Source: Bacteroidota bacterium
Lineage (GTDB): Bacteria > Bacteroidota > Bacteroidia > Bacteroidales > UBA1715
Direction: 5' to 3'
DNA length: 64,000 nucleotides
Assembly (NCBI GenBank): GCA_009786075.1
Contig: WQTX01000004.1
Span: forward strand, 1 to 64,000
Numbering within the stretch: position 1 is the stretch's first letter; the number at the start of each line of letters is the position of its first letter. The position numbers and the translations under genes were made by a program. The notes beneath the pieces are model-generated. The model ran no database searches. It worked only from the letters and a program-made list of their open reading frames with translations, and was not told the DNA's origin. Shown here piece by piece: positions 1-64,000 of the stretch.

Positions 1-150
1 CCCTCCCGACCTCCCCCTCAAGGGGAGGAGAAGGAAAGCTCTTTTGTTGAGTTGTGGTTTAATTTGTTAGTTCTCTCATTTATTCAAAACTTTATCAATT
101 GCTTCAGAAAGTCCCCCTAAGGGGGATTTAGGGGGCTTTTAAAAAAAATT

Positions 151-543
151 ATGGCAACAATATTTTCAAAAATAGTACAAGGCGAAATTCCGGCACACAA
201 AATTGCCGAAACCGATGAATTTTTAGCATTTTTAGATGTCAATCCCTTGGTGGAAGGGCACGTGTTGGTAATTCCAAAACAAGAAATTGATTACATTTTC
301 GATATTGCCGATGATGTACTTGGGCGCATGATGCAGTTTGCAAAAAAAGTAGCACGAGCGCAAAAACAAGCAATTGAGTGTAAACGAATTGGCGTGGCGG
401 TTATTGGTTTGGAAGTGCCGCATGCACACATTCATTTAGTGCCTATGAATTGCATGAATGATATAAATTTTACGCAGGAAAAATTGAAACCTTCGCAGGA
501 GGAATTGGCGGAAACTTGTGAAAAAATAAAAGTGTATATTTAA
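151..543 (+). CDS. HIT family protein (histidine triad nucleotide hydrolase)
   Basis: MATIFSKIVQGEIPAHKIAE start and HAHIHLVP histidine-triad motif. Confidence 0.95.
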   Translation: MATIFSKIVQGEIPAHKIAETDEFLAFLDVNPLVEGHVLVIPKQEIDYIFDIADDVLGRMMQFAKKVARAQKQAIECKRIGVAVIGLEVPHAHIHLVPMNCMNDINFTQEKLKPSQEELAETCEKIKVYI

Positions 544-544
544 A

Positions 545-628
545 GAACGCGGATAACGCAGATGACACGGATTTACACAGAAATATAATCAGTGAAAATC
601 TGCGTTATCTGTGTCATCAGCGTTCTAA
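545..628. repeat. Intergenic inverted repeat (agaacgcggataacgcagatgacacgg ... ctgcgttatctgtgtcatcagcgttct)
   Basis: Two arms are imperfect reverse complements forming a long hairpin between CDSs. Confidence 0.8.
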
Positions 629-641
629 ACAGTTATAAAAC

Positions 642-1496
642 ATGGGAAAATCCTACATTGAAATTGTTGACATACCGACAAAACAACGTGAAGTCTTTTG
701 GACAGACAACGATATAGTTGAAGCCCCAAATTGGCACAAAAATGAATTTTTGTTGATTAATTCCGGCGGTTTGTTGTATAAAATTTTCTTTGCCGATAAG
801 CGTAAAGAACAAGTAAATACTGGAATGGCAATTCGTTGCAACAACGACCATGGAATTACTTTCGACGGAAAAGAAATAATCATCAGTTCGCACGATAGCC
901 ACAATACTACACCGCTTGCGTGGCAAACATCGAAAATTTATATGTTGCCCATTGAAGGCGGCGAACCTCGTTTGGTAACAGAAAAAAACGGCAGTTTTTG
1001 GCATGGCATTTCGCCTGACGACCAAACACTTATTTACACCGCTTTGCGCAACGGTCAATGGGACATTTATGCAATTTCACGCAACGGCGGCGAAGAAAAA
1101 CAGCTCACAAATTCGCCCGTTCAAGACGACGGCTCGGAATATTCGCCCTGCGGAACATATATTTATTATAATTCCTATAAATCGGGATTTATGGAAATTT
1201 GGCGTATGCGAGCCGACGGAAGCGAGCAAACGCAAATAACACACGATAATTGCTACTCAAATTGGTTCCCGCATTTTTCGCCCGACGGCTCAAAAATGGC
1301 ATATATTTGTTATTTAGATGACCAGGGGCAAGCGCACCCATTTGGCAAACGAGTGTGTTTAAAATTAATGGACATGAAAACCGGTGAAATTACGCAACTT
1401 ACCGAAGAATTTTACGGTGGACAAGGCACTTTGAATGTTAATTCTTGGTCGCCGTGTGGTACGAAATTGGCTTTTGTGCGGTATGCGGAAAAATAG
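642..1496 (+). CDS. TolB/WD40-like beta-propeller protein
   Basis: Repeated SPDG/SPCGT blade motifs (GISPDDQTLIYTA, YSPCGTYIYY, FSPDGSKMAYI). Confidence 0.85.
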   Translation: MGKSYIEIVDIPTKQREVFWTDNDIVEAPNWHKNEFLLINSGGLLYKIFFADKRKEQVNTGMAIRCNNDHGITFDGKEIIISSHDSHNTTPLAWQTSKIYMLPIEGGEPRLVTEKNGSFWHGISPDDQTLIYTALRNGQWDIYAISRNGGEEKQLTNSPVQDDGSEYSPCGTYIYYNSYKSGFMEIWRMRADGSEQTQITHDNCYSNWFPHFSPDGSKMAYICYLDDQGQAHPFGKRVCLKLMDMKTGEITQLTEEFYGGQGTLNVNSWSPCGTKLAFVRYAEK

Positions 1497-1550
1497 GCTT
1501 CGACTCCGCTCAGCCGCCGCAAAACCGGTCGTTGAGCGGAGCCGAAACGA
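1497..1550. repeat. Hairpin repeat (cttcgactccgctcagc ... gttgagcggagccgaaa)
   Basis: Imperfect inverted repeat just after the stop codon. Confidence 0.7.
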
Positions 1551-1580
1551 CATTTTTATAAAGAAAACAAACTAAAAACT

Positions 1581-2225
1581 ATGGCTTTAATTAAATCAGT
1601 ACGAGGATTTACTCCACAATTTGGCGAAAATTGTTTTTTTGCTGAAAATGCCACCATTGTTGGCGATGTTATTATGGGCGACGATTGCAGTATTTGGTTC
1701 AATGCTGTGCTGCGCGGCGATGTAAATTCCATTCGCATAGGCAATAAAGTGAATATTCAAGACGGTGCGGTGTTGCACTGTTTGTACGAAAAAACCAAAA
1801 TTCACATGGGCGATAATATTTCGGTAGGGCACAATGTTACCATTCACGGCGCAACAATTAAAAACGATGTGTTGATAGGCATGGGAGCAACGATTTTAGA
1901 TAATGCCGTTGTGAACGAAAATACCATAATTGCCGCAAACGCCCTTGTACGCGATGGGCAAATTTTAGAACCAAACAGCATTTACGCCGGCATTCCCGCC
2001 AAAAAAGTAAAAGACATAGACCCCGAACAAACTCGTGAAATGATTAACAAAATTGCAAATAATTATTTGATGTACGCAAGTTGGAAGTTGGAACAAATAA
2101 AATCCTTTTCCGTCATTCCTGCGAAAGCAGGAACGGCAAAGCCCTCGACGAAGTCAATCTCCTATTTTTTGAGGGGGATTCCTGCTTTCGCAGGAATGAC
2201 GGGACTTTTTGAAACATTGAATTAA
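1581..2225 (+). CDS. Gamma carbonic anhydrase family protein (left-handed beta-helix) with repeat-derived C-terminal extension
   Basis: Hexapeptide repeats, GDDCSIWFNAVLRGDVNSIRIG and GHNVTIHG motifs; C-terminus SVIPAKAG...IPAFAGMT is repeat-encoded. Confidence 0.9.
   Translation: MALIKSVRGFTPQFGENCFFAENATIVGDVIMGDDCSIWFNAVLRGDVNSIRIGNKVNIQDGAVLHCLYEKTKIHMGDNISVGHNVTIHGATIKNDVLIGMGATILDNAVVNENTIIAANALVRDGQILEPNSIYAGIPAKKVKDIDPEQTREMINKIANNYLMYASWKLEQIKSFSVIPAKAGTAKPSTKSISYFLRGIPAFAGMTGLFETLN
2111..2201. repeat. Palindromic dispersed repeat encoding VIPAKAG...IPAFAGMT
   Basis: Perfect 23-bp inverted arms cgtcattcctgcgaaagcaggaa (2111-2133) and ttcctgctttcgcaggaatgacg (2179-2201). Confidence 0.95.
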
Positions 2226-2228
2226 CCT

Positions 2229-2615
2229 ATGCCCAAAATAGAAGAAAACATACGGATTGATAAATGGTTGTGGGCTGTACGGCTTTACAAAACGCGCAGT
2301 TTAGCAACCACAGCCTGTAAAAACAATCAAATTGCAGTGAATGATGTGTTTGTAAAACCTTCACGCACTTTGCAAATTGGCGATACTATTTTAGTTAAAA
2401 AACCGCCATTTCCTCGTACTTATAAAGTGCTCGGACTGTTGGCACAACGAGAATCGGCAAAAGTAGTTGTAGATTTTATACAAGACATAACCCCTGCCGA
2501 AGAAATTGAAAAATGGGAAACTGCAAAACTTGTGCGACCTGTTTTCAGAGAACGAGGACTTGGTCGACCGACTAAAAAAGACCGGCGTGAAATGGAGGAA
2601 TTTGGGTATTTGTGA
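2229..2615 (+). CDS. RNA-binding S4 domain protein (Hsp15-like)
   Basis: IRIDKWLWAVRLYKTRSLA...VNDVFVKPSRTLQIGDTI S4 signature and basic C-terminus. Confidence 0.92.
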   Translation: MPKIEENIRIDKWLWAVRLYKTRSLATTACKNNQIAVNDVFVKPSRTLQIGDTILVKKPPFPRTYKVLGLLAQRESAKVVVDFIQDITPAEEIEKWETAKLVRPVFRERGLGRPTKKDRREMEEFGYL

Positions 2616-2667
2616 TAATTAAATTTTATTTGTATATCTGTCGTTTTATCATTCTGTCATTTATCGT

Positions 2668-2982
2668 TTAATATCCAAGACTAAAATTTACACTCGGCAA
2701 TTCAACTTGTAACTTTACTTTCGCTTTCAAAGCAGTAAAAACTCTCAACAAAGTTTCCATTGTTACATTACTTGTATGCTTCTCAATTCTTGAAATTTGA
2801 GCTTTCTGAACACCTACAAGTTCACCCAATTCCTCTTGTGTCAAGTTGCGTTCTTGACGTGCTCGTTTGATAGCATCGCCTATCAAATCCATTTGCAATT
2901 CGTACTCAAAAAGGTCGCGTCTGGGCGTTCCAACTTTACCAATAAGTTTGTCTTGCACTTCGTCTAATGTGTACGTTTTCAT
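2668..2982 (-). CDS. HigA-like XRE-family antitoxin
   Basis: HTH: RQERNLTQEELGELVGVQKAQISRIEKHTSNVTMETLLRVFTAL; directly downstream of a RelE/HigB-like ORF. Confidence 0.88.
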   Translation of the reverse strand: MKTYTLDEVQDKLIGKVGTPRRDLFEYELQMDLIGDAIKRARQERNLTQEELGELVGVQKAQISRIEKHTSNVTMETLLRVFTALKAKVKLQVELPSVNFSLGY

Positions 2983-2986
2983 ATCT

Positions 2987-3334
2987 CTACTTGTTTAATT
3001 GTTTGTCATTGAAATATTTTTCTCGGATTTTAACGGCTTTTTGAATTTCTTGTTCGGGAACATCACTACGTTTTTTGATAAAACCGTGAGTAGAAATTAC
3101 CAAAGTTTCCGTTGGTAAAGTTTTGTCCCAAAAAGCGAGAAAACGATATTGCAAACCTTGATACAAGGTTCTAAATTCCCAAATATCGTCCATTAATTTC
3201 TTAAAAAGTTCGGAGTCATTCTCTACTTGTGCCTTACGAATGTTGTAAAGAACTTTTTCGTAGTGCTTTGTTGGCAAACTTTCTAAAAATTCTAATGCTT
3301 CATCTAATATTGTAACTTCAAACCGTTTGTTCAT
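2987..3334 (-). CDS. RelE/HigB-type toxin (phage Gp49-like)
   Basis: IWEFRTLYQGLQYRFLAFWDK and LVISTHGFIKKRSDVPEQEIQKA motifs; paired with an HTH antitoxin. Confidence 0.88.
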   Translation of the reverse strand: MNKRFEVTILDEALEFLESLPTKHYEKVLYNIRKAQVENDSELFKKLMDDIWEFRTLYQGLQYRFLAFWDKTLPTETLVISTHGFIKKRSDVPEQEIQKAVKIREKYFNDKQLNK

Positions 3335-3533
3335 ACTTTTAAGTATTTAACGAGACAAAGATACGAAAGTTTCGCTAAATAGAAACTTATTTTGCAGTTA
3401 TTTTTCAAGTTTAATATTTTCAACGAGTTTTGTTAATTCATCTATTGTTACTTTTCTTATTTTTTTCTACTCCCAATCTTCATTGTAAACCCAAATAAGC
3501 CTTCATTTTTTCAACTGCAATTATCACAATAAA

Positions 3534-3562
3534 AAAATAAGCCTCGATAAAAAGGCTTATTT
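3534..3562. terminator. Terminator-like hairpin (aataagcct cgataaaa aggcttattt)
   Basis: 9-bp inverted arms between converging units. Confidence 0.7.
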
Positions 3563-3686
3563 GAAGTGGTATTTTAGTAATTTAAACAAAATTTTCCGGT
3601 TGTGCAACGGCTCGTGTGTTAAACGCCGCCCTATTCTCAATTTTATTGTGTTCCAAATTCTTTTGTGCGAATTGTTGCCACCAAAC

Positions 3687-5360
3687 CTACTGCGCTCTCC
3701 ACATAGAGCCTAAATCAACCTTAAAATCGCGGATTATATTTACCTTGCCACCGGCTTTTAAAATTAGTGTTGCGCCATTTTTTACTTGTACTTCTTGTAC
3801 GTTGATGTTCCCCCCCGCTTCAAGTGTTAATACTACGTTAGTTCCTGTAACTATTACATTTTGCATATTGATATTGCCGCAAGAAATTTTAAAATCTTGA
3901 CTGAGGTTTACGGTTGAATACGGGAAATTAATATCTCCGCCGCAACCATCTACGAACATAGCGTTTGTATTGTTAGGGTCAAGCCAATTACTTAAACGAG
4001 TTGTATTTGTCATACCCCCATTCCAAGAAAGATTAAAACGTCCATACTGAGAAACAATATTAGGTGGACAGCTAGAACCACTTGTGCTGCCATGCAATTG
4101 ACCTATAACGCGTTTATTCTGATTTAATATAGGAGCTCCTGAAGAGACATCTTCTACTGCACCATTAGTGAAAACAACGTCCCAATGGGTATTTGGATGT
4201 GTTATTCCTCCTTCGCAAATGTTATTGTTAGGGTTATAATCCCAGCAAATGGTGGTGGGATTATTATTTATACTATTGGTTGTTATAGATATTTTTTTCT
4301 GAGAAATCAAAGGGTGATGAATACTAACACCGCTTGTGGCGGGAGTTGTTGTTCTATCCCACCCTAAATAGTAAGTAGAGATGTTGGAGTTCGTTACCGG
4401 ATTTTCAATGAGATTTAACAGCATAAAATCAGTATCTGCTCTTCTTGCCAATATAGTAGCCCCTGTTGTAGATTTGTTAGCAGCAGGATTTACCACACTT
4501 CCGCATGGAGCTTCATAATTCCAATAGAAAATCCATTGATTAGCGTTTTGATAAGCTACAAAACAATGGTTTGCCGTGAGAAACACAGGACGCCCATCAT
4601 TAGCCGTTGTATTCAGAAGAGCACCAGTACAAGCATCCCATCCCAATATCATTAAGGCGACTGCATTTTTTTCACTTTGATAATTATTGCCCACTGCACA
4701 ATTAACATCATTATGACAAGGCAGTAAATTAGGGTCATTTCCCCTTAATTGATTTTCTTTTCCTGCAATATTATAAATATGCCTATATCCACTAATAATT
4801 TTAGCTATCGAAATAATGCCTTTATTTTCAACATATTTCGGTTCGTAATATTCTAAAACAATACTGTTTGTAAACAAAAAGCCCGTAGCAAAGCCCATGA
4901 TACTATCTCTATTTCCTTGGTTATTTTTGTAAGTAAAAGCGCCTATATGCTGTGTCTTATCTTCGGAATAAATAAAAAACTTTGCTCCGTCGGGCAACCA
5001 AAATTTATCGTATAATAAATTCAAAGAAAGAGCATCGGGGCTATATATCCTTAAATTCCATAAACGACCTCCATCGGATGTTGTTTGCCAAACTCCCGAA
5101 TTAGATAAATCAAAATTAACATCATGGGGAAAACCAAAGCGAAAAGGTTTGCCTCCCGAATTATCATTTTTCTCATCTTCTTGCTTGAGGGCTTTCATAT
5201 CAAGATGAGGCATTGTTTCCATTGGGATTGATTGCTTCATTATTTCCTCACTACTTCTTCCCCAACTATAAGGGATTTCTTCTGTACTAATTTGGGCATT
5301 TATTGTACAACAGAAAAATCCCCACAAAAAAATTACTATTATTCGTCTCATAATCATCAA
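3687..5360 (-). CDS. Secreted trypsin-like (S1/lysyl-endopeptidase-like) serine protease
   Basis: Signal peptide; FLTANHCF (His), TDFMLLNL (Asp), VSSGAPILNQNKRVIGQLHG (Ser). Confidence 0.82.
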   Translation of the reverse strand: MMIMRRIIVIFLWGFFCCTINAQISTEEIPYSWGRSSEEIMKQSIPMETMPHLDMKALKQEDEKNDNSGGKPFRFGFPHDVNFDLSNSGVWQTTSDGGRLWNLRIYSPDALSLNLLYDKFWLPDGAKFFIYSEDKTQHIGAFTYKNNQGNRDSIMGFATGFLFTNSIVLEYYEPKYVENKGIISIAKIISGYRHIYNIAGKENQLRGNDPNLLPCHNDVNCAVGNNYQSEKNAVALMILGWDACTGALLNTTANDGRPVFLTANHCFVAYQNANQWIFYWNYEAPCGSVVNPAANKSTTGATILARRADTDFMLLNLIENPVTNSNISTYYLGWDRTTTPATSGVSIHHPLISQKKISITTNSINNNPTTICWDYNPNNNICEGGITHPNTHWDVVFTNGAVEDVSSGAPILNQNKRVIGQLHGSTSGSSCPPNIVSQYGRFNLSWNGGMTNTTRLSNWLDPNNTNAMFVDGCGGDINFPYSTVNLSQDFKISCGNINMQNVIVTGTNVVLTLEAGGNINVQEVQVKNGATLILKAGGKVNIIRDFKVDLGSMWRAQ

Positions 5361-5362
5361 TT

Positions 5363-6172
5363 TTATTTAATTTCATACTCTGCATATAAGTTAAAACAAC
5401 TATCTACTTCTTCAAAAGGGAAATTACCTAAGCAAAAACGCTTACCTATTCGGTATCTTCCCAATTCAAGAATGTGTTGTTCCGGCGTAACACCAGACAT
5501 TTCTTCTGCCGTTTCGCAAGCACCGAGACCAAGTCCAATAAGACTAAAATGAGTGTCTAATTGAATTTCTGTCCAACTTCCGTTGTCAAAATATTCCAAA
5601 GTGTAAGCCTTACCATACCTTAAAACTTTGTTTGAATGATTTTCGATTACTAATTTATTAGGAGTATTAACAAAAAGTTCTTCCGGAATCATACGCATTG
5701 TTATACACTTTTCTCCTTTTAATGCATCTGCACAAGGACAAGATTGAGTCTTCTCCCAAATAAGTTTTTGACTTACAATGTTTAATTCCGAACAAGTTTC
5801 TCCTGCAACTCCGCCCATTGTACACAACACTTCTCCTTTGCAATTATAAAAAGGTTTTGTATTGCCTTTATCTATCAAAAAACCTATTTCTTCGTTTCCA
5901 TACGTGCACTGATAAATAGCAATAGACAGATTTGGATTTTCTTGTATTAACAAATTAAATTCCTCTATTTTTTCTTTCAACCAAGACAGGTCTGTTAATG
6001 GATTTTCAAATTCACAGACAATTTTCGTTGTATCTGTTATTTGCGTAGTATCTTCGGGATTTTCATTCCCACCCGGTTGTGGTTTCGGGTCATTGCAGGC
6101 GCTTATGCAACCTGCAATAATTACAAGCAATGCTGTAATTTTTAATATGTTCGTTCTCATAACAAACCTCAC
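5363..6172 (-). CDS. Lipoprotein of unknown function
   Basis: N-terminus ITALLVIIAGCISAC lipobox; 2 bp from the downstream protease gene. Confidence 0.7.
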   Translation of the reverse strand: MRFVMRTNILKITALLVIIAGCISACNDPKPQPGGNENPEDTTQITDTTKIVCEFENPLTDLSWLKEKIEEFNLLIQENPNLSIAIYQCTYGNEEIGFLIDKGNTKPFYNCKGEVLCTMGGVAGETCSELNIVSQKLIWEKTQSCPCADALKGEKCITMRMIPEELFVNTPNKLVIENHSNKVLRYGKAYTLEYFDNGSWTEIQLDTHFSLIGLGLGACETAEEMSGVTPEQHILELGRYRIGKRFCLGNFPFEEVDSCFNLYAEYEIK

Positions 6173-6177
6173 TTTTT

Positions 6178-7572
6178 TTATTTAGTCAAAATCATTTGTT
6201 TCGTATCCACCGGCTTCCCATCACAAATAAGCGTGTAGAAATAAATACCGGCTTGCAAAGAAGAGGCTTGTACGGTAGTTGCTCCTTTACCGCGTTCGGA
6301 AATAAAGATATTTTTTTGTTGAAAACCGTTTATGTCATAAATGTAAATATTGGCACTATTGACATTTTCGGGAATATAATAACCGATTTCGGTTGTTTGA
6401 TTAAAAGGATTGGGGGCATTTTGCAACAACAGCGAAATTGATTCTATTCCATTTTCCTGAAAAGCTTTTTCGTCAATAGATTTGATATTTAGTAATTTTA
6501 CCAATTGTTTGATTTGTTCTTGTTGCTTTTCTGCCTGCTCGCTAAGTTCTTGTACAGCTTTTACCAAAGGAACGACAAATTCAGCATATCGCAATCCGTA
6601 GACACCCAGTTCGTCCACGTCCACACCACTAAAATCGTAACCGATGCTTTTTGCTATTTTTTCAACATCTTGTGCCACAAATCCGGTTTGTATCTGTTTT
6701 TGTTTGGCTTCTCTTGCTTTATCCTCAATTTCCTTTGCTTCGGGGGAACGCGCCAAACGCAAAGAATCTCTGAGACTGTTTATTTGGGGGTCGTCCGATT
6801 TCAATAATTCATCTATAACATCTAAATCCAGATTGTAAGTAACCGGTTGCAAACGGTTGATAAAGTCAAGACCTGGCACATCTGTCTGAATATTTTTCTT
6901 TGCTCTTCCGTCCGAGAGATTAGTCCATGCAGCATAGCCGCCTATGCTGGTAACACTGCTATTGCCGATTCGTACTTGATTGCTTGCAGTAGCTTTTGCT
7001 TTATTGCCAATGGCTGTAGCATTGCTTAGGTTGCCAGCATTGACATCTGCATTATAACCAACAGCGGTATTATTGTTGCCAGTCGTGTTTGACTCAAGCG
7101 TATAAGCACCATTGGCGGTATTATAGTTGCCGCTCGTGTTTAACCAAAGTGCAACATAGCCATTAGCGGTATTATGACTGCCGGTCGTGTTTGATTCAAG
7201 CGCATAAGCACTATTAGCGGTATTGCAGTAGCCACTCGTGTTACGGTAAAGCGCATGATAACCATTGGCGGTATTTTGAAAGCCAGTGTTTGAGTTAAGT
7301 GCATTGTAACCGATTGCAAGATTGCAAAAACCCACTAAGGGATTACTTAGAGCACCGTATCCGAAAGACACGTTAGTGTTTCCGGAATATCCCGTATATC
7401 CCGCCGTTGTTGAGTTGTTTACCTTGAAAATAATGGGAGCATTGCTATTCGTACCCAAAAAATTGGTTGTACTTCCACCAATCTTTATATTTCCCAGTAC
7501 ATCAACATCAATTTGAGCCGATGCACTCGCTAAAAAAGCGATACCAATAAATGTAAAAATGATTCTTTTCAT
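6178..7572 (-). CDS. Surface protein: YadA-like head repeats, peptidase_S74-like chaperone domain, T9SS type A sorting domain
   Basis: NTAxGYxAL..NTxGxxNT repeats; LSDGRAKKNIQTDVPGLDFINRLQPVTYNLD; C-terminal NAPNPFNQTTEIGYYIPE...GIYFYTLICDGKPVDTKQMILTK. Start moved to MKRIIFTF (7572). Confidence 0.85.
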   Translation of the reverse strand: MKRIIFTFIGIAFLASASAQIDVDVLGNIKIGGSTTNFLGTNSNAPIIFKVNNSTTAGYTGYSGNTNVSFGYGALSNPLVGFCNLAIGYNALNSNTGFQNTANGYHALYRNTSGYCNTANSAYALESNTTGSHNTANGYVALWLNTSGNYNTANGAYTLESNTTGNNNTAVGYNADVNAGNLSNATAIGNKAKATASNQVRIGNSSVTSIGGYAAWTNLSDGRAKKNIQTDVPGLDFINRLQPVTYNLDLDVIDELLKSDDPQINSLRDSLRLARSPEAKEIEDKAREAKQKQIQTGFVAQDVEKIAKSIGYDFSGVDVDELGVYGLRYAEFVVPLVKAVQELSEQAEKQQEQIKQLVKLLNIKSIDEKAFQENGIESISLLLQNAPNPFNQTTEIGYYIPENVNSANIYIYDINGFQQKNIFISERGKGATTVQASSLQAGIYFYTLICDGKPVDTKQMILTK

Positions 7573-7880
7573 TTTAATTAGTTTTACGTCCGTTCCTTTA
7601 ACAGACAAGAAATTATTAATTAATAGTTATGTTTTTTACAAAAGTATTCAAAATATTCAATTTGGCATGAGGTAATTTGATTTTTTTTATTTAAAACACT
7701 GTCTGTTTGCAAATTACCACTGCGCACCGGTCTTCGCGAGTGGCGTTTAACTTACAAAAAATACTTTAAATACTAAACAATAGGCGACAAAAACTTACAA
7801 ACAAAATGATTAAGACTTACTTTTATGTGTGTAATTTAGAATTGTTTTGTGTATTTTTGTAAAAAATTAAACCACTTGTT

Positions 7881-8402
7881 ATGCACATAGCAAAACAAAA
7901 ACGCAGCGAAAATATTATAGAATACGTGCTCTATATGTGGCAGTTAGAGGATTTTATACGTGCCTGTAATTTTGATTTTGAGAAAATTGCAGTGCACTAT
8001 AATTTGAACGACAGTTCGCAATACGAGGCTCGGCAATGGTTTCAGGCTTTTGTATCGGCTATGAAACACGAAGGCATTGAGCAAAGCGGACACCTCATGC
8101 AATTGAAAGAATTGGTGCAGGAACTTTCCGATATAAATATTACACTTTTGAAAAATCCCGAAGAAGTGAAGTATAAAGAGGCGTTCAATGCCGCCATGCC
8201 GCACATTGCCGAAATTATTGAAAAATCGAACAATACGCTCAAAAATGAAATAGATGCCTGTATAACAGCCGTGTACGGCTTACTGCTTTTGCGCCTAAAA
8301 CAACAAAAAATAAGCGAAGAAAGCGAGGCGGCTTTTGCAACAATCACTCATTTTTTAGCATTTTTAGCATTCAAATATAAAAAATTATCAATGTGCCAAT
8401 AA
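7881..8402 (+). CDS. DUF4924-like family protein
   Basis: MHIAKQKRSENIIEYVLYMWQLEDFIRA...; conserved-looking Bacteroidota protein upstream of rpe (family call from memory). Confidence 0.65.
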   Translation: MHIAKQKRSENIIEYVLYMWQLEDFIRACNFDFEKIAVHYNLNDSSQYEARQWFQAFVSAMKHEGIEQSGHLMQLKELVQELSDINITLLKNPEEVKYKEAFNAAMPHIAEIIEKSNNTLKNEIDACITAVYGLLLLRLKQQKISEESEAAFATITHFLAFLAFKYKKLSMCQ

Positions 8403-8541
8403 GACAATATGCCAATAAATTAATGTGCCAATATGCCAATAAAAATAATAAGACAATGAAAATAAAACAATTAACACATTTAATGTATTGGCACATTGAC
8501 ATATTGCCGTATTGGCATATTAAAAAATTGGCACATTAAAT
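8401..8541. repeat. Inverted intergenic repeat built from (a)tgccaat / attggca words
   Basis: Left arm with repeated atgccaat/gtgccaat, right arm with attggcac/attggcat. Confidence 0.8.
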
Positions 8542-8567
8542 TTACTAACCATTAACCACTAAAAAAA

Positions 8568-9215
8568 ATGGCAATCATTTCCCCCTCAATGCTCTCTGCA
8601 AACTTTTTGCACCTGCAAAATGATATTGATTTTGTAAACAACAGCGCAGCCGATTGGTTTCACTTAGATATTATGGACGGCGTGTTTGTGCCCAATATTT
8701 CGTATGGTTTGCCCATAGTGCGGGCTGTAAAAAAAACAGCGCAAAAACCTCTCGATGTGCATCTTATGATTGAAAAACCGGAACGGTATATTACTGATTT
8801 CAAACAAGCCGGAGCCGATATTTTGTGTGTGCATTACGAAGCGTGTACGCATTTGCACCGCACCGTGCAGGCAATTCAGCAGCAAGGCATGAAAGCTGGG
8901 GTAGCTCTCAATCCGCACACGCCGGTGGAAGTGTTGCGCGATATTATTGGCGATGTTGAAATGGTGCTTATCATGTCGGTAAATCCGGGATTTGGCGGAC
9001 AAGAATTTATTCCGCAATCGTTGCAAAAAATTGCTCGTTTGAAAGAAATGATTGTGCAAACAAATTCGCAGGCATTGATACAAGTTGATGGGGGAGTAGA
9101 TACCACAAATTGTCGCCAATTAACACAAGCTGGTGCCGATATTCTCGTTGCCGGAAATGCAATTTTTTGCGCAAGCAATCCAAGTGCGGTTGTTGAAGAA
9201 TTGAAACGGAGTTAA
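8568..9215 (+). CDS. rpe: Ribulose-phosphate 3-epimerase
   Basis: ISPSMLSANF, HLDIMDGVFVPNISYG, VLIMSVNPGFGGQEFIP, QVDGGV. Confidence 0.98.
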   Translation: MAIISPSMLSANFLHLQNDIDFVNNSAADWFHLDIMDGVFVPNISYGLPIVRAVKKTAQKPLDVHLMIEKPERYITDFKQAGADILCVHYEACTHLHRTVQAIQQQGMKAGVALNPHTPVEVLRDIIGDVEMVLIMSVNPGFGGQEFIPQSLQKIARLKEMIVQTNSQALIQVDGGVDTTNCRQLTQAGADILVAGNAIFCASNPSAVVEELKRS

Positions 9216-9310
9216 TTTTTAAAAATAATTTACAGTTAATAATTTATAATTAATAATTATTTACGTATTTTTGAACGCTAAAAAAGTATAAACCAATAAA
9301 AAATAATACA

Positions 9311-10576
9311 ATGCAAGTAATTGATAACTTTAATTTTGCAGGCAAAAAAGCAATCGTTCGTGTTGATTTTAATGTGCCTTTGAACAAAGAAACCGGCGAA
9401 GTAAGCGACGAAACCCGTATTCGCGGTGCGTTACCCACAATCAACAAAATTCTTTCCGACGGCGGTGCCGTAATTTTAATGTCGCACATGGGACGACCAA
9501 AACAAAACCCAGACCCAAAATGTTCGTTACAACAAATTATTCCTGCCGTTTCAAAAAATCTTGGCGGTAAAGAAATCAAATTTGTTGACGACTGCATGAA
9601 AGCCGGTGATGCTGCAAAAGCATTGCAAATGGGCGAAGTTTTGATGTTAGAAAACCTTCGTTTTTACGAAGAAGAAGAAGGAAAAGCCCGCACAGCCGAA
9701 GATGCAAGCGATGAAGTGAAAGCCGAAGCAAAAGCTCGTGTAAAAGCATCGCAAAAAGAATTTACAAAAACCTTGGCAAGCTACGCCGATGTGTATGTGA
9801 ACGATGCCTTTGGAACAGCGCACCGTGCGCACGCTTCTACAGCTTTGATTGCTGATTTGTTCAGCGCAGAAAACAAAATGTTCGGCTTCCTTATCAATAG
9901 CGAATTGAAAGCTATGGACAAAGTGCTTCAATCGAAAGATGCGCCGAAAACTGCAATTATGGGCGGTGCAAAAGTGTCTGACAAAATTCAAATCATTTCA
10001 CGTTTGTTGCCAACTATCGACAATTTAATTATTGGCGGCGGTATGACTTATACCTTCATTAAAGCGCAAGGCGGAAATATTGGTAACTCATTGTGCGAGA
10101 GCGATAAACTTGATTTGGCACTTGATATTTTGCAAAAAGCAAAAGAAAACAACGTAAACGTATATCTTCCAACCGATGCTGTGAATGCCGATAAATTCGA
10201 CGCTAACGCAAATACGTATGTTTCAAAAACCGGCGAAACTCCCGACGGTTGGATGGGATTGGACATTGCCGACGAAACTATTGCAACGTTCTCTGACGTA
10301 ATTGCAAAATCAAAAATCGTACTTTGGAATGGTCCAATGGGCGTGTTTGAAATGGACAAATTCTCGAAAGGAACATCGGCAATTGCACAGGCATTGGCAA
10401 AAGCAACTGCTAACGGCGCATTTACCCTAATCGGCGGCGGCGACTCTGTGGCAGCTATCAACAAAAACAAACTTGCCGACAAAGTAAGCTACGTTTCTAC
10501 CGGCGGCGGCGCAATGTTGGAATACATGGAAGGAAAAGTGCTTCCGGGTATTGCGGCAATTAGAGGAGACAAGTAA
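9311..10576 (+). CDS. pgk: Phosphoglycerate kinase
   Basis: [63 protein letters not shown]. Confidence 0.98.
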
Positions 10577-10725
10577 ACGAGGAGACGAGTTGACAAGGGA
10601 ACAAGTTGACAAGTTTTTTAGGAAACGAGGAAACGAAGTTTTAATAAAAAAAGCAGGAGGTTTCAAACTTTCTGCTTTTTTATTCCTTAGTCCCCTTGTT
10701 TCCTTGTTTCCTCGTCCCTAAAAAC
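10571..10725. repeat. Word-based intergenic repeat (gaggagacgagttgacaagg... / ...ccccttgtttccttgtttcctcgtccc) with internal terminator-like hairpin
   Basis: Imperfect inverted arms; internal agcaggaggtttcaaactttctgctttttt. Confidence 0.7.
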
Positions 10726-10733
10726 CTAAAAAA

Positions 10734-12023
10734 ATGCAAAAAACAATAAATATAATAACCCTCGGTTGCTCAAAAAACCTTGTTGATTCCGAACGTTTGG
10801 CTCGACAGTTAGCGGCGTTGAATTATTCGGTAGTGTTTGATTCTAACCGGTTTACGCCGATTGTGATTATCAATACCTGTGGTTTTATACACGATGCAAA
10901 AGAGGAATCAATACAAACAATTTTGCAAACAGTGCAAGCAAAAGAGCAGGGAAAAATAGAACAGGTTTTTGTTATTGGGTGCTTATCGGAGCGATATGCA
11001 AACGAATTGCGTTCTGAAATTTCCGAAGTTGATGCCTATTTTGGCGCACGTAATTTTGCCGAAGTGTTGCAGGCTTTGCAAGCGCAACAAACTGATGAAT
11101 TGTTGCACGAACGCATAATTTCAACGCCTAAACATATTTCATATTTAAAACTTGCCGAAGGCTGCAATCGCAAATGTGCGTTTTGCGCTATTCCGGCAAT
11201 ACGCGGAGCACACGTGTCAACGCCCATAGAATTGTTGGTTAAAGAAGCACAATTTTTGGCAGCACAGGGCGTAAAGGAACTTTCGCTTATTTCGCAAGAT
11301 TTGTCGTACTATGGTGTGGATTTGTACAAAAAAAATGCTTTGGCAGATTTGTTGCCGCAATTAGAGGCAATCGATGGCTTGGAGTGGATTCGCCTGCATT
11401 ATTTGTATCCCAACAATTTTCCGGAGGAAATATTGCCAATCATGCAGCAATCGCAAAAAATCTGTCATTATATTGATATTCCGTTTCAACATTCGTCGGG
11501 CGTAGTTTTAAATGCCATGCGTCGTGGTTTCAGCGAAGAAGAAACGTGGAAATTGATAGAAACCATGCGTTCGGCGGTTCCCGATATTGCCATTCGCACC
11601 TCGTTGATAGTGGGGCACCCGGGCGAAACCGAGCAGGAATTTGAAAAACTGTTACAATTTGTGAGTCATGCGCAGTTTGATAGAGTAGGAGTGTTTACCT
11701 ATTCGCATGAAGACGGCACTTACGCTGCACAAAATTATGATGACATTATTTCTCAACGCGAAAAAGAAGCTCGCCGAGATGCAGTGATGGCATTGCAAAA
11801 CGAAATTTCGCTGCAAAAAAACAAAAAAATCATAGGAAAAACAGTGAAGGTTCTTGTTGATAGAAAAGAAGGCTCTTCATACGTGGGACGTACGCAATAT
11901 GATGCTTACGAAGTTGATAATGAGGTAATAATCAATTTTGCGAAGAGATTGGCGGTTGGAAAATTTTATGGCATTCGCATTGATGATGCTGATGCGTATG
12001 AGTTGATGGGGGTAGCCCCCTAA
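10734..12023 (+). CDS. rimO: Ribosomal protein S12 methylthiotransferase
   Basis: TLGCSKNLVDSE, LAEGCNRKCAFCAIP radical-SAM motif, C-terminal TRAM-like domain. Confidence 0.97.
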   Translation: MQKTINIITLGCSKNLVDSERLARQLAALNYSVVFDSNRFTPIVIINTCGFIHDAKEESIQTILQTVQAKEQGKIEQVFVIGCLSERYANELRSEISEVDAYFGARNFAEVLQALQAQQTDELLHERIISTPKHISYLKLAEGCNRKCAFCAIPAIRGAHVSTPIELLVKEAQFLAAQGVKELSLISQDLSYYGVDLYKKNALADLLPQLEAIDGLEWIRLHYLYPNNFPEEILPIMQQSQKICHYIDIPFQHSSGVVLNAMRRGFSEEETWKLIETMRSAVPDIAIRTSLIVGHPGETEQEFEKLLQFVSHAQFDRVGVFTYSHEDGTYAAQNYDDIISQREKEARRDAVMALQNEISLQKNKKIIGKTVKVLVDRKEGSSYVGRTQYDAYEVDNEVIINFAKRLAVGKFYGIRIDDADAYELMGVAP

Positions 12024-12085
12024 ATCCCCCTAAAGGGGGGACACTTGAAGCCCTTCGTTCTCCATTTTCTTGTCTCCTTCGTCAA

Positions 12086-13126
12086 CTATTCCCTCGTATC
12101 TTTATTCCTCACTTCCTGCTCCCTACGGCGCAAATCTTTGAAAAATTCCACAAACACAAGCACCAAGAATGTAAATATAAATGTGGCAAATGTAGAAACC
12201 ACTACAATGACTGCACGTTGTGGTTTTGTTTTATGGTCGGCAACCGAGGCTCGTTCCACTACATAAAAATGCGTTAAAATATTGTGCGCCTCAACTTCGG
12301 CTTCACGATAACGCGATGTTAAAATACTCAACTGTTCTTTTTGATATTCCAAAAAGTCGCGGAGCGAAATATAGGTGCTACCGTAGCGAGCCAAAGTGTC
12401 TAATTGTTGGCGAATAGCGGCTGCGCCTCGTGTATTGCCGCTTGCCAAAGCCTCGCCGTAGGCTTGGTTCAAAGCGTAAGCCTGCGATTCAAAATCAACC
12501 ACGCCTTTTTGCATAATCATTTGCAATGAATCTTCGAGCGAGGTTAAATATGCCACACGGCTGTCGTATTCTTTTTTCGCAATAGCAAAAGCCTCACGAG
12601 CACGGGCTTTTTCCATGTGATTCATAACCGTGTCTATCATATTGGTTATGGTGTTGGCAAGTGTTGCCGCCATTTTTGGGTCAGCATCGAGCACACGTAT
12701 TTCAACCGCACCGTAGGTTGTACGTTTTGCTTGAATGCGTTTTTTGTATAATTTATTCATTTTATTGAGCGGCGAATTTACTTTTGCCGAATCAATTTCA
12801 TAATGTTCCCATAGATTGAATTTAGTAATTATTCTATTGCGAATTTCCTCACTGTTAAGTACTTGTAGAATTTGCTCGGCTTCTTTTACCTCGCCAAATA
12901 CCGATTCTTTTTTAATGGTATTACTTGTAGAAACAATATTTCCCACCGGTGCCGAAGGAGCGGGGAATACCACAACGCTTGATTCGTACAAAGGCGTCAT
13001 TTGCAGCGAAACAATAATAGAAACCACAAATGCCACAGCCGAAACAATGATGAGCGGCTTTTTGTGCAAATAAATTTTAAATAGTAAATCGTTTGAATTG
13101 AATGAGTAACGTTCGTTTTGTTCCAT
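12086..13126 (-). CDS. Wzz/chain-length determinant family protein
   Basis: N-terminal and C-terminal TM segments, coiled-coil periplasmic region, VVERASVADHKTKPQRAVIV near the C-terminus. Confidence 0.85.
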   Translation of the reverse strand: MEQNERYSFNSNDLLFKIYLHKKPLIIVSAVAFVVSIIVSLQMTPLYESSVVVFPAPSAPVGNIVSTSNTIKKESVFGEVKEAEQILQVLNSEEIRNRIITKFNLWEHYEIDSAKVNSPLNKMNKLYKKRIQAKRTTYGAVEIRVLDADPKMAATLANTITNMIDTVMNHMEKARAREAFAIAKKEYDSRVAYLTSLEDSLQMIMQKGVVDFESQAYALNQAYGEALASGNTRGAAAIRQQLDTLARYGSTYISLRDFLEYQKEQLSILTSRYREAEVEAHNILTHFYVVERASVADHKTKPQRAVIVVVSTFATFIFTFLVLVFVEFFKDLRRREQEVRNKDTRE

Positions 13127-13185
13127 ATTTTAAAATATTTGATATTTACTTCGTGATATTCAGTTGATATTTATAGATATTCGAT

Positions 13186-13284
13186 TGATAAAAATTGATA
13201 AATGCTTCGCGATAAAACGCTGCGCTGATAAAATTTATCGTGCGTAGCACATTTATCTTTTTTATCGCCGCAGGCAATTTATCT
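13186..13284. repeat. GATAAA/TTTATC modular palindromic block
   Basis: Five-plus GATAAA/TTTATC words separated by GC-rich words, roughly palindromic about gataaaatttatc. Confidence 0.8.
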
Positions 13285-13322
13285 TTTCAACGTCTTGTGT
13301 CTAAAAATCTTGTGTCTTGTGT

Positions 13323-13937
13323 CTAAAATAATCCAAAAAGCTCAGCATCAATTTTATTAATAATTTTGCTAAAATCTTCGGGTTTATCTATAAAATTAAT
13401 TTTATCGGTGTCGATTACCAAAATTTTGCCCAATTCGTAGGATTGCACCCACACATCGTAGCGGCGGTTTAGTCGCTCCAAATAATCCAATCGTATGGCA
13501 TTTTCGTATTCTCTGCCTTTCGATTGTATGCGTTTTACCAAATAGGGAATTGATGATTTTAAATAAATCAACAAATCCGGCGGTTGAATAAGTTGTTCAA
13601 CTTGTTGAAATAGAGAAAAATAAGTTTCAAAATCACGAGTTGCCATTAAATCCATTTCATGCAAATTGGGTGCAAAAATGTAGGCATCTTCATACAGAGT
13701 TCTGTCTTGAATAACGTCTTTTCCGCTATTGCGAATAGCCATAATCTGCTTCAAACGCTGGCGAAGAAAGAAAATTTGCACGTTGAACGACCATGCTTTC
13801 ATGTCGTTGTAAAAATCTTCGAGATAGGGATTTGTGTCCACATTTTCGTAATGAGGTTCCCATTCGTAGTGCTTTGCCAACATTCCGGCAAGCGGGGTTT
13901 TCCCCGAACCAATATTTCCTGCTATTGCTATGTGCAT
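13323..13937 (-). CDS. Deoxynucleoside kinase
   Basis: IAIAGNIGSGKTPLAGMLA P-loop, QDRTLYEDAYIFA, DLLIYLKSSIPYLVKRIQSKGREYE. Confidence 0.92.
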   Translation of the reverse strand: MHIAIAGNIGSGKTPLAGMLAKHYEWEPHYENVDTNPYLEDFYNDMKAWSFNVQIFFLRQRLKQIMAIRNSGKDVIQDRTLYEDAYIFAPNLHEMDLMATRDFETYFSLFQQVEQLIQPPDLLIYLKSSIPYLVKRIQSKGREYENAIRLDYLERLNRRYDVWVQSYELGKILVIDTDKINFIDKPEDFSKIINKIDAELFGLF

Positions 13938-13968
13938 ATCGTTAAAAATTTATGCAAAATTACAAAAT

Positions 13969-15165
13969 TTATTCGATTTTGAAAAAATTTACGTTCTTAA
14001 TATTTTTCAATCGTACGTTGGTAAAATAAAAATTAATAATCTCATCGAACTTAAAATTTTGTTCAGCCATTGCCATTGCGCCTTCTTGCGATAGTCCCAC
14101 GCCGTGCCCGTAGCCTTTGCCATTGAGAATAATTTTTTTGTTCGCGCTATCGTGCTCAACCGAAAAAAACGTGGAACGCAATTGTAAATCAGTGCGCATA
14201 GTTTTGAGTTCCAATAGTTTATCTTGCCCGTAGAATTTAAAAAATTTCATGCGTTCGGGTTGGTTGAATGTGAAATCGTAGGCAACCGTATCGAGCACAA
14301 AAAAACCTTTTGTAAGCAAATACATGCGCCATTCGGGTTCGGAATAGGTTTTTTGCCATTCGTAACCGGGTTTTCCCACGCTGTACGGGTCTGGTTTGGA
14401 ACGCAAATAATAATGCGAACCACCGCTCCAAATATCTTCGCTATTGACGGTTTGCCCGCCCGAATTGGCGAAAAACGTAGCCGAAATAATACGTCCGTCA
14501 GTATCGACCACCACAATGCCCGATGTAGCAAGTGCTGCTTCCAAAATCAGCGGTGTTTTGCACCTTCCTTTAAATGCTTGACAATGAACGCCGTCGCATA
14601 AATTATAACCTTCCGCCAAATGTTTTTCATAATAGCGGGCGGCGTAACTGCGGCACAACACGGCTTGCGCTTTGTAGTATTCGAGCTGAGCCTTTGAACC
14701 GCCCTCTGCCTCAATCACACCGGCTAAATATTTATCGAATTGCACGTCGTTAATGAGCGTCATGGTATTTGCATTCAAACGAATAAACAAATCGTTGTCG
14801 AAAGTGCGGGTTGCAAATCTTTTCCTGGGTGATGCAATGGTAAATGTATTTGATTGCGTAGCCCCCCGTATATGCAAATTTGAATGTATTTTATATTCCT
14901 TTTCGTTTATTTTCAGTAATTTACTGCCCGCAAAACGAATAGTTGCCGTTTCCCCCTCGGCAAGTGAAAGTATAATTTTATCATGGTCGATAATATCATA
15001 TTTGCCCTCGGTGGCGGTAAATGTAAATTCGGTTAGTGCATTATCGCTGTATATGCGAATGTTGATGTTTTGGGCGGTTGCACAAAGAGAAGAAAACAAT
15101 AACACACAAAACAATGAGATAATTTTAAATTGTAAATTGTAAATTGCAAATTTTAAATTGTTCAT
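13969..15165 (-). CDS. SpoIID/LytB domain-containing protein
   Basis: YLAGVIEAEGGSKAQLEYYKAQAVLCRSYAARY; GYGHGVGLSQEGAMAMA. Confidence 0.93.
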   Translation of the reverse strand: MNNLKFAIYNLQFKIISLFCVLLFSSLCATAQNINIRIYSDNALTEFTFTATEGKYDIIDHDKIILSLAEGETATIRFAGSKLLKINEKEYKIHSNLHIRGATQSNTFTIASPRKRFATRTFDNDLFIRLNANTMTLINDVQFDKYLAGVIEAEGGSKAQLEYYKAQAVLCRSYAARYYEKHLAEGYNLCDGVHCQAFKGRCKTPLILEAALATSGIVVVDTDGRIISATFFANSGGQTVNSEDIWSGGSHYYLRSKPDPYSVGKPGYEWQKTYSEPEWRMYLLTKGFFVLDTVAYDFTFNQPERMKFFKFYGQDKLLELKTMRTDLQLRSTFFSVEHDSANKKIILNGKGYGHGVGLSQEGAMAMAEQNFKFDEIINFYFTNVRLKNIKNVNFFKIE

Positions 15166-15209
15166 TGTTCATTGAATGTGTATTGTGTCTAAAATTTTGA
15201 AAGGGTATA

Positions 15210-15680
15210 TTATCTCTTATTAAAGAAAAGTTTTAATCCTTGTGTTTCATATTCTTCAAAATCACTGTCGGAACTTATAAGAGTAATTTTATCGGCAATT
15301 GCCTGTGAAACAATAAATTTATCGTTCCAATCTTTATTTTCGTTGGTAAAACTTAATGTTTCATACGTTTTTACGTGCTTCTCGCTAAATGGTGTAATTG
15401 TTATACCCATCTCTTCAATAGCTTTATAAACTTCGGTTACATTTTTATATTGATGTATGTCCGAGAGTTTTTTCTTTGCTGATTGCTTACCTGTTTTTAT
15501 AATAGGTTGATAATATTTTGATTTGTATAAATCAATAAGCTCCCGAAATGCTATTGAACTTATAGTAAATTCATTATTACCATCTTGCAGCAAACGTCGT
15601 GTTGTTAGATGCAAGTTTTTTGTTAAATCCTTATTAAACAACCAAAAAATTAAGATGTTAGTGTCTAAATAATATTTCAT
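15210..15680 (-). CDS. PIN domain toxin (VapC-like)
   Basis: MKYYLDTNILIFWL; DWNDKFIVSQAIADKITLISSDSDFEEY. Confidence 0.9.
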   Translation of the reverse strand: MKYYLDTNILIFWLFNKDLTKNLHLTTRRLLQDGNNEFTISSIAFRELIDLYKSKYYQPIIKTGKQSAKKKLSDIHQYKNVTEVYKAIEEMGITITPFSEKHVKTYETLSFTNENKDWNDKFIVSQAIADKITLISSDSDFEEYETQGLKLFFNKR

Positions 15681-15814
15681 TTTAACACCATTTTCATACT
15701 TGTAAATCTACCTCCCAATCCTTCGGGATTTTTTTCTCTCCACAACATCATTTTTGATTTCTTTTGTGTTTCGCTCTTTTTAGTTGGCGCTTTCTTTGTC
15801 ATTGTTGCTTCCAT
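15677..15814 (-). CDS. 45-aa ORF, candidate small antitoxin coupled to the PIN toxin
   Basis: METMTK-like start MEATMTKKAPTKKSETQKKSKMMLWREKNPEGLGGRFTSMKMVLK*; stop overlaps toxin start by ATGA; absent from the supplied ORF track. Confidence 0.7.
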   Translation of the reverse strand: MEATMTKKAPTKKSETQKKSKMMLWREKNPEGLGGRFTSMKMVLK

Positions 15815-15966
15815 TGCCGTAATTGTTATTGTTTTTGCAAATATACATTGTTTTGACTGTACAACGCAAATATACAGTAATTTATTTAGGAAAATAAGAA
15901 ACAGGAATTAGGAAATAGTATAAAAAAGAATATTTTTGCTGATTGAAAATAACGAACAAACAGAGT

Positions 15967-16467
15967 ATGATTGTAACCACCCACATAGAAACCGATTTAG
16001 GAACAATGATTGCTGCCGCAAGCGATAAAGGAATTTGCATGTTGAATTTTGCAGATTGCAAACATTCTGCACTAAAATTGCGAAAATTATCGGAAACCTT
16101 CAAAACTCCGTTAGAGCAGGGGAGTAGCCCGTATTTTGATACGTTGCGCACACAATTACAACAGTATTTCAAAGGCGAAAGAAAATGTTTTGATATTCCC
16201 TTAGATTTGATAGGTACGGAATTTCAAAAACAGGTGTGGAATATTTTACCAGAAATTCCCTACGGAAAAACAATAAGTTACGCCGAACAAGCTGCTTTAT
16301 TGGGCAAACCTGCGGCAGTGCGAGCGGTTGCCTCGGCTAATGGAAAAAATAAAATTGGTATTATTTTGCCTTGTCATAGAGTTATTGGTGCAAACGGCGC
16401 GCTTACCGGCTATGATGGGGGAATAGAAAGGAAAAAGAAATTGTTGGAGTTGGAAAGCGCAATTTGA
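15967..16467 (+). CDS. Methylated-DNA--[protein]-cysteine S-methyltransferase
   Basis: FQKQVWNILPEIPYGKTISYAEQA, IILPCHRVIGANGALTGYDGG. Confidence 0.96.
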   Translation: MIVTTHIETDLGTMIAAASDKGICMLNFADCKHSALKLRKLSETFKTPLEQGSSPYFDTLRTQLQQYFKGERKCFDIPLDLIGTEFQKQVWNILPEIPYGKTISYAEQAALLGKPAAVRAVASANGKNKIGIILPCHRVIGANGALTGYDGGIERKKKLLELESAI

Positions 16468-16474
16468 TTGTACG

Positions 16475-17053
16475 CTATATCTCCCGAATAATCCTACAAG
16501 GATTCCCATAAGCAAGCACATTACTGCGTATAGATTTAGTTACAACGCTCCCTGCACCTATTGTAACATTGTTGCCAATAGTAACACCCGGTAATATGAT
16601 ACTGCCGCCGCCAATCCACACATTGTTGCCGATTGTTACAGGAGCAGTTTTCGATACGGCAAACGGAAAATCTTCATTCACGCTCTTATTAATCCTCTCA
16701 CTTGCACTCACAGGGTGAAAAACCGTGTATATATGAACTCCGGGGGCAATCAACACATTATCGCCAATGGTTATGCGATTACAATCCAAAAACACACAAT
16801 TCATATTGATTTCACAATTATTGCCTAAAAAAATAAATTTGCCATAATCAACAAAAAATGGCGCCGTAATCTGCGTAGATTTTCCCCGCGCGCCCAATAA
16901 TTCGTCGAGTATTCGCAACTGCTCGGTTTTATTGGAATAATCAAGGCAATTATATTGTTGCATTAAATTTTTTGCACGAAGCCATAATTCCATTAATTCG
17001 GGGTCTCCACAGTCATACAATTCTCCTGCGAGCATTTTTTCTTTTTCGGTCAT
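16475..17053 (-). CDS. Sugar O-acetyltransferase (maltose/galactoside acetyltransferase-like)
   Basis: EKMLAGELYDCGDPEL; NCVFLDCNRITIGDNVLIAPGVHIYT; IGNNVWIGGGSIILPGVTIG hexapeptides. Confidence 0.95.
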   Translation of the reverse strand: MTEKEKMLAGELYDCGDPELMELWLRAKNLMQQYNCLDYSNKTEQLRILDELLGARGKSTQITAPFFVDYGKFIFLGNNCEINMNCVFLDCNRITIGDNVLIAPGVHIYTVFHPVSASERINKSVNEDFPFAVSKTAPVTIGNNVWIGGGSIILPGVTIGNNVTIGAGSVVTKSIRSNVLAYGNPCRIIREI

Positions 17054-17082
17054 TTTAATTGAGTTTTCAAATTTATTTAATA

Positions 17083-18036
17083 TTACTCAAGATTTTCCTC
17101 TTTTTTTGAAGGCAGTAAAAATAATATATATTGTGCTGCAATAAAAAAACTTGTAGCGATAGCAAAAACAGAATTATAGTACAATGTTAGATTACTTTGA
17201 AAATTTAGATTTATCCAGATTTTTAATCCAACCATAATACAATATATTGTCATTATACTCACAAGCCAAAGAATAGATATTTTCGCATCTTTTAGGCGAT
17301 AAATACTATACTTGATGTAGAAGAAAAGAATAATTAGACTGTATAGTATGAAAATAACTTGAATTTTAGAAGAAGAAAGATGTAGCGTATATAAAGAAGA
17401 GACATTCAGTAAGTTCAAAGACTTCAAAATAATGCCGGTTACAATGCTTACGCAGACTGCTATAAGCATTAAATTTCCTAGTTTTTTAGCGTAACCCGAT
17501 ACATCAAGTCGTTTTTGAGAGTGGGGTAAACAAATTTGCTCGGTTTTTTTCGCAACACATAAGTATATCAAGTTGACAAGACCAATTACAAATAATGTGC
17601 GAATTGTATAAATAAAGGCAGGTGTTACAAATTGTATCAGTTCTTTATTTTCAACCATATACATTCCTAAAGTCATTAAAGCAATAAAAGATGCAAAAAA
17701 TAGATAGTTTATTATTCCTGAAATGATTGCAAGCGCACGGTTATTATTCAACATTCGTATTCGTTTTGCGGCTAACATAAACGAAGAGTAAGAAATAATA
17801 CACCAAAAAGGCACAAGATTTGGGGTAAAACTGCTGGTAATGTAATTATAAATGTTGCTTTGGGCAATCCACGTTAAACCCATTTTAGCTGTTATTACAG
17901 TAGAGATGGTAGAAAGCATTTGCATACCCAAGTATGTTCCTAATAACATAAACAGAATGGTAGTGCCCATTCTAAATTCACGATTGGTAACTGTCCCCTT
18001 GTAGTTAAATAATAGATGTAAAATTGTTTTGTCCAT
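17083..18036 (-). CDS. Multi-pass membrane protein of unknown function
   Basis: Multiple hydrophobic segments; full-length ORF with no confident family. Confidence 0.6.
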   Translation of the reverse strand: MDKTILHLLFNYKGTVTNREFRMGTTILFMLLGTYLGMQMLSTISTVITAKMGLTWIAQSNIYNYITSSFTPNLVPFWCIISYSSFMLAAKRIRMLNNNRALAIISGIINYLFFASFIALMTLGMYMVENKELIQFVTPAFIYTIRTLFVIGLVNLIYLCVAKKTEQICLPHSQKRLDVSGYAKKLGNLMLIAVCVSIVTGIILKSLNLLNVSSLYTLHLSSSKIQVIFILYSLIILFFYIKYSIYRLKDAKISILWLVSIMTIYCIMVGLKIWINLNFQSNLTLYYNSVFAIATSFFIAAQYILFLLPSKKEENLE

Positions 18037-18064
18037 AGTTATTTAATTTATTTTATTTTCATTG

Positions 18065-19054
18065 TCAATTCTCAACAACTCTAAACCGAAAACTCTCAAC
18101 CCCCTTAACCCCCAACTTAGCCACAAACAACCCACCCGCATGAGGAAATTTTTCTTCCGAACCTTCGGGCATCCAATTGCGAGCGGTGGTAATGTACAGT
18201 TCATCAAGGTTTTCGCCGCCAAAGGCAACTGAGGTAACATTTGGCGAAGGTACTTCAATGGTTGTCATTAATTTACGGGTGTATGGATTCCAGCACGAAA
18301 CTTTGCCGCCGCCCCAATGAGCAACCCAAATCATGCCTCGCTCGTCAATGGTGCAACCGTCGGGCGTGCCCCATTCTTTGGGCGTTTCTACCAAGCGTTC
18401 GCCTCGTGAAATTGTTTTGGTTTTTTCGTTATACACGTAGCGCATAATGCTGTATGTGGGCGAATCTATATAATAAAACGTAAATCCGTCGGGCGACCAG
18501 CATAAACCGTTGGAAACCGTAATGTCGCTCAATTTTTGCTCTATCACAAATTCGTTTTTGTCGATTTCGGTAGTGGCTTTGTATTCGGTAATTTTGTATA
18601 AAGCAGCAATCGGATTTTTACATTCAATGTCCATAGTGCCAACCCACAATTCTCCCTGTGGCGAACATTTTCCGTCGTTAAAGCGCACACGTTCTATATC
18701 AATCTCGGGACGGAGTTTTTCGGTTAATTCTTTGGTTTCCAAGTTGAAATTATACAAACCGTGCGCTAAGACAAGCAACACGTTGGCAGAATCAATTACT
18801 ACCACAGTGCCAATTTCGGCAGGCATGGGGTAGGAGTCCATTTTTCTTTCGAGAGGCGCGTACACGTGCAGCATTTTTCCGGCAATGTCAATCCAATAGA
18901 GGCGTTGCGTGGGCGTGTCCCATAGTGCGCCTTCGCCTACTTGCGCTTTTGCGTCGATTACGAGTTCGGCTTGGGGTGGTTTTTCGGTGCAGCTTGGTAT
19001 GAAAATAGTCATGATTACTAATAGTTTTAGTAGGAGTGTTTTATTTTTTCGCAT
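18065..19054 (-). CDS. SMP-30/gluconolactonase-like protein (lipoprotein)
   Basis: GEGALWDTPTQRLYWIDI, RFNDGKCSPQGELWVGTM, SNGLCWSPDGFTFYYIDS, TIDERGMIWVAHWGGG. Confidence 0.95.
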   Translation of the reverse strand: MRKNKTLLLKLLVIMTIFIPSCTEKPPQAELVIDAKAQVGEGALWDTPTQRLYWIDIAGKMLHVYAPLERKMDSYPMPAEIGTVVVIDSANVLLVLAHGLYNFNLETKELTEKLRPEIDIERVRFNDGKCSPQGELWVGTMDIECKNPIAALYKITEYKATTEIDKNEFVIEQKLSDITVSNGLCWSPDGFTFYYIDSPTYSIMRYVYNEKTKTISRGERLVETPKEWGTPDGCTIDERGMIWVAHWGGGKVSCWNPYTRKLMTTIEVPSPNVTSVAFGGENLDELYITTARNWMPEGSEEKFPHAGGLFVAKLGVKGVESFRFRVVEN

Positions 19055-19095
19055 AATTTGTTTTTCAATATTTACTTTTATTTACCCTATTTTCT

Positions 19096-19320
19096 TGCAA
19101 AATGTAAAAATAAGAAGTTTCAAATCTGCTTGTTTGATACATTTTTGTCAAAATAAGCAGTTTTTCTTATAATTTTTCGCTTATTTGTACATTTGGTTTT
19201 TATTCTATATTTGTCATTTTTTTGCAAAATGTAAAAATAAGCATATTCAAACCTGCTTATTTGATACATTTTTGTCAAAATAAGCGATTTTTCGTATAAT
19301 TTCTCGCTTATTTTTACATT
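19096..19320. repeat. Left array (L1+L2) of the 127-bp nested-palindrome repeat
   Basis: aatgtaaaaataag...gcttatttgatacatttttgtcaaaataagc...cgcttattt[g/t]tacatt, period 127 bp (tgcaaaatg g at 19097 and 19224). Confidence 0.95.
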
Positions 19321-20776
19321 AATCATTTAGTTGCTCTTTTTTATTGCTCAGCGTAATATTACCAATATTATAACTATAAACCGATGCCGGTAAAAATGTC
19401 AAAAATAAATCATTTATTTGTTTTACCCCCATTTGGTCGATAGAAGTTACCAATGCTTTGTCGAAACCATTGCTTTTACAAAAATGTATTAAACTTTTCA
19501 GTTCGTTTGGTTTTTCAAAATAGCGGTTGCTCCATTTTATTTCTACGCCCCACACGGGTTTGTATTTTTTGTCGTCCACCAACACTAAATCCACTTCGCC
19601 TTCGCTTCTGCCTTCTTTCCAACGGGCGTAGGTAAGGTCTAATTTTTCGCGGTGCATCCACTGACTTAGCACGGCAGTTTCTATCATATTGCCCATTTCG
19701 CTGTCGGTTGCGGCAATGGGCGAAAACAATGCTGTGCGCAGTGAAGGGTTCGTTAAATACACTTTGAAACTTGTAATTCGTTTCAAGCGTTTGGCATTTA
19801 CATCTACCTTATTCAAAACTTTTATCAAAAAAGCAGCTTCTAAATATTCCAAATATTTTTTCAATGTATCTTTTGAAATACCGCTTTCTTTGCTCATTGT
19901 TTCGTACGAAAATTCGTTGCCCGTGTTGTAGGCAATGTATGTAAAAAAACGGTTCAATTCCTGCACATCTTTTATACCGTAGAGGCTTGGCAAATCGCGT
20001 AAAAGCACTTTGTCCACTATGTCGTTTTTTATGTATCTGCCCATGTCGCCTTGTATTTTTTCGTTCAACACCACTTCGGGATAGCCGCCAAAATTGAGAT
20101 AATGCACAAATTCTTTGTTCAGCGCTTTTACATCGTGTGCAAGACAATAGGGTATTTGTGTTTCGCCGTACGAAAGTTGTCCGCTGTAAATAAGATGATT
20201 CATTTTTTTGAGATGAATGTACTCTTGAAATGTAAGCGGCGGCAACATAAAATCGGTAAATCTGCCTGCGCCGCTTTCGGTGCTGTGCCATTTGAGGGCT
20301 GCCGCTGCCGAACCCGACACCACGAATTTGGTTTTGGGATAGGTGTCAACCAACACTTTAAGGTGGCGTTCCCAATCTTTGAGATATTGAATTTCATCGA
20401 AAAAAACATAGCAACCGTCTAAATTTTCTTGACAGAGCGATTGCTTGCTGAGTGTCAAAAGGTCGTCTAAACTCAAATGCACATAAATAGGATTATCAAC
20501 GCCTATAAAGAATATTTTTTGCGGACTTACATTTTCGTTAAGCAGCTGTTGTATGCAGTGGTAAAGCATAACGGTTTTGCCTACTCGACGCGGACCCATA
20601 AGCACCACGGCTCGGCGTATAATTTTTTCTGTTACATAAGGGTAAAACAAATCAAAATAGAGACGTTTTGCCATTGCTGCATAGCTGTCGGGTATTTGGC
20701 TGTTTACCCACCAAGGGTTTTCAAAGCGCAAACGCTCTGTAATTTTTTCTGCCGGAATAAGATATATTTTTTCCAT
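19319..20776 (-). CDS. AAA family ATPase (AAA_14/DUF4143-type)
   Basis: VVLMGPRRVGKTVMLYH Walker A, GCYVFFDEIQYLKDW Walker B, SGSAAAALK sensor, C-terminal VDLVLVDD..WGVEIKWSNR. Confidence 0.93.
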   Translation of the reverse strand: MEKIYLIPAEKITERLRFENPWWVNSQIPDSYAAMAKRLYFDLFYPYVTEKIIRRAVVLMGPRRVGKTVMLYHCIQQLLNENVSPQKIFFIGVDNPIYVHLSLDDLLTLSKQSLCQENLDGCYVFFDEIQYLKDWERHLKVLVDTYPKTKFVVSGSAAAALKWHSTESGAGRFTDFMLPPLTFQEYIHLKKMNHLIYSGQLSYGETQIPYCLAHDVKALNKEFVHYLNFGGYPEVVLNEKIQGDMGRYIKNDIVDKVLLRDLPSLYGIKDVQELNRFFTYIAYNTGNEFSYETMSKESGISKDTLKKYLEYLEAAFLIKVLNKVDVNAKRLKRITSFKVYLTNPSLRTALFSPIAATDSEMGNMIETAVLSQWMHREKLDLTYARWKEGRSEGEVDLVLVDDKKYKPVWGVEIKWSNRYFEKPNELKSLIHFCKSNGFDKALVTSIDQMGVKQINDLFLTFLPASVYSYNIGNITLSNKKEQLND

Positions 20777-20856
20777 AAAAACTTTTATTTAACTTCGTTG
20801 AACTCGCTCTTCGAGTTTTGGCTGTGCAAATATAGTATAAATAAATAGATTGTGAT

Positions 20857-21052
20857 ATGCTTATTTGATACATTTTTGTCAAAATAAGCATTTTTTCTTA
20901 TAATTTCTCGCTTATTTGTACATTTGATTTTTATTCTATATTCATCATTTTTTTGCAAAATGTAAAAATAAGAAGTTGCAAATATGCTTATTTGATACAT
21001 TTTTGTCAAAATAAGCATTTTTTCTTATAATTTTTCGCTTATTTTTACATTT
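20857..21052. repeat. Right array (R1+R2) of the 127-bp nested-palindrome repeat, same orientation as the left array
   Basis: gcttatttgatacatttttgtcaaaataagc at 20859 and 20986 (period 127 bp). Confidence 0.95.
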
Positions 21053-21062
21053 CGGGTACATT

Positions 21063-22988
21063 TTACCCCACATGTTTCAATTCCTTAGCAATATGTTTTA
21101 TCAAATTCTTCTTCTTCACAAGAATACCGCTAATTTGTATTATTTCTTCCGGCGAAGTGGTATTTTTAAGCTGTTTATTCAACTCTTCGCATTCGTCTTC
21201 CAAGCGGCGTTTTTTGTAGGTGCCAATGGTTTCCACCAGTAGCGACGGGAGTTTCTGCTCTTCGGTTTCGTAAGCGCTTTGCTTTTTTTTCCAAATTCTG
21301 CTCAACGCCATATCTTTGCTCGAAAATTCAATTGTTAAGGCTGCAAATTGCGGATTTTGATGAAAACTGAAATATTTTTGAGCATCAAGTGTTTGCAAAT
21401 TCTGTTCAAAATATTCATTGAACATTGCCGAAAATGTTTCATTTTGCAAAAACATTTCGCCGTCAATAATTTCGCTTTGCAAATAGTCGCACACTCGAAT
21501 TGGTTGCGTTAAAAATGGCAATTGCACTGTTTCGTTACCATATATAATAAGCAAACGCAAAATTTCTTTTTCGGTGTTGTACAAAGCCTCAACTTGCGCT
21601 TGCGGAGCGGTTTGCTCCACAAATTGCGGCGGTGCAAAAGTAGGAGTGGGGGCAACATATTTCGTATGCGTCGGCGCAATCTGCGTTGCCGTAATTTTTT
21701 GCAACTGCTTTTGCAACACATCTTCCGAAATTTTTAGAATTTTGCTGCATTCTTCCACATACACCATTTGCGTAACAGGGTCGGGAATAAGTGAAATTGT
21801 GCGCACTACATCGTTTATTAGTTTTGCGCGTTCAATTGGGTCGTTTTGCGTTTCGTTGGCAAATAGTTGGGTTTTGAATGTTATAAAATCGGTTTTATTT
21901 GCTTTTATATATTCATGCAATTCGTCAGCACTGCGTTTTCGTGCGAAAGAATCGGGGTCGTCGCCGTCGGGTAAAAGTAAAACGGAAACGTGCAGACCTT
22001 GCTCCAAAATAATATTGATACCACGCAAAGCGGCTTTTATTCCCGCCATATCGCCGTCGTACACCACCAACACATTGTTGCTAAATTTTTGTATCAAGCG
22101 AATTTGCTCCACCGTAAGCGACGTTCCCGACGATGCAACCACATTGCGCAAACCTGCTTGGTGCATCGAAATCACATCGGTATAGCCCTCAACCAGAATA
22201 CATTGGTCTTGTTTTGAAATTTCGGTGCGGGCAAAATAAATACCGTAAAGCGTTTTACTTTTATTGTAAACTTCCGATTCGGGCGAGTTCAAATATTTTG
22301 CAAATTTTTTATCGGGATTTGCCCCCACAATTCGTCCGCCAAAGCCAATAACCGCCCCCGAAAGCGAGTGAATGGGAAACATAACCCGTCCACGAAAACG
22401 GTCAATATTTCCGTGTTCGCCCACAATAGTTAAGCCCGTTTTTTCTAAATATTCCAATTTATGCCCTTTGGCAAGTGCCTCTTTGGTAAAGGCATCGCGT
22501 TGCTCAAAACAATAACCAAGTTGAAAATGTTTTATGGTTTCTTCGGTAAATCCCCGTTCTTTAAAGTAGGAGAGGGCGATTGCTTTTCCGCTATCGGAGT
22601 TGTGCAAATTGTTTGCAAAATACTCGTTTGCAAAGCTATTCACAATTTGCAGACTTTCCCGCAAATCGAAACGCTGTTTGTCTTCATCGCTCAAATGCGT
22701 TTCCTCAACCGTAATATTGTATTTCCGGGCAATATATTTCAGCGCATCGGTAAACGACATTTTTTCATGTTCCATTACAAAACCCACAGCATTTCCCGCT
22801 TTGCCGCACCCAAAACACTTATAAATACCCTTTGCCGGCGACACCACAAACGAAGGCGTTTTCTCGTTGTGAAACGGACAACAGCCTTTGTAGTTCGCAC
22901 CGGCTTTTTTAAGCGACATAAAATCACTCAAAACTTCCTCTATTCGAGCTCGGTCTATTATGGTTTGTTTGCAGTCGGGGTGAATCAT
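21063..22988 (-). CDS. dnaG: DNA primase
   Basis: CPFHNEKTPSFVVSPAKGIYKCFGCGKAGNAV zinc domain, TOPRIM ILVEGYTDVISMHQAG and VVYDGDMAG. Confidence 0.98.
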   Translation of the reverse strand: MIHPDCKQTIIDRARIEEVLSDFMSLKKAGANYKGCCPFHNEKTPSFVVSPAKGIYKCFGCGKAGNAVGFVMEHEKMSFTDALKYIARKYNITVEETHLSDEDKQRFDLRESLQIVNSFANEYFANNLHNSDSGKAIALSYFKERGFTEETIKHFQLGYCFEQRDAFTKEALAKGHKLEYLEKTGLTIVGEHGNIDRFRGRVMFPIHSLSGAVIGFGGRIVGANPDKKFAKYLNSPESEVYNKSKTLYGIYFARTEISKQDQCILVEGYTDVISMHQAGLRNVVASSGTSLTVEQIRLIQKFSNNVLVVYDGDMAGIKAALRGINIILEQGLHVSVLLLPDGDDPDSFARKRSADELHEYIKANKTDFITFKTQLFANETQNDPIERAKLINDVVRTISLIPDPVTQMVYVEECSKILKISEDVLQKQLQKITATQIAPTHTKYVAPTPTFAPPQFVEQTAPQAQVEALYNTEKEILRLLIIYGNETVQLPFLTQPIRVCDYLQSEIIDGEMFLQNETFSAMFNEYFEQNLQTLDAQKYFSFHQNPQFAALTIEFSSKDMALSRIWKKKQSAYETEEQKLPSLLVETIGTYKKRRLEDECEELNKQLKNTTSPEEIIQISGILVKKKNLIKHIAKELKHVG

Positions 22989-23147
22989 TGTTTAGGAAAC
23001 GAGGGGTTAGGGAATAGGAGTTAGGAACTACTGCAAAAATACAATTTAATTGATACTTTGACAAGCTCAGTAACCGGAAAATTGAAAATTTATTTACGAG
23101 ACGTTATATTTTACAGCCGAAAATAGAGATTGGAACGTCAACACAAA

Positions 23148-25604
23148 TCAATAAGGGTCTGTATTGCAAATAAATTGCACTCCGCTGTAATTTTGCTGTG
23201 AAGCCACCATTTGAATAGCCTGTGTAACGGCATTTCGCACCTGTTCAAGCGATTGTGAACGGGGAATTTTTATAAGTAATTCTTGAATATACAGAGTTTG
23301 CAAGCGAGCAATAAGCGGATATTCGGGTCCCATAACGATAATTCCTTGTATGCGTTGCACAAGGGCGGCAAGCTGCCGAGCTGCTTGTTCGGCTTTTGCT
23401 CGTTCTCGATGTTTTACCGAAATTCGCAGCAAACGCACAAAAGGCGGATAGAGGAATTTCTGCCGTTCACTCATTTGTTGTTGCATAAAATCTTGAAAAT
23501 TATGCTGTTGCACGGCAGTTAAAACATTGTGTTTCACATTGTAACTTTGTATGTACACCACACCTTGTTTTTGTGCGCGTCCGGCTCTACCGGCAACTTG
23601 CGTAATTACTTGATAGGCTCGTTCAAATGAACGAAAATCGGGCATATTCAATAATGAATCGGCTTGTAAAATGCCCACAAGTCCCACATTATCAAAATCT
23701 AAACCTTTGGTAATCATTTGTGTACCAACCAGAATATCAATTTCTCGTTGTTCAAACGCATCAATAATTTCGTTGTATGAATTTTTGCCTCGTGTGCTGT
23801 CCAAATCCATGCGTTTAATGCGTTTATCGGGGAAAATTTCGCGCAAACTGTCTTCTATTTTTTCGGTGCCAAAACCAAAATGTTCTACTGCCGACGAACC
23901 GCAGGCGTGGCACGTAACGCTGTGCCGTTGCGAAAAACCGCAATAATGGCAACGGAGCGAGTTTGTGCCTTTGTGGTATGTAAGCGTAACATCGCAGTGT
24001 TTGCATTTGGGAATATGTCCGCAGGCGGTACATTCTATATAAGGCGCAAATCCTCGGCGGTTTTGAAATAAAATTATTTGCTGCTTTTCTCGCAATAATT
24101 CATCTATTTTTTCTATCATTTGCTTGCTGAAAAGCGCATCGTACATTCGTTTTTGTTTGCGGGCAATTTGCAGGTCAATTATTTCAATACGAGGAAGTTG
24201 CACTTGCGAATAGCGTTCGGTTAATTCCACGAGTGCATATTTCTGTTGCTGTACATTGTAATAGGTTTCCACACTTGGCGTGGCGGTTCCCAAAAGGGTA
24301 GGAGCCTTGAACATTTGCGCCAGCACAATTGCCGTATCACGGGCATTGTAACGGGGTGCAGGGTCGTATTGCTTGAACGATGTTTCGTGCTCTTCGTCCA
24401 CAATTACCAAGCCCAGATTGTGAAAAGGCAAAAACACCGCCGAACGTGCGCCAAGTACAATAGAATAGGAATTTTCGTCAGCCGCTAAAAGATTATTCCA
24501 CACCTCAACTCGTTCATTATCGGAAAATTTTGAGTGGTACACGCCCACTTTGTTACCAAAAACTTTGCGCAAACGCACAATTATTTGCGACGTAAGTGCA
24601 ATTTCGGGCAAGAGATACAACACTTGTTTGCCTTGTGCCACAATATGTTGAATAAGATGTATATACACTTCGGTTTTGCCGCTTGCCGTTACGCCATGCA
24701 ACAAACACACTTTGTGCGTTTCAAACGAAGCAATGATTTGTTGTAAGGCATTTTGTTGCGCCTCGTTCAATTGTTTTGCCGTTATGGTTTCGGCAGTTTC
24801 AATTTCAATACGTGAACGCGAACTGTCAAACTCTTCCAAAAATCCTTTTTTTACTAATTCGCTCACAATTTGTGCGTTGGCAGCAATAGTTGTAAGTAAT
24901 TCTTTGCGAGAAATCGAAAAATTTGGATTTTTACTTTTCATATATACATCCAAAAACGCAAGAAAAGCAGATTGCTGTTTTGGCGCTTTGCTTAGATTTT
25001 CAAAGGCATCGTTAACCAATTTTTCGGTATTTTCAACTTGCGGCAGTCGATAACGAATTTCAATTTTTGGTTTATAGCCTTGCAATAACTTTTCGCCGGT
25101 AAGAATAATTCCTCGCTGCAAAAGCGATTGCACAGTGGTGGTAATAGTTTCCTGCGGAAATAATTTTTGCAAATCGTTAATTGTGATACTTGTATTTTCA
25201 TGTATGGTTGTGAAAATCAACTCTTCTTTATCGGTCAAACTGTCAATTTCCGAAAACGCAGGATTGGAGTAGAGCATTGACTCGCTTTCGAGTTTTAGTC
25301 CGGCAGGCAGGGCGGCTTTCATCACATCGCCGCGGGTGCACATATAATAGTGTGCAATCCAATCCCACAATTGCAATTGTTTTGCAGTTACAACCGGTTT
25401 ATTATCGAGCACCGAATGTATGTTTTTGGTTTCGTATTTTTCCGGTTTGTTATGATGCAAGGAATGAACAATTGCGGTGTACATTTTGCGTTTGCCTAAT
25501 TGCACAACAACTCTGTTGCCTACGGCAACCGACATGGTTTCGGGTATGCCGTAAGTGTACAGCAATGGTACCGATAGGGGTAAGATTACGTCGGCGTACA
25601 ACAT
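23148..25604 (-). CDS. priA: Primosomal protein N' (replication restart helicase)
   Basis: LLHGVTASGKTEVYIHLI, VDEEHETSFKQYD, Cys-rich CTACGHIPKCKHCDVTLTYH, VAGRAGRAQKQGVVYIQ. Confidence 0.98.
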   Translation of the reverse strand: MLYADVILPLSVPLLYTYGIPETMSVAVGNRVVVQLGKRKMYTAIVHSLHHNKPEKYETKNIHSVLDNKPVVTAKQLQLWDWIAHYYMCTRGDVMKAALPAGLKLESESMLYSNPAFSEIDSLTDKEELIFTTIHENTSITINDLQKLFPQETITTTVQSLLQRGIILTGEKLLQGYKPKIEIRYRLPQVENTEKLVNDAFENLSKAPKQQSAFLAFLDVYMKSKNPNFSISRKELLTTIAANAQIVSELVKKGFLEEFDSSRSRIEIETAETITAKQLNEAQQNALQQIIASFETHKVCLLHGVTASGKTEVYIHLIQHIVAQGKQVLYLLPEIALTSQIIVRLRKVFGNKVGVYHSKFSDNERVEVWNNLLAADENSYSIVLGARSAVFLPFHNLGLVIVDEEHETSFKQYDPAPRYNARDTAIVLAQMFKAPTLLGTATPSVETYYNVQQQKYALVELTERYSQVQLPRIEIIDLQIARKQKRMYDALFSKQMIEKIDELLREKQQIILFQNRRGFAPYIECTACGHIPKCKHCDVTLTYHKGTNSLRCHYCGFSQRHSVTCHACGSSAVEHFGFGTEKIEDSLREIFPDKRIKRMDLDSTRGKNSYNEIIDAFEQREIDILVGTQMITKGLDFDNVGLVGILQADSLLNMPDFRSFERAYQVITQVAGRAGRAQKQGVVYIQSYNVKHNVLTAVQQHNFQDFMQQQMSERQKFLYPPFVRLLRISVKHRERAKAEQAARQLAALVQRIQGIIVMGPEYPLIARLQTLYIQELLIKIPRSQSLEQVRNAVTQAIQMVASQQNYSGVQFICNTDPY

Positions 25605-26029
25605 TATTTTTTTCCAAACAATTTTTCTATAAACGACGTTTGCTTATGCTGCACCGAATATGGATTGTTTTCTTCTTCAAAAAGCGGTTTTTCGCCATGC
25701 AATATACGCCACACGTCCGACCATTCCACAAAACCGCCCAAATTCCGGTCGTCAATAAATAAATCAACATCGAGTTTGCGGCTCGATTCTTCTTCCGAAA
25801 ACACTTCTTCGGGGTAACTTTTATTCACTGCGTAAAATTCCAAACCGTTTTTTCGGCAAAATTCCACTGCTTCGTCGAGTTCCTTGCCCCAACGATACGT
25901 CCACATTATTAATTGATGTCCTTTTTTTTGCAATTCACGCAAAGTTTCAAATGCAAACGGCTTTATTTCGCCAATTGCCGGGTATTTATGTTCGACTATT
26001 GTTCCGTCAAAATCTACGGCTATTTTCAT
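25604..26029 (-). CDS. BT0820-like HAD-family hydrolase
   Basis: MKIAVDFDGTIVEHKYPAIGEIKPFAFETLRELQKKGHQLIMWTYR; DLFIDDRNLGG. Confidence 0.85.
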   Translation of the reverse strand: MKIAVDFDGTIVEHKYPAIGEIKPFAFETLRELQKKGHQLIMWTYRWGKELDEAVEFCRKNGLEFYAVNKSYPEEVFSEEESSRKLDVDLFIDDRNLGGFVEWSDVWRILHGEKPLFEEENNPYSVQHKQTSFIEKLFGKK

Positions 26030-26035
26030 TTTTTT

Positions 26036-26080
26036 TTAGGAGTTAGGGATTAGGGGTTAGGGGTTAGGTAATAGGAGCGT
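26036..26080. repeat. G-rich TTAGGG-like short repeats
   Basis: ttaggagttagggattaggggttaggggttaggtaatagg. Confidence 0.85.
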
Positions 26081-26090
26081 AGGGGCGAAT

Positions 26091-26333
26091 TTAGAGAGCA
26101 TATTCACGAGTGTTGGCAACATCTTGCGCTAAATCTGTTGCAGGGTAATTAAATAAAGAAACATTATAGCTGCCCAATAATTCGGTAAAGGCTCGTTTCG
26201 ATAAATTGGCTGTTTTGGCAGCTTGCCCAAGCGACAACTTGCCTTTTTCATACAGCGAACTTGCCAATATCATATACAGTTGCATTGCATCAAGTTCCGA
26301 AGTTTCTGGAACTTTTATGTTTATCATTTTCAT
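26091..26333 (-). CDS. UPF0175 family protein (antitoxin-like)
   Basis: KGKLSLGQAAKTANLSKRAFTELLGSYNVSLFNYPATDLAQDV. Confidence 0.85.
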   Translation of the reverse strand: MKMINIKVPETSELDAMQLYMILASSLYEKGKLSLGQAAKTANLSKRAFTELLGSYNVSLFNYPATDLAQDVANTREYAL

Positions 26334-26388
26334 AGGTTAATGATTAGTAGTTTTAGTAAGTAAACGAGAAAGGTTGTTTTTTTGAACA

Positions 26389-26787
26389 TTAAATAATCGT
26401 ACGAATTAAAAATTTAAGAATTAAACTGTAAGCCAAAAGAACTAATACGATTTTAACACAAAAAAACACCCACGTTACAATATTTAATGCAGGGGAATGT
26501 TTAAATTCTTTATCTTGTTTCCATCGTTTTCGCTTAATTTCTTTTTCCTTGCATCGAAAGATTATCGCCCAAACAATTGTTTTATAAGCATATTGAAGAA
26601 TATCGCAAGTTAGAGAAACCACCAAAAAAATTGCTGGAAGAATTAGTTCCTTCGGTATAATAGTTTGTGTATCTGTTTTAGTAAAAATCCAAATTAAAGC
26701 GAATCCCGCCAATGCGATATTTCTACTTATATCACTTAATTTACCCGAAGCCTTTTCATAAACTGATTTATAACCATCAATTTTCAT
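26389..26787 (-). CDS. Small multi-TM membrane protein of unknown function
   Basis: YKSVYEKASGKLSDISRNIALAGFALIWIF and three further hydrophobic stretches; immediately downstream of a 49-aa Gly-rich ORF. Confidence 0.65.
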   Translation of the reverse strand: MKIDGYKSVYEKASGKLSDISRNIALAGFALIWIFTKTDTQTIIPKELILPAIFLVVSLTCDILQYAYKTIVWAIIFRCKEKEIKRKRWKQDKEFKHSPALNIVTWVFFCVKIVLVLLAYSLILKFLIRTII

Positions 26788-26832
26788 AATAATTTTCCTA
26801 TCTATTTAATTTGTTTTTTCGATACTACATTT

Positions 26833-26982
26833 TTACTTTGAAGGAGCATCAGGTCCGGTTCCACCGGTTCCACCTCCACCATCAATCATTCTTATTGCAA
26901 TATTCTTTATTCCTATATTTCTTCGAGTACAAACTAATTCATTTTGTCCTTCTGTTATTTTTTTTTCGCTTCGACTTTTCAT
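26833..26982 (-). CDS. 49-aa peptide with Gly-rich C-terminus
   Basis: MKSRSEKKITEGQNELVCTRRNIGIKNIAIRMIDGGGGTGGTGPDAPSK*; absent from the supplied ORF track. Confidence 0.6.
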   Translation of the reverse strand: MKSRSEKKITEGQNELVCTRRNIGIKNIAIRMIDGGGGTGGTGPDAPSK

Positions 26983-27047
26983 ACTTACAATTTTTAGTGT
27001 AATTTTTTGTTATCTTTTTATAGTATTTTATCAAGTTAGTTCTATGT

Positions 27048-29225
27048 CTAATTCCCCATCTCCGACAAAAACTTAATCCAAACCAAACGCACCTGCTCTT
27101 CGGTATAATCGTATTCTTGCATCAATTCTTTGAGCGTATCGGCAAATTTTTCGTATTCTACTGTGCGGAAAAACTCGAATATTTCTTCAATTTCTTCTTC
27201 TTCGAGGTCTTCTTGTATTTGGTAATTAATATTCACTTTTGTTCCCGAAAGCACTATTTTTTCCAACTCATCGAGCATTTCTATAAGCGTTTTTCCTTGT
27301 CCTTCGGCAATGGTTTCTAAGGCAACTTGGCGGTCGATGCTTTGTATTACCTGTACTTTATTGCCCGATTTGTTCACAACCGATTTTACCACCATATCTT
27401 GCGGACGTTCTATGTCGTTTTCTTCAACATATTGTGCAATCAGTTCCACAAATTCTTTTCCGAATTTTTGCGCTTTGCCTTGCCCTACACCAATTATATT
27501 TGCCATTTCGGCAATCGTAATAGGGTATTGCACCGCCATATCTTCAATGGAAGTTTCTTGAAAAACCACAAACGGCGGTACATTGTGGCGTTTTGCAACT
27601 TTTTTGCGCAAATCCATTAACATACCTATCAACACAGGGTCGAGCGAGGCTGTTCCCTGTCCTTCGGTCATTTCCGTATCGGTATCTTCGTAATCGTGGT
27701 CTTCGGTCATCATGAATGATTGCGGGTGTTTCAAGAAATCTTTGCCGGCTTTGGTAACTTTGAGTAAACCGTAGTTTTCAATTTCCTTGTCAAGCATACG
27801 GGCAAGCAATAATTGGCGAATGAGCGCATTCCAATATTTTATATCGTGGTCGCTGCCGCAGCCAAAACATTCAAGCTGTTCGTGTTTGTAGGTTTTTATT
27901 TCCGAACTTTCTTTGCCCACCAAAATTTCGGCAATGTGCGCCGCTTTGAAACGTTCTTTCACTTCGAGAATTACACGGAGTGCCATACACACCTCGTCTT
28001 TCGCCTCGCTTTGCGGTTTCGGGTTGAGGCAGTTGTCGCAGTTTCCGCAATCTTCGTTCATTTGCTCGCCAAAATAATTAAGCAGCGTACGCACACGGCA
28101 CGAACTTGTTTCGGCGTACGACGACGTTTCCAACAACAGCTGTTTGCCAATTTCCTGTTCGGCAACAGGCTTGCCCTGCATAAATTTTTCGAGTTTTTGA
28201 ATATCTTTCAAACTGTAAAACGCTATACATTTTCCCTCGCCGCCATCTCTACCGCCGCGTCCGGTTTCCTGATAGTAGCCTTCCAAACTTTTGGGTATAT
28301 TATAATGTATCACAAATCGCACATCGGGTTTGTCAATTCCCATACCAAAGGCAATCGTAGCCACAATCACATCGGCATCTTCCATCAAAAACATATCTTG
28401 ATTGCGTGAACGTGTTTGCGCCTCTAAACCAGCGTGATAGGGTAGAGCTTTTATACCGTTTACCACCAACATTTCCGCCAATTCTTCCACAGTTTTGCGG
28501 CTTAGGCAGTAAATTACGCCCGATTTTCCGGCGTTTTCTTTTATAAATCGAATAATTTGCTTTTGCGCATTCACTTTCGGGCGCACTTCGTAGTACAAAT
28601 TCGCACGGCGGAACGACGATTTAAACACCGTAGCGTCCAACATTCCCAAGTTTTTTTGAATATCGTGCTGCACTTTTGGCGTAGCCGTAGCCGTCAGCGC
28701 CATAATCGGCGCAGCCCCAATAGCCTCCACAATTGGTTTAATGCGGCGATATTCCGGACGAAAATCGTGTCCCCATTCCGAAATACAATGCGCCTCATCG
28801 ATTGCATAAAACGAAACTTTCACGCTTTTTAAAAACTCAACATAATCGTCTTTTGTGAGCGACTCGGGCGCAACGTACAGCAATTTGGTTGCACCGCTAC
28901 GCACATCGGCTTTCACTTGACTGACTTCGGTGCGGTTGAGCGACGAATTCAAAAAGTGCGCAATACGATTGTCGGCACTAAAACCGCGCATGGCATCAAC
29001 TTGATTTTTCATAAGCGCTATCAGCGGCGAAATAATGATTGCCGTGCCTTCCAAAATAAGCGAAGGCAGTTGATAACACAGCGATTTTCCGCCGCCGGTA
29101 GGCATTAATACAAATGAATCTTTGCCCGCAAGCAAATTCAAAATCACTTCTTTTTGGTTGCCTTTAAACGTATCGAAACCAAAATTTTCTTTTAGACACG
29201 TTAATAATTCTTTTTCGCTATACAT
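27048..29225 (-). CDS. recQ: ATP-dependent DNA helicase RecQ
   Basis: FVLMPTGGGKSLCYQLPSL, AIDEAHCISEWGHDFRPEY, QETGRGGRDG, zinc cluster CRVRTLLNYFGEQ..CGNCDNC. Confidence 0.97.
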   Translation of the reverse strand: MYSEKELLTCLKENFGFDTFKGNQKEVILNLLAGKDSFVLMPTGGGKSLCYQLPSLILEGTAIIISPLIALMKNQVDAMRGFSADNRIAHFLNSSLNRTEVSQVKADVRSGATKLLYVAPESLTKDDYVEFLKSVKVSFYAIDEAHCISEWGHDFRPEYRRIKPIVEAIGAAPIMALTATATPKVQHDIQKNLGMLDATVFKSSFRRANLYYEVRPKVNAQKQIIRFIKENAGKSGVIYCLSRKTVEELAEMLVVNGIKALPYHAGLEAQTRSRNQDMFLMEDADVIVATIAFGMGIDKPDVRFVIHYNIPKSLEGYYQETGRGGRDGGEGKCIAFYSLKDIQKLEKFMQGKPVAEQEIGKQLLLETSSYAETSSCRVRTLLNYFGEQMNEDCGNCDNCLNPKPQSEAKDEVCMALRVILEVKERFKAAHIAEILVGKESSEIKTYKHEQLECFGCGSDHDIKYWNALIRQLLLARMLDKEIENYGLLKVTKAGKDFLKHPQSFMMTEDHDYEDTDTEMTEGQGTASLDPVLIGMLMDLRKKVAKRHNVPPFVVFQETSIEDMAVQYPITIAEMANIIGVGQGKAQKFGKEFVELIAQYVEENDIERPQDMVVKSVVNKSGNKVQVIQSIDRQVALETIAEGQGKTLIEMLDELEKIVLSGTKVNINYQIQEDLEEEEIEEIFEFFRTVEYEKFADTLKELMQEYDYTEEQVRLVWIKFLSEMGN

Positions 29226-29315
29226 AATTCAAGTGTGTAAAATAATAAGTTGCTAAGGTACAATAATTTTTTATTTTTATCAAAGTATTGTAATAACATT
29301 TTTTGTTGGTATTTT

Positions 29316-30416
29316 CTATTCATTGTTTATAGAAACAAGCCAATCTTGAAAAATTTTCTTAAATTCAAATCCATCTGTGTATGGCTTATAAAGGTATTTT
29401 ACCAAATCAAAAGGCATTTCATTTAACGAAAAATGCTTGAGAATTAAGCATCTTTTCCCCTGATTGTGCATTACTCCCAATTCATAAGTAACATTTGGAT
29501 TATAGTTTGCACCTTCTTCGGGCTCGTCAAATAATGCAATACCAAACTTACAACAGTAACATACTGCAATTGGATTGGAGACACTATCTTTTGTTATGTT
29601 CCATTCTGGCGCATCTGCACGAACACAATTATATCCACATCTTGCTAATTCTTCTTTGATAAAGTCTGAAAATTTTTCATTATTATCTCTAAACTTCATC
29701 ATAAGGAAAAAATTCTTTTCATACGGATATTTTTTAAGTTGTTTCTGCATAGTTTTTTTGTGCGTATCCAAATTGTGCAGTTTAAAATATTGTGTAGGCG
29801 ATACATATAATCTGTCTTCTCTTTCGTCTGTTTTGGTGTATTTTTCTATTAACATTTTGATTTTTCTATGCAAATCAGTAACATTAGAGCGATTTATAAT
29901 CACATTTCTGTAAATGTCGTTCTCTAAATATTCTTCAAAAACAGTTTCCGAACGGTCAATCCTTTCTTTAATCATATCGTCATCGTATCCATCTGCCTTC
30001 AAGCGTTTTTCAATAAGTCCCATATCTGTGTAAATATAAATAGGAACTACGAGAACAATGTCCGCATATAACGAGCATATAGTCCGTATGAGGTCTTGAT
30101 TTCGGACAATTACGAATGTACATTCGTATTTATCTATTGCTTTGTCAAGTTCCGATTTGAAAAAACCGTATCTATGTTTTTCTTTTCCATACTCGTACTG
30201 AAACAAATGGTCATTTTTGTCATCTTCTTTGAGTTTAAATTCTGTTTCAGACACAAATATTAAATCTGATTTTTTTGCCTCTTCAAAACGTCTTTTTTTA
30301 CGAGTTGTAAATTTATCAACTTTTGTTGCTGTATATCTGTGTTTATTTGCAACATAGTTTACTAAATCCGACTTTCCTGCACCAGCAGCACCATCTACTA
30401 AAAATAAAACTTTCAT
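29316..30416 (-). CDS. Fusion: guanylate-kinase-like P-loop domain plus TIR/nucleoside-deoxyribosyltransferase-like domain
   Basis: N-term VDGAAGAGKSDLV, TTRKKRRFEE; C-term FFLMMKFRDNNEKFSDFIKEELARCGYNCVRAD...NYNPNVTYELGVMHNQGKRCLILK. Confidence 0.75.
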   Translation of the reverse strand: MKVLFLVDGAAGAGKSDLVNYVANKHRYTATKVDKFTTRKKRRFEEAKKSDLIFVSETEFKLKEDDKNDHLFQYEYGKEKHRYGFFKSELDKAIDKYECTFVIVRNQDLIRTICSLYADIVLVVPIYIYTDMGLIEKRLKADGYDDDMIKERIDRSETVFEEYLENDIYRNVIINRSNVTDLHRKIKMLIEKYTKTDEREDRLYVSPTQYFKLHNLDTHKKTMQKQLKKYPYEKNFFLMMKFRDNNEKFSDFIKEELARCGYNCVRADAPEWNITKDSVSNPIAVCYCCKFGIALFDEPEEGANYNPNVTYELGVMHNQGKRCLILKHFSLNEMPFDLVKYLYKPYTDGFEFKKIFQDWLVSINNE

Positions 30417-30623
30417 ATTAGAATATTTTTTATGTTAATTTTTCAACTTTTCGACTACGCCGCTCGCCATTTGCCGATAATGCTCAAATATACATCACTG
30501 CGTTTTTTTACAATAAATCTTACCGTTAATCAAATTATTCCTTTGCAACAAAAAAATAATCCCTATTTTTGTCAATAAATTTACAACTTATTCACGAATT
30601 ACAAAACAAAAACCTATTTTATT

Positions 30624-31592
30624 TTGAAAAATTTTTCTCAAATCATAGAAACTGCGCAGCGAACCATTGTAAATGAGGCGAAAACGATTGAAAATTTAGC
30701 TTCATTTATTGATGATGAATTTGCACAAATTGTCAATATCATTCTTGCATCGAAAGGGCGATTGGTAATTACCGGTATTGGAAAAAGTGCAAATATTGCC
30801 ACAAAAATAGTTGCTACGCTTAATTCCACCGGCACTCCATCGCTTTTTATGCACGCTTCCGATGCCATTCACGGTGATTTGGGCATGATACAAACCGATG
30901 ACATTATAGTATGTATATCGAAAAGCGGTAACACACCTGAAATAAAAGTCCTATTGCCGCTTTTGAAACGAGGCAAAAATTGTGTAATAGCAATGGTTTC
31001 GGAACGCAATTCCTACCTTGCCGAACACGCTGATTATGTACTTTACGCTCATGCTGACCGCGAGGCTTGTCCGCACAATTTAGCACCAACCAATAGCACT
31101 ACGGCGCAGTTGGTTATGGGCGATGCGCTGGCTATGTGTCTTTTGGAGCAACGCCGTTTTTCGTCCGAAGATTTTGCAAAATACCATCCGGGTGGTGCGT
31201 TGGGCAAACGTATGTATTTGCGAGTGAGTGATTTGCATAGTGTGGAAAAATCGCCCAAAGTGTTGCCAAGTCAATCAATTACTGATGTAATTATTGAAAT
31301 TTCGAGCAAACGAATGGGCGTAACAGCCGTAGTAAATGAGCAAAACGAAGTGCTTGGCGTAATTACCGACGGCGATTTGCGCCGTATGCTCGAAAAAACT
31401 ACTGCAATTGATACACTTTGCGCACAAGATATAATGACCAAAAATCCGAAAAGCATAACACTCGACGATATGGCAATCACGGCATTTGAAATTATGGAAA
31501 AAAATAAAATCACACAACTCGTCATTGCCGATGGCTCGCAGTATGTAGGCATGGTTCATTTGCATGATTTGTTGAAAGAGGGAATAGTTTAA
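30624..31592 (+). CDS. kdsD: KpsF/GutQ-type arabinose-5-phosphate isomerase (SIS plus CBS domains)
   Basis: VITGIGKSANIATKIVATLNSTGTPSLFMHASDAIHGDLGMI; FAKYHPGGALGKRMYLRVSDL; two CBS repeats. Confidence 0.96.
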   Translation: MKNFSQIIETAQRTIVNEAKTIENLASFIDDEFAQIVNIILASKGRLVITGIGKSANIATKIVATLNSTGTPSLFMHASDAIHGDLGMIQTDDIIVCISKSGNTPEIKVLLPLLKRGKNCVIAMVSERNSYLAEHADYVLYAHADREACPHNLAPTNSTTAQLVMGDALAMCLLEQRRFSSEDFAKYHPGGALGKRMYLRVSDLHSVEKSPKVLPSQSITDVIIEISSKRMGVTAVVNEQNEVLGVITDGDLRRMLEKTTAIDTLCAQDIMTKNPKSITLDDMAITAFEIMEKNKITQLVIADGSQYVGMVHLHDLLKEGIV

Positions 31593-31683
31593 AAGAAGGA
31601 GACGAGGGATTAGGAGACAAGGAAACGAGGCTTTATATCCCTAAAACCTATTACCTAATCCCTATAACCTAAAAACCTGAAAA
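31593..31683. repeat. Word-based intergenic repeat (gagacgagggattaggagacaaggaaacgagg ... cctattacctaatccctataacc)
   Basis: Same word family as at 10571, 22991, 26036 and 34516. Confidence 0.75.
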
Positions 31684-32094
31684 ATGCGTTTATTAGCAAT
31701 AGATTACGGAACAAAACGTACGGGAATAGCCGTTACCGACCCTTTGCAGTTGATTGCAAACGGACTAACAACCGTGCGTTCACATGAATTGTTGCAATTT
31801 TTGGAAAACTATTGTGCCACCGAAAAAGTTGAAAAATTTATTATCGGTATGCCTCGCACTTTGCATAATGAAGATGCTGAAAATGCAAAATATGTGAATA
31901 TATTTGCCAAACAATGTGCGCAGAAATTTCCGCATATTCCTATTGTATTTGTTGATGAACGTTTTACCTCGACTATGGCGCATCAAACTATGCGTGCCGC
32001 AGGATTGAAAAAAACCGACCGTCAGAACAAAGAACTTGTTGATACTATAAGCGCAACAATTATTTTACAATCGTATTTAGAACAAAAAAAATAA
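31684..32094 (+). CDS. ruvX: Holliday junction resolvase RuvX/YqgF
   Basis: LLAIDYGTKRTGIAVTDPLQ; VDERFTSTMA. Confidence 0.95.
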   Translation: MRLLAIDYGTKRTGIAVTDPLQLIANGLTTVRSHELLQFLENYCATEKVEKFIIGMPRTLHNEDAENAKYVNIFAKQCAQKFPHIPIVFVDERFTSTMAHQTMRAAGLKKTDRQNKELVDTISATIILQSYLEQKK

Positions 32095-32100
32095 CTCCCT

Positions 32101-32655
32101 ATGATAAAACCAATTTTCCTATACGGCAACACAATATTACGCAAGACAGCTGTTGATATTGACAAAAACTACCCTGATTTAAAGCAATTAATAACCGATA
32201 TGTACGAAACCATGGACAATGCCGACGGCGTTGGACTTGCCGCTCCGCAAATCGGACTTCCAATCCGAGTGTTTATAGTCGATGCTTCGGGCTTTGAAAA
32301 AGATTACCCCGACGGCAAAGATTTCCGGCGAACGTTTATCAATCCGCACATTCTTGAAATAAGCGGTAAAGAATGGCTTTTTAATGAAGGCTGTTTGAGT
32401 GTACCAACGTTGCACGAAGATATTGCCCGCAAAGAAACGGTAGTTTTGCGCTATCGAGATGAAAATTTTGTAGAAAAAACTGAAACATTTTCGGGTATTT
32501 GCGCACGCATTATACTGCACGAACACGACCATTTGGAAGGAAAAATATTTATAGACCACGTGGGCGCACTCAAAAAACGCTTGATTAAAGGGAAATTGCA
32601 AAATATTGAAAAAGGCAAAGTGCCGGCTAAGTATAGGGTGCGCGTGAAAGTGTAA
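32101..32655 (+). CDS. def: Peptide deformylase
   Basis: GVGLAAPQIG, EGCLSVP, ARIILHEHDHLEGKIF. Confidence 0.98.
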   Translation: MIKPIFLYGNTILRKTAVDIDKNYPDLKQLITDMYETMDNADGVGLAAPQIGLPIRVFIVDASGFEKDYPDGKDFRRTFINPHILEISGKEWLFNEGCLSVPTLHEDIARKETVVLRYRDENFVEKTETFSGICARIILHEHDHLEGKIFIDHVGALKKRLIKGKLQNIEKGKVPAKYRVRVKV

Positions 32656-32687
32656 TCTAATTATTAATTGTAAATTATTAATTATGA

Positions 32688-32778
32688 ATGGATTGCTTCG
32701 TTCCTCGCAATGACGCTCTTTTGTTGGTTTGTACTAACCTTCGAAAGAGCGTCATTGCGAACGCAGTGAAGCAATCCA
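32688..32778. repeat. Hairpin repeat (ggattgcttcgttcctcgcaatgacgctcttt ... aaagagcgtcattgcgaacgcagtgaagcaatcc)
   Basis: Long inverted arms in an intergenic region. Confidence 0.95.
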
Positions 32779-32798
32779 GAAATTAAAGCAAATTATAA

Positions 32799-34445
32799 TT
32801 ACTTCTTCTGCCCCTGCAAAACATCAGCATACAACTTCTTATCAGCAATATATTTTTTCGCCTCTTTCACATAATCATCGGTGGCAATACCGTGCTGTAT
32901 TTTTCCCCGTTCAAAATATAAGCGTTGCATTACAGTGGTTTCCAAAAGAGTTTTTATAAGCGCTTTATTTATTGCAAGTTCCTGTAATTGATTGTTTTGC
33001 GTTGTGCGTTTCAATGTTTCAATATCGGTATTTGTCAGCAATTTTTCGGCATTGTTGGTTGTTTGCAAATTTTCCAACAATTGCATTGTGGCACTTTTAT
33101 AATTTGCAAGCAGGGGAGTAGCAAAGGTTCGAAATGCTTGAAACGTTTCATCGTTGCACGAAAATTTGCCAATTGCAATGCGAGCCGTATCGGCAAATGC
33201 AAAGTTTTGATTTACAAAGTTTTGTATAATATTGTTTTGCACAAGGTAGCGCACCAATCCGGTCAAACTATCTTCGGCTATAATTTTGTCGGGAACTATA
33301 CCGCCGGCGTCTTTTACCGGTCGTTTGTTGAGCGTGTAAAATGTGTGTGGTTCAGTGTTTGCCTGCGATTTTTCGCCGAAATGATTGGAATAATCCTTGT
33401 TTTGAATACATCGTCCGCTGGGAATGTAATATTTTGAGTTCGTAACTCGCATTACATTATTATAAGGTAAATCCACACGAGTTTGCACCAAACCTTTGCC
33501 AAATGTTTGTTCGCCCAAAATTACCGCTCTGTCCAAATCCTGCAACGCGCCCGACACAATTTCCGATGCCGATGCCGAACTTTTATTTACCAAAACCACA
33601 ATAGGAATTTTGGTGTCAATCGGTTGTTCACGAGTGAAAAATTGTGCGTCCGATAAGGCATTTTTCCCTTTGGTATAAACAATCTTTGTGTTCTGCGGCA
33701 CAAATAAATTTACAATTTGTACGGCTTCCACCAAAAGTCCACCCGGGTTGCCGCGCAGGTCGAGAATTAAACTTGTTGCCCCCTGCGATTTGAGTGTTTG
33801 GAAAGCTTTTTTTACGTCATTCGCACAATTTTGCGAGAAACTCGAAAGTTTTATATAGCCAATGCTGTCGCCCACGAAGCCGCTATATGGTACACTTGCT
33901 ACCTGTATTTTTTGCCGTACAACGGTAAAAGTCTTTGTTTCAGGCAAGCCATAGCGTTGCACACCAAGTTTCAGTGAAGTTTCTGGTTGCCCTTGCACAA
34001 GTTCTTGCACTTCGGCGTTTGATTTTTTGCGTACATCATACCCGTCAACCATAACAATTATATCACCCGGCAGCAAACCGGCTTTATGTGCCGGCGAATT
34101 TTCATACAATTCGGCAATAACCAAAAGGCTGTCATTATTTGTCTGTATCAATGCGCCAATGCCGCCATATTCGCCTTGAATAGCCAATCGAGCACGTTCC
34201 ACGTCCGATTCGGGAATGTAGCGAGTGTAGGGGTCTAAACCTTCGAGCATTTTATTGATAGTATGCTGCATCAATAAATTCGGGTCTAATTCATCGACAT
34301 ACTGTGCATTTAATTCTTGAAACAGAGCATAAAAAATATCGAGATTTTTCGCGACCTCGAAATTTTTGTTGTCGTCGTAGCTTGTTAGGAATAGGGGGGC
34401 GGTAAATAACAGCGCAAGTAAACATATTCGTTTTAATCGTTTCAT
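32799..34445 (-). CDS. S41 family C-terminal processing peptidase (PDZ domain)
   Basis: GGIGALIQTNND..., PDZ AHKAGLLPGDIIVMVDG, LRGNPGGLLVEAV, VNKSSASASEIVSGAL. Confidence 0.97.
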   Translation of the reverse strand: MKRLKRICLLALLFTAPLFLTSYDDNKNFEVAKNLDIFYALFQELNAQYVDELDPNLLMQHTINKMLEGLDPYTRYIPESDVERARLAIQGEYGGIGALIQTNNDSLLVIAELYENSPAHKAGLLPGDIIVMVDGYDVRKKSNAEVQELVQGQPETSLKLGVQRYGLPETKTFTVVRQKIQVASVPYSGFVGDSIGYIKLSSFSQNCANDVKKAFQTLKSQGATSLILDLRGNPGGLLVEAVQIVNLFVPQNTKIVYTKGKNALSDAQFFTREQPIDTKIPIVVLVNKSSASASEIVSGALQDLDRAVILGEQTFGKGLVQTRVDLPYNNVMRVTNSKYYIPSGRCIQNKDYSNHFGEKSQANTEPHTFYTLNKRPVKDAGGIVPDKIIAEDSLTGLVRYLVQNNIIQNFVNQNFAFADTARIAIGKFSCNDETFQAFRTFATPLLANYKSATMQLLENLQTTNNAEKLLTNTDIETLKRTTQNNQLQELAINKALIKTLLETTVMQRLYFERGKIQHGIATDDYVKEAKKYIADKKLYADVLQGQKK

Positions 34446-34513
34446 TTTTTATAGATATTTGATTGATATTCAGTAGATATTCGATTGATATTTATAGATA
34501 TTCATTGTTTGTT

Positions 34514-34774
34514 TTAATTCCTCGTCTCCTTGTTTCCTAATCCCTTGTCAACTTTTTCCGGCACCGGGTCATACCCACTCCCTCCCCACGGATTGCAGCG
34601 CAGCAGTCGTTTTGTAAGCAAATAACCGCCTTTAAAAAGTCCATGTTTTTGCAAAGCTTCTATGCCATAGTGCGAGCAGGTTGGCGTAAACCGGCAGGCA
34701 TTGGGCAACCATGGCGAAATCACTATTTGATAGGCTCGTATGGGTAGTATGGCTATGTATTTTACAAAAGACAT
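34514..34774 (-). CDS. yidD: Membrane protein insertion efficiency factor YidD
   Basis: [61 protein letters not shown]; start revised from 34894 to 34774. Confidence 0.96.
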
Positions 34775-34856
34775 CGTGATTACAAACGGTTTTATAATGA
34801 ATTTTATTTTGTGTGTGTTTGACTGATAAAATAGAAAAGGCTCATTCTTTTTTTCC

Positions 34857-35774
34857 TTATTTTTGTCCATTATTATCTTTCCAAAGTGGCTCATTCTGCC
34901 AATTATTGAAAAATCCCATTTTGTAAATCGGAATATCCGGATTATTCTTGAATAACGTAAGCAGTTTATTTTTGATTTCGTTGTTCGGATTTATGGCGTT
35001 GCAAAGGTAAATCATTGTAGAAATTACCACAAAAGGCTTTTTCTCTTGTACGGGTGTTACGCCAAACTGTAACCATTGATTTCGTGTTTTTTTCGGTAAA
35101 ACGGGGCGTTTCAAAACATCGCACCCAAACACTCGTGAGTGATGGGCAACTACATTGCGCAAGTAGGAAATGGCTGCAAACCAACTTGATAAATCATTTA
35201 TTGAATTTAGTCCAAATTCGTGAGTGATACGAGATTTTTGCGGTATTTCGGGTTTCAAGTTGCTGTATATTTTTGAAAGTGTGCCGAATGTTGCCACTTC
35301 AAAAATTATCCAAGCATCGGGATTTGAGTTCGGGTGTTTTTTGCGAAATTCTTTCACAAAATTCTCGTTATTTCTTGCAAATTCATTTTGCAAATCTGCC
35401 AAATAATTTTGGTGTTTGATTTTATCTACTACCAAATTATCGTTTAAATACCAAAGTCCGCCGTAAGCCTGCGACAAATGATAAATCAATTTGGTACGCA
35501 ATGCAATTTCGATAAATTCTATTGCTTTGAACAGAATAAGTCGCAACTCGCTATCAAAATCATAACGAGCAATAGCATCTTCAAAATAGGAATTGGGGGC
35601 GAAAATGTGATTTTTAGGGTCGGTTTGCATATCCCACCAATAACTTTTCAGACGAAAATAACTGATATGTCCCAAATAGAAAGCCGCCTTTTGTTCGTCT
35701 TTCATTAACATTCCCCGCGTTTTAAGCAGGGCGATTTGTTCCACGATTGTTTTTGATATTTTATTTGTAGTCAT
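34857..35774 (-). CDS. Abi family protein (Abi_2; AbiD/AbiF-like)
   Basis: [65 protein letters not shown]. Start revised to MTTNKIS (35774). Confidence 0.92.
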
Positions 35775-35868
35775 AAAAAAAATCAACCCGCCGACAGTTC
35801 TTATGGGTTGCACGACGGGTGTTGTTATCTTTAACAGGGCGAAGCCCATTTTGTTATCAATTCTTCCG
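35775..35868 (-). ncRNA. Structured RNA immediately upstream of the Abi gene (abiF-type ncRNA candidate)
   Basis: GGGCTTCGCCC hairpin, H-type pseudoknot CCCGUCG:CGGCGGG with CAAC:GUUG, then U8 abutting the abi ATG. Confidence 0.78.
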
Positions 35869-35872
35869 ATTA

Positions 35873-35902
35873 CAAAGATACAACTTGTTTTTGAATTAAC
35901 AA
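35873..35902 (-). promoter_or_regulatory. Bacteroidota-type promoter TTG-N19-TATCTTTG
   Basis: TTG at 35902-35900, 19-nt spacer, TATCTTTG at 35880-35873. Confidence 0.8.
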
Positions 35903-36033
35903 TGGGTAAATGAAATATTTTAAAAATGTTTTTTATGAAAACTACAAATTTCTTTCTGACAATATCAAATCAGGATACCCCTTTTTTACAACTCTATCTT
36001 TTTCTTCCATATCCAATTTTCTCTTATTTCTAT

Positions 36034-36237
36034 TCAGTCTTCAATATAAGGGTAAAATTCTTGTTCTTTGCAAATCTCAATATCATCAAAATAATCGCTT
36101 ATCATATCTCGGATTGCACTAATCATTTCAATATCCCAATCCAACTGTTTTTTCGTAGGATTTAAAGTTTCCAACAAATCAAAAATTGCATTATCTACAA
36201 AATCTTGTCGTTCTATTTGTTTTTTAGTCAATTCCAT
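36034..36237 (-). CDS. Small hypothetical protein (67 aa)
   Basis: Acidic 67-aa ORF, MELTKKQIERQDFVDNAIFDLLETLNPTKKQLDWDIEMISAIRDMI. Confidence 0.55.
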   Translation of the reverse strand: MELTKKQIERQDFVDNAIFDLLETLNPTKKQLDWDIEMISAIRDMISDYFDDIEICKEQEFYPYIED

Positions 36238-36317
36238 ATAATTTATTTTTTGTTTGTTTTCTTGTTGTCGAGTGTTACCCCGTAAGTTAAAGGCTTGTGT
36301 AAAACCTTAGCAGCAGT

Positions 36318-37058
36318 TTATTTTTCTTTTTCAATTCTCTTTGTATATTCATCATATAGAAATTCTATTTTTTTGTGCCTTATTTCATCTTCAATTAATT
36401 TTCGTATTATTAACTCATCTATTTTATCTTGTTTTTGTGTATTTGAGTTGTTTAAATCATTAATATTCAGATTACTAAAGTATAAAACCATAAATAACAA
36501 TAAAACAAAGAAAATAATTCCAATGAATACTCTATTTAGTTTTACTTTTGAAAGGAGAATATCGAATTGATTTGCATTATTTGTTTGTGTTTGTTGTATT
36601 AAAAAATCTTTGTGGTTATTGGTATCTTGCACTTTTTGTTGTGTCACAGAAAACTCGCCATCTACATTTTTCAAAGACCGATAAAAAAGTCGTTCAATGT
36701 CCTCTCCAAAATAGTCAATTGAACTTCTGATTGAACCATAATTTGTAATTACTCCAAAAACTAACACCGAAAATGAAATGACCAATGAACCTCTGTTTTC
36801 TGAATAATCTGTCAAGCACGCTTTTACGTTTCCCAAAAAAGAGAAATGCTTTTGAAAACGGTCATTTATTACGTCATAAATTATGTTATCATTCCATTCG
36901 TATTCTTTTTGTATCTTCTCGAATTTTTTGTCGTATTTTAATAAAGAATGTTTTAACATGTCTTTTATCTTACTAAAATGATATTCCTTATGTTCAATTG
37001 AAAAGGAATACTTGAATGTTAACGGTTTTGAAATGTAAATTGAATTTGTATTATTCAT
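36318..37058 (-). CDS. Hypothetical membrane protein
   Basis: Full-length ORF with C-terminal TM VFIGIIFFVLLLFMVLYFS and charged tail. Confidence 0.65.
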   Translation of the reverse strand: MNNTNSIYISKPLTFKYSFSIEHKEYHFSKIKDMLKHSLLKYDKKFEKIQKEYEWNDNIIYDVINDRFQKHFSFLGNVKACLTDYSENRGSLVISFSVLVFGVITNYGSIRSSIDYFGEDIERLFYRSLKNVDGEFSVTQQKVQDTNNHKDFLIQQTQTNNANQFDILLSKVKLNRVFIGIIFFVLLLFMVLYFSNLNINDLNNSNTQKQDKIDELIIRKLIEDEIRHKKIEFLYDEYTKRIEKEK

Positions 37059-37185
37059 AATGATTTAAATTTATATTGTTTCTATTCAGTTTGTCATTTT
37101 TTTACTTGTCAAGTTGCACAGTCGCCCAAATTGCTGCTAATGATTAAATATACACAACAATACAGTTCAACATACACCCCTTCAA

Positions 37186-38529
37186 TCACACCCCCGTATA
37201 ACTAAAAGGCGTAATCCCCCGCAATTCCCGTTTCACACTTTCACTCACATTCAAAGTTTCAATAAATGCTTTGATTGATTTTTCGGTAATTGCTTCGTTG
37301 GTGCGAGTAAGTTCTTTTAGTGCTTCGTAAGGATTTGGGTAGGCTTCACGGCGCAAAATTGTTTGTATGCCTTCGGCTACTACCGCCCAATTTGCCTCTA
37401 AATCGGCATCAAAAGCGGTTTTGTTGAGCAATAGTTTGCTTAATCCTTTTTCAATAGAAGAAAATGAAATAGCGATATGTCCAAAAGGTACGCCAATATT
37501 GCGCAATACAGTAGAATCGGTCAAATCGCGTTGCAGACGTGAAATTGGTAATTTTGCAGCCAAATGTTCCAAAATAGCGTTGGCAATTCCCATATTTCCT
37601 TCGGCATTTTCAAAATCTATGGGGTTCACTTTGTGCGGCATGGCAGACGAACCAACTTCGCCGGCTTTAATTTTTTGTTTGAAATATTCCATTGAAATAT
37701 ATGTCCACATATCACGGCAAAAATCTATAAAAATGGTGTTAATGCGTTTCAATGTATCGCACAAAGCGGCTATATTATCGTAATGGTCTATTTGTGTGGT
37801 GGTTTGGTTGCGGTCTAAACCAAGTTTTTCGTTCACGAAATTGTTGGCAAACGAAGTCCAATCAAAATCGGGGTAAGCTACATGGTGAGCGTTGAAATTT
37901 CCGGTGGCGCCGCCAAATTTTGCCGAATAGGGAATTATTGATAATGCAGCTATTTGGTTATATAAACGTTCCACAAATACCATAATTTCTTTGCCCAAAC
38001 GGGTAGGCGAGGCGGGTTGACCGTGCGTGCGTGCAAGCATTGGAATGTCTTTCCATTCGTCAGCCAAATCTGCCAATTTGTGCACAAGCGCGTATAATTG
38101 CGGCATATATTCCTGTTCCATAGCCTCTTTTATCGAAAGTGGAATTGCCGTGTTGTTTATATCTTGCGAAGTCAATCCGAAATGTATAAATTCCTTATAA
38201 TCAGCAAGTTTAAGAGCGTCGAAACAATGTTTTACAAAATATTCTACCGCTTTTACATCGTGATTGGTAGTGCGTTCGGTGTTTTTAACCCATTCGGCAT
38301 CGGCAAGCGAAAAATTTTGATACACAGCTCGCAAGTCTGCAAATTTTGCCGTATCAACGGCGGCAAGTTGTGGAATACCGGCTTCGCACAATGCTATAAA
38401 ATACTCAATTTCAACACGTACACGGTATTTGATAAGGGCAAATTCCGAAAAATATATATCTAAATTCTCTGTTTTTGTTCTGTATCGTCCGTCGATTGGC
38501 GATATTGCGGTAAGACTTTCTAAATTCAT
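37186..38529 (-). CDS. purB: Adenylosuccinate lyase
   Basis: ISPIDGRYRTKTENL, TSQDINNTAIPL, TRTHGQPASPTRLGKE, GSSAMPHKVNPIDFENAEGN. Confidence 0.98.
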   Translation of the reverse strand: MNLESLTAISPIDGRYRTKTENLDIYFSEFALIKYRVRVEIEYFIALCEAGIPQLAAVDTAKFADLRAVYQNFSLADAEWVKNTERTTNHDVKAVEYFVKHCFDALKLADYKEFIHFGLTSQDINNTAIPLSIKEAMEQEYMPQLYALVHKLADLADEWKDIPMLARTHGQPASPTRLGKEIMVFVERLYNQIAALSIIPYSAKFGGATGNFNAHHVAYPDFDWTSFANNFVNEKLGLDRNQTTTQIDHYDNIAALCDTLKRINTIFIDFCRDMWTYISMEYFKQKIKAGEVGSSAMPHKVNPIDFENAEGNMGIANAILEHLAAKLPISRLQRDLTDSTVLRNIGVPFGHIAISFSSIEKGLSKLLLNKTAFDADLEANWAVVAEGIQTILRREAYPNPYEALKELTRTNEAITEKSIKAFIETLNVSESVKRELRGITPFSYTGV

Positions 38530-38716
38530 GTATTTTTACAGTTATAAATTAAAGGGCAAAAGTACTAATTAATTGTAAATTGCGGTGCATTGAGCGTGTT
38601 GAAATGTAAATTAAATTGTAAATTATTGTCGCAAAACATGAAAAATCAAAAAAATAATTGCTTTGTTATTAAAAATAATGTATTTTTGGAAAAATAATGT
38701 TAAAAACCCTATCAAA

Positions 38717-39067
38717 ATGAAAAAAATATTAATAGTTGACGATTCATCATCAAACGTGTTGTTGTTGCAAAATTTTCTTGAAGAAGAAGGCTATGTAACC
38801 GAAGTGGCTTTTTCGGGCAAAGAGGCGTTGAAATTAGCCAAACAATTTACCCCCGACCTTATTTTATTGGATTTAATGATGCCCGATTTAAACGGTTTGG
38901 AAGTTATTCAACGTTTGGAAATGCAAGTACCTATTATAATGGTATCAGCCAATCGTGATTCACAATTGATAGAAGATGCGCGCAGCCTTGGCGTAAAATC
39001 ATACGTGCAAAAACCAATTGATTTTGATGAGATTTTGCAGGAGATAACAAAAAATATTGTAGCGTGA
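38717..39067 (+). CDS. Response regulator receiver domain protein (CheY-like)
   Basis: MKKILIVDDSSSNVLLLQNFLEEEGY; PDLILLDLMMPDLNGLEVI; KPIDFDEIL. Confidence 0.92.
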   Translation: MKKILIVDDSSSNVLLLQNFLEEEGYVTEVAFSGKEALKLAKQFTPDLILLDLMMPDLNGLEVIQRLEMQVPIIMVSANRDSQLIEDARSLGVKSYVQKPIDFDEILQEITKNIVA

Positions 39068-39266
39068 ACAGTTTGAATGACTGAATAATAGAGTAATTGA
39101 ACTGAATAATTGAGTAATAGAGTAATTGAGGAGTTGGTTATTTGTTGATTTGGTTATTTGTTGATATTCAATTGATATTCATTGTTTTGCACCTAAAATC
39201 CCATATCTAATTATTTCATTGTTAATTGTTAATTGTCTTGTGTCTAAAAGTCTAATGTCTATTAGT

Positions 39267-39980
39267 CTAAATTAACACAAACATCGCAGGCTTTTTATTA
39301 ATATCAATCACAGTTTTGCGCCATTCGGCAATAGTTTTTGTTGCAATATATTCATCGTTAAGCGAAATATTGCAGGCAATACACAATTTGGTTGTTGGCT
39401 GAAACAATTGCAGCATTTCGGTAAATAAACTTTGATTGCGATAGGGCGTTTCCATAAAAATTTGCGTTTGCCCTAAGCGTTTTGCCGATTGTTCAATATG
39501 CAGCAAAAATGATTTCCGTTGTTCTTTTATGGGAACATAACCGTGAAAGGCAAAATTTTGTCCGTTTCCACCCGAAGCTACCAAAGCCATAAGAATAGAC
39601 GAAGGACCCACAAGCGGCACAATTTGTAAACCTAATTCATGCGCCCGGTTTACCACCAACGCTCCCGGGTCGGCTATGCAGGGCATTCCGGCTTCACTCA
39701 TAATTCCTATATCGTTGCCGTCGAGCGCAGGTTGCAGCATTTTGTTGAGGTCTAAATTTTTAGCATGTTTGTCTAATTCTGCAAAATGAAGATTATCAAT
39801 AACAATCGAAGGATTTATTTTTTTCAAACTGCGCCGTGCCGAACGAATATTTTCAACAATAAAATAAGAAAGTGAACCTGCAATTTCGGCATTGAACGCA
39901 GGAAACAACCGATTGCAATCTTGTTCGCCCATTTCGCAGGGAACGAGATAAATTTTTCCGTATTTTTTTGATTGAGCCAT
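39267..39980 (-). CDS. SAM-dependent methyltransferase, RsmI/tetrapyrrole-methylase family
   Basis: GKIYLVPCEMGEQ; GIMSEAGMPCIADPGALVVNRAHELGLQIVPLVGPSSILMALVASG; start revised to MAQSKKYGK. Confidence 0.92.
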   Translation of the reverse strand: MAQSKKYGKIYLVPCEMGEQDCNRLFPAFNAEIAGSLSYFIVENIRSARRSLKKINPSIVIDNLHFAELDKHAKNLDLNKMLQPALDGNDIGIMSEAGMPCIADPGALVVNRAHELGLQIVPLVGPSSILMALVASGGNGQNFAFHGYVPIKEQRKSFLLHIEQSAKRLGQTQIFMETPYRNQSLFTEMLQLFQPTTKLCIACNISLNDEYIATKTIAEWRKTVIDINKKPAMFVLI

Positions 39981-40017
39981 TATTTTGTATTTAATTTGCC
40001 AAAAATAACGAAAAATT

Positions 40018-40113
40018 GACAAGTAGACAAGTAAACAAGTAGACAAGTAAACAAGTAGACAAGTAAACAAGTTAACATAAACAAATAACCAAATCAACAA
40101 ATCAACAAATCAA
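40018..40113. repeat. Short tandem words (caagtagacaagtaaa)n followed by (aaatcaaca)n
   Basis: aagtagacaagtaaacaagtagacaagtaaacaag... and aaatcaacaaatcaacaaatcaac. Confidence 0.9.
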
Positions 40114-40115
40114 CT

Positions 40116-40796
40116 ATGATAATAATCAACATTCTTCAACTCATTTTCCTCTCGCTGTGGACAATTTTTATCGTGTACATTTGTGCGCCGTTTTTGAATT
40201 ACAACGGAGCATGGTATATTACAACGCATTGGTGGGCAGGTGGTTGCGCTCGTATTTTGTTTTCGAAAATCAAAATCGAAGGTTTGGAAAATCTCGACCC
40301 CAAGCAACATTATATATTTATGGCAAATCACTCGTCGTATTTCGATATTGCCTGCTTGTTTTACGCCACCAAACGAAGATTACATTTTATAGCAAAACAA
40401 GAACTTGGGCGGCAATTTTTTACCGGTTATATGTTGCGCAAATTGAAAATTATATTTATTGACCGCTCGAATGCGCTACGTTCGGCAACAAGTATGCGCC
40501 AAGCAATTGAAACGATTAAATCGGGTAAAGATATTGCCATTTTCCCCGAAGGCACCCGTACCAAAACCGGTAAATTGGGAGTGTTCAAAAAAGGTGGTTT
40601 TAAAATGGCAATACAATCGCAAACGCCAATAGTACCGGTGGTAATTGAAAATTCTGCGAAAGCGTGGGCGCGCAATAATATTACGTTTCGTCCGGCTACG
40701 GTGGTGGTGCGTTTTTGTAAACCGGTGGAAACTGCTCATTTAACCGAAAATGATGCGCAGATTTTAAGCGAAAAAGTGCGAGGGAGTTTTGAGTAA
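40116..40796 (+). CDS. plsC: 1-acyl-sn-glycerol-3-phosphate acyltransferase
   Basis: FMANHSSYFDIACLFYA (HX4D-like), IAIFPEGTRTKTGKLGVFKKGG, TPIVPVVIENS. Confidence 0.95.
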   Translation: MIIINILQLIFLSLWTIFIVYICAPFLNYNGAWYITTHWWAGGCARILFSKIKIEGLENLDPKQHYIFMANHSSYFDIACLFYATKRRLHFIAKQELGRQFFTGYMLRKLKIIFIDRSNALRSATSMRQAIETIKSGKDIAIFPEGTRTKTGKLGVFKKGGFKMAIQSQTPIVPVVIENSAKAWARNNITFRPATVVVRFCKPVETAHLTENDAQILSEKVRGSFE

Positions 40797-40807
40797 ATTG
40801 AAAGTCT

Positions 40808-40982
40808 GTTTAAATATTACGGTGCTCCGCACCTTTATTGTGGTGAAAATTGTTTAACTACAAATATTATTGGTGCTCTGCACCTCTTAAAACGCAAAGT
40901 GCAGAGCACTTAAATATTTGTAGTAGATAAAATCAATGTATCAATTTGAGGTGCAGAGCACCGTAATATAAAATTTAAACAA
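40808..40982. repeat. Inverted repeat with ggtgctc(c/t)gcacc modules
   Basis: gtttaaatattacggtgctccgcacct ... aggtgcagagcaccgtaatataaaatttaaac plus internal gtgctctgcac/gtgcagagcac hairpin. Confidence 0.9.
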
Positions 40983-41007
40983 CCTCTGAATAAAAATACA
41001 AAGAAAT

Positions 41008-42018
41008 TTATAAACTTTCCATTTGTATAAGCAATTTATCGAAATCCGATTGATAGTTTTTGTCTTGAATAACGCGATATTTTTCAAATTCACTTTCGGC
41101 AAATGCTTTTGCAATTTCGTGAGTAACCGTGCCTACGCCATCGGAAAGTTGCGCATCGTTGAAATTAAGGAAAGCATCGAGTTTGTTTTTCCAATCTTCC
41201 ATTGTCATGGGAATAAACCGGCGAGCTTGACGGTTGGCATAATCCAAATACATGGTTACAATTTCGTTCAACTCCGAAATTTCTAAGTGCGACAAGTAAT
41301 TTTTTGCAATGCTTACATCGGTTTTGATAATTTTCCCTGCCGGTGCATTTTTCCAACTCGTAAGCCCCATATTTTCTTTTTTGGCATCGGCTCGCTGCAT
41401 AATCAATTCGGCAGCAGTGTGTTGGTGTATGGCAAAATGTAATTTATTTTGCACGTTGGCAAAAAAGTTTTTGGTGGTTGGGCTGCTTGTGTCGTAATCT
41501 ACTGCGGTGGCGTAAATATCGGTTATTTTCTGATAAAATTTCCGTTCACTTGCGCGAATTTCCTGTATTTCGGCAATAAGTTCGTCGAAATACTGCTTTG
41601 AAAAAACTTGGTCGTTAATCAGCCGGTTTTTGTCTAACACATAACCTTTTTTTGCAAATTGGCTCAAAACTCCGGTTGCCCATTGGCGAAATTGAATTGC
41701 CCGCTCGCTGTCGGTGCGATAACCCACGGCAATAATTGCCTCTAAACAGTAAAATTTTACGTTGTAATTTTTACCATCGGCGGCAGTTTGTCGGAAATTC
41801 CGACAAACTGAATTTTCACTCAATTCGCCGTCTGCAAAAATATTTTTTAAATGTTCCACAATCGTTGGACGGCTTTTTTGAAACAATTCAGCAATAGCCT
41901 CGCTTTGCAGCCACACATTTTGGTCTTCTATGCGCACGGCAATTCCGCCTTCGTCGTTTTGCCGAGTAAAAATCAAAAAATCGGCAGTTGAATTGCGTAT
42001 TTGTAGTTGTTTGTTCAT
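41008..42018 (-). CDS. RhuM family protein
   Basis: VWLQSEAIAELFQKSRPTIVEHLKNIFADGEL...YCLEAIIAVGYRTDSERAIQFRQWATGVLSQFAKKGYVLDKNRL. Confidence 0.93.
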   Translation of the reverse strand: MNKQLQIRNSTADFLIFTRQNDEGGIAVRIEDQNVWLQSEAIAELFQKSRPTIVEHLKNIFADGELSENSVCRNFRQTAADGKNYNVKFYCLEAIIAVGYRTDSERAIQFRQWATGVLSQFAKKGYVLDKNRLINDQVFSKQYFDELIAEIQEIRASERKFYQKITDIYATAVDYDTSSPTTKNFFANVQNKLHFAIHQHTAAELIMQRADAKKENMGLTSWKNAPAGKIIKTDVSIAKNYLSHLEISELNEIVTMYLDYANRQARRFIPMTMEDWKNKLDAFLNFNDAQLSDGVGTVTHEIAKAFAESEFEKYRVIQDKNYQSDFDKLLIQMESL

Positions 42019-42212
42019 TAGTTTTGTTTTATTGTGATATGCTGGTTTTCGGTTACTGAGCTTGTCGAAGTATGGTTACTGAGCCTGTCGAAGTATCGAA
42101 GTACAAAAATACAAAAAAATTGCAATAATTTTTTCTCTTTGGTTTATTCCGACTTTGCAATTGGAATAAAAAAATGTACTTTTGCAGAAATGAAAAAACC
42201 AAAACCGGAAAA

Positions 42213-43055
42213 ATGCAAAGCAAAAACGAGATAATTTTATATCAACCCAATGAGGCGGTAGAAGTTGAGGTTTTGTTGGAAAATGAAACTGTTTGGTTAT
42301 CATTAAATCAAATAGTAATACTTTTTAATAGAGATAAGTCTGTGATTTCGAGACACATAAAAAATGTTTTTAAAGAAGGGGAGTTACTGCAAAATTCAGT
42401 TGTTGCAAATTTTGCAACAACTGCCTCTGATGGAAAAACGTATTATGTGGATTATTACAACCTTGATGTTATAATTTCAGTAGGTTATAGAGTAAAATCG
42501 CAACGCGGTACGCAATTTCGTATTTGGGCAAATCGAATTTTAAAAGATTACTTATTAAAGGGCTATGTTGTAAATCAACGAATAGACAGATTGGAGCGAA
42601 AAATAGAGGAACACGACCAAAAATTTGATTTATTGATAAAAACACCTCATCAACCCAAAGAAGGAATTTTTTGCGAAGGGCAAATTTTCGATGCCTACGT
42701 TCTTGCCGCCGATTTGATAAAATCAGCAAAAAAATCTGTTGTTTTGATAGATAATTATGTGGACGAAACTGTGTTGTTGCTTTTAGCAAAACGCAAAACA
42801 AATGTAAAAGCAGAAATTTATACACGACACATTTCTGCTCATTTACAATTAGATATAACACGGCACAATGCCCAATACGAGGCAATACAAATTCAAGAAA
42901 AACCAAATTTTCACGACCGTTTTTTAATAATCGACAACACGGTGTACCACATAGGCGCATCATTCAAAGATTTAGGAAAAAAATTGTTTGCTTTTGCAAA
43001 AATGGAAGTAAAAGCACGGCAATTGCTGAAAATGTTGGAAGATAAATATGAATAA
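42213..43055 (+). CDS. RhuM-like N-terminal domain fused to PLD-like C-terminal domain
   Basis: VWLSLNQIVILFNRDKSVISRHIKNVFKEGEL...DVIISVGYRVKSQRGTQFRIWANRILKDYLLKGYVVN; C-term VVLIDNYVDETVLLLLA...FHDRFLIIDNTVYHIGASFKDLGKK. Confidence 0.85.
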   Translation: MQSKNEIILYQPNEAVEVEVLLENETVWLSLNQIVILFNRDKSVISRHIKNVFKEGELLQNSVVANFATTASDGKTYYVDYYNLDVIISVGYRVKSQRGTQFRIWANRILKDYLLKGYVVNQRIDRLERKIEEHDQKFDLLIKTPHQPKEGIFCEGQIFDAYVLAADLIKSAKKSVVLIDNYVDETVLLLLAKRKTNVKAEIYTRHISAHLQLDITRHNAQYEAIQIQEKPNFHDRFLIIDNTVYHIGASFKDLGKKLFAFAKMEVKARQLLKMLEDKYE

Positions 43056-43172
43056 TTAAAACAATAACGAAACAGAAATTTAAAAATATAACATTTTGAT
43101 TTGAACTCATAGTTCTTATTTCTCAAAAAGACGAAATCTACCAATTTTCAGACAAGCGAGAATAAGTTGCGG

Positions 43173-43194
43173 AGTTCACGTCTTCGGGCGTGAA
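43173..43194. repeat. cUUCGg-capped hairpin gttcacgtc-ttcg-ggcgtgaac
   Basis: 9-bp stem (one wobble) with UUCG tetraloop. Confidence 0.85.
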
Positions 43195-43278
43195 CTGTTT
43201 GTACTTGTTTGCTTGTAATGGTTTTGGTAGAGCCTGTCTTTTAAAATAAGTATTTAATGAACAGTTTACGCTTTTTTT

Positions 43279-43527
43279 ATGCAGGAAAACCACAACATAC
43301 ACATTGGCAAAATAATTTTGCAAACATTGAAAGAAAAAGAACGTTCTGTATCTTGGCTTGCGCGAAAAATAAATTGCGATAATGGCAATTTGGGGCGACA
43401 GTTGCGAACAAAATACTCTATGCAAGCCGATTTGATTTTAGAAATATCTTTTGCTCTGGAAACAAACTTTTTTGATTATTACTTTTCCGTTTTTAACAAA
43501 AACTCTGTAAAAATTACAGAAAAATAG
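43279..43527 (+). CDS. Small HTH (XRE-like) protein
   Basis: IILQTLKEKERSVSWLARKINCDNGNLGRQLRTKYSMQADLILEISFALETNFFDYY. Confidence 0.6.
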   Translation: MQENHNIHIGKIILQTLKEKERSVSWLARKINCDNGNLGRQLRTKYSMQADLILEISFALETNFFDYYFSVFNKNSVKITEK

Positions 43528-43664
43528 AGCAAAAACGCAGAGCTTTTGAGTGAATTATGCAGAGCTTACAGTGTAATTTATAGTTATTAGTTTCATATTA
43601 TTGCAAGATATAAAATCATAAAAATAATTTAGAGGTTGTGCCCGTCACGTATTAGGGAAGAAAT

Positions 43665-43796
43665 ATGAAAAGTGTAGTTGAAGTTGTTTCTAAAGATTGT
43701 GCAAGTTGTAAATATTTTAATGCAGGGCAATGTCGTTTGAAGGGTATATTTGTTTTAACATCAAATTCTTGTAGCTCTTGGACAGATTGGGACTAA
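43665..43796 (+). CDS. 43-aa Cys-rich mini-protein
   Basis: MKSVVEVVSKDCASCKYFNAGQCRLKGIFVLTSNSCSSWTDWD*; four-Cys pattern; absent from ORF track. Confidence 0.6.
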   Translation: MKSVVEVVSKDCASCKYFNAGQCRLKGIFVLTSNSCSSWTDWD

Positions 43797-43825
43797 AATA
43801 TAATTAAAAATAGGAGGAAATAAAA

Positions 43826-44401
43826 ATGTACGAAAATCTTTCACTTGAAGAATTATTAAATCATACCCACGACCACGCAGCGTGGTATTGGATAGGTATG
43901 GCTTATTGGGAACGCTATGATTTTAGTAATGCCGCTGTGTGGCTTGGAAAAACAATGAGCGACCCGAGTAATGAATGGGCAGGTAAGGCTAAACTTAATT
44001 TAGGTTTGGCTCACGCAGGTGGTTATCTTCCAAATTCCAGCAAAGATGAAGCCTTGCGTTTGTTTGAGGAAATTCTTGAAAAAATGCCAAATGCAATATC
44101 AACAAAATTACACGCAGGCTTTTTGTATTGCGAAGGCACAGAAACTAAGAGAGATACTGTTAAAGGCGGAAAATTAATAAAAGAAGCAATACAACAATTC
44201 AAAGACAGAGACGGAGGTAAAGACGATTATCTTTCACAAATCGAATGTTATAAGGTTGGTGTGATGTACGAGGCGGAAGGAATACGAGATAAATCTATTG
44301 AATATTACCGCAAAGCTATCAAAAGAGCTAACGAAAATTATCCAAGTGACCGTAATCTTATCGAAAAGGCAAAAGAAGCCATACGAGAATTAGGGGGGTA
44401 A
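43826..44401 (+). CDS. TPR/Sel1-like repeat protein
   Basis: WIGMAYWERYDFSNAAVWLGKTMSD, CYKVGVMYEAEGIRDKSIEYYRKAIKRA. Confidence 0.7.
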   Translation: MYENLSLEELLNHTHDHAAWYWIGMAYWERYDFSNAAVWLGKTMSDPSNEWAGKAKLNLGLAHAGGYLPNSSKDEALRLFEEILEKMPNAISTKLHAGFLYCEGTETKRDTVKGGKLIKEAIQQFKDRDGGKDDYLSQIECYKVGVMYEAEGIRDKSIEYYRKAIKRANENYPSDRNLIEKAKEAIRELGG

Positions 44402-44470
44402 ATGAACTCCTGTCAATAGGATAGATTATTTTTTATATTTTAAAAGAACGGAAGTAAAACAAGAAATATT

Positions 44471-44635
44471 ATGCCAACTTGTCGTTGTGGAAATTACACC
44501 AGAGTAGAAGGATTTGCATGTGATGATTGCAAGAGAAGAAATATTGAGGAGGGTGGCGGTTTCAAAGGATGTCTAAAGTTCGTTGGAATAGCACTTATAA
44601 TAATATTTATAGTATATTTGATAGCATCATGTTAA
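44471..44635 (+). CDS. 54-aa zinc-ribbon-like plus TM mini-protein
   Basis: MPTCRCGNYTRVEGFACDDCKRRNIEEGGGFKGCLKFVGIALIIIFIVYLIASC*; absent from ORF track. Confidence 0.6.
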   Translation: MPTCRCGNYTRVEGFACDDCKRRNIEEGGGFKGCLKFVGIALIIIFIVYLIASC

Positions 44636-44637
44636 TG

Positions 44638-44699
44638 GAGACCAGAGACCATTTCAAAAACGGGGCGAGTTTGAAAAGCCAGATGAGTAGAAAAAACTA
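44638..44699 (+). repeat. About 60-bp direct repeat, copy 1
   Basis: ccagagaccatttcaaaaacggggcgagtttgaaaagccagatgagtag, matches 44875-44935. Confidence 0.9.
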
Positions 44700-44714
44700 A
44701 AAAACACTCAAATT

Positions 44715-44852
44715 ATGTGTCCATATTGTAACACGAATGATTATTATTGTTTCAAATACAGAAAACATCTTCCTAATCAAATGGTTTATGCTATCTATTG
44801 TGGAGCAAACTATGAAGAAATGTGTTGGTTTAACTTACCACAAAATAGGTAA
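44715..44852 (+). CDS. 45-aa Cys-rich mini-protein
   Basis: MCPYCNTNDYYCFKYRKHLPNQMVYAIYCGANYEEMCWFNLPQNR*; absent from ORF track. Confidence 0.5.
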   Translation: MCPYCNTNDYYCFKYRKHLPNQMVYAIYCGANYEEMCWFNLPQNR

Positions 44853-44874
44853 CCACACAAATCTAAAATATGAT

Positions 44875-44935
44875 GGAGCCAGAGACCATTTCAAAAACGG
44901 GGTGAGTTTGAAAAGTCAGATGAGTAGAGGAAACT
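44875..44935 (+). repeat. About 60-bp direct repeat, copy 2
   Basis: ccagagaccatttcaaaaacggggtgagtttgaaaagtcagatgagtag. Confidence 0.9.
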
Positions 44936-44964
44936 TTTTAAAAATAAAAAAATATCAAATTCCG

Positions 44965-45228
44965 ATGAGTACAAAAATAGTTTATCAAGAATACAGCAAT
45001 ACCCCTATTTACCGAGTAGAAGGCAATAAAATTTATCAAGGCTACAGTGGTGCGCTTGCCTACCGAATAGACGGCAATATGATTTATCAAGAATATAGCA
45101 ACACGCCTGTTTACCGAATTGATGGTAATATGATTTATCAAGGGTATGAAAATACGCCTATTTACCGAATAGAGGGAAATAGAATTTATCAAGGGCATAG
45201 TGGTGCGCTTGTTTATAGAATAGATTGA
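44965..45228 (+). CDS. Tandem beta-repeat mini-protein (IYQ-x-Y...YRIDGN repeats)
   Basis: MSTKIVYQEYSNTPIYRVEGNKIYQGYSGALAYRIDGNMIYQEYSNTPVYRIDGNMIYQGYENTPIYRIEGNRIYQGHSGALVYRID; start revised from 44737. Confidence 0.75.
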   Translation: MSTKIVYQEYSNTPIYRVEGNKIYQGYSGALAYRIDGNMIYQEYSNTPVYRIDGNMIYQGYENTPIYRIEGNRIYQGHSGALVYRID

Positions 45229-45245
45229 ATACCATGTTCGGCTAT

Positions 45246-45357
45246 GCTTTGCCTAAATAAAAATTTCTAAAAATCCTCTTTGTGTAAGCGTAACAAAGAG
45301 GATTTTTTATTTTCTGCAAACTTTTGCAATTTTTTTGAAAAACTGTATCCTTTACAC
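45246..45357 (+). promoter_or_regulatory. Terminator plus promoter module, copy 1
   Basis: aaatcctcttt...aaagaggattttttatttt hairpin then TTTTG-N19-TATCCTTT; matches 48755-48868. Confidence 0.8.
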
Positions 45358-45410
45358 TACCCATTAAAAATAAAATCACTACATTTGCGTTCCAAAATTT
45401 TAGATTATCT

Positions 45411-47717
45411 ATGAAAAAAATTATTTTTACGCTGATAGCGGTTATTTTGAGTACATTACTGTCGGCTCAAACCATTGTAGAAAAGCACGGATTGCTGAAA
45501 GTAAAAGGCTCTCATGTAGTCAATAAAGATGAACAATTCATTTCGCTTTGTGGAAACAGTCTCTTTTGGAGTACCAATGGATGGGGTGGGGAAAAATATT
45601 ACAACGGCGATGTAGTGAAATTTCTTAAAGACGATTGGAATTCCAGCATTGTGCGCGCTGCAATGGCAGTGGAGGGTTCAGGCGGATACATATCTGACCC
45701 TGCGGGTCAAATTGCCAAAGTAAAAACCGTAGTTGATGCTTGTATTGAAAATGGTCTCTATGTAATTATTGACTTTCATAGTCACTCTGCGGAGAATTAT
45801 AGCAATCAAGCTGTTACATTCTTTCAAGAAATGGCACGTACTTATGGTACCTACGATAACGTCATTTATGAAATTTACAACGAACCCTTGAATGTGTCGT
45901 GGAGCGGTGTTATCAAACCGTATGCCCAAAAGGTAATAGATGCTATTCGCGCTATTGACCCCGATAACTTGATTATCGTAGGTACGCGCAATTGGTCGCA
46001 AGATGTAGTAGAGGCTTCGCTTAACCCTATTAAAGACGATAATGTGGCATACGCCCTTCATTTTTATGCCGGTACCCACACCCAGTGGCTACGCGATGCT
46101 GCCATGACAGCCATGAATAATGGAATTGCCATTTTTATTACCGAATGGGGGACATGCGATGCTTCCGGTAACGGTGGTTATAATGAGGTTTCGAGCGATG
46201 TGTGGATGAATTTTTGTCAAGATAATTTCATCAGTGTCTGCAATTGGGCGCTTAACGATAAGACCGAAACCGCTTCGGTGCTCAAGCCGGGAGCATCTAT
46301 TAGAGGAGGGTGGACAGATGATGATTACACCGTTTCGGGGAAATACGTCCGCAACCTGATGCGCAACTGGCCTACCGAAGGAAAACCATGTAATGCCGTG
46401 TTGTTGCCGAATACGATAAAAGCTGCGGATTATTGCCGTCAGTTGGGAATACAGACAGATGTGTGCAGTGAAGGAGGACGAAATGTAACCAACATCGCTA
46501 CCGGCAAATGGATGACCTATCGGGTATCGGTTGAAACTGCCGGTGAGTACACTATTTCTTACCGGGTAGCTGCTCCATCGAAAGGAGGAAAAATACAGCT
46601 TGATGCAGGCGACGAAACCGTTATATTTGATACTATATCTATACCGGCAACGGGCGGTCGGCAGAATTGGACAACTGTGTGGCACGATATTACATTGCCG
46701 GAAGGAATATATGATATTCGGTTACTTGCCTTAACCGGCGGATTCAGTGTCAATTGGATTAAAATCATGCATAAAACAGAAGGAACGCCTGTCTTGAAAG
46801 AAATTACTCTTTTTTCGCCAAGCGATGTTGTTGCCATTAATACATCGCATCGCCTTGTAGCCCAAGGTTTCGACCAGAACGGAAATCCATATTTGATTGA
46901 ACCAGTGTGGAGCATAGTTTACGACAAAGAAGGTGCAACGATTGACCAAAACGGAATGTTTACTGCCGGAAAAATCCTTGATACCTACAGGGTAACCGTT
47001 ACACAAGGAGATATTACAGTTTCTACCGATATTACGGTAATCGACCCCTGTCCGCCGACAGACATTACAGCCGGAAGAATCGAAGCTGAAGATTATTGCA
47101 CTGCCAACAACATAGGCACCGAACCTACAACCGATACAGGCGGCGGAATAAATATAGGCTGGCTCGTTTCCAACAGCAGCTGGTTGACTTATACAATCAA
47201 TGTTCCCGAGACCGGTGTCTATAATCTTGATTTCCGCACGGCAAGTTTGGCAAGTGGGGGTCAACTAAAAATGCTTGTTGACGGAAAAGAAATACTGACT
47301 CAAAATTTTCCGAAAACCGGTGCTTGGCAAAATTTCCAAACCACAACAACAGCTGCTTTCGAACTAACCGAAGGCGACCACATTTTGAGGTTTAATATTG
47401 TGGTAGGGGATTTCAATATCAATTGGTTTGAATTTAATAAATGCGACGGATGCAGCACATCTATTAATCCGCTTGCCGGCACATTGTCGGTTTATCCCAA
47501 TCCGGTGCAGCAAGGCAAACACCTGCATATTTCCTCCTTATCGGCTATTAACTACGTTAGAATGACCGATTTAAGGGGAGTTGTTGTATATACGCAGCCG
47601 GTTGACGGGAAGACTTATGAACTGTCTATTCCAACCGACGGATTGAATGGGGGTGTTTATTTATTGCAACTCGTTTCCGAACAAAATCAGGAGGTGTATA
47701 AAGTTATTGTGGAATAA
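45411..47717 (+). CDS. Secreted GH5 cellulase with two CBM6-like domains and T9SS sorting domain
   Basis: LCGNSLFWSTNGWGGEKYYN, VIYEIYNEPL, FITEWGTCDASGNGG; two IEAEDYC/IKAADYC CBM6-like modules; C-term LSVYPNPVQQGKHLHIS. Confidence 0.95.
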   Translation: MKKIIFTLIAVILSTLLSAQTIVEKHGLLKVKGSHVVNKDEQFISLCGNSLFWSTNGWGGEKYYNGDVVKFLKDDWNSSIVRAAMAVEGSGGYISDPAGQIAKVKTVVDACIENGLYVIIDFHSHSAENYSNQAVTFFQEMARTYGTYDNVIYEIYNEPLNVSWSGVIKPYAQKVIDAIRAIDPDNLIIVGTRNWSQDVVEASLNPIKDDNVAYALHFYAGTHTQWLRDAAMTAMNNGIAIFITEWGTCDASGNGGYNEVSSDVWMNFCQDNFISVCNWALNDKTETASVLKPGASIRGGWTDDDYTVSGKYVRNLMRNWPTEGKPCNAVLLPNTIKAADYCRQLGIQTDVCSEGGRNVTNIATGKWMTYRVSVETAGEYTISYRVAAPSKGGKIQLDAGDETVIFDTISIPATGGRQNWTTVWHDITLPEGIYDIRLLALTGGFSVNWIKIMHKTEGTPVLKEITLFSPSDVVAINTSHRLVAQGFDQNGNPYLIEPVWSIVYDKEGATIDQNGMFTAGKILDTYRVTVTQGDITVSTDITVIDPCPPTDITAGRIEAEDYCTANNIGTEPTTDTGGGINIGWLVSNSSWLTYTINVPETGVYNLDFRTASLASGGQLKMLVDGKEILTQNFPKTGAWQNFQTTTTAAFELTEGDHILRFNIVVGDFNINWFEFNKCDGCSTSINPLAGTLSVYPNPVQQGKHLHISSLSAINYVRMTDLRGVVVYTQPVDGKTYELSIPTDGLNGGVYLLQLVSEQNQEVYKVIVE

Positions 47718-47743
47718 TACCGATTTCAAAAAATAAAAATAGT

Positions 47744-47751
47744 ATATTTGC
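47744..47751 (+). promoter_or_regulatory. Putative -7 box TATATTTG upstream of structured RNA copy A
   Basis: TATATTTG about 50 nt 5' of the conserved element; copy B has TACATTTG at an equivalent place. Confidence 0.45.
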
Positions 47752-47798
47752 ACAATTAATAACAAAAAACAGTAAACTTATGGTAACAGAGTAAATTT

Positions 47799-47996
47799 AA
47801 TACGCACATTTTAGACTTTTGGAAAAAGCATTTTAGGTTATCTTTCTAGTAAAAAATTTGACGATTTAAAGCAAAGAAAGAGTTTAAGTTGGAGTGTTCG
47901 CGCCGGTCGGCGTGGACTTTTGATTTATTCTGTTCTTTGCGGGTTACGTCAAATACCTTTACTAGCGGGATACTGAAAAGTACCACGCTTTTTTTT
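47799..47996 (+). ncRNA. Structured RNA element, copy A
   Basis: Long similarity to 58606-58802 (-); stem gttcgcgcc/ggcgtggac; terminator gcgggatact-gaaa-agtaccacgc-U8. Confidence 0.8.
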
Positions 47997-48090
47997 GTGT
48001 GTATGCGAACAAAATAGTTCTTTTTGGTACATTTTTTTTAACAAATTTTTAATTTAAAAGTTGCGCCCGTCACGTATTAGGGATTTTATA

Positions 48091-48660
48091 ATGAAAAATT
48101 TTTCAACTTTTTTGACAATTAGTTTGCTCACAACAGCAACAGCATTTTCCCAAGTTGCACCATCAGCACAGGGTGGTAATCCAATAGGAAAAATTATTTT
48201 ATTGGCAATAATAATTATTTTCATCTTGCGTTATTTTTTAGTGGTTCGTCCTAAGAAGAAAAAAGCACAAGAATTACGAGAACAAGCAAAAGGTAATGAG
48301 GCAACAGAAAAGGAAAAGCCACAAAATAATAACATAAAAATTGGTGGTTGGATACTTACTTCTTTAGGTGGAGTAGGTTTAATAGGAACAATGGTTACAA
48401 AAAATAGTGCGAACTATCAATTAGATAGTATTGGTGAGCTTTTCGGAGTAGGTCAAGGTTATAAATCAACAGTAGATACGCTATTTTATCTTGCTATAGT
48501 AGCATTAATTATTGGCATTATCATGCTTATTGTTGGCTATTCTAAAAAGATGGTTGAGAAGATTATAGTTTGCCCTAATTGTCAAAGTCAGAATTTGGAA
48601 AATGCCCAATTTTGTAAAAATTGTGGTACAAAATTGAGGCAAAATATCATGGAGCAATAG
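48091..48660 (+). CDS. Membrane protein with C-terminal zinc ribbon
   Basis: Signal/TM start MKNFSTFLTISLLTTATAFS; C-terminal CPNCQSQNLENAQFCKNCGTKL; start revised from 48061. Confidence 0.75.
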   Translation: MKNFSTFLTISLLTTATAFSQVAPSAQGGNPIGKIILLAIIIIFILRYFLVVRPKKKKAQELREQAKGNEATEKEKPQNNNIKIGGWILTSLGGVGLIGTMVTKNSANYQLDSIGELFGVGQGYKSTVDTLFYLAIVALIIGIIMLIVGYSKKMVEKIIVCPNCQSQNLENAQFCKNCGTKLRQNIMEQ

Positions 48661-48754
48661 AAGAATTTTCAGTATAGACTCCATTTTCCGCAGAGTTTAT
48701 CAAACTGCCACTGTTAGTCTAAGGCTCTTGCCTAAGTCGGCTTTATCACAACAG

Positions 48755-48868
48755 GCTTTGCCTAAATAGAAATTTTAAAAAATCCTCTTTACTCAAAAAT
48801 GCGTAGTAAAGGGATTTTTTATTTTTCGGAAACTTTTGCAAATTTTTTGAAATAGTGTATCTTTGCAT
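48755..48868 (+). promoter_or_regulatory. Terminator plus promoter module, copy 2
   Basis: aaatcctctttactc...agtaaagggattttttattttt then TTTTG-N19-TATCTTTG. Confidence 0.82.
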
Positions 48869-48892
48869 TATTCATGTAACAATTTAGAAATT

Positions 48893-49081
48893 ATGAACAC
48901 ACTAACAGCAGAAATAGAGGAAAAAGAATGTGAAACTTTGTATTATGGTAATCCGGAGCTTTCGTCGGACGTTTGGCACGATTTAGACGATGTGATAGAA
49001 AGGGGATTTGACAAATTATCAAATCATTACGGTGTTGATATGCGTGCTTTAAGCAAATTTACTCAATATCATAAAAAATGA
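48893..49081 (+). CDS. Antitoxin of RelE/ParE-type TA module
   Basis: Small acidic ORF overlapping the downstream toxin start (ATGA); start revised to MNTLTAEIEEKE. Confidence 0.65.
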   Translation: MNTLTAEIEEKECETLYYGNPELSSDVWHDLDDVIERGFDKLSNHYGVDMRALSKFTQYHKK

Positions 49082-49380
49082 AATATACAGTAAAATTGTC
49101 AGACAGAGCTAATGCTGATTTTGATAATTACATTAATCATATAATATATGAATATGATGCACCTATTACTGCATCGAAACATCATGATGGAATAATTGAA
49201 ATACTGCTTGGATTGTCTGAAAATCCCTATAAAAATGCCGTGAGAAACAACAATTCGTTGCACCCTTTTGGCGAGAATGTGCGTAGAGCAAATTTCAAAA
49301 AAATGGCAATCATATACACCATACACGGCAATATTGTGTACATTCATCGAATTTTAGCGGCAAGCATGATAACAGATTAA
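49078..49380 (+). CDS. RelE/ParE-family toxin
   Basis: MKYTVKLSDRANADFDNYINHIIYEYDAPITASKHHDGIIEILLGLSENPY...FKKMAIIYTIHGNIVYIHRILAASMI. Confidence 0.8.
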   Translation: MKYTVKLSDRANADFDNYINHIIYEYDAPITASKHHDGIIEILLGLSENPYKNAVRNNNSLHPFGENVRRANFKKMAIIYTIHGNIVYIHRILAASMITD

Positions 49381-49478
49381 ATACACTTTGGCATAAAAAT
49401 TGCAGCTATTTTGTTGAAAATTATAACTACAAACCGAAAAATTTGTACTTTTACAAAATATTCAAAAAACAAAAAATC

Positions 49479-49853
49479 ATGAAAAAATTAATTATTGCAA
49501 TCGTTTGTGTTTTGAGCAGCATATTTGCTACGGCTCAACAACAGGAAATTATAAACTGTTTTAAATCCAATAATGTTGAATGTCTGTCGGCGTATTTGAG
49601 CGACAATGTCGATTTAACCGTTGGCAACACCGAGGGCGTGTATAGCAAAGCGCAATCAAAAGTGATTTTACAGAAATTTTTCAGTGAAAATAATGTAAAA
49701 GATTTTAAAATTTTGCATCAAACCGGCAATGATAGTGCAAAAAATGTGATTGCACAAATGCAAACCGCAAGCAAATCATATCGTATATATTTGTTGACAA
49801 AAACAGTAAATTCAAAACCGATAATACAAAAAATACGAATAGAAAATGATTGA
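49479..49853 (+). CDS. DUF4783-like exported protein
   Basis: Signal peptide MKKLIIAIVCVLSSIFATAQ; NNVECLSAYLSDNVDLTVGNTEGVYSKAQSKVILQKFF; adjacent to nadC. Confidence 0.8.
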   Translation: MKKLIIAIVCVLSSIFATAQQQEIINCFKSNNVECLSAYLSDNVDLTVGNTEGVYSKAQSKVILQKFFSENNVKDFKILHQTGNDSAKNVIAQMQTASKSYRIYLLTKTVNSKPIIQKIRIEND

Positions 49854-50691
49854 CAATCAATTAGTTGACGAATTAATCGACATAGCCCTCCGCGAAGATA
49901 TTGGCGATGGCGACCACACAACCCTTTCGTGTATTCCCCATGATTTACAGGGACGGGCGCAATTGCTGGTAAAACAAGACGGCATTTTATGCGGCGTGGA
50001 AGTAGCAAAAAAAATCTACCAAAAATTTGACCCCGAAATGCGAATTGAGGTTTTAATCGCCGACGGAACGCCCATTCGCAAAGGCGATGTAGCATTTACC
50101 GTAAGCGGAAAATCAATTTCAATATTACAAACCGAACGTTTAGTACTCAATTTTCTGCAACGTTTAAGTGGCGTTGCCACACAAACGCAAGAATACGTAC
50201 AATTGCTCGAAGGCACAAAAACCCGAATACTCGACACTCGCAAAACCACACCCGGCATGCGTTTGCTTGAAAAATACGCCGTGCGCATGGGCGGCGGATT
50301 AAACCACCGGATTGGTTTGTACGATATGATTTTGATTAAAGACAATCATATAGATTACGCAGGCGGCGTAACGGCAGCAATTACCAAAACAAAAGAATAT
50401 TTGAAAAAACTCAACAAAGATTTGGAAATCGTAGTTGAAGCTCGCACGCTTGACGATATTCGTGAAATTTTACAATTCGACAATATATTACGTATTCTTA
50501 TCGACAATTTTACTCCCGAACAGACCAAAGAGGCAATTTGCTTGATTGACGGCAAATGCCAAACCGAATCGTCGGGCGGCATTAATAAAGAAACTATACG
50601 TGCCTATGCCGAAGCGGGCGTTGATTTTGTTTCGATTGGGGCACTTACGCATCAGATTCGGAGTTTGGATTTGAGTTTGAAGGCTTATTAG
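49846..50691 (+). CDS. nadC: Nicotinate-nucleotide pyrophosphorylase (carboxylating)
   Basis: LREDIGDGDHTTLSCIP, LNFLQRLSGVATQTQEY, DTRKTTPGMRLLEKYAVRMGGG, NHR.GLYDMILIKDNHID. Confidence 0.97.
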   Translation: MIDNQLVDELIDIALREDIGDGDHTTLSCIPHDLQGRAQLLVKQDGILCGVEVAKKIYQKFDPEMRIEVLIADGTPIRKGDVAFTVSGKSISILQTERLVLNFLQRLSGVATQTQEYVQLLEGTKTRILDTRKTTPGMRLLEKYAVRMGGGLNHRIGLYDMILIKDNHIDYAGGVTAAITKTKEYLKKLNKDLEIVVEARTLDDIREILQFDNILRILIDNFTPEQTKEAICLIDGKCQTESSGGINKETIRAYAEAGVDFVSIGALTHQIRSLDLSLKAY

Positions 50692-50725
50692 ATACGAGGT
50701 TTTAGGTTTTTAGACACAAGGTTCA

Positions 50726-51325
50726 ATGAAACAGATATTTTTCATATTGGCAATTATAATGCTGGCATCTTGTGGGCATAGGCAAGAAAAACAAGATACG
50801 ACCATTGACAATAATCCAAAACAACAGTTAAAACGATTGTTTGCCAATTGGCTGAATAACGAAATTGCGCAAGGTTATCTTTGGGCTTCCGATAGTTGTT
50901 ATGGTAGTTGGCTTGAAGACCATAATTTTAACGGAACAATTGATGAAATGTGGGGTGTGCCTGCCGACAGTTCCTATTATCATTATTCGTATGCCGACAT
51001 TAATGATGATGGTAAAATTGACTTACTCGTAACTTTTACGCCGGAACAATGCGACGGTGGAAATGCTTCAATGTGGACACAAATTGCAGTTTTGATAATT
51101 TCAGAAAATGAAACATACAAAACAATTGCTTCTCTCGGAGACGGTATGTTTTCATCTATTGGTGCCGACTCGTCCGGATTTATTTGGTACGACAGTATTG
51201 GTGTAAATAAAATCTATGGGACGTTTTATAATTTTTTAGAAAATGACGGGCATTGCTGCCCAAGTATAGAAAAACCGGTAATTATTACTTATGATACAAA
51301 GGAAGTTGTGTTTATTGGGGATTAA
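50726..51325 (+). CDS. Lipoprotein of unknown function
   Basis: LAIIMLASCGH lipobox; YADINDDGKIDLLVTF EF-hand-like repeat. Confidence 0.65.
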   Translation: MKQIFFILAIIMLASCGHRQEKQDTTIDNNPKQQLKRLFANWLNNEIAQGYLWASDSCYGSWLEDHNFNGTIDEMWGVPADSSYYHYSYADINDDGKIDLLVTFTPEQCDGGNASMWTQIAVLIISENETYKTIASLGDGMFSSIGADSSGFIWYDSIGVNKIYGTFYNFLENDGHCCPSIEKPVIITYDTKEVVFIGD

Positions 51326-51452
51326 AAAAGGTTTTGGTGTTTTTTTTGATTTTTCGGAACATACTATTTTTTAGAAAAATCACGTTATCGGAATGACTTT
51401 TTGTTTCACGGTAGAAAGAAAAATACTACTTTTGCGCGCACAAATCATTACT

Positions 51453-53081
51453 ATGAATAAAATAAAATTATTTTTACTTTTATTGCTCAATTGTACTTTT
51501 TTACAAGCGCAACCCCTTCCCGATAAACCAAAGCTAATAGTTATGGTAGTTATTGAAGGTATGCGCTACGATTATTTGCAGCAATTTGAGCCGCAGTTTA
51601 GCCGTGGCGGATTTAAAAAACTTATGATACAAGGTGCGCAATGCACTAATGCGCATCACAATGCAGCTTTTTTGCACAACCCAACCGGCATAGCCAATAT
51701 TTCAACCGGTTGCACGGCTTCGGAGCATGGTATAGTAAACAATTGGTGGTATAACCGTTTACTCAAACAAAAAGTAAATTGTGTGAATGATTATACATAT
51801 TCCGCAGTGGGTTGCCCCAACAAAAACTCGGTGCAAGTGTCGCCGCAATTGCTGTTGGCATCTACATTTGGTGAGGAATTGTATAAATCTACAAAAGGGA
51901 AATCAAAAGTTTTTAGCATAGCTTTGCAACCTTACGCTGCGGTGCTTTCGGCAGGAAAAAAAGCAACGGGCGTGTATTTTCTCGATGAATTTACCGGCAA
52001 TTGGATTACTTCGTCGTATTATGCCGAAACACTGCCTTCGTGGTTGGGAATTTATAATGCTAAAAAGAGTGGCTATCAATACATTAACAAGGAATGGACG
52101 CCGCTGATGGCGCTCGATTATTACAAAGCGAGTTGGGAAGACGACAATGAATTTGAAATAGGGATTAATTCGCAACGCACATTTCCCTACAATATTACAT
52201 ATTTGGGCGATACTTACAAACCCTTCCGGATTTTGAAACAAATTCCCTACGGAAATTCCTATACTAAAGATTTTGCAATAGAACTGATTGATAAAGAGCA
52301 ACTTGGCAAACGAGCAGAAACTGATTATTTGCACATAACTTACACTGCAGCACAAGAAGTTGCCTATAAATTCGGTAATCTCTCGAAAGAAATTGAAGAT
52401 ACCTATGTTCGTTTGGATTTTGAATTGATGTCGTTGATTAACCATTTGGAGCAAAATGTGGGCAAAGATAATTTTGTGATTATTGTAACGTCCAATCATG
52501 GAATGGCTGCTCCGACTAAATTTGTGATGCAAACGCAAAAAGAGGGCGGAATTTTTAAAGCCGTAGAGTCTATGTATTTGCTTGATAAATACTTAGATAC
52601 CCGTTACGGCGAAGACGATTGGGTGGAACATTATACAAATCAACAAATTTATTTGAACGTCAAAGCCGTAGAACGCCGCACGGCTTCGAATACCGATATT
52701 TTGCGTTCGGCAGCAAATTTTATTTCGCAACTTGCCGGTGTGCATACGGTGCTTACCGCTGCGGATTTGGCAAAATCAAATTATAGCGGTTCGCAATTGG
52801 GCAGCAAAATGAGTAATTCATATTACGCTCCTCGTTCGGGTGATATTATTTTCCAACTGAAACCCAATTGGAGCGAACAATCGACTGATATGGTGTCGCA
52901 TCACTTGTCGGGTTATAATTACGATACGCACGTGCCACTCCTGTGTTATGGCTGGAAAGTGAAGCCGAAAACAATTACAAAAGCTGTTTCGGTTGCCGAT
53001 ATTGCCCACACATTGAGTAGAATTGCCCGTTCGCCGTTGCCGAATATGGCGAGGGGGGAGGAGATTGAAGTTTTTGATTAG
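51453..53081 (+). CDS. Alkaline phosphatase family protein (PafA-like type I phosphodiesterase)
   Basis: KLIVMVVIEGMRYDYLQQFEP, NPTGIANISTGCTASEHGIVNNWWY, VTSNHGMAAP, HLSGYNYDTHVPLLCYGWKV. Confidence 0.9.
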   Translation: MNKIKLFLLLLLNCTFLQAQPLPDKPKLIVMVVIEGMRYDYLQQFEPQFSRGGFKKLMIQGAQCTNAHHNAAFLHNPTGIANISTGCTASEHGIVNNWWYNRLLKQKVNCVNDYTYSAVGCPNKNSVQVSPQLLLASTFGEELYKSTKGKSKVFSIALQPYAAVLSAGKKATGVYFLDEFTGNWITSSYYAETLPSWLGIYNAKKSGYQYINKEWTPLMALDYYKASWEDDNEFEIGINSQRTFPYNITYLGDTYKPFRILKQIPYGNSYTKDFAIELIDKEQLGKRAETDYLHITYTAAQEVAYKFGNLSKEIEDTYVRLDFELMSLINHLEQNVGKDNFVIIVTSNHGMAAPTKFVMQTQKEGGIFKAVESMYLLDKYLDTRYGEDDWVEHYTNQQIYLNVKAVERRTASNTDILRSAANFISQLAGVHTVLTAADLAKSNYSGSQLGSKMSNSYYAPRSGDIIFQLKPNWSEQSTDMVSHHLSGYNYDTHVPLLCYGWKVKPKTITKAVSVADIAHTLSRIARSPLPNMARGEEIEVFD

Positions 53082-53140
53082 ACACAACGTTCATGTCTGT
53101 TTTTGTTAGACTACTGCATATTTTGTATTGTTGCGTAGCA

Positions 53141-53935
53141 CTAAAACAACACCGTAAACGTTACAGAATTTTGCAACGTAAATCCGTCAGGTGGAAGAGA
53201 CGAGAATTTTATACCACGCATATCGAAACTAAGCATAAACGTGGCTTTGCCTTCCAACGGCATTTTTACGCCAACCGAAGCAAATGCTCCGTAACCAAAA
53301 TAATTGCGGTTACTTTCGGTGTTGCTGTTTGATTTATTGTAAAGCGTGTAAGTGAAATCGCCAATTTCCAACGCATTACTGCTTGCGGTAAGTGCTGCAA
53401 CGAGCGCACCGCCTTCAACAAAGGGACTTATAGGCGAATTTTCAAATGGTTTACCGTAATGTGCACCAAGTTCCAAACCAAAACGGTTTTCGGTGGAGGT
53501 TATAAAACCTTGTTGCAAATTGTCGCCCATGAGCGGCGGTTGCGGCGGCGAAGCTAATTTAATTTGAAATACACCTTGCGACCGCACTTTTGCTAAATTA
53601 ACAGTGCCAATAAATGCAAATTTTTCGTTGAAAAAATACTGCAATGTTCCGCCAATTTGTAACGACGGTTTGTAACGCATAATTGCGGGAAAAGAAGGGT
53701 TAACAAGTGAAAAATCACTATTAAAATAGTTGCTGATTTGGTCGTGGTGCTCGGGGTATGAGAGAATGTAGTTTATAGCATTCATACTATTAAGACCGCC
53801 ATTGAAATATTCGGCAGTTTTGTTGTTCGCAAACAGTGCGCCTATTCGCAATCCGTAGTTTAAGCCTTCACGGTTTTGGGCATGTAGTTGGGTAATTGCT
53901 GCAATGCAGAGAATTAGTGTTGTTAGTTTTTTCAT
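53141..53935 (-). CDS. Outer-membrane beta-barrel-like protein
   Basis: Signal peptide, alternating beta pattern, C-terminal aromatic ending NSVTFTVLF. Confidence 0.6.
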   Translation of the reverse strand: MKKLTTLILCIAAITQLHAQNREGLNYGLRIGALFANNKTAEYFNGGLNSMNAINYILSYPEHHDQISNYFNSDFSLVNPSFPAIMRYKPSLQIGGTLQYFFNEKFAFIGTVNLAKVRSQGVFQIKLASPPQPPLMGDNLQQGFITSTENRFGLELGAHYGKPFENSPISPFVEGGALVAALTASSNALEIGDFTYTLYNKSNSNTESNRNYFGYGAFASVGVKMPLEGKATFMLSFDMRGIKFSSLPPDGFTLQNSVTFTVLF

Positions 53936-53949
53936 AGGATTAAGAATTT

Positions 53950-54113
53950 AAAAGCCCCCTAAATCCCCCTTAGGGGGGACTTTTGAGCTGTGGTTAATTA
54001 TTTAAATATATTTTATGTTCTGTTTCTTAGTCTTTTTTGTAGGTTCGTGGCATGCCGTAATCTTACAGATTGTGCGGCTCCAAGTCCCCCTTGAGGGGGA
54101 TTTAGGGGGCTGT
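53950..54113. repeat. C/G-rich hairpin repeats (gccccctaaatcccccttagggggg / ccccttgagggggatttagggggc)
   Basis: Related blocks also at 105-140 and 12007-12041. Confidence 0.85.
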
Positions 54114-56497
54114 TAAAATTGCGGTATCGTATTCTCACTATGTGCCAAAAATTCCAGAGGTTGCGAATGTATAATGTCGAAATTCATAGCAGGAATTGTG
54201 ATTTCTAAGTAGTCTGATGTTAGTTTAAATTTATTTTTTTGGAATGAAAATGCCATGTCCATGCGTATATTGTTGGTTTTCAATGGAATTTGCACTGTTT
54301 GCTCGCTGCGTGATTTGTTGAGAATTACAATGGCTACGGCATCAAAATACACTCGTTTGTAAATCAAAAGTTGTCGTTCTATGTGCACAAATTCAAACGT
54401 GCCGTAAATCAACGGCAAATAATGGGTACGCATATACACAAGGTCTTGCACTTTGGTAAGTGTAGCTTTTTCGTGTTCGAGCAGACCGGTAAATTTCATC
54501 GGACGGCGATTGTCGGGGTCGCCGCCGCCGGGCATGCCAATTTCGTCGCCATAATAAATAACCGGAATACCCGGAATGGTGCAATTGAATGCGTGTAACA
54601 GTATTAATTTACTGTAACCAATTGGATTTTTGACGGTTATGTGGCGTGCCCACCCTTCGTGTTCGGCGTTTTGGTTCATCCACAAATCTTCGCCGGCGTA
54701 TGAAATAAAACGAGGCAAATCGTGATTACCCGAAATATTTCCCATTAAATGATTGTAGCCAAAACTCAATAATTCTTGACGCAAACAGGTGCTGAGTTTT
54801 TCAAAATGCACATTTTCATACAAAAATGCCGAACGAGCCTCGTAATATAAATTAAACGAAAATTGTCCATCATGCAAACCTGAATTAATGTATGATTTCA
54901 ACATTTCACGTCCGCCAAACGTTTCGCCGATTTGGAAAAACCGTTTGTTGAGCGGCAATTCATATTCTTCTTTGAGTTTTCGTGTGAGTGTGCGCCAAAA
55001 TTCTGTTTGTATGTGTTTGGTGGCATCGTGGCGAAACCCGTCGATATTAAATTTTTGCACCCAATCGAGTGCAATGTCGGTCATTTGCCCCACAACTTCG
55101 GGTTTTGAAAAATCGAGCGTAGGCAAAAATTCCTCAAACCATGTTGTAAATCGCTCGGTTTCCCAGCGGGCAATGTTTTTCGAGCCATCGGGCAATAGGA
55201 GCGGAGTGCTCCAATCGGGGTGTTCGATTATTATCGGATTTTCTTTGTACACGTGGTTTGCCACATAATCGAGAATTACATTTATACCGGCTTGGTGTGC
55301 ATCGTGTATAAAAGCGTGAAATTGCGTGTCGGTGCCAAATCGAGTGTCGATTTTTTCAGAATCAAGGGGCCAATAACCATGATAACCGGCGCATTTTTGT
55401 TCGTTTTTTTCCTCTGCTTTGAGCGGATTTTGCACTATCGGAGAAATCCATATACTATTGATTCCCAATCTCTTAAAATACCCCTCTTTTAATTTTTGGT
55501 GTAAACCTTTTATATTTCCTCCGTGAAAACCAAGTTTTGCGTGCACACCAACTTCGTTGTTCACGGGCGTGTGTTGCGAGCCGTTATGAAATCTATCTAT
55601 CAAGGCAAAATATATTACCTGTGCCTCTTTATCATCACGAGTGATTTGCGCACGGGCAGTTACGGCAGTATTAAAGTTGCTGCCTGTTGCTTTTTTGTGA
55701 GTTGCAAGCGGTATAAGCAAATCGTTTGACGCAGTAGTATTGTTGCAGGCAAATACCCGAATAAACGACCGGTTCATAGTTTTCGCTTCTTCGGGAATGG
55801 AAATAAATATGGTTTTATTATGCGTTCGAGTATGAGTTTTGTTGATAAGCGTATTTTCCCACAGCACAATATAATTAGTCATTGTACCGCGAATAGTAAT
55901 TACGAGACTTTGCTCCAAATCTTTCAAAGGCTCAATAAAAAGTTCGTCTTTGCTGCTTGTAAAAGGCACTCGCAGCAGCGAATTGTAACCGCCATAGCCG
56001 TTTTCTATCACTTCGCCGTTAAGTGGGTCGTTAACCCACGCACCATTCACAATCAATTGATAGGAATAATTTCCGGGTTCAATTTCCAAATCGTACTGCC
56101 AACAATTATCTTTAAATTCAAAGTCGTGTCCTTTGGGGTTCCATGAATTGAAATCGCCGGCAATTTGCACCGTGTGCGCCATACCGTAAAATCGCATGGG
56201 GTGGATTATTTTTTTTGATTTTAGCAGCACGATTGATTGCTCCGTTCCGTCGTCGAACGTAATATCGAGAGTTGAAATGGGCTTAACTTTCTCACTGTCT
56301 GCAATATATAATGCAATTATATGATTTTTTTTATTTTCCCAAATTTCGATACCTTCTGAGCTTGCTGCAATAGTTTGTATGGTTTCGGGTTGCAAAATAT
56401 AATCGCGCAGAAACACTTGCGTGAGTTTTAAATCAAGCGTTATGGGGGTAGCGAGTGAGTTTATTTTTGTTTTGTACATTTCAAATTTATTATTCAT
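54113..56497 (-). CDS. GH13 alpha-amylase family protein with N-terminal glycogen-binding-like domain
   Basis: MRFYGMAHTVQIAGDFNSWNPKGHDFEF; INVILDYVANHV; IDGFRHDATKHI; GNHDLPRF; YYGDEIGMPGGGDPDNRRPM. Confidence 0.95.
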   Translation of the reverse strand: MNNKFEMYKTKINSLATPITLDLKLTQVFLRDYILQPETIQTIAASSEGIEIWENKKNHIIALYIADSEKVKPISTLDITFDDGTEQSIVLLKSKKIIHPMRFYGMAHTVQIAGDFNSWNPKGHDFEFKDNCWQYDLEIEPGNYSYQLIVNGAWVNDPLNGEVIENGYGGYNSLLRVPFTSSKDELFIEPLKDLEQSLVITIRGTMTNYIVLWENTLINKTHTRTHNKTIFISIPEEAKTMNRSFIRVFACNNTTASNDLLIPLATHKKATGSNFNTAVTARAQITRDDKEAQVIYFALIDRFHNGSQHTPVNNEVGVHAKLGFHGGNIKGLHQKLKEGYFKRLGINSIWISPIVQNPLKAEEKNEQKCAGYHGYWPLDSEKIDTRFGTDTQFHAFIHDAHQAGINVILDYVANHVYKENPIIIEHPDWSTPLLLPDGSKNIARWETERFTTWFEEFLPTLDFSKPEVVGQMTDIALDWVQKFNIDGFRHDATKHIQTEFWRTLTRKLKEEYELPLNKRFFQIGETFGGREMLKSYINSGLHDGQFSFNLYYEARSAFLYENVHFEKLSTCLRQELLSFGYNHLMGNISGNHDLPRFISYAGEDLWMNQNAEHEGWARHITVKNPIGYSKLILLHAFNCTIPGIPVIYYGDEIGMPGGGDPDNRRPMKFTGLLEHEKATLTKVQDLVYMRTHYLPLIYGTFEFVHIERQLLIYKRVYFDAVAIVILNKSRSEQTVQIPLKTNNIRMDMAFSFQKNKFKLTSDYLEITIPAMNFDIIHSQPLEFLAHSENTIPQF

Positions 56498-56649
56498 AAA
56501 ACAATTAGTAAAACTTACAAATTTTGCAAGTTTTACTAATTCTTGCTATTGCTATTAAAAATCACGAACAAAGATATAATTTTTATTCAATAATTCAAAG
56601 ATTTAAAAATTCAAATAGGGCAACCGCACGAAAATTGACAAATGTATAA

Positions 56650-56945
56650 TCTAATGCGAAAGGCTGAAAGCCTTAATAACCCAGCCCAATGGCAACGCCC
56701 ATTCATGTTCGGAAGATTGTAAAAGACTGAAAGTCTTTTATATACCAGCCCAACGCAAGCGTAGCGACACGTTGGGTAAACAATGAAGTATGGTATGTGC
56801 GCCTTGAAAAGGCAGCATAGATTATATTTTTCGTAAAATTTATTTTGCCTTTACAAGGCGTTTACAGGTATTTTACATTTCTTACCCAACGCGCCGCTAC
56901 GCTTGCATTGGGCTGGGCTATAAATGGTTTTCAACCATTCGTAAT
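56650..56945. repeat. Intergenic repeat cluster (aggctgaaagcct / cccaacgcaagcgtagcg / cgctacgcttgcattgggctgggc)
   Basis: Multiple short inverted repeats; ccagcccaacgcaagcgtagcg opposes cgccgctacgcttgcattgggctggg. Confidence 0.85.
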
Positions 56946-57017
56946 GTGCAAAATGTAATTCAGACAACATTCAAAAAAATCAAATAGTCAAAATAGTCTT
57001 TTAATTTAATAGTCAAA

Positions 57018-58496
57018 TTATTCTGCAAGCACACAACGCACTGAGTAGCCGTAACTGCGACCGCTTCTGCCCTCGACCGCGTTACCCTCTGGGAAGTACA
57101 CGTCGTATGCGAGCGTCTCATCGTGGGGCGTACTGCTCCAATAAGCACCGAACACGCCTGTGGCGCGCAACTCTCCGGTATTGAAGAGGCGGTAGCCTGC
57201 TGCAGGAATGAAAAGAGAATTCCTACCACTGCCAAATTCCCTACCGGGTACACCATTTTTTGTTGTCCATGTATAAGTAGTACTTACAAGTGATTGCAAT
57301 TCAGTTCGTGTAGGCACTCGCCAGCCGGCAGGGCATGGGTCGTTTGCTTTTTCCCAAGTAGTGCCACTTGATGTTGAGCTATCCCAACCACTTACATATC
57401 CTGTAGCTGCCCACGCTTTACGACAATTCCATTGATAGAATTTACCGGCACTTTCTGGTGAAGCGGCAAAAGTACCGGGTGTATCTACATTACAAGGCGC
57501 CCATTTTACACCGTTAATTACTACTGGAGTATTAGGGTCAACATACGATGAAATAGTAGAATTTGAATTTTGACTAAAAGATGTTCCGTTTACAAAAATT
57601 TCATTACCTCTGATTTCTATTGATGAGTTTGCGGGTATTTCGTATTCGGTACTTACTCCGTTTATATTTATTACTGTTTTTCCATTAAAAGTAGTAATGG
57701 AATACGCTGTATTAGAATTACAATAACATCCGTTTATTATGTTAATAGTACCTCCATTTTGCTGCCATTGATTTCCAACTTTTTCTATAGAATTAGCATA
57801 CAATCTTCTCTCTTCTCCCGAAAGTTCTTTTCTTTCGTAACGAGTTAAAAATGGCACTTCTTCAAGTTTTCCTGTTACTGATTTATATCTTTGCGGTTCG
57901 TCACCTATTGCCCACATCGAAGTTGTTTCTATGAAATAATACTTTTTGCCATTACGATTGTAATAAGTGCCGTTACAATCATTACACGCAAATCCCACAG
58001 CTATATGTTCCGGTAAATTAATTAAAACAGCATCAAATCCAAACGTTTTCAATAAAGCTACCAATAAGAAAGCTTTATCTTCGCAATCACCGCCATTTTC
58101 CACCAGTGTCTCAATTGGGTGTTTGCAATAGTCTCCTCCACCATAGGCACTCATATCAGGGTCTGTTTTGTAAGGAGTTGATTGCTGAACAAAAGCGGTT
58201 AAATATTCCGCTAATTTATGTCCGGTATAGCCTGACACATTAGCATACTTATCTATATCTTCTGCTAATTTTTGTAAATAACGATGCCCTGTATGGTCTT
58301 CTACATATTCAGTATAGGGGTTATTCTTTTTTAAGCGACGGTAGTATTCATAATCACTTTGCTTGAAAGTGAATGTTTGTGTAAATAAATTGCCGTCATA
58401 AGTCCATTTGAAAGTACGTTCAATCTTTTCTTGTGCTGACAAGGTCAAAGAAAGAGAAACTCCCAGAAAAAATAAAAAAATATACTTTGCTTTCAT
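57018..58496 (-). CDS. Secreted transglutaminase-like protein with FISUMP-type C-terminal domain
   Basis: ETLVENGGDCEDKAFLLVALLKTFGFDAVLI; C-term WAPCNVDTPGTFAASPE..., DPCPAGWRVPTRTELQSL, YWSSTPHDE, GYSVRCVL. Confidence 0.9.
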   Translation of the reverse strand: MKAKYIFLFFLGVSLSLTLSAQEKIERTFKWTYDGNLFTQTFTFKQSDYEYYRRLKKNNPYTEYVEDHTGHRYLQKLAEDIDKYANVSGYTGHKLAEYLTAFVQQSTPYKTDPDMSAYGGGDYCKHPIETLVENGGDCEDKAFLLVALLKTFGFDAVLINLPEHIAVGFACNDCNGTYYNRNGKKYYFIETTSMWAIGDEPQRYKSVTGKLEEVPFLTRYERKELSGEERRLYANSIEKVGNQWQQNGGTINIINGCYCNSNTAYSITTFNGKTVININGVSTEYEIPANSSIEIRGNEIFVNGTSFSQNSNSTISSYVDPNTPVVINGVKWAPCNVDTPGTFAASPESAGKFYQWNCRKAWAATGYVSGWDSSTSSGTTWEKANDPCPAGWRVPTRTELQSLVSTTYTWTTKNGVPGREFGSGRNSLFIPAAGYRLFNTGELRATGVFGAYWSSTPHDETLAYDVYFPEGNAVEGRSGRSYGYSVRCVLAE

Positions 58497-58605
58497 GTTT
58501 TTCTATATAAAATGTTACTATTTTTTGCTCATTTCTTTTCGATAGCTTTGCAAGTTTTTCCTATCTTTTTGTACCAAACAGAACATTATTGTTCACATAC
58601 GCACG

Positions 58606-58802
58606 AAAAAAAAGCGTGGTACTTTAATAGTATCCCGCTTTCAGAAGGTAATTTGGCGTAACCCGAGTAGAACAGAATAAGTAAAAAGCCCACGCCAAAA
58701 AACGTGAGCACTCTAACTTAAACTTTCTCTACTTTAAAATTGCCAAATTTTTTCCGAAAGAAAGAAAAACCTAAAATGCTTTTTCCAGTAAAATGTGCGT
58801 AT
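58606..58802 (-). ncRNA. Structured RNA element, copy B
   Basis: Reverse complement aligns to copy A: aatacgcacatttta, tggaaaaagcattttaggt, ttattctgttct, cgggttacgccaaat, agcgggatact...agtaccacgctttttttt. Confidence 0.8.
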
Positions 58803-58885
58803 TAATTACGCTTTTATTATCATAGGCAAATGTTTTTATAATTACACAAATGTATTAATTTTTAGAATATGTAAGCAATGTGTTT

Positions 58886-61393
58886 TTACACACTTTCCAA
58901 AACTTCCACATTAGCAAACCGCACAAAAACCTCCCCCTCAACAGTATCAATAGCAAGCCGCGCCCCCGCTTCAATTTTATTGCCAAGCATAAATTCCGCA
59001 ACAGGGTCTTCCAAATATTTTTGAATTGCCCGTTTAAGCGGACGTGCGCCAAATCGAGGGTCGAAACCTTTTTCTACCAAGAAATCTTTTGTTTCCTGCG
59101 ATAATTCTATGGTAAATTTGAGATTTGAAACCCGACTGAATAACTGCTGCAATTCAATATCAATAATGCAATTCAAATCTTCTTTCGACAAGGCGTTGAA
59201 CCGCACCACATCGTCAATACGATTTAAAAATTCGGGTGTAAAGGCTTTTTTGAGTGCTTTGTCGAGCGTGGTTTTTGTATATTCCTGTAATTGTTCTTCG
59301 CGCGATTTTGCGCTGAAACCCAAGCTGCTGCTAAATTCGCTCAAATCTTTGGTGCCAATATTCGATGTCATTATAACAATGGTATTTTTAAAATCCACTT
59401 TTCTGCCGTAACTGTCGGTCAAATGACCCTCGTCTAACACTTGCAGCAAAATATTGAACACATCGGGGTGGGCTTTTTCAATTTCGTCGAGCAACACCAC
59501 AGAGTAGGGCTTGCGGCGAATTTTTTCGGTCAATTGACCGCCTTCTTCGTAGCCCACGTATCCGGGAGGCGCTCCAATCAAGCGCGAAATTGAGAATTTT
59601 TCCATATATTCGCTCATATCTATGCGTACCAACGATTCTTTGGAATCAAATAAATATTCCGCTAACACTTTTGCTAACTGCGTTTTGCCCACACCGGTGG
59701 GACCCAAGAAAATAAACGAGCCAATCGGTTTATTCGGGTCTTTCAGTCCGGCGCGGTTGCGTTGAATTGCTTTTACGACACGTTTTATTGCCTCGTCTTG
59801 CCCCACAACGCTGTGTTTCAGCTCATCGTACATTTTCAGCAAACGCGAACCTTCTTCCTGCGCAATGCGTTTTACCGGCACACCCGACATCATTGCCACC
59901 ACTTCGGCTACGTTTTCTTCGGTTACCGGCTCGCGATATTGTTCTAAATTGTTCTTCCACTGTTTGTTAGCTTCCTCAATTTGGCGAATAAGTTCTTTTT
60001 CTCTATCGCGCAAAGTGGCTGCACCTTCAAAATCTTGATTGCGTACGGCTATAACTTTTTCTTGGCGAATAGCCTCCATATCGGTTTCTAATTGCACAAT
60101 CGAAGTTGGCACGTGCACATTTTGAATATGCACCCGCGAACCGGCTTCGTCCATGGCATCAATAGCTTTATCGGGCAGGCAGCGGTCGCTTATGTAGCGG
60201 TTTGTCAGGTACACACAGGCTTTTACGGCATCGTCGGTGTACGACACACCGTGATGTTTTTCGTAATGTTTTTTAATATTTTGCAGTATGTGAATAGTTT
60301 CGTCAACGCTGGTAGGCTCCACCAATACTTTTTGAAAACGGCGTTCCAAAGCGCCGTCTTTTTCAATTCCTTGACGATATTCATCGAGTGTGGTTGCACC
60401 AATACATTGAATTTCGCCACGAGCAAGAGCCGGTTTTAAAATATTCGCAGCATCAAGTGAACCCGAAGCTCCGCCTGCGCCCACAATTGTGTGAATTTCG
60501 TCGATAAACAGAATTACTTCTTTTGCTTTTATCAGTTCGTTCAAAATCGCTTTCATGCGTTCTTCGAACTGTCCACGATATTTTGTGCCGGCTACAATCG
60601 AAGCCACGTCAAGTATTACCACCCGCCGGTTGTACAACATTCGCGAAACTTGTTTGTTTACAATCCGCAAGGCAAGTCCTTCGGCAATTGCCGATTTTCC
60701 CACACCCGGCTCGCCAATCAAAATAGGATTATTCTTTTTGCGGCGGCTCAAAATTTGCGCAATGCGCTCAATTTCTTTATCACGTCCAATGATACTGTCG
60801 AGTTTTCCCTCTTCGGCGGCTTTGGTAAGGTCGTTGCCAAAATTGTCGAGCACCGGCGTTTCGGTGCGTTTTTGTTGCTGCGGCGCATTGGGCGCGTTTG
60901 TCGATTTTTGTGATTGGTCGCCTGTATTTTCGTCTTTAACATCAACAGCAGCGCGTGGTTGCCCCACTTGCAATTGCTCGCGTATAAGGTCGTAAGTTAT
61001 ATTTTGCATATTCATAATTTGTGTAGCTTGTGCATCGGAATCTTTCAAAATTGCCAACAGCAAATGTTCTTCGGAAATATTTTTATTTTTCAAAAACGCA
61101 GCTTCGAGAGAGATTATTTTAAGCAACTTTTCCACATTTTTTGAAACAGGAATAGTTTTTTGCTCCGGCACATAGAGCGGTTCGGGTTTGCGCAACGCGG
61201 TTTCAATTTCTTGCTTAATTTCTTTGGTATTGCAATAATATTTGTCGAGCAAATCGGTAGCTTTCGATTTTCCGGCACGCAACAATCCCAAAAATAAGTG
61301 GTCAACTTCTATGCACGAATTGCCCAAACGTATGGTTTCTTCACGGCTGTACGATAAAATATCGTGTAATTTTTCGGTAAATTCTTTGTTCAT
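58886..61393 (-). CDS. clpC: ATP-dependent Clp protease ATP-binding subunit ClpC
   Basis: Clp_N repeats, GEPGVGKSAIAEGLA, GPTGVGKTQLAKVLAEYLF, UVR motif, GFDPRFGARPLKRAIQKYLEDP. Confidence 0.97.
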   Translation of the reverse strand: MNKEFTEKLHDILSYSREETIRLGNSCIEVDHLFLGLLRAGKSKATDLLDKYYCNTKEIKQEIETALRKPEPLYVPEQKTIPVSKNVEKLLKIISLEAAFLKNKNISEEHLLLAILKDSDAQATQIMNMQNITYDLIREQLQVGQPRAAVDVKDENTGDQSQKSTNAPNAPQQQKRTETPVLDNFGNDLTKAAEEGKLDSIIGRDKEIERIAQILSRRKKNNPILIGEPGVGKSAIAEGLALRIVNKQVSRMLYNRRVVILDVASIVAGTKYRGQFEERMKAILNELIKAKEVILFIDEIHTIVGAGGASGSLDAANILKPALARGEIQCIGATTLDEYRQGIEKDGALERRFQKVLVEPTSVDETIHILQNIKKHYEKHHGVSYTDDAVKACVYLTNRYISDRCLPDKAIDAMDEAGSRVHIQNVHVPTSIVQLETDMEAIRQEKVIAVRNQDFEGAATLRDREKELIRQIEEANKQWKNNLEQYREPVTEENVAEVVAMMSGVPVKRIAQEEGSRLLKMYDELKHSVVGQDEAIKRVVKAIQRNRAGLKDPNKPIGSFIFLGPTGVGKTQLAKVLAEYLFDSKESLVRIDMSEYMEKFSISRLIGAPPGYVGYEEGGQLTEKIRRKPYSVVLLDEIEKAHPDVFNILLQVLDEGHLTDSYGRKVDFKNTIVIMTSNIGTKDLSEFSSSLGFSAKSREEQLQEYTKTTLDKALKKAFTPEFLNRIDDVVRFNALSKEDLNCIIDIELQQLFSRVSNLKFTIELSQETKDFLVEKGFDPRFGARPLKRAIQKYLEDPVAEFMLGNKIEAGARLAIDTVEGEVFVRFANVEVLESV

Positions 61394-61498
61394 TTTTGTC
61401 TGAAAATTGAAAAATCAAAAATACACAAAAAATTGTAAATTGCAAATTGAAGTACGTAATTGGAGTGTGAAATTGAATATTATTGATTGATAATTTGC

Positions 61499-62770
61499 TT
61501 ATAATCTATTTTCCGATTCCGCTATTTTCTCATAAACCCTCACATATGCCTCAACTCCCTGCGCCAATGAATAAAACCGTTGCGCCACACCATATAATTG
61601 TTCCGGCTTTACGTTAGAATTTTCCAAAATATAATCAATAGTTTTTTGATACGTTTCCGCCGAAAATTCATGCAAACAAGCACCTTGCGGACAGTGCTGC
61701 ATAATCTGTTCCACATCGCCCACGCCTGTATTGCACACAAGCGGAATGCCCAAACCTAAAAGTTCGCCCATTTTTGTAGGCGATGATGCAATTTTTGAAT
61801 ACAACGGTTTTATAAAAAATAGCGACCAATTGCTTATGCCTGCATAGCGGGGAACATCTTCGCGCGAGGCTTTTACAATGCGTAATGCGGTTTTGGGAAT
61901 AGAGTGTTTTTCTGCCAATTCATACAGCATTTCGGCATTGTCGGGAGTGATGCACAAAAAGCAGGAATTTGGATTGGTGCGATGTAATTGCGCAAAAAAA
62001 TCGAACATTTCTTCGTTCATATACCACGTACCGAATGAGCCTAAATAACTCAATACGAATGTGTTATCGGCAATATTCAATTCTTGTCGCACAACTTGTT
62101 TTTTCTGTGGCGACCAGCGGCGGTAATCAAACAATTCCAAATCGGCGCAGCAGGGAATTACCGAAATAGGAGTGGAGCAATGATTGAAAATTTCCCATGA
62201 AAGCATTTCTTTTTTTCCGGCTTCGGTAAGGGTAATTATGTGTGAGGCGTTGGAAATATATTTTTTTTCAAGACTTTTGAAATGCTTATATATTATATTA
62301 TATATGAATTTCTTTGTGTCCCAAATTTTACCGTCAATGCGTTCGTCAGCCCAAAAACCGCGCATGTCGAAAATCCATGGCAATTTATATTTTTTATTCA
62401 AATATACGCCCACCGATGCGGCAATATAACTGCGACAATGCACTAAATTTACACCATAATTTTGCACAATTTCACGGGCTTTTTTTTGCAAACATTGAAT
62501 GTCATACATTGTGGAAATAATTGCAGGCGTTGCCGTATACGCTATTGAGTGCCACGTAATTCCGTTTTTTTGCAATAATTTTTCAATGTGCGCCTTTTTT
62601 TGTTCAAACACAGCAGGTTTTTCGCAACTCAAAATATGAATTTTGTAACCTTTTTTACTCAATCCCACAAGATAGGGAATTACTTGCGCTTGCCCCAAAT
62701 TGTCGGTCATGCCGTCGTAGGAAATGTAAAGGATTGTTTTCATTGCATCGAAATTTTCGTAAAAGTACAA
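61499..62770 (-). CDS. GT4-like glycosyltransferase
   Basis: ILYISYDGMTDNLGQAQVIPYLVGLSKKGYKIHILSCEKP; VIPCCADLELFDY; PTKMGELLGLGIPLVCNTGVGDVEQI. Confidence 0.92.
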   Translation of the reverse strand: MYFYENFDAMKTILYISYDGMTDNLGQAQVIPYLVGLSKKGYKIHILSCEKPAVFEQKKAHIEKLLQKNGITWHSIAYTATPAIISTMYDIQCLQKKAREIVQNYGVNLVHCRSYIAASVGVYLNKKYKLPWIFDMRGFWADERIDGKIWDTKKFIYNIIYKHFKSLEKKYISNASHIITLTEAGKKEMLSWEIFNHCSTPISVIPCCADLELFDYRRWSPQKKQVVRQELNIADNTFVLSYLGSFGTWYMNEEMFDFFAQLHRTNPNSCFLCITPDNAEMLYELAEKHSIPKTALRIVKASREDVPRYAGISNWSLFFIKPLYSKIASSPTKMGELLGLGIPLVCNTGVGDVEQIMQHCPQGACLHEFSAETYQKTIDYILENSNVKPEQLYGVAQRFYSLAQGVEAYVRVYEKIAESENRL

Positions 62771-62939
62771 AACCTGCGGAAAAAGTCAAAATATTTTGAC
62801 TTTTTCGGCAAGTTTTATCAGAATTTAATTTATATCGCTCTTCGATTGAAAATAAACTCCACGCATTTACCAAAAATTTTATTCCTAATTTCGTTTACAT
62901 ATTTCAAAAATTAGTACCTTTGTACAAATTATAAAAACT

Positions 62940-63257
62940 ATGGCAACAATCACATTAGATTATAATCCGCACGATGTGCAGGCTCAGCAGTTTTTGGCTC
63001 AGATGCTTTCATCGGGTGCTTTCAGCACAAATACCGAAACGGAAGATTTTCGAGTACTCGAAAGTTATATGACACTCGAAGAATTTAGAAGAAGAGCAGT
63101 ATTAAAAGTAAATAAATTTTATAAAGACAATGTTTTGATTAAACCCAAAACAAAGACTTCATATCATCTTGCCGATTTAAAAGGTTTAGGTAAAGGGCTT
63201 TGGGCAAAAGGTACTATTGATAGTTTTATTTCAAACGAAAGAGAATCATGGGATTGA
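62940..63257 (+). CDS. Putative antitoxin partner of PIN toxin
   Basis: Small ORF overlapping the start of the downstream PIN-domain ORF. Confidence 0.65.
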   Translation: MATITLDYNPHDVQAQQFLAQMLSSGAFSTNTETEDFRVLESYMTLEEFRRRAVLKVNKFYKDNVLIKPKTKTSYHLADLKGLGKGLWAKGTIDSFISNERESWD

Positions 63258-63679
63258 TAAAGGAATTATACAGTAAAAAGATTTTTCTTGACACAGCCCC
63301 GTTAATCTATTTTATGGAGGAAGAAAGTGAATTTTTGCCTCTTTTGAGTGATTTGTTTTCTTCTTCAAATAATTGCCGGTTTGTAACGTCTGTTATCACT
63401 TTATCGGAAGTTTTGGTTATGCCTTTGCGTGAGAAAAGAATGCAACTGGTGGAACAGTACAAAAATATACTTACGTTGGCGGGAAATATTGAAATATTCG
63501 ATATAAACATACCAATAGCCGAAGAAACAGCTAAAATACGAGCAAATTTTCATTTTAAAACACCCGATGCAATACAACTTGCTACGGCAAAATATAGTAT
63601 TGCGGACTATTTTTTTACGAACGATTATCGTTTGAAAACGTTTACCGATTTGAACGTGATTACATTGACAGATTTATAA
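63248..63679 (+). CDS. PIN domain toxin (VapC-like)
   Basis: KKIFLDTAPLIYFME; SVITLSEVLVMPL; KTPDAIQLATAKYSIADYFFTNDYRLKTF. Confidence 0.92.
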   Translation: MGLIKELYSKKIFLDTAPLIYFMEEESEFLPLLSDLFSSSNNCRFVTSVITLSEVLVMPLREKRMQLVEQYKNILTLAGNIEIFDINIPIAEETAKIRANFHFKTPDAIQLATAKYSIADYFFTNDYRLKTFTDLNVITLTDL

Positions 63680-63749
63680 CAAAATAATTAGTAATTACCT
63701 AACTACCAATTAAAACCAAGTGCCAACAAGCACTTTATGATACATAAAT

Positions 63750-63926
63750 AAGAAGACATTTACTTCATTTCTTGCTCTCCAAAAATTTGCCAGATTTAAT
63801 AGAGAAAGAAGAACAAGTAAGCAATAAGTTAATATTCACGTAATGCGTGAGCTTGACTTATTCTATTTGTTCGGGTTAGGCAAATACCATGGAGAGCGGA
63901 AACAGTTAAGTTTCACGCTTTTTTTT
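63750..63926 (+). ncRNA. Structured RNA element, copy C (divergent)
   Basis: aaaaatttgcca, ttcacg-taatg-cgtgag stem, cttattct, cgggttaggcaaatacc, gcggaaacagttaagtttcacgctttttttt. Confidence 0.7.
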
Positions 63927-63983
63927 ATTGTCATTTTTTGAGGAAAAACAAAAACAATTATAAACCAATTAATTATTCAAATT

Positions 63984-64000
63984 ATGAAGAGAATTAGATT
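63984..64000 (+). CDS. Start of a truncated CDS (MKRIR...)
   Basis: ATG near the window edge downstream of RNA copy C; runs off the window. Confidence 0.4.

Follow-up and report, generated by a model that had tools for sequence, protein, structure and literature searches.

The GMK-TIR gene and its genomic setting

The window, that is, the whole stretch of 64,000 nucleotides analyzed here from a Bacteroidota genome, carries between recQ and kdsD a gene in which a guanylate-kinase-like P-loop domain is joined to a TIR/NDT-like domain (table 1). The motifs quoted in an earlier note on this DNA (GAAGAGKSD, TTRKKRRFEE, and YNPNVTYELG) were all found in a single intact reading frame. This gene, which we call GMK-TIR, is not a product of chance, since its full-length homologs share 41-71% identity with the window protein and differences accumulate in excess at third codon positions. 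Compared with the gene of the 71% identical Lachnospiraceae protein (L021), there are 322 nucleotide differences, distributed as 79/54/189 over codon positions 1/2/3. The corresponding LWL85 estimates were a dN of about 0.18 and a dS of 1.17 (about 1.2), and the window protein is therefore under purifying selection. A promoter scan performed no better than on shuffled DNA.

Table 1. Coordinates of the GMK-TIR gene, its domains, and its key residues in the window
Feature	Position	Strand	Details
Stretch between recQ and kdsD with inserted gene	29226..30623	.	GC about 0.30-0.33
GMK-TIR gene	29316..30416	(-)	366 aa; ATG at 30416, stop at 29316; ORF, relatives, purifying selection
Guanylate-kinase-like P-loop domain	29835..30410	(-)	aa about 3-194; profiles, AlphaFold2, Foldseek
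Walker A loop GAAGAGKS	30369..30392	(-)	aa 9-16; G9, G12, G14, K15 invariant 10/10
K35-[FY]-[TS]-T-R39-x-x-R42	30291..30314	(-)	acceptor-phosphate arginines retained; Lys35 in place of Gmk guanine-binding Ser
I103-V-R105	30102..30110	(-)	Gmk DxD (Walker B) aspartate site, substituted in 10/10 proteins
TIR/NDT-like domain	29319..29777	(-)	aa about 214-366; profiles, AlphaFold2, Foldseek
Asn281	29574..29576	(-)	invariant 19/19; at or adjoining the catalytic Asp of NDT/DNPH1
N308-V-T-Y-E312 active-site motif	29481..29495	(-)	Asn308 and catalytic-type Glu312 invariant, 19/19

The proposal, first made from the sequence, that GMK-TIR lies between recQ and kdsD as a solitary accessory gene is borne out by the empty site present in three genomes of the same family (L065, L066, and L067), in which these two genes are only 156-197 bp apart, against 1398 bp in the window. 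The insert has a GC content of about 0.30-0.33, compared with 0.42-0.47 for the neighboring genes. In a genome of the same genus (G013), recQ adjoins ruvX and def, and the GMK-TIR copy is absent. Considering the empty site, the low GC, the 71% identity to a Lachnospiraceae protein, and the patchy presence described below, the window gene was acquired by horizontal transfer.

On the other side of recQ, between it and a HAD-like gene, we found a UPF0175 gene and a gene for a 132-aa membrane protein (26091-26787, minus strand). In five related genomes, no relative of either was found adjoining recQ, which in the window therefore has accessory genes to its left and right.

The guanylate-kinase-like half

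The guanylate-kinase fold proposed for the N-terminus was recovered by profiles, AlphaFold2, and Foldseek. The window protein matches the NCBIfam model guanyl_kin at E 9.9e-12, below its curated cut-off (44.8 of 160.45 bits), and it also falls below the cut-off of the Pfam guanylate kinase model (22.2 of 25.2 bits). The same region matches the phage guanylate kinases of PHROG 1815 at E 6e-19, and a profile built from ten full-length sequences reached PDB entries of guanylate kinase (Gmk) at E 2.5e-11. Moreover, the AlphaFold2 model of this domain (pLDDT 85.9) retrieved Gmk structures with Foldseek (E 2.9e-10; target TM-scores between about 0.6 and 0.77).

Ten full-length proteins share G9, G12, G14, K15, T38, R39, R42, Y83, G84, R138, and R152. 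Thus, in common with Gmk (PF00625/TIGR03263), the domain keeps the fold, the P-loop, Arg39 and Arg42, the lid arginines, and Tyr83-Gly84, which aligns with the Tyr-Gly of Gmk. Guanine is recognized in yeast Gmk by Ser35, Glu70, and Ser81, and the roles given here to Gmk residues, those of the DxD motif included, are those of the yeast enzyme. At the aligned positions the two families differ: the column of the guanine-binding Ser is occupied by K35 in 10/10 proteins, that of the guanine-binding Glu corresponds to the variable residue 73, and the Ser/Thr that follows Tyr-Gly is replaced by an invariant F85. The two aspartates of DxD are likewise replaced in all ten, by Ile103 and Arg105, and Gmk lacks the additional C-terminal TIR-like domain of the window protein.

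Such a residue pattern sets the kinase half apart from ordinary guanylate kinases. The earlier note had regarded it as a nucleotide kinase; the P-loop and the phosphate-binding arginines are retained, but the residues that read guanine and both aspartates of DxD have been lost, which makes nucleotide kinase activity doubtful. The domain would fit better as a sensor of nucleotides, or as a kinase for another acceptor.

The TIR-like half

The C-terminal domain of the window protein has no Pfam match of its own. Among the 19 members of its family, 8 match the CAP12-PCTIR TIR model (best E 3.4e-5, the best-scoring Pfam match among members) and 11 match the nucleoside deoxyribosyltransferase model (best E 1.8e-3). 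The one member scanned in full with the curated TIR model, L017, stayed below the cut-off (22.3 of 24.7 bits). The AlphaFold2 model of the domain (pLDDT 87.3) had its best Foldseek match in TIR-STING (E 3.3e-5), followed by the CMP N-glycosidase BcmB (1.2e-4), deoxyribosyltransferases, DNPH1 (6.7e-4), and a Bacillus cereus TIR domain (1.1e-3), and a profile of the wider family reached, weakly, the NDT of Trypanosoma brucei and DNPH1. The TIR/deoxyribosyltransferase-like fold that had been suspected in this half is therefore confirmed by family profiles, AlphaFold2, and Foldseek, and the proposal of two such folds fused in one protein holds.

Ten residues are invariant in the 19 TIR-like proteins: F237, N281, C289, G292, I293, N308, V309, E312, D337, and W359. 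They include the Glu of the YELG motif (E312, 19/19), which had been singled out as the likely catalytic residue. In DNPH1, catalysis depends on the triad Tyr24/Asp80/Glu104, and Ser98 binds the phosphate (PMC10603095). Only the Glu of this triad has a clear counterpart in the TIR-like family. The strand 1 Tyr of DNPH1-type sites is absent from all 19 members, and none of them has Asp at 281 or 282 (N281 and P282 in the window protein), the possible positions of DNPH1 Asp80, around which the alignment register is uncertain by one residue. We had considered Asn281 as a direct substitute for Asp80, a proposal weakened by a profile alignment that shifts the Asp one column later; for this reason, we claim only that neither 281 nor 282 is Asp. 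Six residues ahead of Glu312, at the position of DNPH1 Ser98, the family has N306 or S306.

Nicotinamide departs from NAD+ without the need of a general acid, and for this reason a site retaining only the Glu would be better suited to NADase activity than to the hydrolysis of dNMPs, with no proof implied. On the other hand, Foldseek ranked the N-glycosidases (BcmB, NDT, and DNPH1) almost level with TIR-STING, and NAD+ is therefore no more than a candidate substrate.

These matches also bear on a different function, nucleotide-pool policing, in which the C-terminal domain would act in the manner of BcmB or DNPH1, as an N-glycosidase of (d)NMPs, and destroy a non-canonical or phage-modified nucleotide monophosphate. 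The kinase-like domain would select or phosphorylate the same monophosphate, and the NUDIX protein encoded beside several relatives would produce it from the triphosphate. The close structural matches to BcmB, DNPH1, and NDT, the weak reach of the wider profile to NDT and DNPH1, and the N306/S306 at the phosphate-binding position are in line with such a role. A single nucleotide could serve the kinase, the NUDIX protein, and the N-glycosidase, and N-glycosidase-dUTPase fusions are known from the phage side (DmtZ-DutZ; PMC12884076). We nevertheless consider pool policing, the main rival of the effector reading given below, less likely than the latter, as the Tyr and the catalytic Asp are missing from all members, the DxD aspartates of Gmk are gone, and TIR domains are the top match in both structure and Pfam searches.

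Relatives and distribution

A scan with the C-terminal profile, which covered 85,462 species genomes, revealed 15 loci, nine of which (L021-L026, L028, L029, and L031) encode full-length two-domain proteins of 364-373 aa; at the partly masked (N) locus L027, only the C-terminus was used. The nine records are titled Lachnospiraceae, Eubacterium, Clostridia, Chlorobiota, Planctomycetota, Sedimentisphaerales, Thorarchaeota, and Parasutterella. Since several of them are contigs of draft MAGs, individual taxon labels may be wrong. With the window protein these make ten full-length members, and an eleventh, a divergent protein of the same architecture, comes from a genome of the same phylum (L004/L069) and has a different TIR-like half. 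The two-domain architecture is thus conserved across several phyla, in ten or more full-length proteins.

Within this broad range, presence is patchy. The fusion occurs in only 1 of 14 genomes of the window's family, which is the window's own, and the C-terminal family, at E below 1e-40, in 3 of 398 genomes of the phylum; among 397 genomes of the family to which the L022 genome belongs, one has it. The GMK-TIR fusion is old, conserved, and horizontally mobile. Many whole-genome matches to the N-terminus, including L002, L007, L008, L010, and L013-L016, were set aside as housekeeping-type Gmk proteins devoid of a TIR-like half.

Viral contigs, queried with the single sequence and with the C-terminal and full-length alignments, yielded no confirmed relative of the fusion, and the only match in phage records was a Lactococcus phage protein, guanylate-kinase-like, which aligns with the N-terminus. 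In Klebsiella, Citrobacter, Salmonella, and, in one case, Escherichia coli, small cryptic plasmids carry relatives of the TIR-like domain with 37-41% identity, annotated as "hypothetical protein," in which the N-terminus belongs to no recognized family (L017, 1067-1972; L020, 1648-2586; L053, 128-1066). In the smallest of these plasmids, the TIR-like gene is the only one listed besides a replication gene and an HTH gene, and these relatives would be convenient for laboratory work.

Partner genes

In 7 of the 11 members, the fusion gene adjoins a gene whose product, about 430-480 aa long, ends in a NUDIX domain (the two that were scanned match PF00293 at E about 1e-9), in which the R-E-x-x-E-E residues are invariant (7/7). 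At five of these loci (L022, L028, L029, L031, and L069), the NUDIX gene is followed by one that encodes two P-loop domains in tandem (about 450-500 aa), which in L031 is cut off by the contig end. The L023 locus is rearranged, with two single-kinase genes in place of the tandem gene, and L026 has the NUDIX partner. The gene upstream of the L026 copy was left uncounted as a kinase, its P-loop having been seen by eye only, with zero Pfam hits. At L069, a membrane-anchored protein without recognized family is encoded between the GMK-TIR and NUDIX genes (1620-2549). Additionally, in L003 and L030 the TIR-like domain is fused directly to a NUDIX domain, and a second NUDIX gene is present; in L003/L070 (1-1870), these are followed by a classical-TIR-looking gene.

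Homology between the N-terminus of the window protein and the first half of the tandem protein was shown by hhalign profile comparison (probability 97, E 7.7e-11), and the second half of the latter matches NCBIfam guanyl_kin in L028. Domain 1 has K39 at the Ser position, where K-[YF]-x-x-R recurs with little change, and domain 2 has an invariant Lys, K306, at the position of the guanine-binding Ser. An invariant Lys in place of this Ser is thus common to all three kinase-like domains. At the DxD position, domain 1 retains D120 and domain 2 has N380. Such a pattern suggests that domain 1 is possibly an active kinase and that the other two domains may only bind a shared, non-guanine ligand.

No partner adjoins the fusion gene in the window, L021, L024, or L025. 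The tandem kinase was not found in the L021 and L025 genomes, in searches with the same profile that finds the L022 copy at E 2e-203; the weak match in L021 was the fusion gene itself. We conclude that stand-alone forms exist. The window's genome, as searched, holds no relative of either the NUDIX partner or the tandem kinase, and neither do the plasmid and phage records. The description of GMK-TIR as a single-gene system thus holds for the window's genome but fails for the 7 of 11 relatives in which it clusters with a NUDIX gene.

The absence of both partners from the window and from its genome as searched could also mean that this copy is the decaying remnant of a three-gene system. We regard decay as very improbable, because the frame is intact with all invariant residues in place, dN/dS against L021 is low, and further stand-alone copies occur in genomes likewise without the tandem kinase.

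The operon could be understood in yet another way, with the TIR-like domain making a second messenger, the kinase-like domains phosphorylating it, the NUDIX protein erasing it, and a separate effector killing the cell. TIR domains of Thoeris do produce ADP-ribose-derived signals (PMC12948488), the acidic D120 is retained in domain 1 of the tandem kinase alone, and the L069 operon includes the membrane-protein gene mentioned above. Nevertheless, no conserved separate effector was seen, and stand-alone forms occur in the window, L021, L024, and L025, so that we regard messenger handling as distinctly improbable.

Defense context and novelty

Several relatives have defense-type neighbors, such as an McrB-like AAA gene with McrC (L029), an FRG gene that is the PADLOC candidate PDC-S15 (L025), a ResIII-HNH protein (L024), a CAP12 TIR gene (L027), and a TCAD2 gene (L028), in addition to a weakly matched dGTPase-like HD gene (L021). 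With no control set for comparison, and with many of the contigs coming from draft MAGs, these neighborhoods are suggestive only. In the window, no known defense gene or partner is directly adjacent, the nearest being AbiD. This AbiD/Abi_2 gene (34857-35849, minus strand; PADLOC E 2.4e-69, Pfam 9.1e-53) lies about 4.4 kb from the GMK-TIR gene. A 246-aa protein with a likely transmembrane stretch, recognized by eye, is encoded at 36318-37058 (minus strand) and had no Pfam, PADLOC, or NCBIfam match.

Taken together, the defense-type neighborhoods and the horizontal spread make an anti-phage role of the GMK-TIR protein plausible. A non-immune function in nucleotide metabolism (salvage or house-cleaning), merely carried on mobile DNA, would agree with the origin of every domain in nucleotide-metabolism superfamilies and with the housekeeping context of the window copy, next to recQ. 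The very rare and patchy distribution, the defense-type neighbors of several loci, and the CAP12-like TIR similarity argue against it, and we give such an accessory role a low probability.

The window GMK-TIR protein matched 0 PADLOC families; the partners matched PADLOC models only at the level of P-loop or NUDIX domains, and no model in PADLOC, NCBIfam, or Pfam covers the fusion or the operon. A search of the literature, with most subscription papers outside its scope, returned no description of either. These results suggest that GMK-TIR may be new, as a TIR-like effector whose sensor is of a novel type and whose partners are novel as well.

A candidate nucleotide-responsive effector

Our preferred reading, to which we give a probability of roughly 0.45, is that the window gene encodes a nucleotide-responsive TIR-like effector, the stand-alone form of an undescribed candidate defense system. 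We infer that in the uninfected cell the kinase-like domain keeps the TIR-like domain inactive. A non-guanine nucleotide that appears or changes during phage infection would be bound, or phosphorylated, by the kinase-like domain, and its binding would reorganize or oligomerize the protein, releasing or ordering the TIR-like domain. Glu312 could then cleave the N-glycosidic bond of NAD+, and the infected cell would stop growing or die, what would limit the spread of the phage. Where present, the NUDIX and tandem-kinase proteins might make, tune, or remove the ligand.

A broader version of this proposal, which we consider rather doubtful, would place a whole immune system around one non-guanine nucleotide ligand. 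The three kinase-like domains, with their shared Lys-rebuilt pocket, would make or sense it, the NUDIX protein would remove or create it, and the window gene would be the minimal one-gene form.

TIR-like effectors are usually under the control of STING, NLR-type, HTH, or second-messenger modules. Control exerted instead by a guanylate-kinase-like domain, together with NUDIX and double-kinase partners, would suggest that the nucleotide pool itself is surveyed as a signal of infection. In its one-gene form, the system is of a size that suits direct biochemistry.

Comparison with known systems

The TIR domains of CAP12/Pycsar (PF10137) and TIR-STING provide the best fold match for the C-terminal half and share with it the NV..E(L/F)G motif and its catalytic-type Glu, besides the weak Pfam matches in 8/19 members. 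The window domain differs in lacking a Pfam match and in having a kinase-like regulator rather than STING or a cyclic-nucleotide-sensing partner. With NDT, DNPH1, and BcmB (PF05014), the similarity extends to the fold class, the Glu of YELG, and the N/S at DNPH1 Ser98, whereas the active-site Tyr and the general-acid Asp are absent in every member of the GMK-TIR family.

A P-loop kinase has also been predicted as a sensor of modified nucleotides in the case of DndF (PMC10853773), which resembles the N-terminal half in its kinase fold, intact Walker A, and altered Walker B. DndF, however, has a large helical lid and different partners, and it belongs to a DNA restriction complex.

In Kongming (KomABC), nucleotide kinases and dITP control NAD+ depletion, and the monophosphate kinase is encoded by the phage (reviewed in PMC12948488). 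The likeness is one of theme only, namely the control of an effector that depletes NAD+ by nucleotide kinases together with a non-canonical nucleotide, and the phage origin of the monophosphate kinase sets Kongming apart. Swarozyc, a DUF4062 TIR-like NADase, was reported to depend on its active-site Glu and to be triggered through an auxiliary domain (PMC13174449). It shares with GMK-TIR a TIR/NDT-like domain with a conserved Glu, a variable auxiliary domain, a patchy distribution, and defense neighborhoods. The two belong to different families; the Swarozyc auxiliary is a portal-binding HTH/winged domain and not a P-loop kinase, and DUF4062 is not among the Pfam matches of the window protein or the 19 members. 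Both Swarozyc and Kongming are best regarded as functional parallels of GMK-TIR, neither of them implying a family assignment.

Follow-up and report, generated by a model that had tools for sequence, protein, structure and literature searches.

A divergent AbiF-type RNA and its Abi_2 partner form a probable type III-like toxin–antitoxin module in a Bacteroidales genome

The principle of an RNA antitoxin paired with an AbiF protein is already known from RCd22/AbiF and PbAbiF. For RCd22/AbiFCd of C. difficile phage phi027, toxicity and neutralisation both in cis and in trans have been tested; RCd22 neutralises AbiFCd by direct binding, and stem mutations abolish neutralisation (PMC12373285). PbAbiF, from a Prevotellaceae bacterium, has been solved with its RNA, AbiFr (PDB 8VZ6; Zilberzwige-Tal et al. 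2025, as cited in PMC12373285 and PMC12737573), and the 3′ bulge of that RNA is said to carry inhibitory nucleotides (PMC12737573). Both RNAs belong to the canonical class described by Rfam model RF03085.

The locus described here lies in the window, i.e. the whole stretch of DNA analysed (64,000 nt; positions 1 to 64,000 of contig WQTX01000004.1, assembly GCA_009786075.1), which comes from a draft genome of the Bacteroidales with an estimated contamination of 5.8%. A predicted RNA sits immediately 5′ of an abiF-like gene; we refer to its class as type B and to the RNAs beside most other AbiF homologues as type A, both labels having been coined in this analysis. The features are as follows.

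35900–35902, minus strand: −33 element TTG of a Bacteroidota-type promoter, at the same position in nearly all relatives
35873–35880, minus strand: −7 element TATCTTTG, 19 nt after TTG, where nearly all relatives have it too
35775–35868, minus strand: predicted non-coding RNA of about 94 nt, its start placed by promoter spacing and its end by the U-tract
35837–35847, minus strand: 5′ hairpin 1, GGGCUUCGCCC (GGGC-UUC-GCCC), present in most type B relatives with varying letters
35821–35834, minus strand: conserved single-stranded linker UUAAAGAUAACAAC (alignment A2)
35786–35820, minus strand: hairpin 2, the abiF-like core and putative terminator stem (covariation, fold and 60.8 bits to model R1)
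35775–35782, minus strand: U8 terminator tract, directly abutting the start codon
34857–35774, minus strand: abiF-like gene of the Abi_2 family, 305 aa, ORF intact, HEPN motif RNVVAH at residues 206–211

Hairpin 2 comprises an 8-bp outer stem (ACCCGUCG/CGGCGGGU), a 1-nt bulge (U), a 3-bp inner stem (GCA/UGU) and a 12-nt loop (ACCCAUAAGAAC). The promoter (TTG-N19-TATCTTTG, 35902–35900 and 35880–35873), the GGGC-UUCG-like hairpin (35847–35837) and the second stem with its U8 (35820–35786 and 35782–35775) had been reported in a first-pass annotation and were all recovered, as was the observation that the U-tract runs right up to the abi ATG (35774–35772). The same annotation called the RNA unusually compact. 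Its Bacteroidales relatives are in fact shorter, with about 55–65 nt after the −7 box; the window RNA reaches about 94 nt because it carries an extra 5′ hairpin.

Read from its anatomy alone, the window has the arrangement of RNA, terminator and toxin gene behind one promoter. It shares with RCd22/AbiFCd the placing of the RNA right before an Abi_2 HEPN gene, a single promoter and an intervening terminator. However, RCd22 contains two canonical RF03085 motifs and a separate terminator, whereas in the window RNA the stem of a single divergent motif is itself the predicted terminator, and an unrelated 5′ hairpin is added. No tandem antitoxin repeats were found in the window RNA, which contains a single core by model R1 (a covariance model built from the type B hairpin). 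The logic of RNA antitoxin, terminator and downstream RNase toxin is also that of the type III systems ToxIN, AbiQ and CptIN, but the toxin of the window is a HEPN protein and not ToxN-like, and the RNA is a simple hairpin rather than a repeated pseudoknot.

The protein matches Pfam PF07751 (Abi_2) with 180 bits (curated cut-off 25.6) and PADLOC AbiD with an E value of 1.8e-69, and it is homologous to PbAbiF (PDB 8VZ6) across residues 12–299 (E value 7e-48). The HEPN RNxxxH residues R206, N207 and H211 are unchanged in 62/62 homologues; R206/H211 correspond to PbAbiF R210/H215 and AbiFCd R202/H207, mutation of which abolishes activity (PMC12373285). PbAbiF and the window protein share the same R..H catalytic pair, but the PbAbiF clade is accompanied by canonical RF03085 RNAs with a 6-nt 3′ bulge, while the window clade is separate, with other loop letters and no 3′ bulge. 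A relative 89% identical to PbAbiF (L020) has one RNA motif directly 5′ of its gene.

The source genome has three Abi_2 genes: the window gene (34857–35774), L019 (contig C136) and L023 (contig C11). The window gene and L019 are type B paralogues, 80% identical and each with its own RNA, and L023 belongs with the RNA-less proteins. Contamination is possible for C136, given its length of 5 kb.

The window sequence would not on its own prove an RNA gene. The promoter string by itself is not rare (TTG-N19-21-TAnnTTTG matches 19 times in the window; simulated sequences average 7.3 matches and reach 15 at most), and the folding energy alone is unremarkable, with just a moderate drop relative to shuffles (z −1.7 over the full RNA and −2.0 for hairpin 2). 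Rather, it is conservation and covariation in relatives that point to a real RNA. The same promoter, 5′ hairpin and linker stand upstream of the closest AbiF genes (65–88% identity; L019, L024–L029 and L031), and so do hairpin 2 and a U-tract that directly precedes the ATG as in the window. L028 belongs to the cultured Bacteroides luti DSM 26991. More distant members (L069–L071 and L073) keep the second hairpin, and the 5′ hairpin is missing in some. Altogether, a type B RNA lies immediately 5′ of an Abi_2 gene at 15 loci.

In a small set of 13 related sequences (alignment A1), the nested structure of hairpin 2 forms standard pairs in 95.8% of cells vs 85.4% in shuffles, a figure somewhat flattered because the structure was derived from the same sequences and the rows are related. 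Stronger evidence comes from two-sided changes at five nested pairs, one of which, in the inner stem, swaps A-U for U-A; from these we would read the pairing as maintained. When the structure was slid along the alignment as a control, pairing dropped to 26–39%. Hairpin 1 is 90% paired with weak covariation only, and L070 and L115 build it from different stem letters. The first-pass annotation had instead folded the RNA as an H-type pseudoknot, the form of a ToxI-type antitoxin, and CAAC is indeed complementary to GUUG in the single window sequence. Among the relatives, however, 28.8% of cells keep this pairing, which does not exceed the shuffles (30.0%), and there is no covariation; as drawn, G35787 would also have to pair in two helices at once, with 0 nt remaining for the last loop. 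We therefore ruled it out on covariation and geometry and consider a pseudoknotted antitoxin highly improbable, the nested fold being the one strongly supported by covariation.

An open reading frame of 330 aa from 35849 happens to run through the window RNA, as it would if this stretch encoded an N-terminal extension of the Abi protein, and a homologue on B. fragilis plasmid pBFO17_1 (L117) has its annotated start 5′ of its own abiF RNA, which therefore appears translated into an artificial N-terminal extension. Yet the leader is closed by stop codons in L019, L028, L070, L073 and L115, which excludes a coding leader in these relatives; in addition, the conserved start is the ATG at 35774 and changes within the leader are compensatory for RNA pairing. 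We give a coding role for this stretch almost no credence.

A covariance search with the Rfam abiF model (RF03085; membership cut-off 37 bits) returned no match to the window RNA even at E<=10, none anywhere in the genome of the window and none to the other type B hairpins adjoining their AbiF genes. The positive controls worked, with matches upstream of the AbiF genes L014, L020, L021, L035 and L037, and membership of the window RNA in RF03085 was ruled out by model score. Across the order, RF03085 scored above the cut-off in 17/393 genomes, and the model also detects copies in C. difficile phage phiC2 and in pBFO17_1. The earlier suggestion of an abiF RNA copy thus stands in part: architecture and position before an Abi_2 gene agree, but the sequence fails RF03085. 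Shared with the Rfam family are the outer stem, 1-nt 5′ bulge, 3-bp inner stem, 11–12-nt loop, U-tract and location directly 5′ of the Abi_2 gene; the 6-nt 3′ bulge of the canonical RNA (CAAAUC) is missing from the window RNA, and in alignment A1 the type B sequences have 0 nt between inner and outer stem on this side.

Type A RNAs (CCUGCC-A-CGCU-UCCCAUAAGAAC-AGCG-6 nt-GGCGGGU) have the same fold and loop type and retain the 6-nt 3′ bulge; type B RNAs have the 8-bp outer stem without it. One arm is shifted between subgroups in the MAFFT alignment of type A RNAs (A3), which was left out of the pair counts. Several RNAs are intermediate between canonical and type A, with RF03085 scores above the cut-off (L048, 42.6 bits; L065, 39.1 bits) or below it (L053, 34.2 bits; L060, 32.2 bits; L064, 31.5 bits), and for this reason canonical, type A and type B RNAs probably represent one diverging superfamily. 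At L046 (G368:C51), the loop of a type A RNA has been swapped naturally for GAGCCGAAAGGC with stems and 3′ bulge intact. L025 carries two antitoxin classes in tandem before one AbiF gene, a canonical RF03085 RNA lying about 250 nt upstream of a type B RNA (2658–2694 and 2947–2990). Type B RNAs, being outside Rfam 15 and without the canonical 3′ bulge, look like a new form of a known kind; the comparison behind this covered Rfam 15, and Zilberzwige-Tal et al. 2025 also built covariance models to capture diverged AbiF RNAs (AbiF5_iter3 and diverse_rna_xinsi, as named in PMC12804078).

RNA class follows protein clade. On a tree of 62 proteins, type B forms a single clade (support 100/99), 8VZ6 falls in the canonical clade, and the four RNA labels require 6 changes vs 31.8 in shuffles. 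Eight Abi_2 proteins without a recognisable RNA form a separate deep group (support 100/100). In the same 62-protein alignment, RNA-associated AbiF proteins read RNxxxHHxR and the deep RNA-less clade RNxxxHG (window residues 212 and 214); RNA-dependent members may be recognisable by this second H and the R.

Model R1 also recognised RNAs beside AbiF genes outside its training set, on a Prevotella nigrescens plasmid (60.5 bits) and a Chryseobacterium plasmid (56.5 bits), with E values of about 1e-17 to 1e-18; Chryseobacterium belongs to another class of Bacteroidota than the source of the window. About 790 genomes (393 from the order, 396 from the phylum) were searched motif-first with R1. Eleven matches reached 50 bits or more, and an AbiF gene, whether intact, contig-cut or decayed, lies immediately downstream of ten of them. 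Four of the eleven had not been used in training: L081, L086 and L120 are followed by AbiF, and L088 is not. Matches of 22–36 bits without AbiF (L091, L094, L098, L100, L101, L104, L121 and L122) were set aside as resembling ordinary terminators or chance hits. No relative was found in the viral contigs searched. In a genome of the same genus (L107), the gap between purB and yidD is about 50 bp, compared with about 2.4 kb in the window, where it holds a 246-aa ORF, a small ORF, the RNA and abiF; R1 finds no match at the empty site, and abiF is absent there too. On this comparison, we regard the RNA and abiF as an accessory module.

Superfamily RNAs with promoter and terminator remain beside internally deleted or truncated AbiF genes at L120, L124, L127 and L131, where the toxin gene appears to have been lost first and the RNA to have stayed. 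Such persistence fits an antitoxin role, as do the RNAs at L088, L090, L125 and L126, which likewise keep promoter and terminator and have no recognised AbiF. Orphan type A, type B or canonical RNAs were also seen at L088 (521–565 and 593–628), L090, L092, L095, L125, L126 and L128; no downstream AbiF was recognised at these loci, and most retain promoter and U-tract. Remnants are one possibility, solitary antitoxins that act in trans another. The orphan of L095 lies directly 5′ of a gene resembling HsdR by eye, that of L088 precedes a reading frame starting MTTQPEAILEE, and that of L128 precedes a gene whose start resembles RhuM.

These results bear on a rival reading, in which the hairpin is a pure attenuator that terminates transcription ahead of abiF without binding protein. 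The U8 and ATG do follow the hairpin directly, and the C. difficile RNA also works in cis by termination (PMC12373285). Nevertheless, the loop ACCCRUAAGAAC is strictly conserved in type B RNAs, which exceeds the needs of a terminator; the bulge position, the inner stem and its compensatory A-U to U-A exchange would be similarly superfluous. The tracking of protein clade by RNA class and the survival of RNAs beside decayed toxin genes argue against attenuation alone, and homologous RNAs neutralise in trans (PMC12373285). We consider a pure attenuator improbable; most likely, to judge from these comparisons, hairpin 2 serves as both terminator and antitoxin.

Our preferred reading, to which we assign a probability of about 0.8, is that the window locus is a type III-like AbiF toxin–antitoxin module with a divergent RNA. 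The pairing of an RNA antitoxin or attenuator with a HEPN Abi toxin, already suggested by the first-pass annotation, gains support from the Abi_2/AbiD identity, the homology to PbAbiF, the invariant R206/N207/H211 and a gene order matching the tested RCd22/AbiF (PMC12373285). In such a module, a single promoter would make the RNA and, through read-through, the toxin mRNA, as shown in C. difficile (PMC12373285). Hairpin 2 and U8 would terminate most transcripts, so that the RNA would far exceed the toxin mRNA, and rare read-through would yield the HEPN RNase. By analogy with the 8VZ6 homologue and RCd22, hairpin 2 would bind the AbiF dimer via its ACCCRUAAGAAC loop and bulge and block the HEPN RNase site. 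A shortage of RNA, for example during phage attack or transcription shut-off, would then free AbiF to cleave RNA and stop growth; toxicity is established for relatives and presumed for the window protein. The mode of inhibition may differ in type B because the canonical 3′ bulge is absent. As a tentative extension that we think doubtful as a whole, type B RNAs might constitute a distinct, undescribed AbiF antitoxin specificity class that has lost the 3′ bulge and blocks the HEPN site via the ACCCRUAAGAAC loop aided by the clade-specific 5′ hairpin and linker, RNA and toxin having co-diverged into non-cross-reacting pairs.

Other features of the window include tandem Rfam DUF805 RNAs (RF03081) at 44630–44697 and 44868–44934 on the plus strand (76.3 and 58.8 bits), a weaker copy of which (48.6 bits) is present on the contig of the paralogue (L019, 697–765). 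A RhuM-family gene (41008–42018, minus strand) strongly matches the PADLOC candidate defence family PDC-S05. The product of 29316–30416 (minus strand) has a guanylate-kinase-like N-terminus (22.2 bits, under the Pfam cut-off); the C-terminal domain fused to it resembles, by eye, TIR-like nucleotide-binding domains from defence genes.

Cas13 is considered a descendant of AbiF, and its guide RNA a descendant of the AbiF RNA (PMC12737573). The series from canonical RNAs through intermediates to a bulge-less, terminator-fused class, each with its own protein clade, would show which RNA features are dispensable and supplies test pairs for the evolution of RNA specificity. Moreover, RF03085 alone overlooks many Bacteroidota AbiF modules, leaving what appear to be lone toxin genes.

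Follow-up and report, generated by a model that had tools for sequence, protein, structure and literature searches.

Little is understood of how Bacteroidota control their genes at the level of RNA, and yet the surface proteins and SusC-type transporters of this phylum shape gut, soil and marine ecology. The stretch of DNA analysed here (64,000 nt of a Bacteroidales genome, in the following called the window) carries several copies of a structured RNA. A preliminary description had listed three of them, A, B and C, each ending shortly before an ORF for an exported or membrane protein. This raises the question whether the copies are regulatory leaders of the genes behind them or sRNA genes scattered along the chromosome. 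Our analysis favours leaders: with a probability of roughly 0.76, to judge from sequence and predicted structure, the RNA represents a new family of leader RNAs in Bacteroidota, which act in cis and control their downstream gene through transcription attenuation.

Copy A, consisting of the leader RNA core and the terminator, is located at 47819..47994 on the plus strand with the U-tract reaching to ~47996. It is matched by two covariance models, R1 built from 11 copies of the source genome (E=1e-26) and R2 built mostly from Flavobacteriia sequences (E=7e-28). A Bacteroidota -7 box (TAnnTTTG, here TATATTTG), a motif enriched upstream across the copies, is found at 47743..47750 (+). The gene behind copy A (MKNFSTFLTISLLTTATAFSQ..., 48091..48660, +) encodes a signal peptide/membrane protein with a C-terminal zinc ribbon (Pfam Zn_Ribbon_1). 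Copy B lies on the minus strand at 58608..58788 (R1 E=4.5e-25, R2 E=4.6e-28) with the promoter box TACATTTG at 58847..58854 (-), and is followed by a gene for a secreted protein with a Fib_succ_major domain according to Pfam (MKAKYIFLFFLGVSLSLTLSAQ..., 57018..58496, -). Copy C (63746..63924, +; R1 E=1.5e-15, R2 E=3.4e-19) precedes a gene start at 63984..64000 (+). This gene runs past the end of the window, and the contig sequence beyond gives the protein N-terminus MKRIRFLPSIALLWCAMLNVQAQ with a clear signal peptide. The copies end 96 nt before 48091 (A), 111 nt before 58496 on the minus strand (B) and 59 nt before 63984 (C). The positions described previously were correct to within one base according to the covariance-model matches, and the likeness of A and B past the U-tract turned out to be genuine in a sequence comparison. 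Compared to dinucleotide shuffles the folds reach z = -4.6 (A), -5.3 (B) and -6.0 (C), with 0 of 200 shuffles being as good.

A fourth copy at 43096..43277 (+; R1 E=9.5e-6, R2 E=9.5e-11) was missing from the preliminary list, its divergence being too great for detection by eye. It belongs to an HTH-linked subtype with a long three-strand switch. The ATG of an 82-aa HTH-like protein (43279..43527, +), a member of a family recurring behind the RNA, is located 1 nt past this copy. On its other side, 41008-42018 and 42174-43055 resemble RhuM/virulence-protein-like accessory genes (named by reading alone), and many other copies border accessory genes as well, e.g. PIN-, KilA-N- or GmrSD-like ones. 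A short ORF with tandem protein repeats (YRIDGNMIYQGYSNTPI-like) is present at 44938-45230.

Many further copies came to light when the source genome (3.18 Mb, 176 contigs) was searched with blastn. The covariance models detect ~46 copies there with R1 (E < 0.05) and 53 with R2 (best E = 1.5e-29). R2 moreover detects 21, 15 and 31 copies in three other Bacteroidales genomes and 1-7 copies in four genomes of other families. The RNA is present in 11 of 38 genomes of a class sample (R2) and in 21 of 296 genomes of a phylum sample of low sensitivity (R1). A pattern scan of named genomes yielded at least 80 loci; all 80 listed are Bacteroidota records, each with an R1 match. Flavobacterium, Mucilaginibacter, Pedobacter, Chryseobacterium, Zunongwangia and Tannerella are among the genera of the loci listed, next to Paludibacteraceae and others.

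The family fold is secure. In an alignment of 73 sequences, two-sided changes occur at 53 of the 54 pairs, and 90% of the cells are paired vs 34-45% if the structure is slid along the alignment; no shuffle attains the observed values. The same covariation picture is obtained with a largely different set of 81 sequences. Fitting both alignments to the model favours the structure somewhat, yet the values of the slid and the shuffled controls are far from the observed ones. The 3' strand of P2 is flanked by a near-invariant GGU and ACC, candidates for ligand or protein recognition. A covarying stem GGU...ACC was dropped, since the two motifs vary too little to be counted as covariation and are placed inconsistently in a MAFFT alignment. 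Two other pairings were discarded as well. The closing helix GAAAAAGC/GCUUUUUU of the minimum-energy folds may be artificial, the U-tract having been included in the folding. The 5' element UACGCAC can pair with GUGCGUA behind the U-tract, which is visible in A and B, but shows no cognate preference in the source genome (cognate -7.07 vs non-cognate -6.99, P = 0.9), and in Flavobacterium-type copies it beats nothing but shuffles. Two copies, L316 (C1:52735) and L091 (C79:5612), have no terminator end and no gene close behind. Both share another sequence in its place (AAGCGCAAG.ATTTAGATAA...AAGATAGAAAGA) and are possibly decayed or fused with another repeat.

Strand 2 forms the 3' side of the central hairpin. 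Its sequence complements that of strand 1 and also that of strand 3, the segment preceding the U-tract. In copy A (all +), strand 1 (47883..47904) is the 5' strand of the antiterminator, its partner in the predicted fold being strand 2. According to the three-strand analysis, strand 2 (47909..47926) is shared as partner of either 1 or 3, and strand 3 (47976..47988) is the 3' strand of the terminator, abutting the U-tract. The mean energy of the 2:3 duplex is -21.3 kcal/mol for cognate strands vs -16.3 for non-cognate ones and -9.6 for a shuffled strand 3, the cognate pairing being better than the non-cognate one in 144 of 153 copies. The 1:2 duplex has a mean of -18.0 kcal/mol. In Flavobacterium-type copies 2:3 is an 18-bp stem with the U-tract directly after it, and no other obvious terminator is seen in those copies. 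Moreover, the segment before P1 pairs with the segment before strand 1. This helix X is stronger between cognate than between non-cognate partners (P = 5e-9 and 3e-9) and by its geometry would be incompatible with the nested helices P1-P3. In a structure-blind alignment of 65 distinct Flavobacterium-type sequences the pairs of X and 2:3 are 94-97% formed, and the OFF structure shows 12 two-sided changed pairs vs 4.8 in shuffles. If strand 1 is blocked in the F. johnsoniae copy L198, the predicted fold consists of X, a GGUA...UACC hairpin and the full terminator stem in front of UUUUU. The median predicted energy difference (OFF minus ON) is 2.9 kcal/mol in a Flavobacterium-rich set vs 8.8 in a set dominated by the source genome. 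In the source-genome subtypes strand 3 can also be used by a competing, shorter local terminator hairpin (AGCGG...CCACGCU), and hence the exact terminator is less certain and the three-strand switch less clear there. Taken together, terminator and antiterminator pairings are both conserved, covarying and mutually exclusive, more weakly so in the source-genome subtypes.

The RNA has a strict orientation relative to the following gene. In 158 of 163 loci the closest gene downstream runs in the same direction as the RNA (45/47 in the source genome, 23/23, 26/26 and 64/67 in three further sets). Upstream neighbours on the same strand amount to 28/45, 14/25, 3/27 and 11/63 in the four sets and are thus random or mostly opposite. 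Random neighbours or an opposite orientation to the flanking genes, named in the preliminary description as evidence against a leader, are not what these counts show. Of 95 copies from the phylum sample and the named genomes, 82 (4.7 expected) have the promoter motif TAnnTTTG 15-60 nt before the core, with a peak at 24-25 nt. In the source genome, 25 of 48 copies carry it 15-100 nt before the core (2.3 expected). Between U-tract and start codon it is found in 1 of 68 gaps (7.7 expected), and in none of 32 gaps of the source genome (0.9 expected). Some source-genome copies without promoter box directly follow an upstream gene on the same strand. With promoter boxes before the RNA and nearly none in the gaps, polymerase seems to reach the downstream gene only when it reads through the terminator.

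When scored by a simple script, 33 of the 46 next same-strand ORFs in the source genome begin with a signal peptide or a lipoprotein signal, and 9 are HTH-like. Signal-peptide enrichment, proposed earlier as a check, is pronounced: 33 of 37 non-HTH downstream ORFs vs 36% of 247 background ORFs (P = 6e-10). The four unscored ones have, by eye, signal-like N-termini on the ORF itself or on the following ORF. Six extra copies found with R2 precede one HTH gene, three genes for secreted proteins and one for a membrane protein, while one is without a gene. In Flavobacterium the downstream gene usually encodes a SusC/RagA TonB-linked outer-membrane protein and starts 180-400 nt downstream. Among the other targets are genes for redoxins, an ECF sigma factor, GmrSD, HsdM, an MCP and a T9SS-sorted protein.

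The assumption that an exported or membrane protein gene follows every copy thus holds for A, B and C but fails family-wide, since the fourth copy and others (~10 of 53) precede HTH-like genes. Similarly, cell-envelope genes are confirmed as the main class of targets, but the claim needs widening because the RNA also precedes genes for HTH-like regulators and, in other members of the phylum, restriction genes and further accessory genes. The HTH-like proteins are ~75 aa long with the consensus MQENxxIHIGKxI...SVxWLAxQLxCDRSN, and the source genome encodes ~12 paralogues of the ORF at 43279-43527. Searches of Pfam and NCBIfam gave no match at threshold for this family. By coordinate comparison, clear HTH-family genes are located directly behind the RNA in 10 of 13 cases in the source genome, 8 of 11 in a second (G001) and 9 of 11 in a third genome (G005). 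In the source genome their ATG lies 0-3 nt past the U-tract, so close that another promoter would not fit in between.

Based on this analysis we propose the following mechanism. RNA polymerase would start at the TAnnTTTG promoter just upstream, or arrive from an upstream gene, and make the ~200-nt leader first. In the antiterminated fold, the nested helices P1-P3 would hold the central hairpin formed by strands 1 and 2. In the terminated fold, strand 2 would switch to strand 3 next to the U-tract while the 5' half rearranges to form helix X. The leader would hence be bistable, P1-P3 together with 1:2 meaning read-through and X together with 2:3 meaning termination. A signal favouring P1-P3 and 1:2 would let polymerase enter the gene, usually one for a secreted protein, a lipoprotein, a SusC/RagA receptor or an HTH-like regulator. 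We infer that the terminator functions, that read-through is regulated, and in which direction control is exerted. The targets form no coherent metabolic pathway indicating a ligand, and their diversity would favour a general signal or a protein factor as trigger rather than a pathway metabolite. It is conceivable, though we would rather bet against it, that the RNA constitutes a phylum-wide class of switches by which one signal sets dozens of surface and secreted genes together, with the HTH-like proteins acting in the same circuit. In addition, the terminated leader could act in trans as an sRNA.

No match over the RNA was obtained with Rfam 15 at gathering score for the window, 19 loci of its own genome and 19 loci of the phylum. 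With permissive settings, Rfam gave nothing beyond noise over the RNA in copy A, in the fourth copy or at four Flavobacteriia loci. Known Rfam families (T-box, 6S, Flavo-1, Bacteroidales-1 and known riboswitches) were rejected accordingly, none of their covariance models matching over it. The open-access literature yielded no equivalent leader RNA before SusC or secreted genes in Bacteroidota, which is weak evidence of absence. Given neither a match in Rfam 15 nor a description in that literature, we rate the RNA as a new family within a known kind, the terminator/antiterminator leader RNAs, in which it stands out by how many copies there are, by the genes it precedes and by its occurrence across the phylum. 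Like attenuators and riboswitch expression platforms it combines a 5' leader position, an upstream promoter, three-strand exclusive helices and a U-tract terminator. The location in the 5' leader on the gene's own strand (at the 158 co-directional loci of 163) is what is expected of an attenuator. A conserved core with near-invariant GGU...ACC is present as well and might serve as the aptamer of a riboswitch. In contrast to those systems no known aptamer or leader peptide was recognised in this RNA, the targets are mainly secreted or surface proteins and the HTH-like family, and there are ~50 copies in one genome. A leader-peptide attenuator was discarded: short ATG-stop ORFs exist in some source-genome copies, but inspection revealed none conserved in Flavobacterium leaders. 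In the window copies, mini-ORFs that precede the core (e.g. MVTE*, MIIKA*) are conserved neither in position nor outside this genus.

Two other RNA classes of the phylum invite comparison. Flavo-1 (RF01705) is likewise a widespread multicopy structured RNA, found in Flavobacteriaceae, and has no fixed orientation to transcripts (PMC9723704). Its 76-nt model matches L198:5825-5902, whereas the leader RNA is located at 2715-2867 of the same locus. The DUF805 RNA (RF03081) is a Bacteroidota cis-regulatory RNA class present in the same window, but is a 68-nt element that does not overlap the leader RNA. Its two Rfam matches, at 44630-44697 and 44868-44934 (+), both encode a conserved stretch (METRDHFKNGASLKSQMSR-like). 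At L060 and L320 the DUF805 element is located between the leader RNA and a lipoprotein-type gene, fused to the N-terminus of the ORF. The DUF805 RNA may be partly coding, or both elements may act in tandem.

An alternative reading is that of a trans-acting sRNA family, duplicated beside surface genes, whose independent terminated transcripts act on other mRNAs. Many copies do have their own promoter box and an intrinsic terminator, and multicopy sRNA families exist in Bacteroides (PMC11697453). FopS/GibS of Bacteroides thetaiotaomicron resemble the present family in being multicopy Bacteroidota RNAs linked to SusC-type genes. FopS sRNAs, however, are ~65-70 nt long, act in trans and are intergenic, antisense or located in 3' UTRs (PMC11697453), whereas the RNA described here is ~200 nt long, co-directional with and upstream of its neighbour gene. 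Membership in FopS was rejected on these grounds, a leader of fixed orientation differing from orientation-independent sRNAs. Moreover, an sRNA gene requires neither near-perfect co-direction nor gaps nearly free of promoters, neither an HTH start codon abutting the U-tract nor covarying, mutually exclusive helices, and some source-genome copies sit directly behind a same-strand gene with no promoter box seen. We thus consider this reading improbable. The earlier suggestion of a regulatory leader in cis rather than scattered sRNA genes is instead supported by five lines of evidence: co-direction downstream with random or mostly opposite neighbours upstream, signal-peptide enrichment in non-HTH downstream ORFs, promoter boxes before the RNA and near-absent from the terminator-gene gap, the position of the HTH start codons, and the exclusive terminator and antiterminator helices.

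The strong structure and the terminator, together with upstream genes that are often unrelated, would also suit a constitutive insulator, stabiliser or pausing element that sets the mRNA level or shields the gene from read-through independently of any signal. We regard this as quite unlikely, as a plain terminator requires no conserved antiterminator strand, helix X or near-invariant GGU...ACC flanks, and an insulator would not lie just downstream of the gene's sole promoter-like box. Least probable of all, and hardly to be expected, is a mobile repeat (MITE-like or retron-like) inserted before accessory genes by chance. It would account for the high copy number, the adjoining accessory genes (HTH, GmrSD, HsdM) and a likeness among subfamily members that reaches into the flanks. 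Yet flanks are unrelated between different subfamilies, the structure is kept with extensive compensatory change in spite of very divergent sequences, the orientation to the next gene is strict, and a transposase or reverse transcriptase was not noticed consistently beside the copies.

A leader RNA that stands before surface genes in ~50 copies in one genome and is conserved phylum-wide would constitute a global control point after transcription initiation. As genetic tools exist for Flavobacterium, where the RNA precedes SusC/RagA genes, the idea is directly testable there. Finally, four loci (L031, L033, L034, L037) share ~200 nt of common non-coding sequence (CGACGACGGGAAAACCGCCACAATATATAAGACAG...) between the RNA and genes for small secreted proteins, which is a further repeated leader segment.
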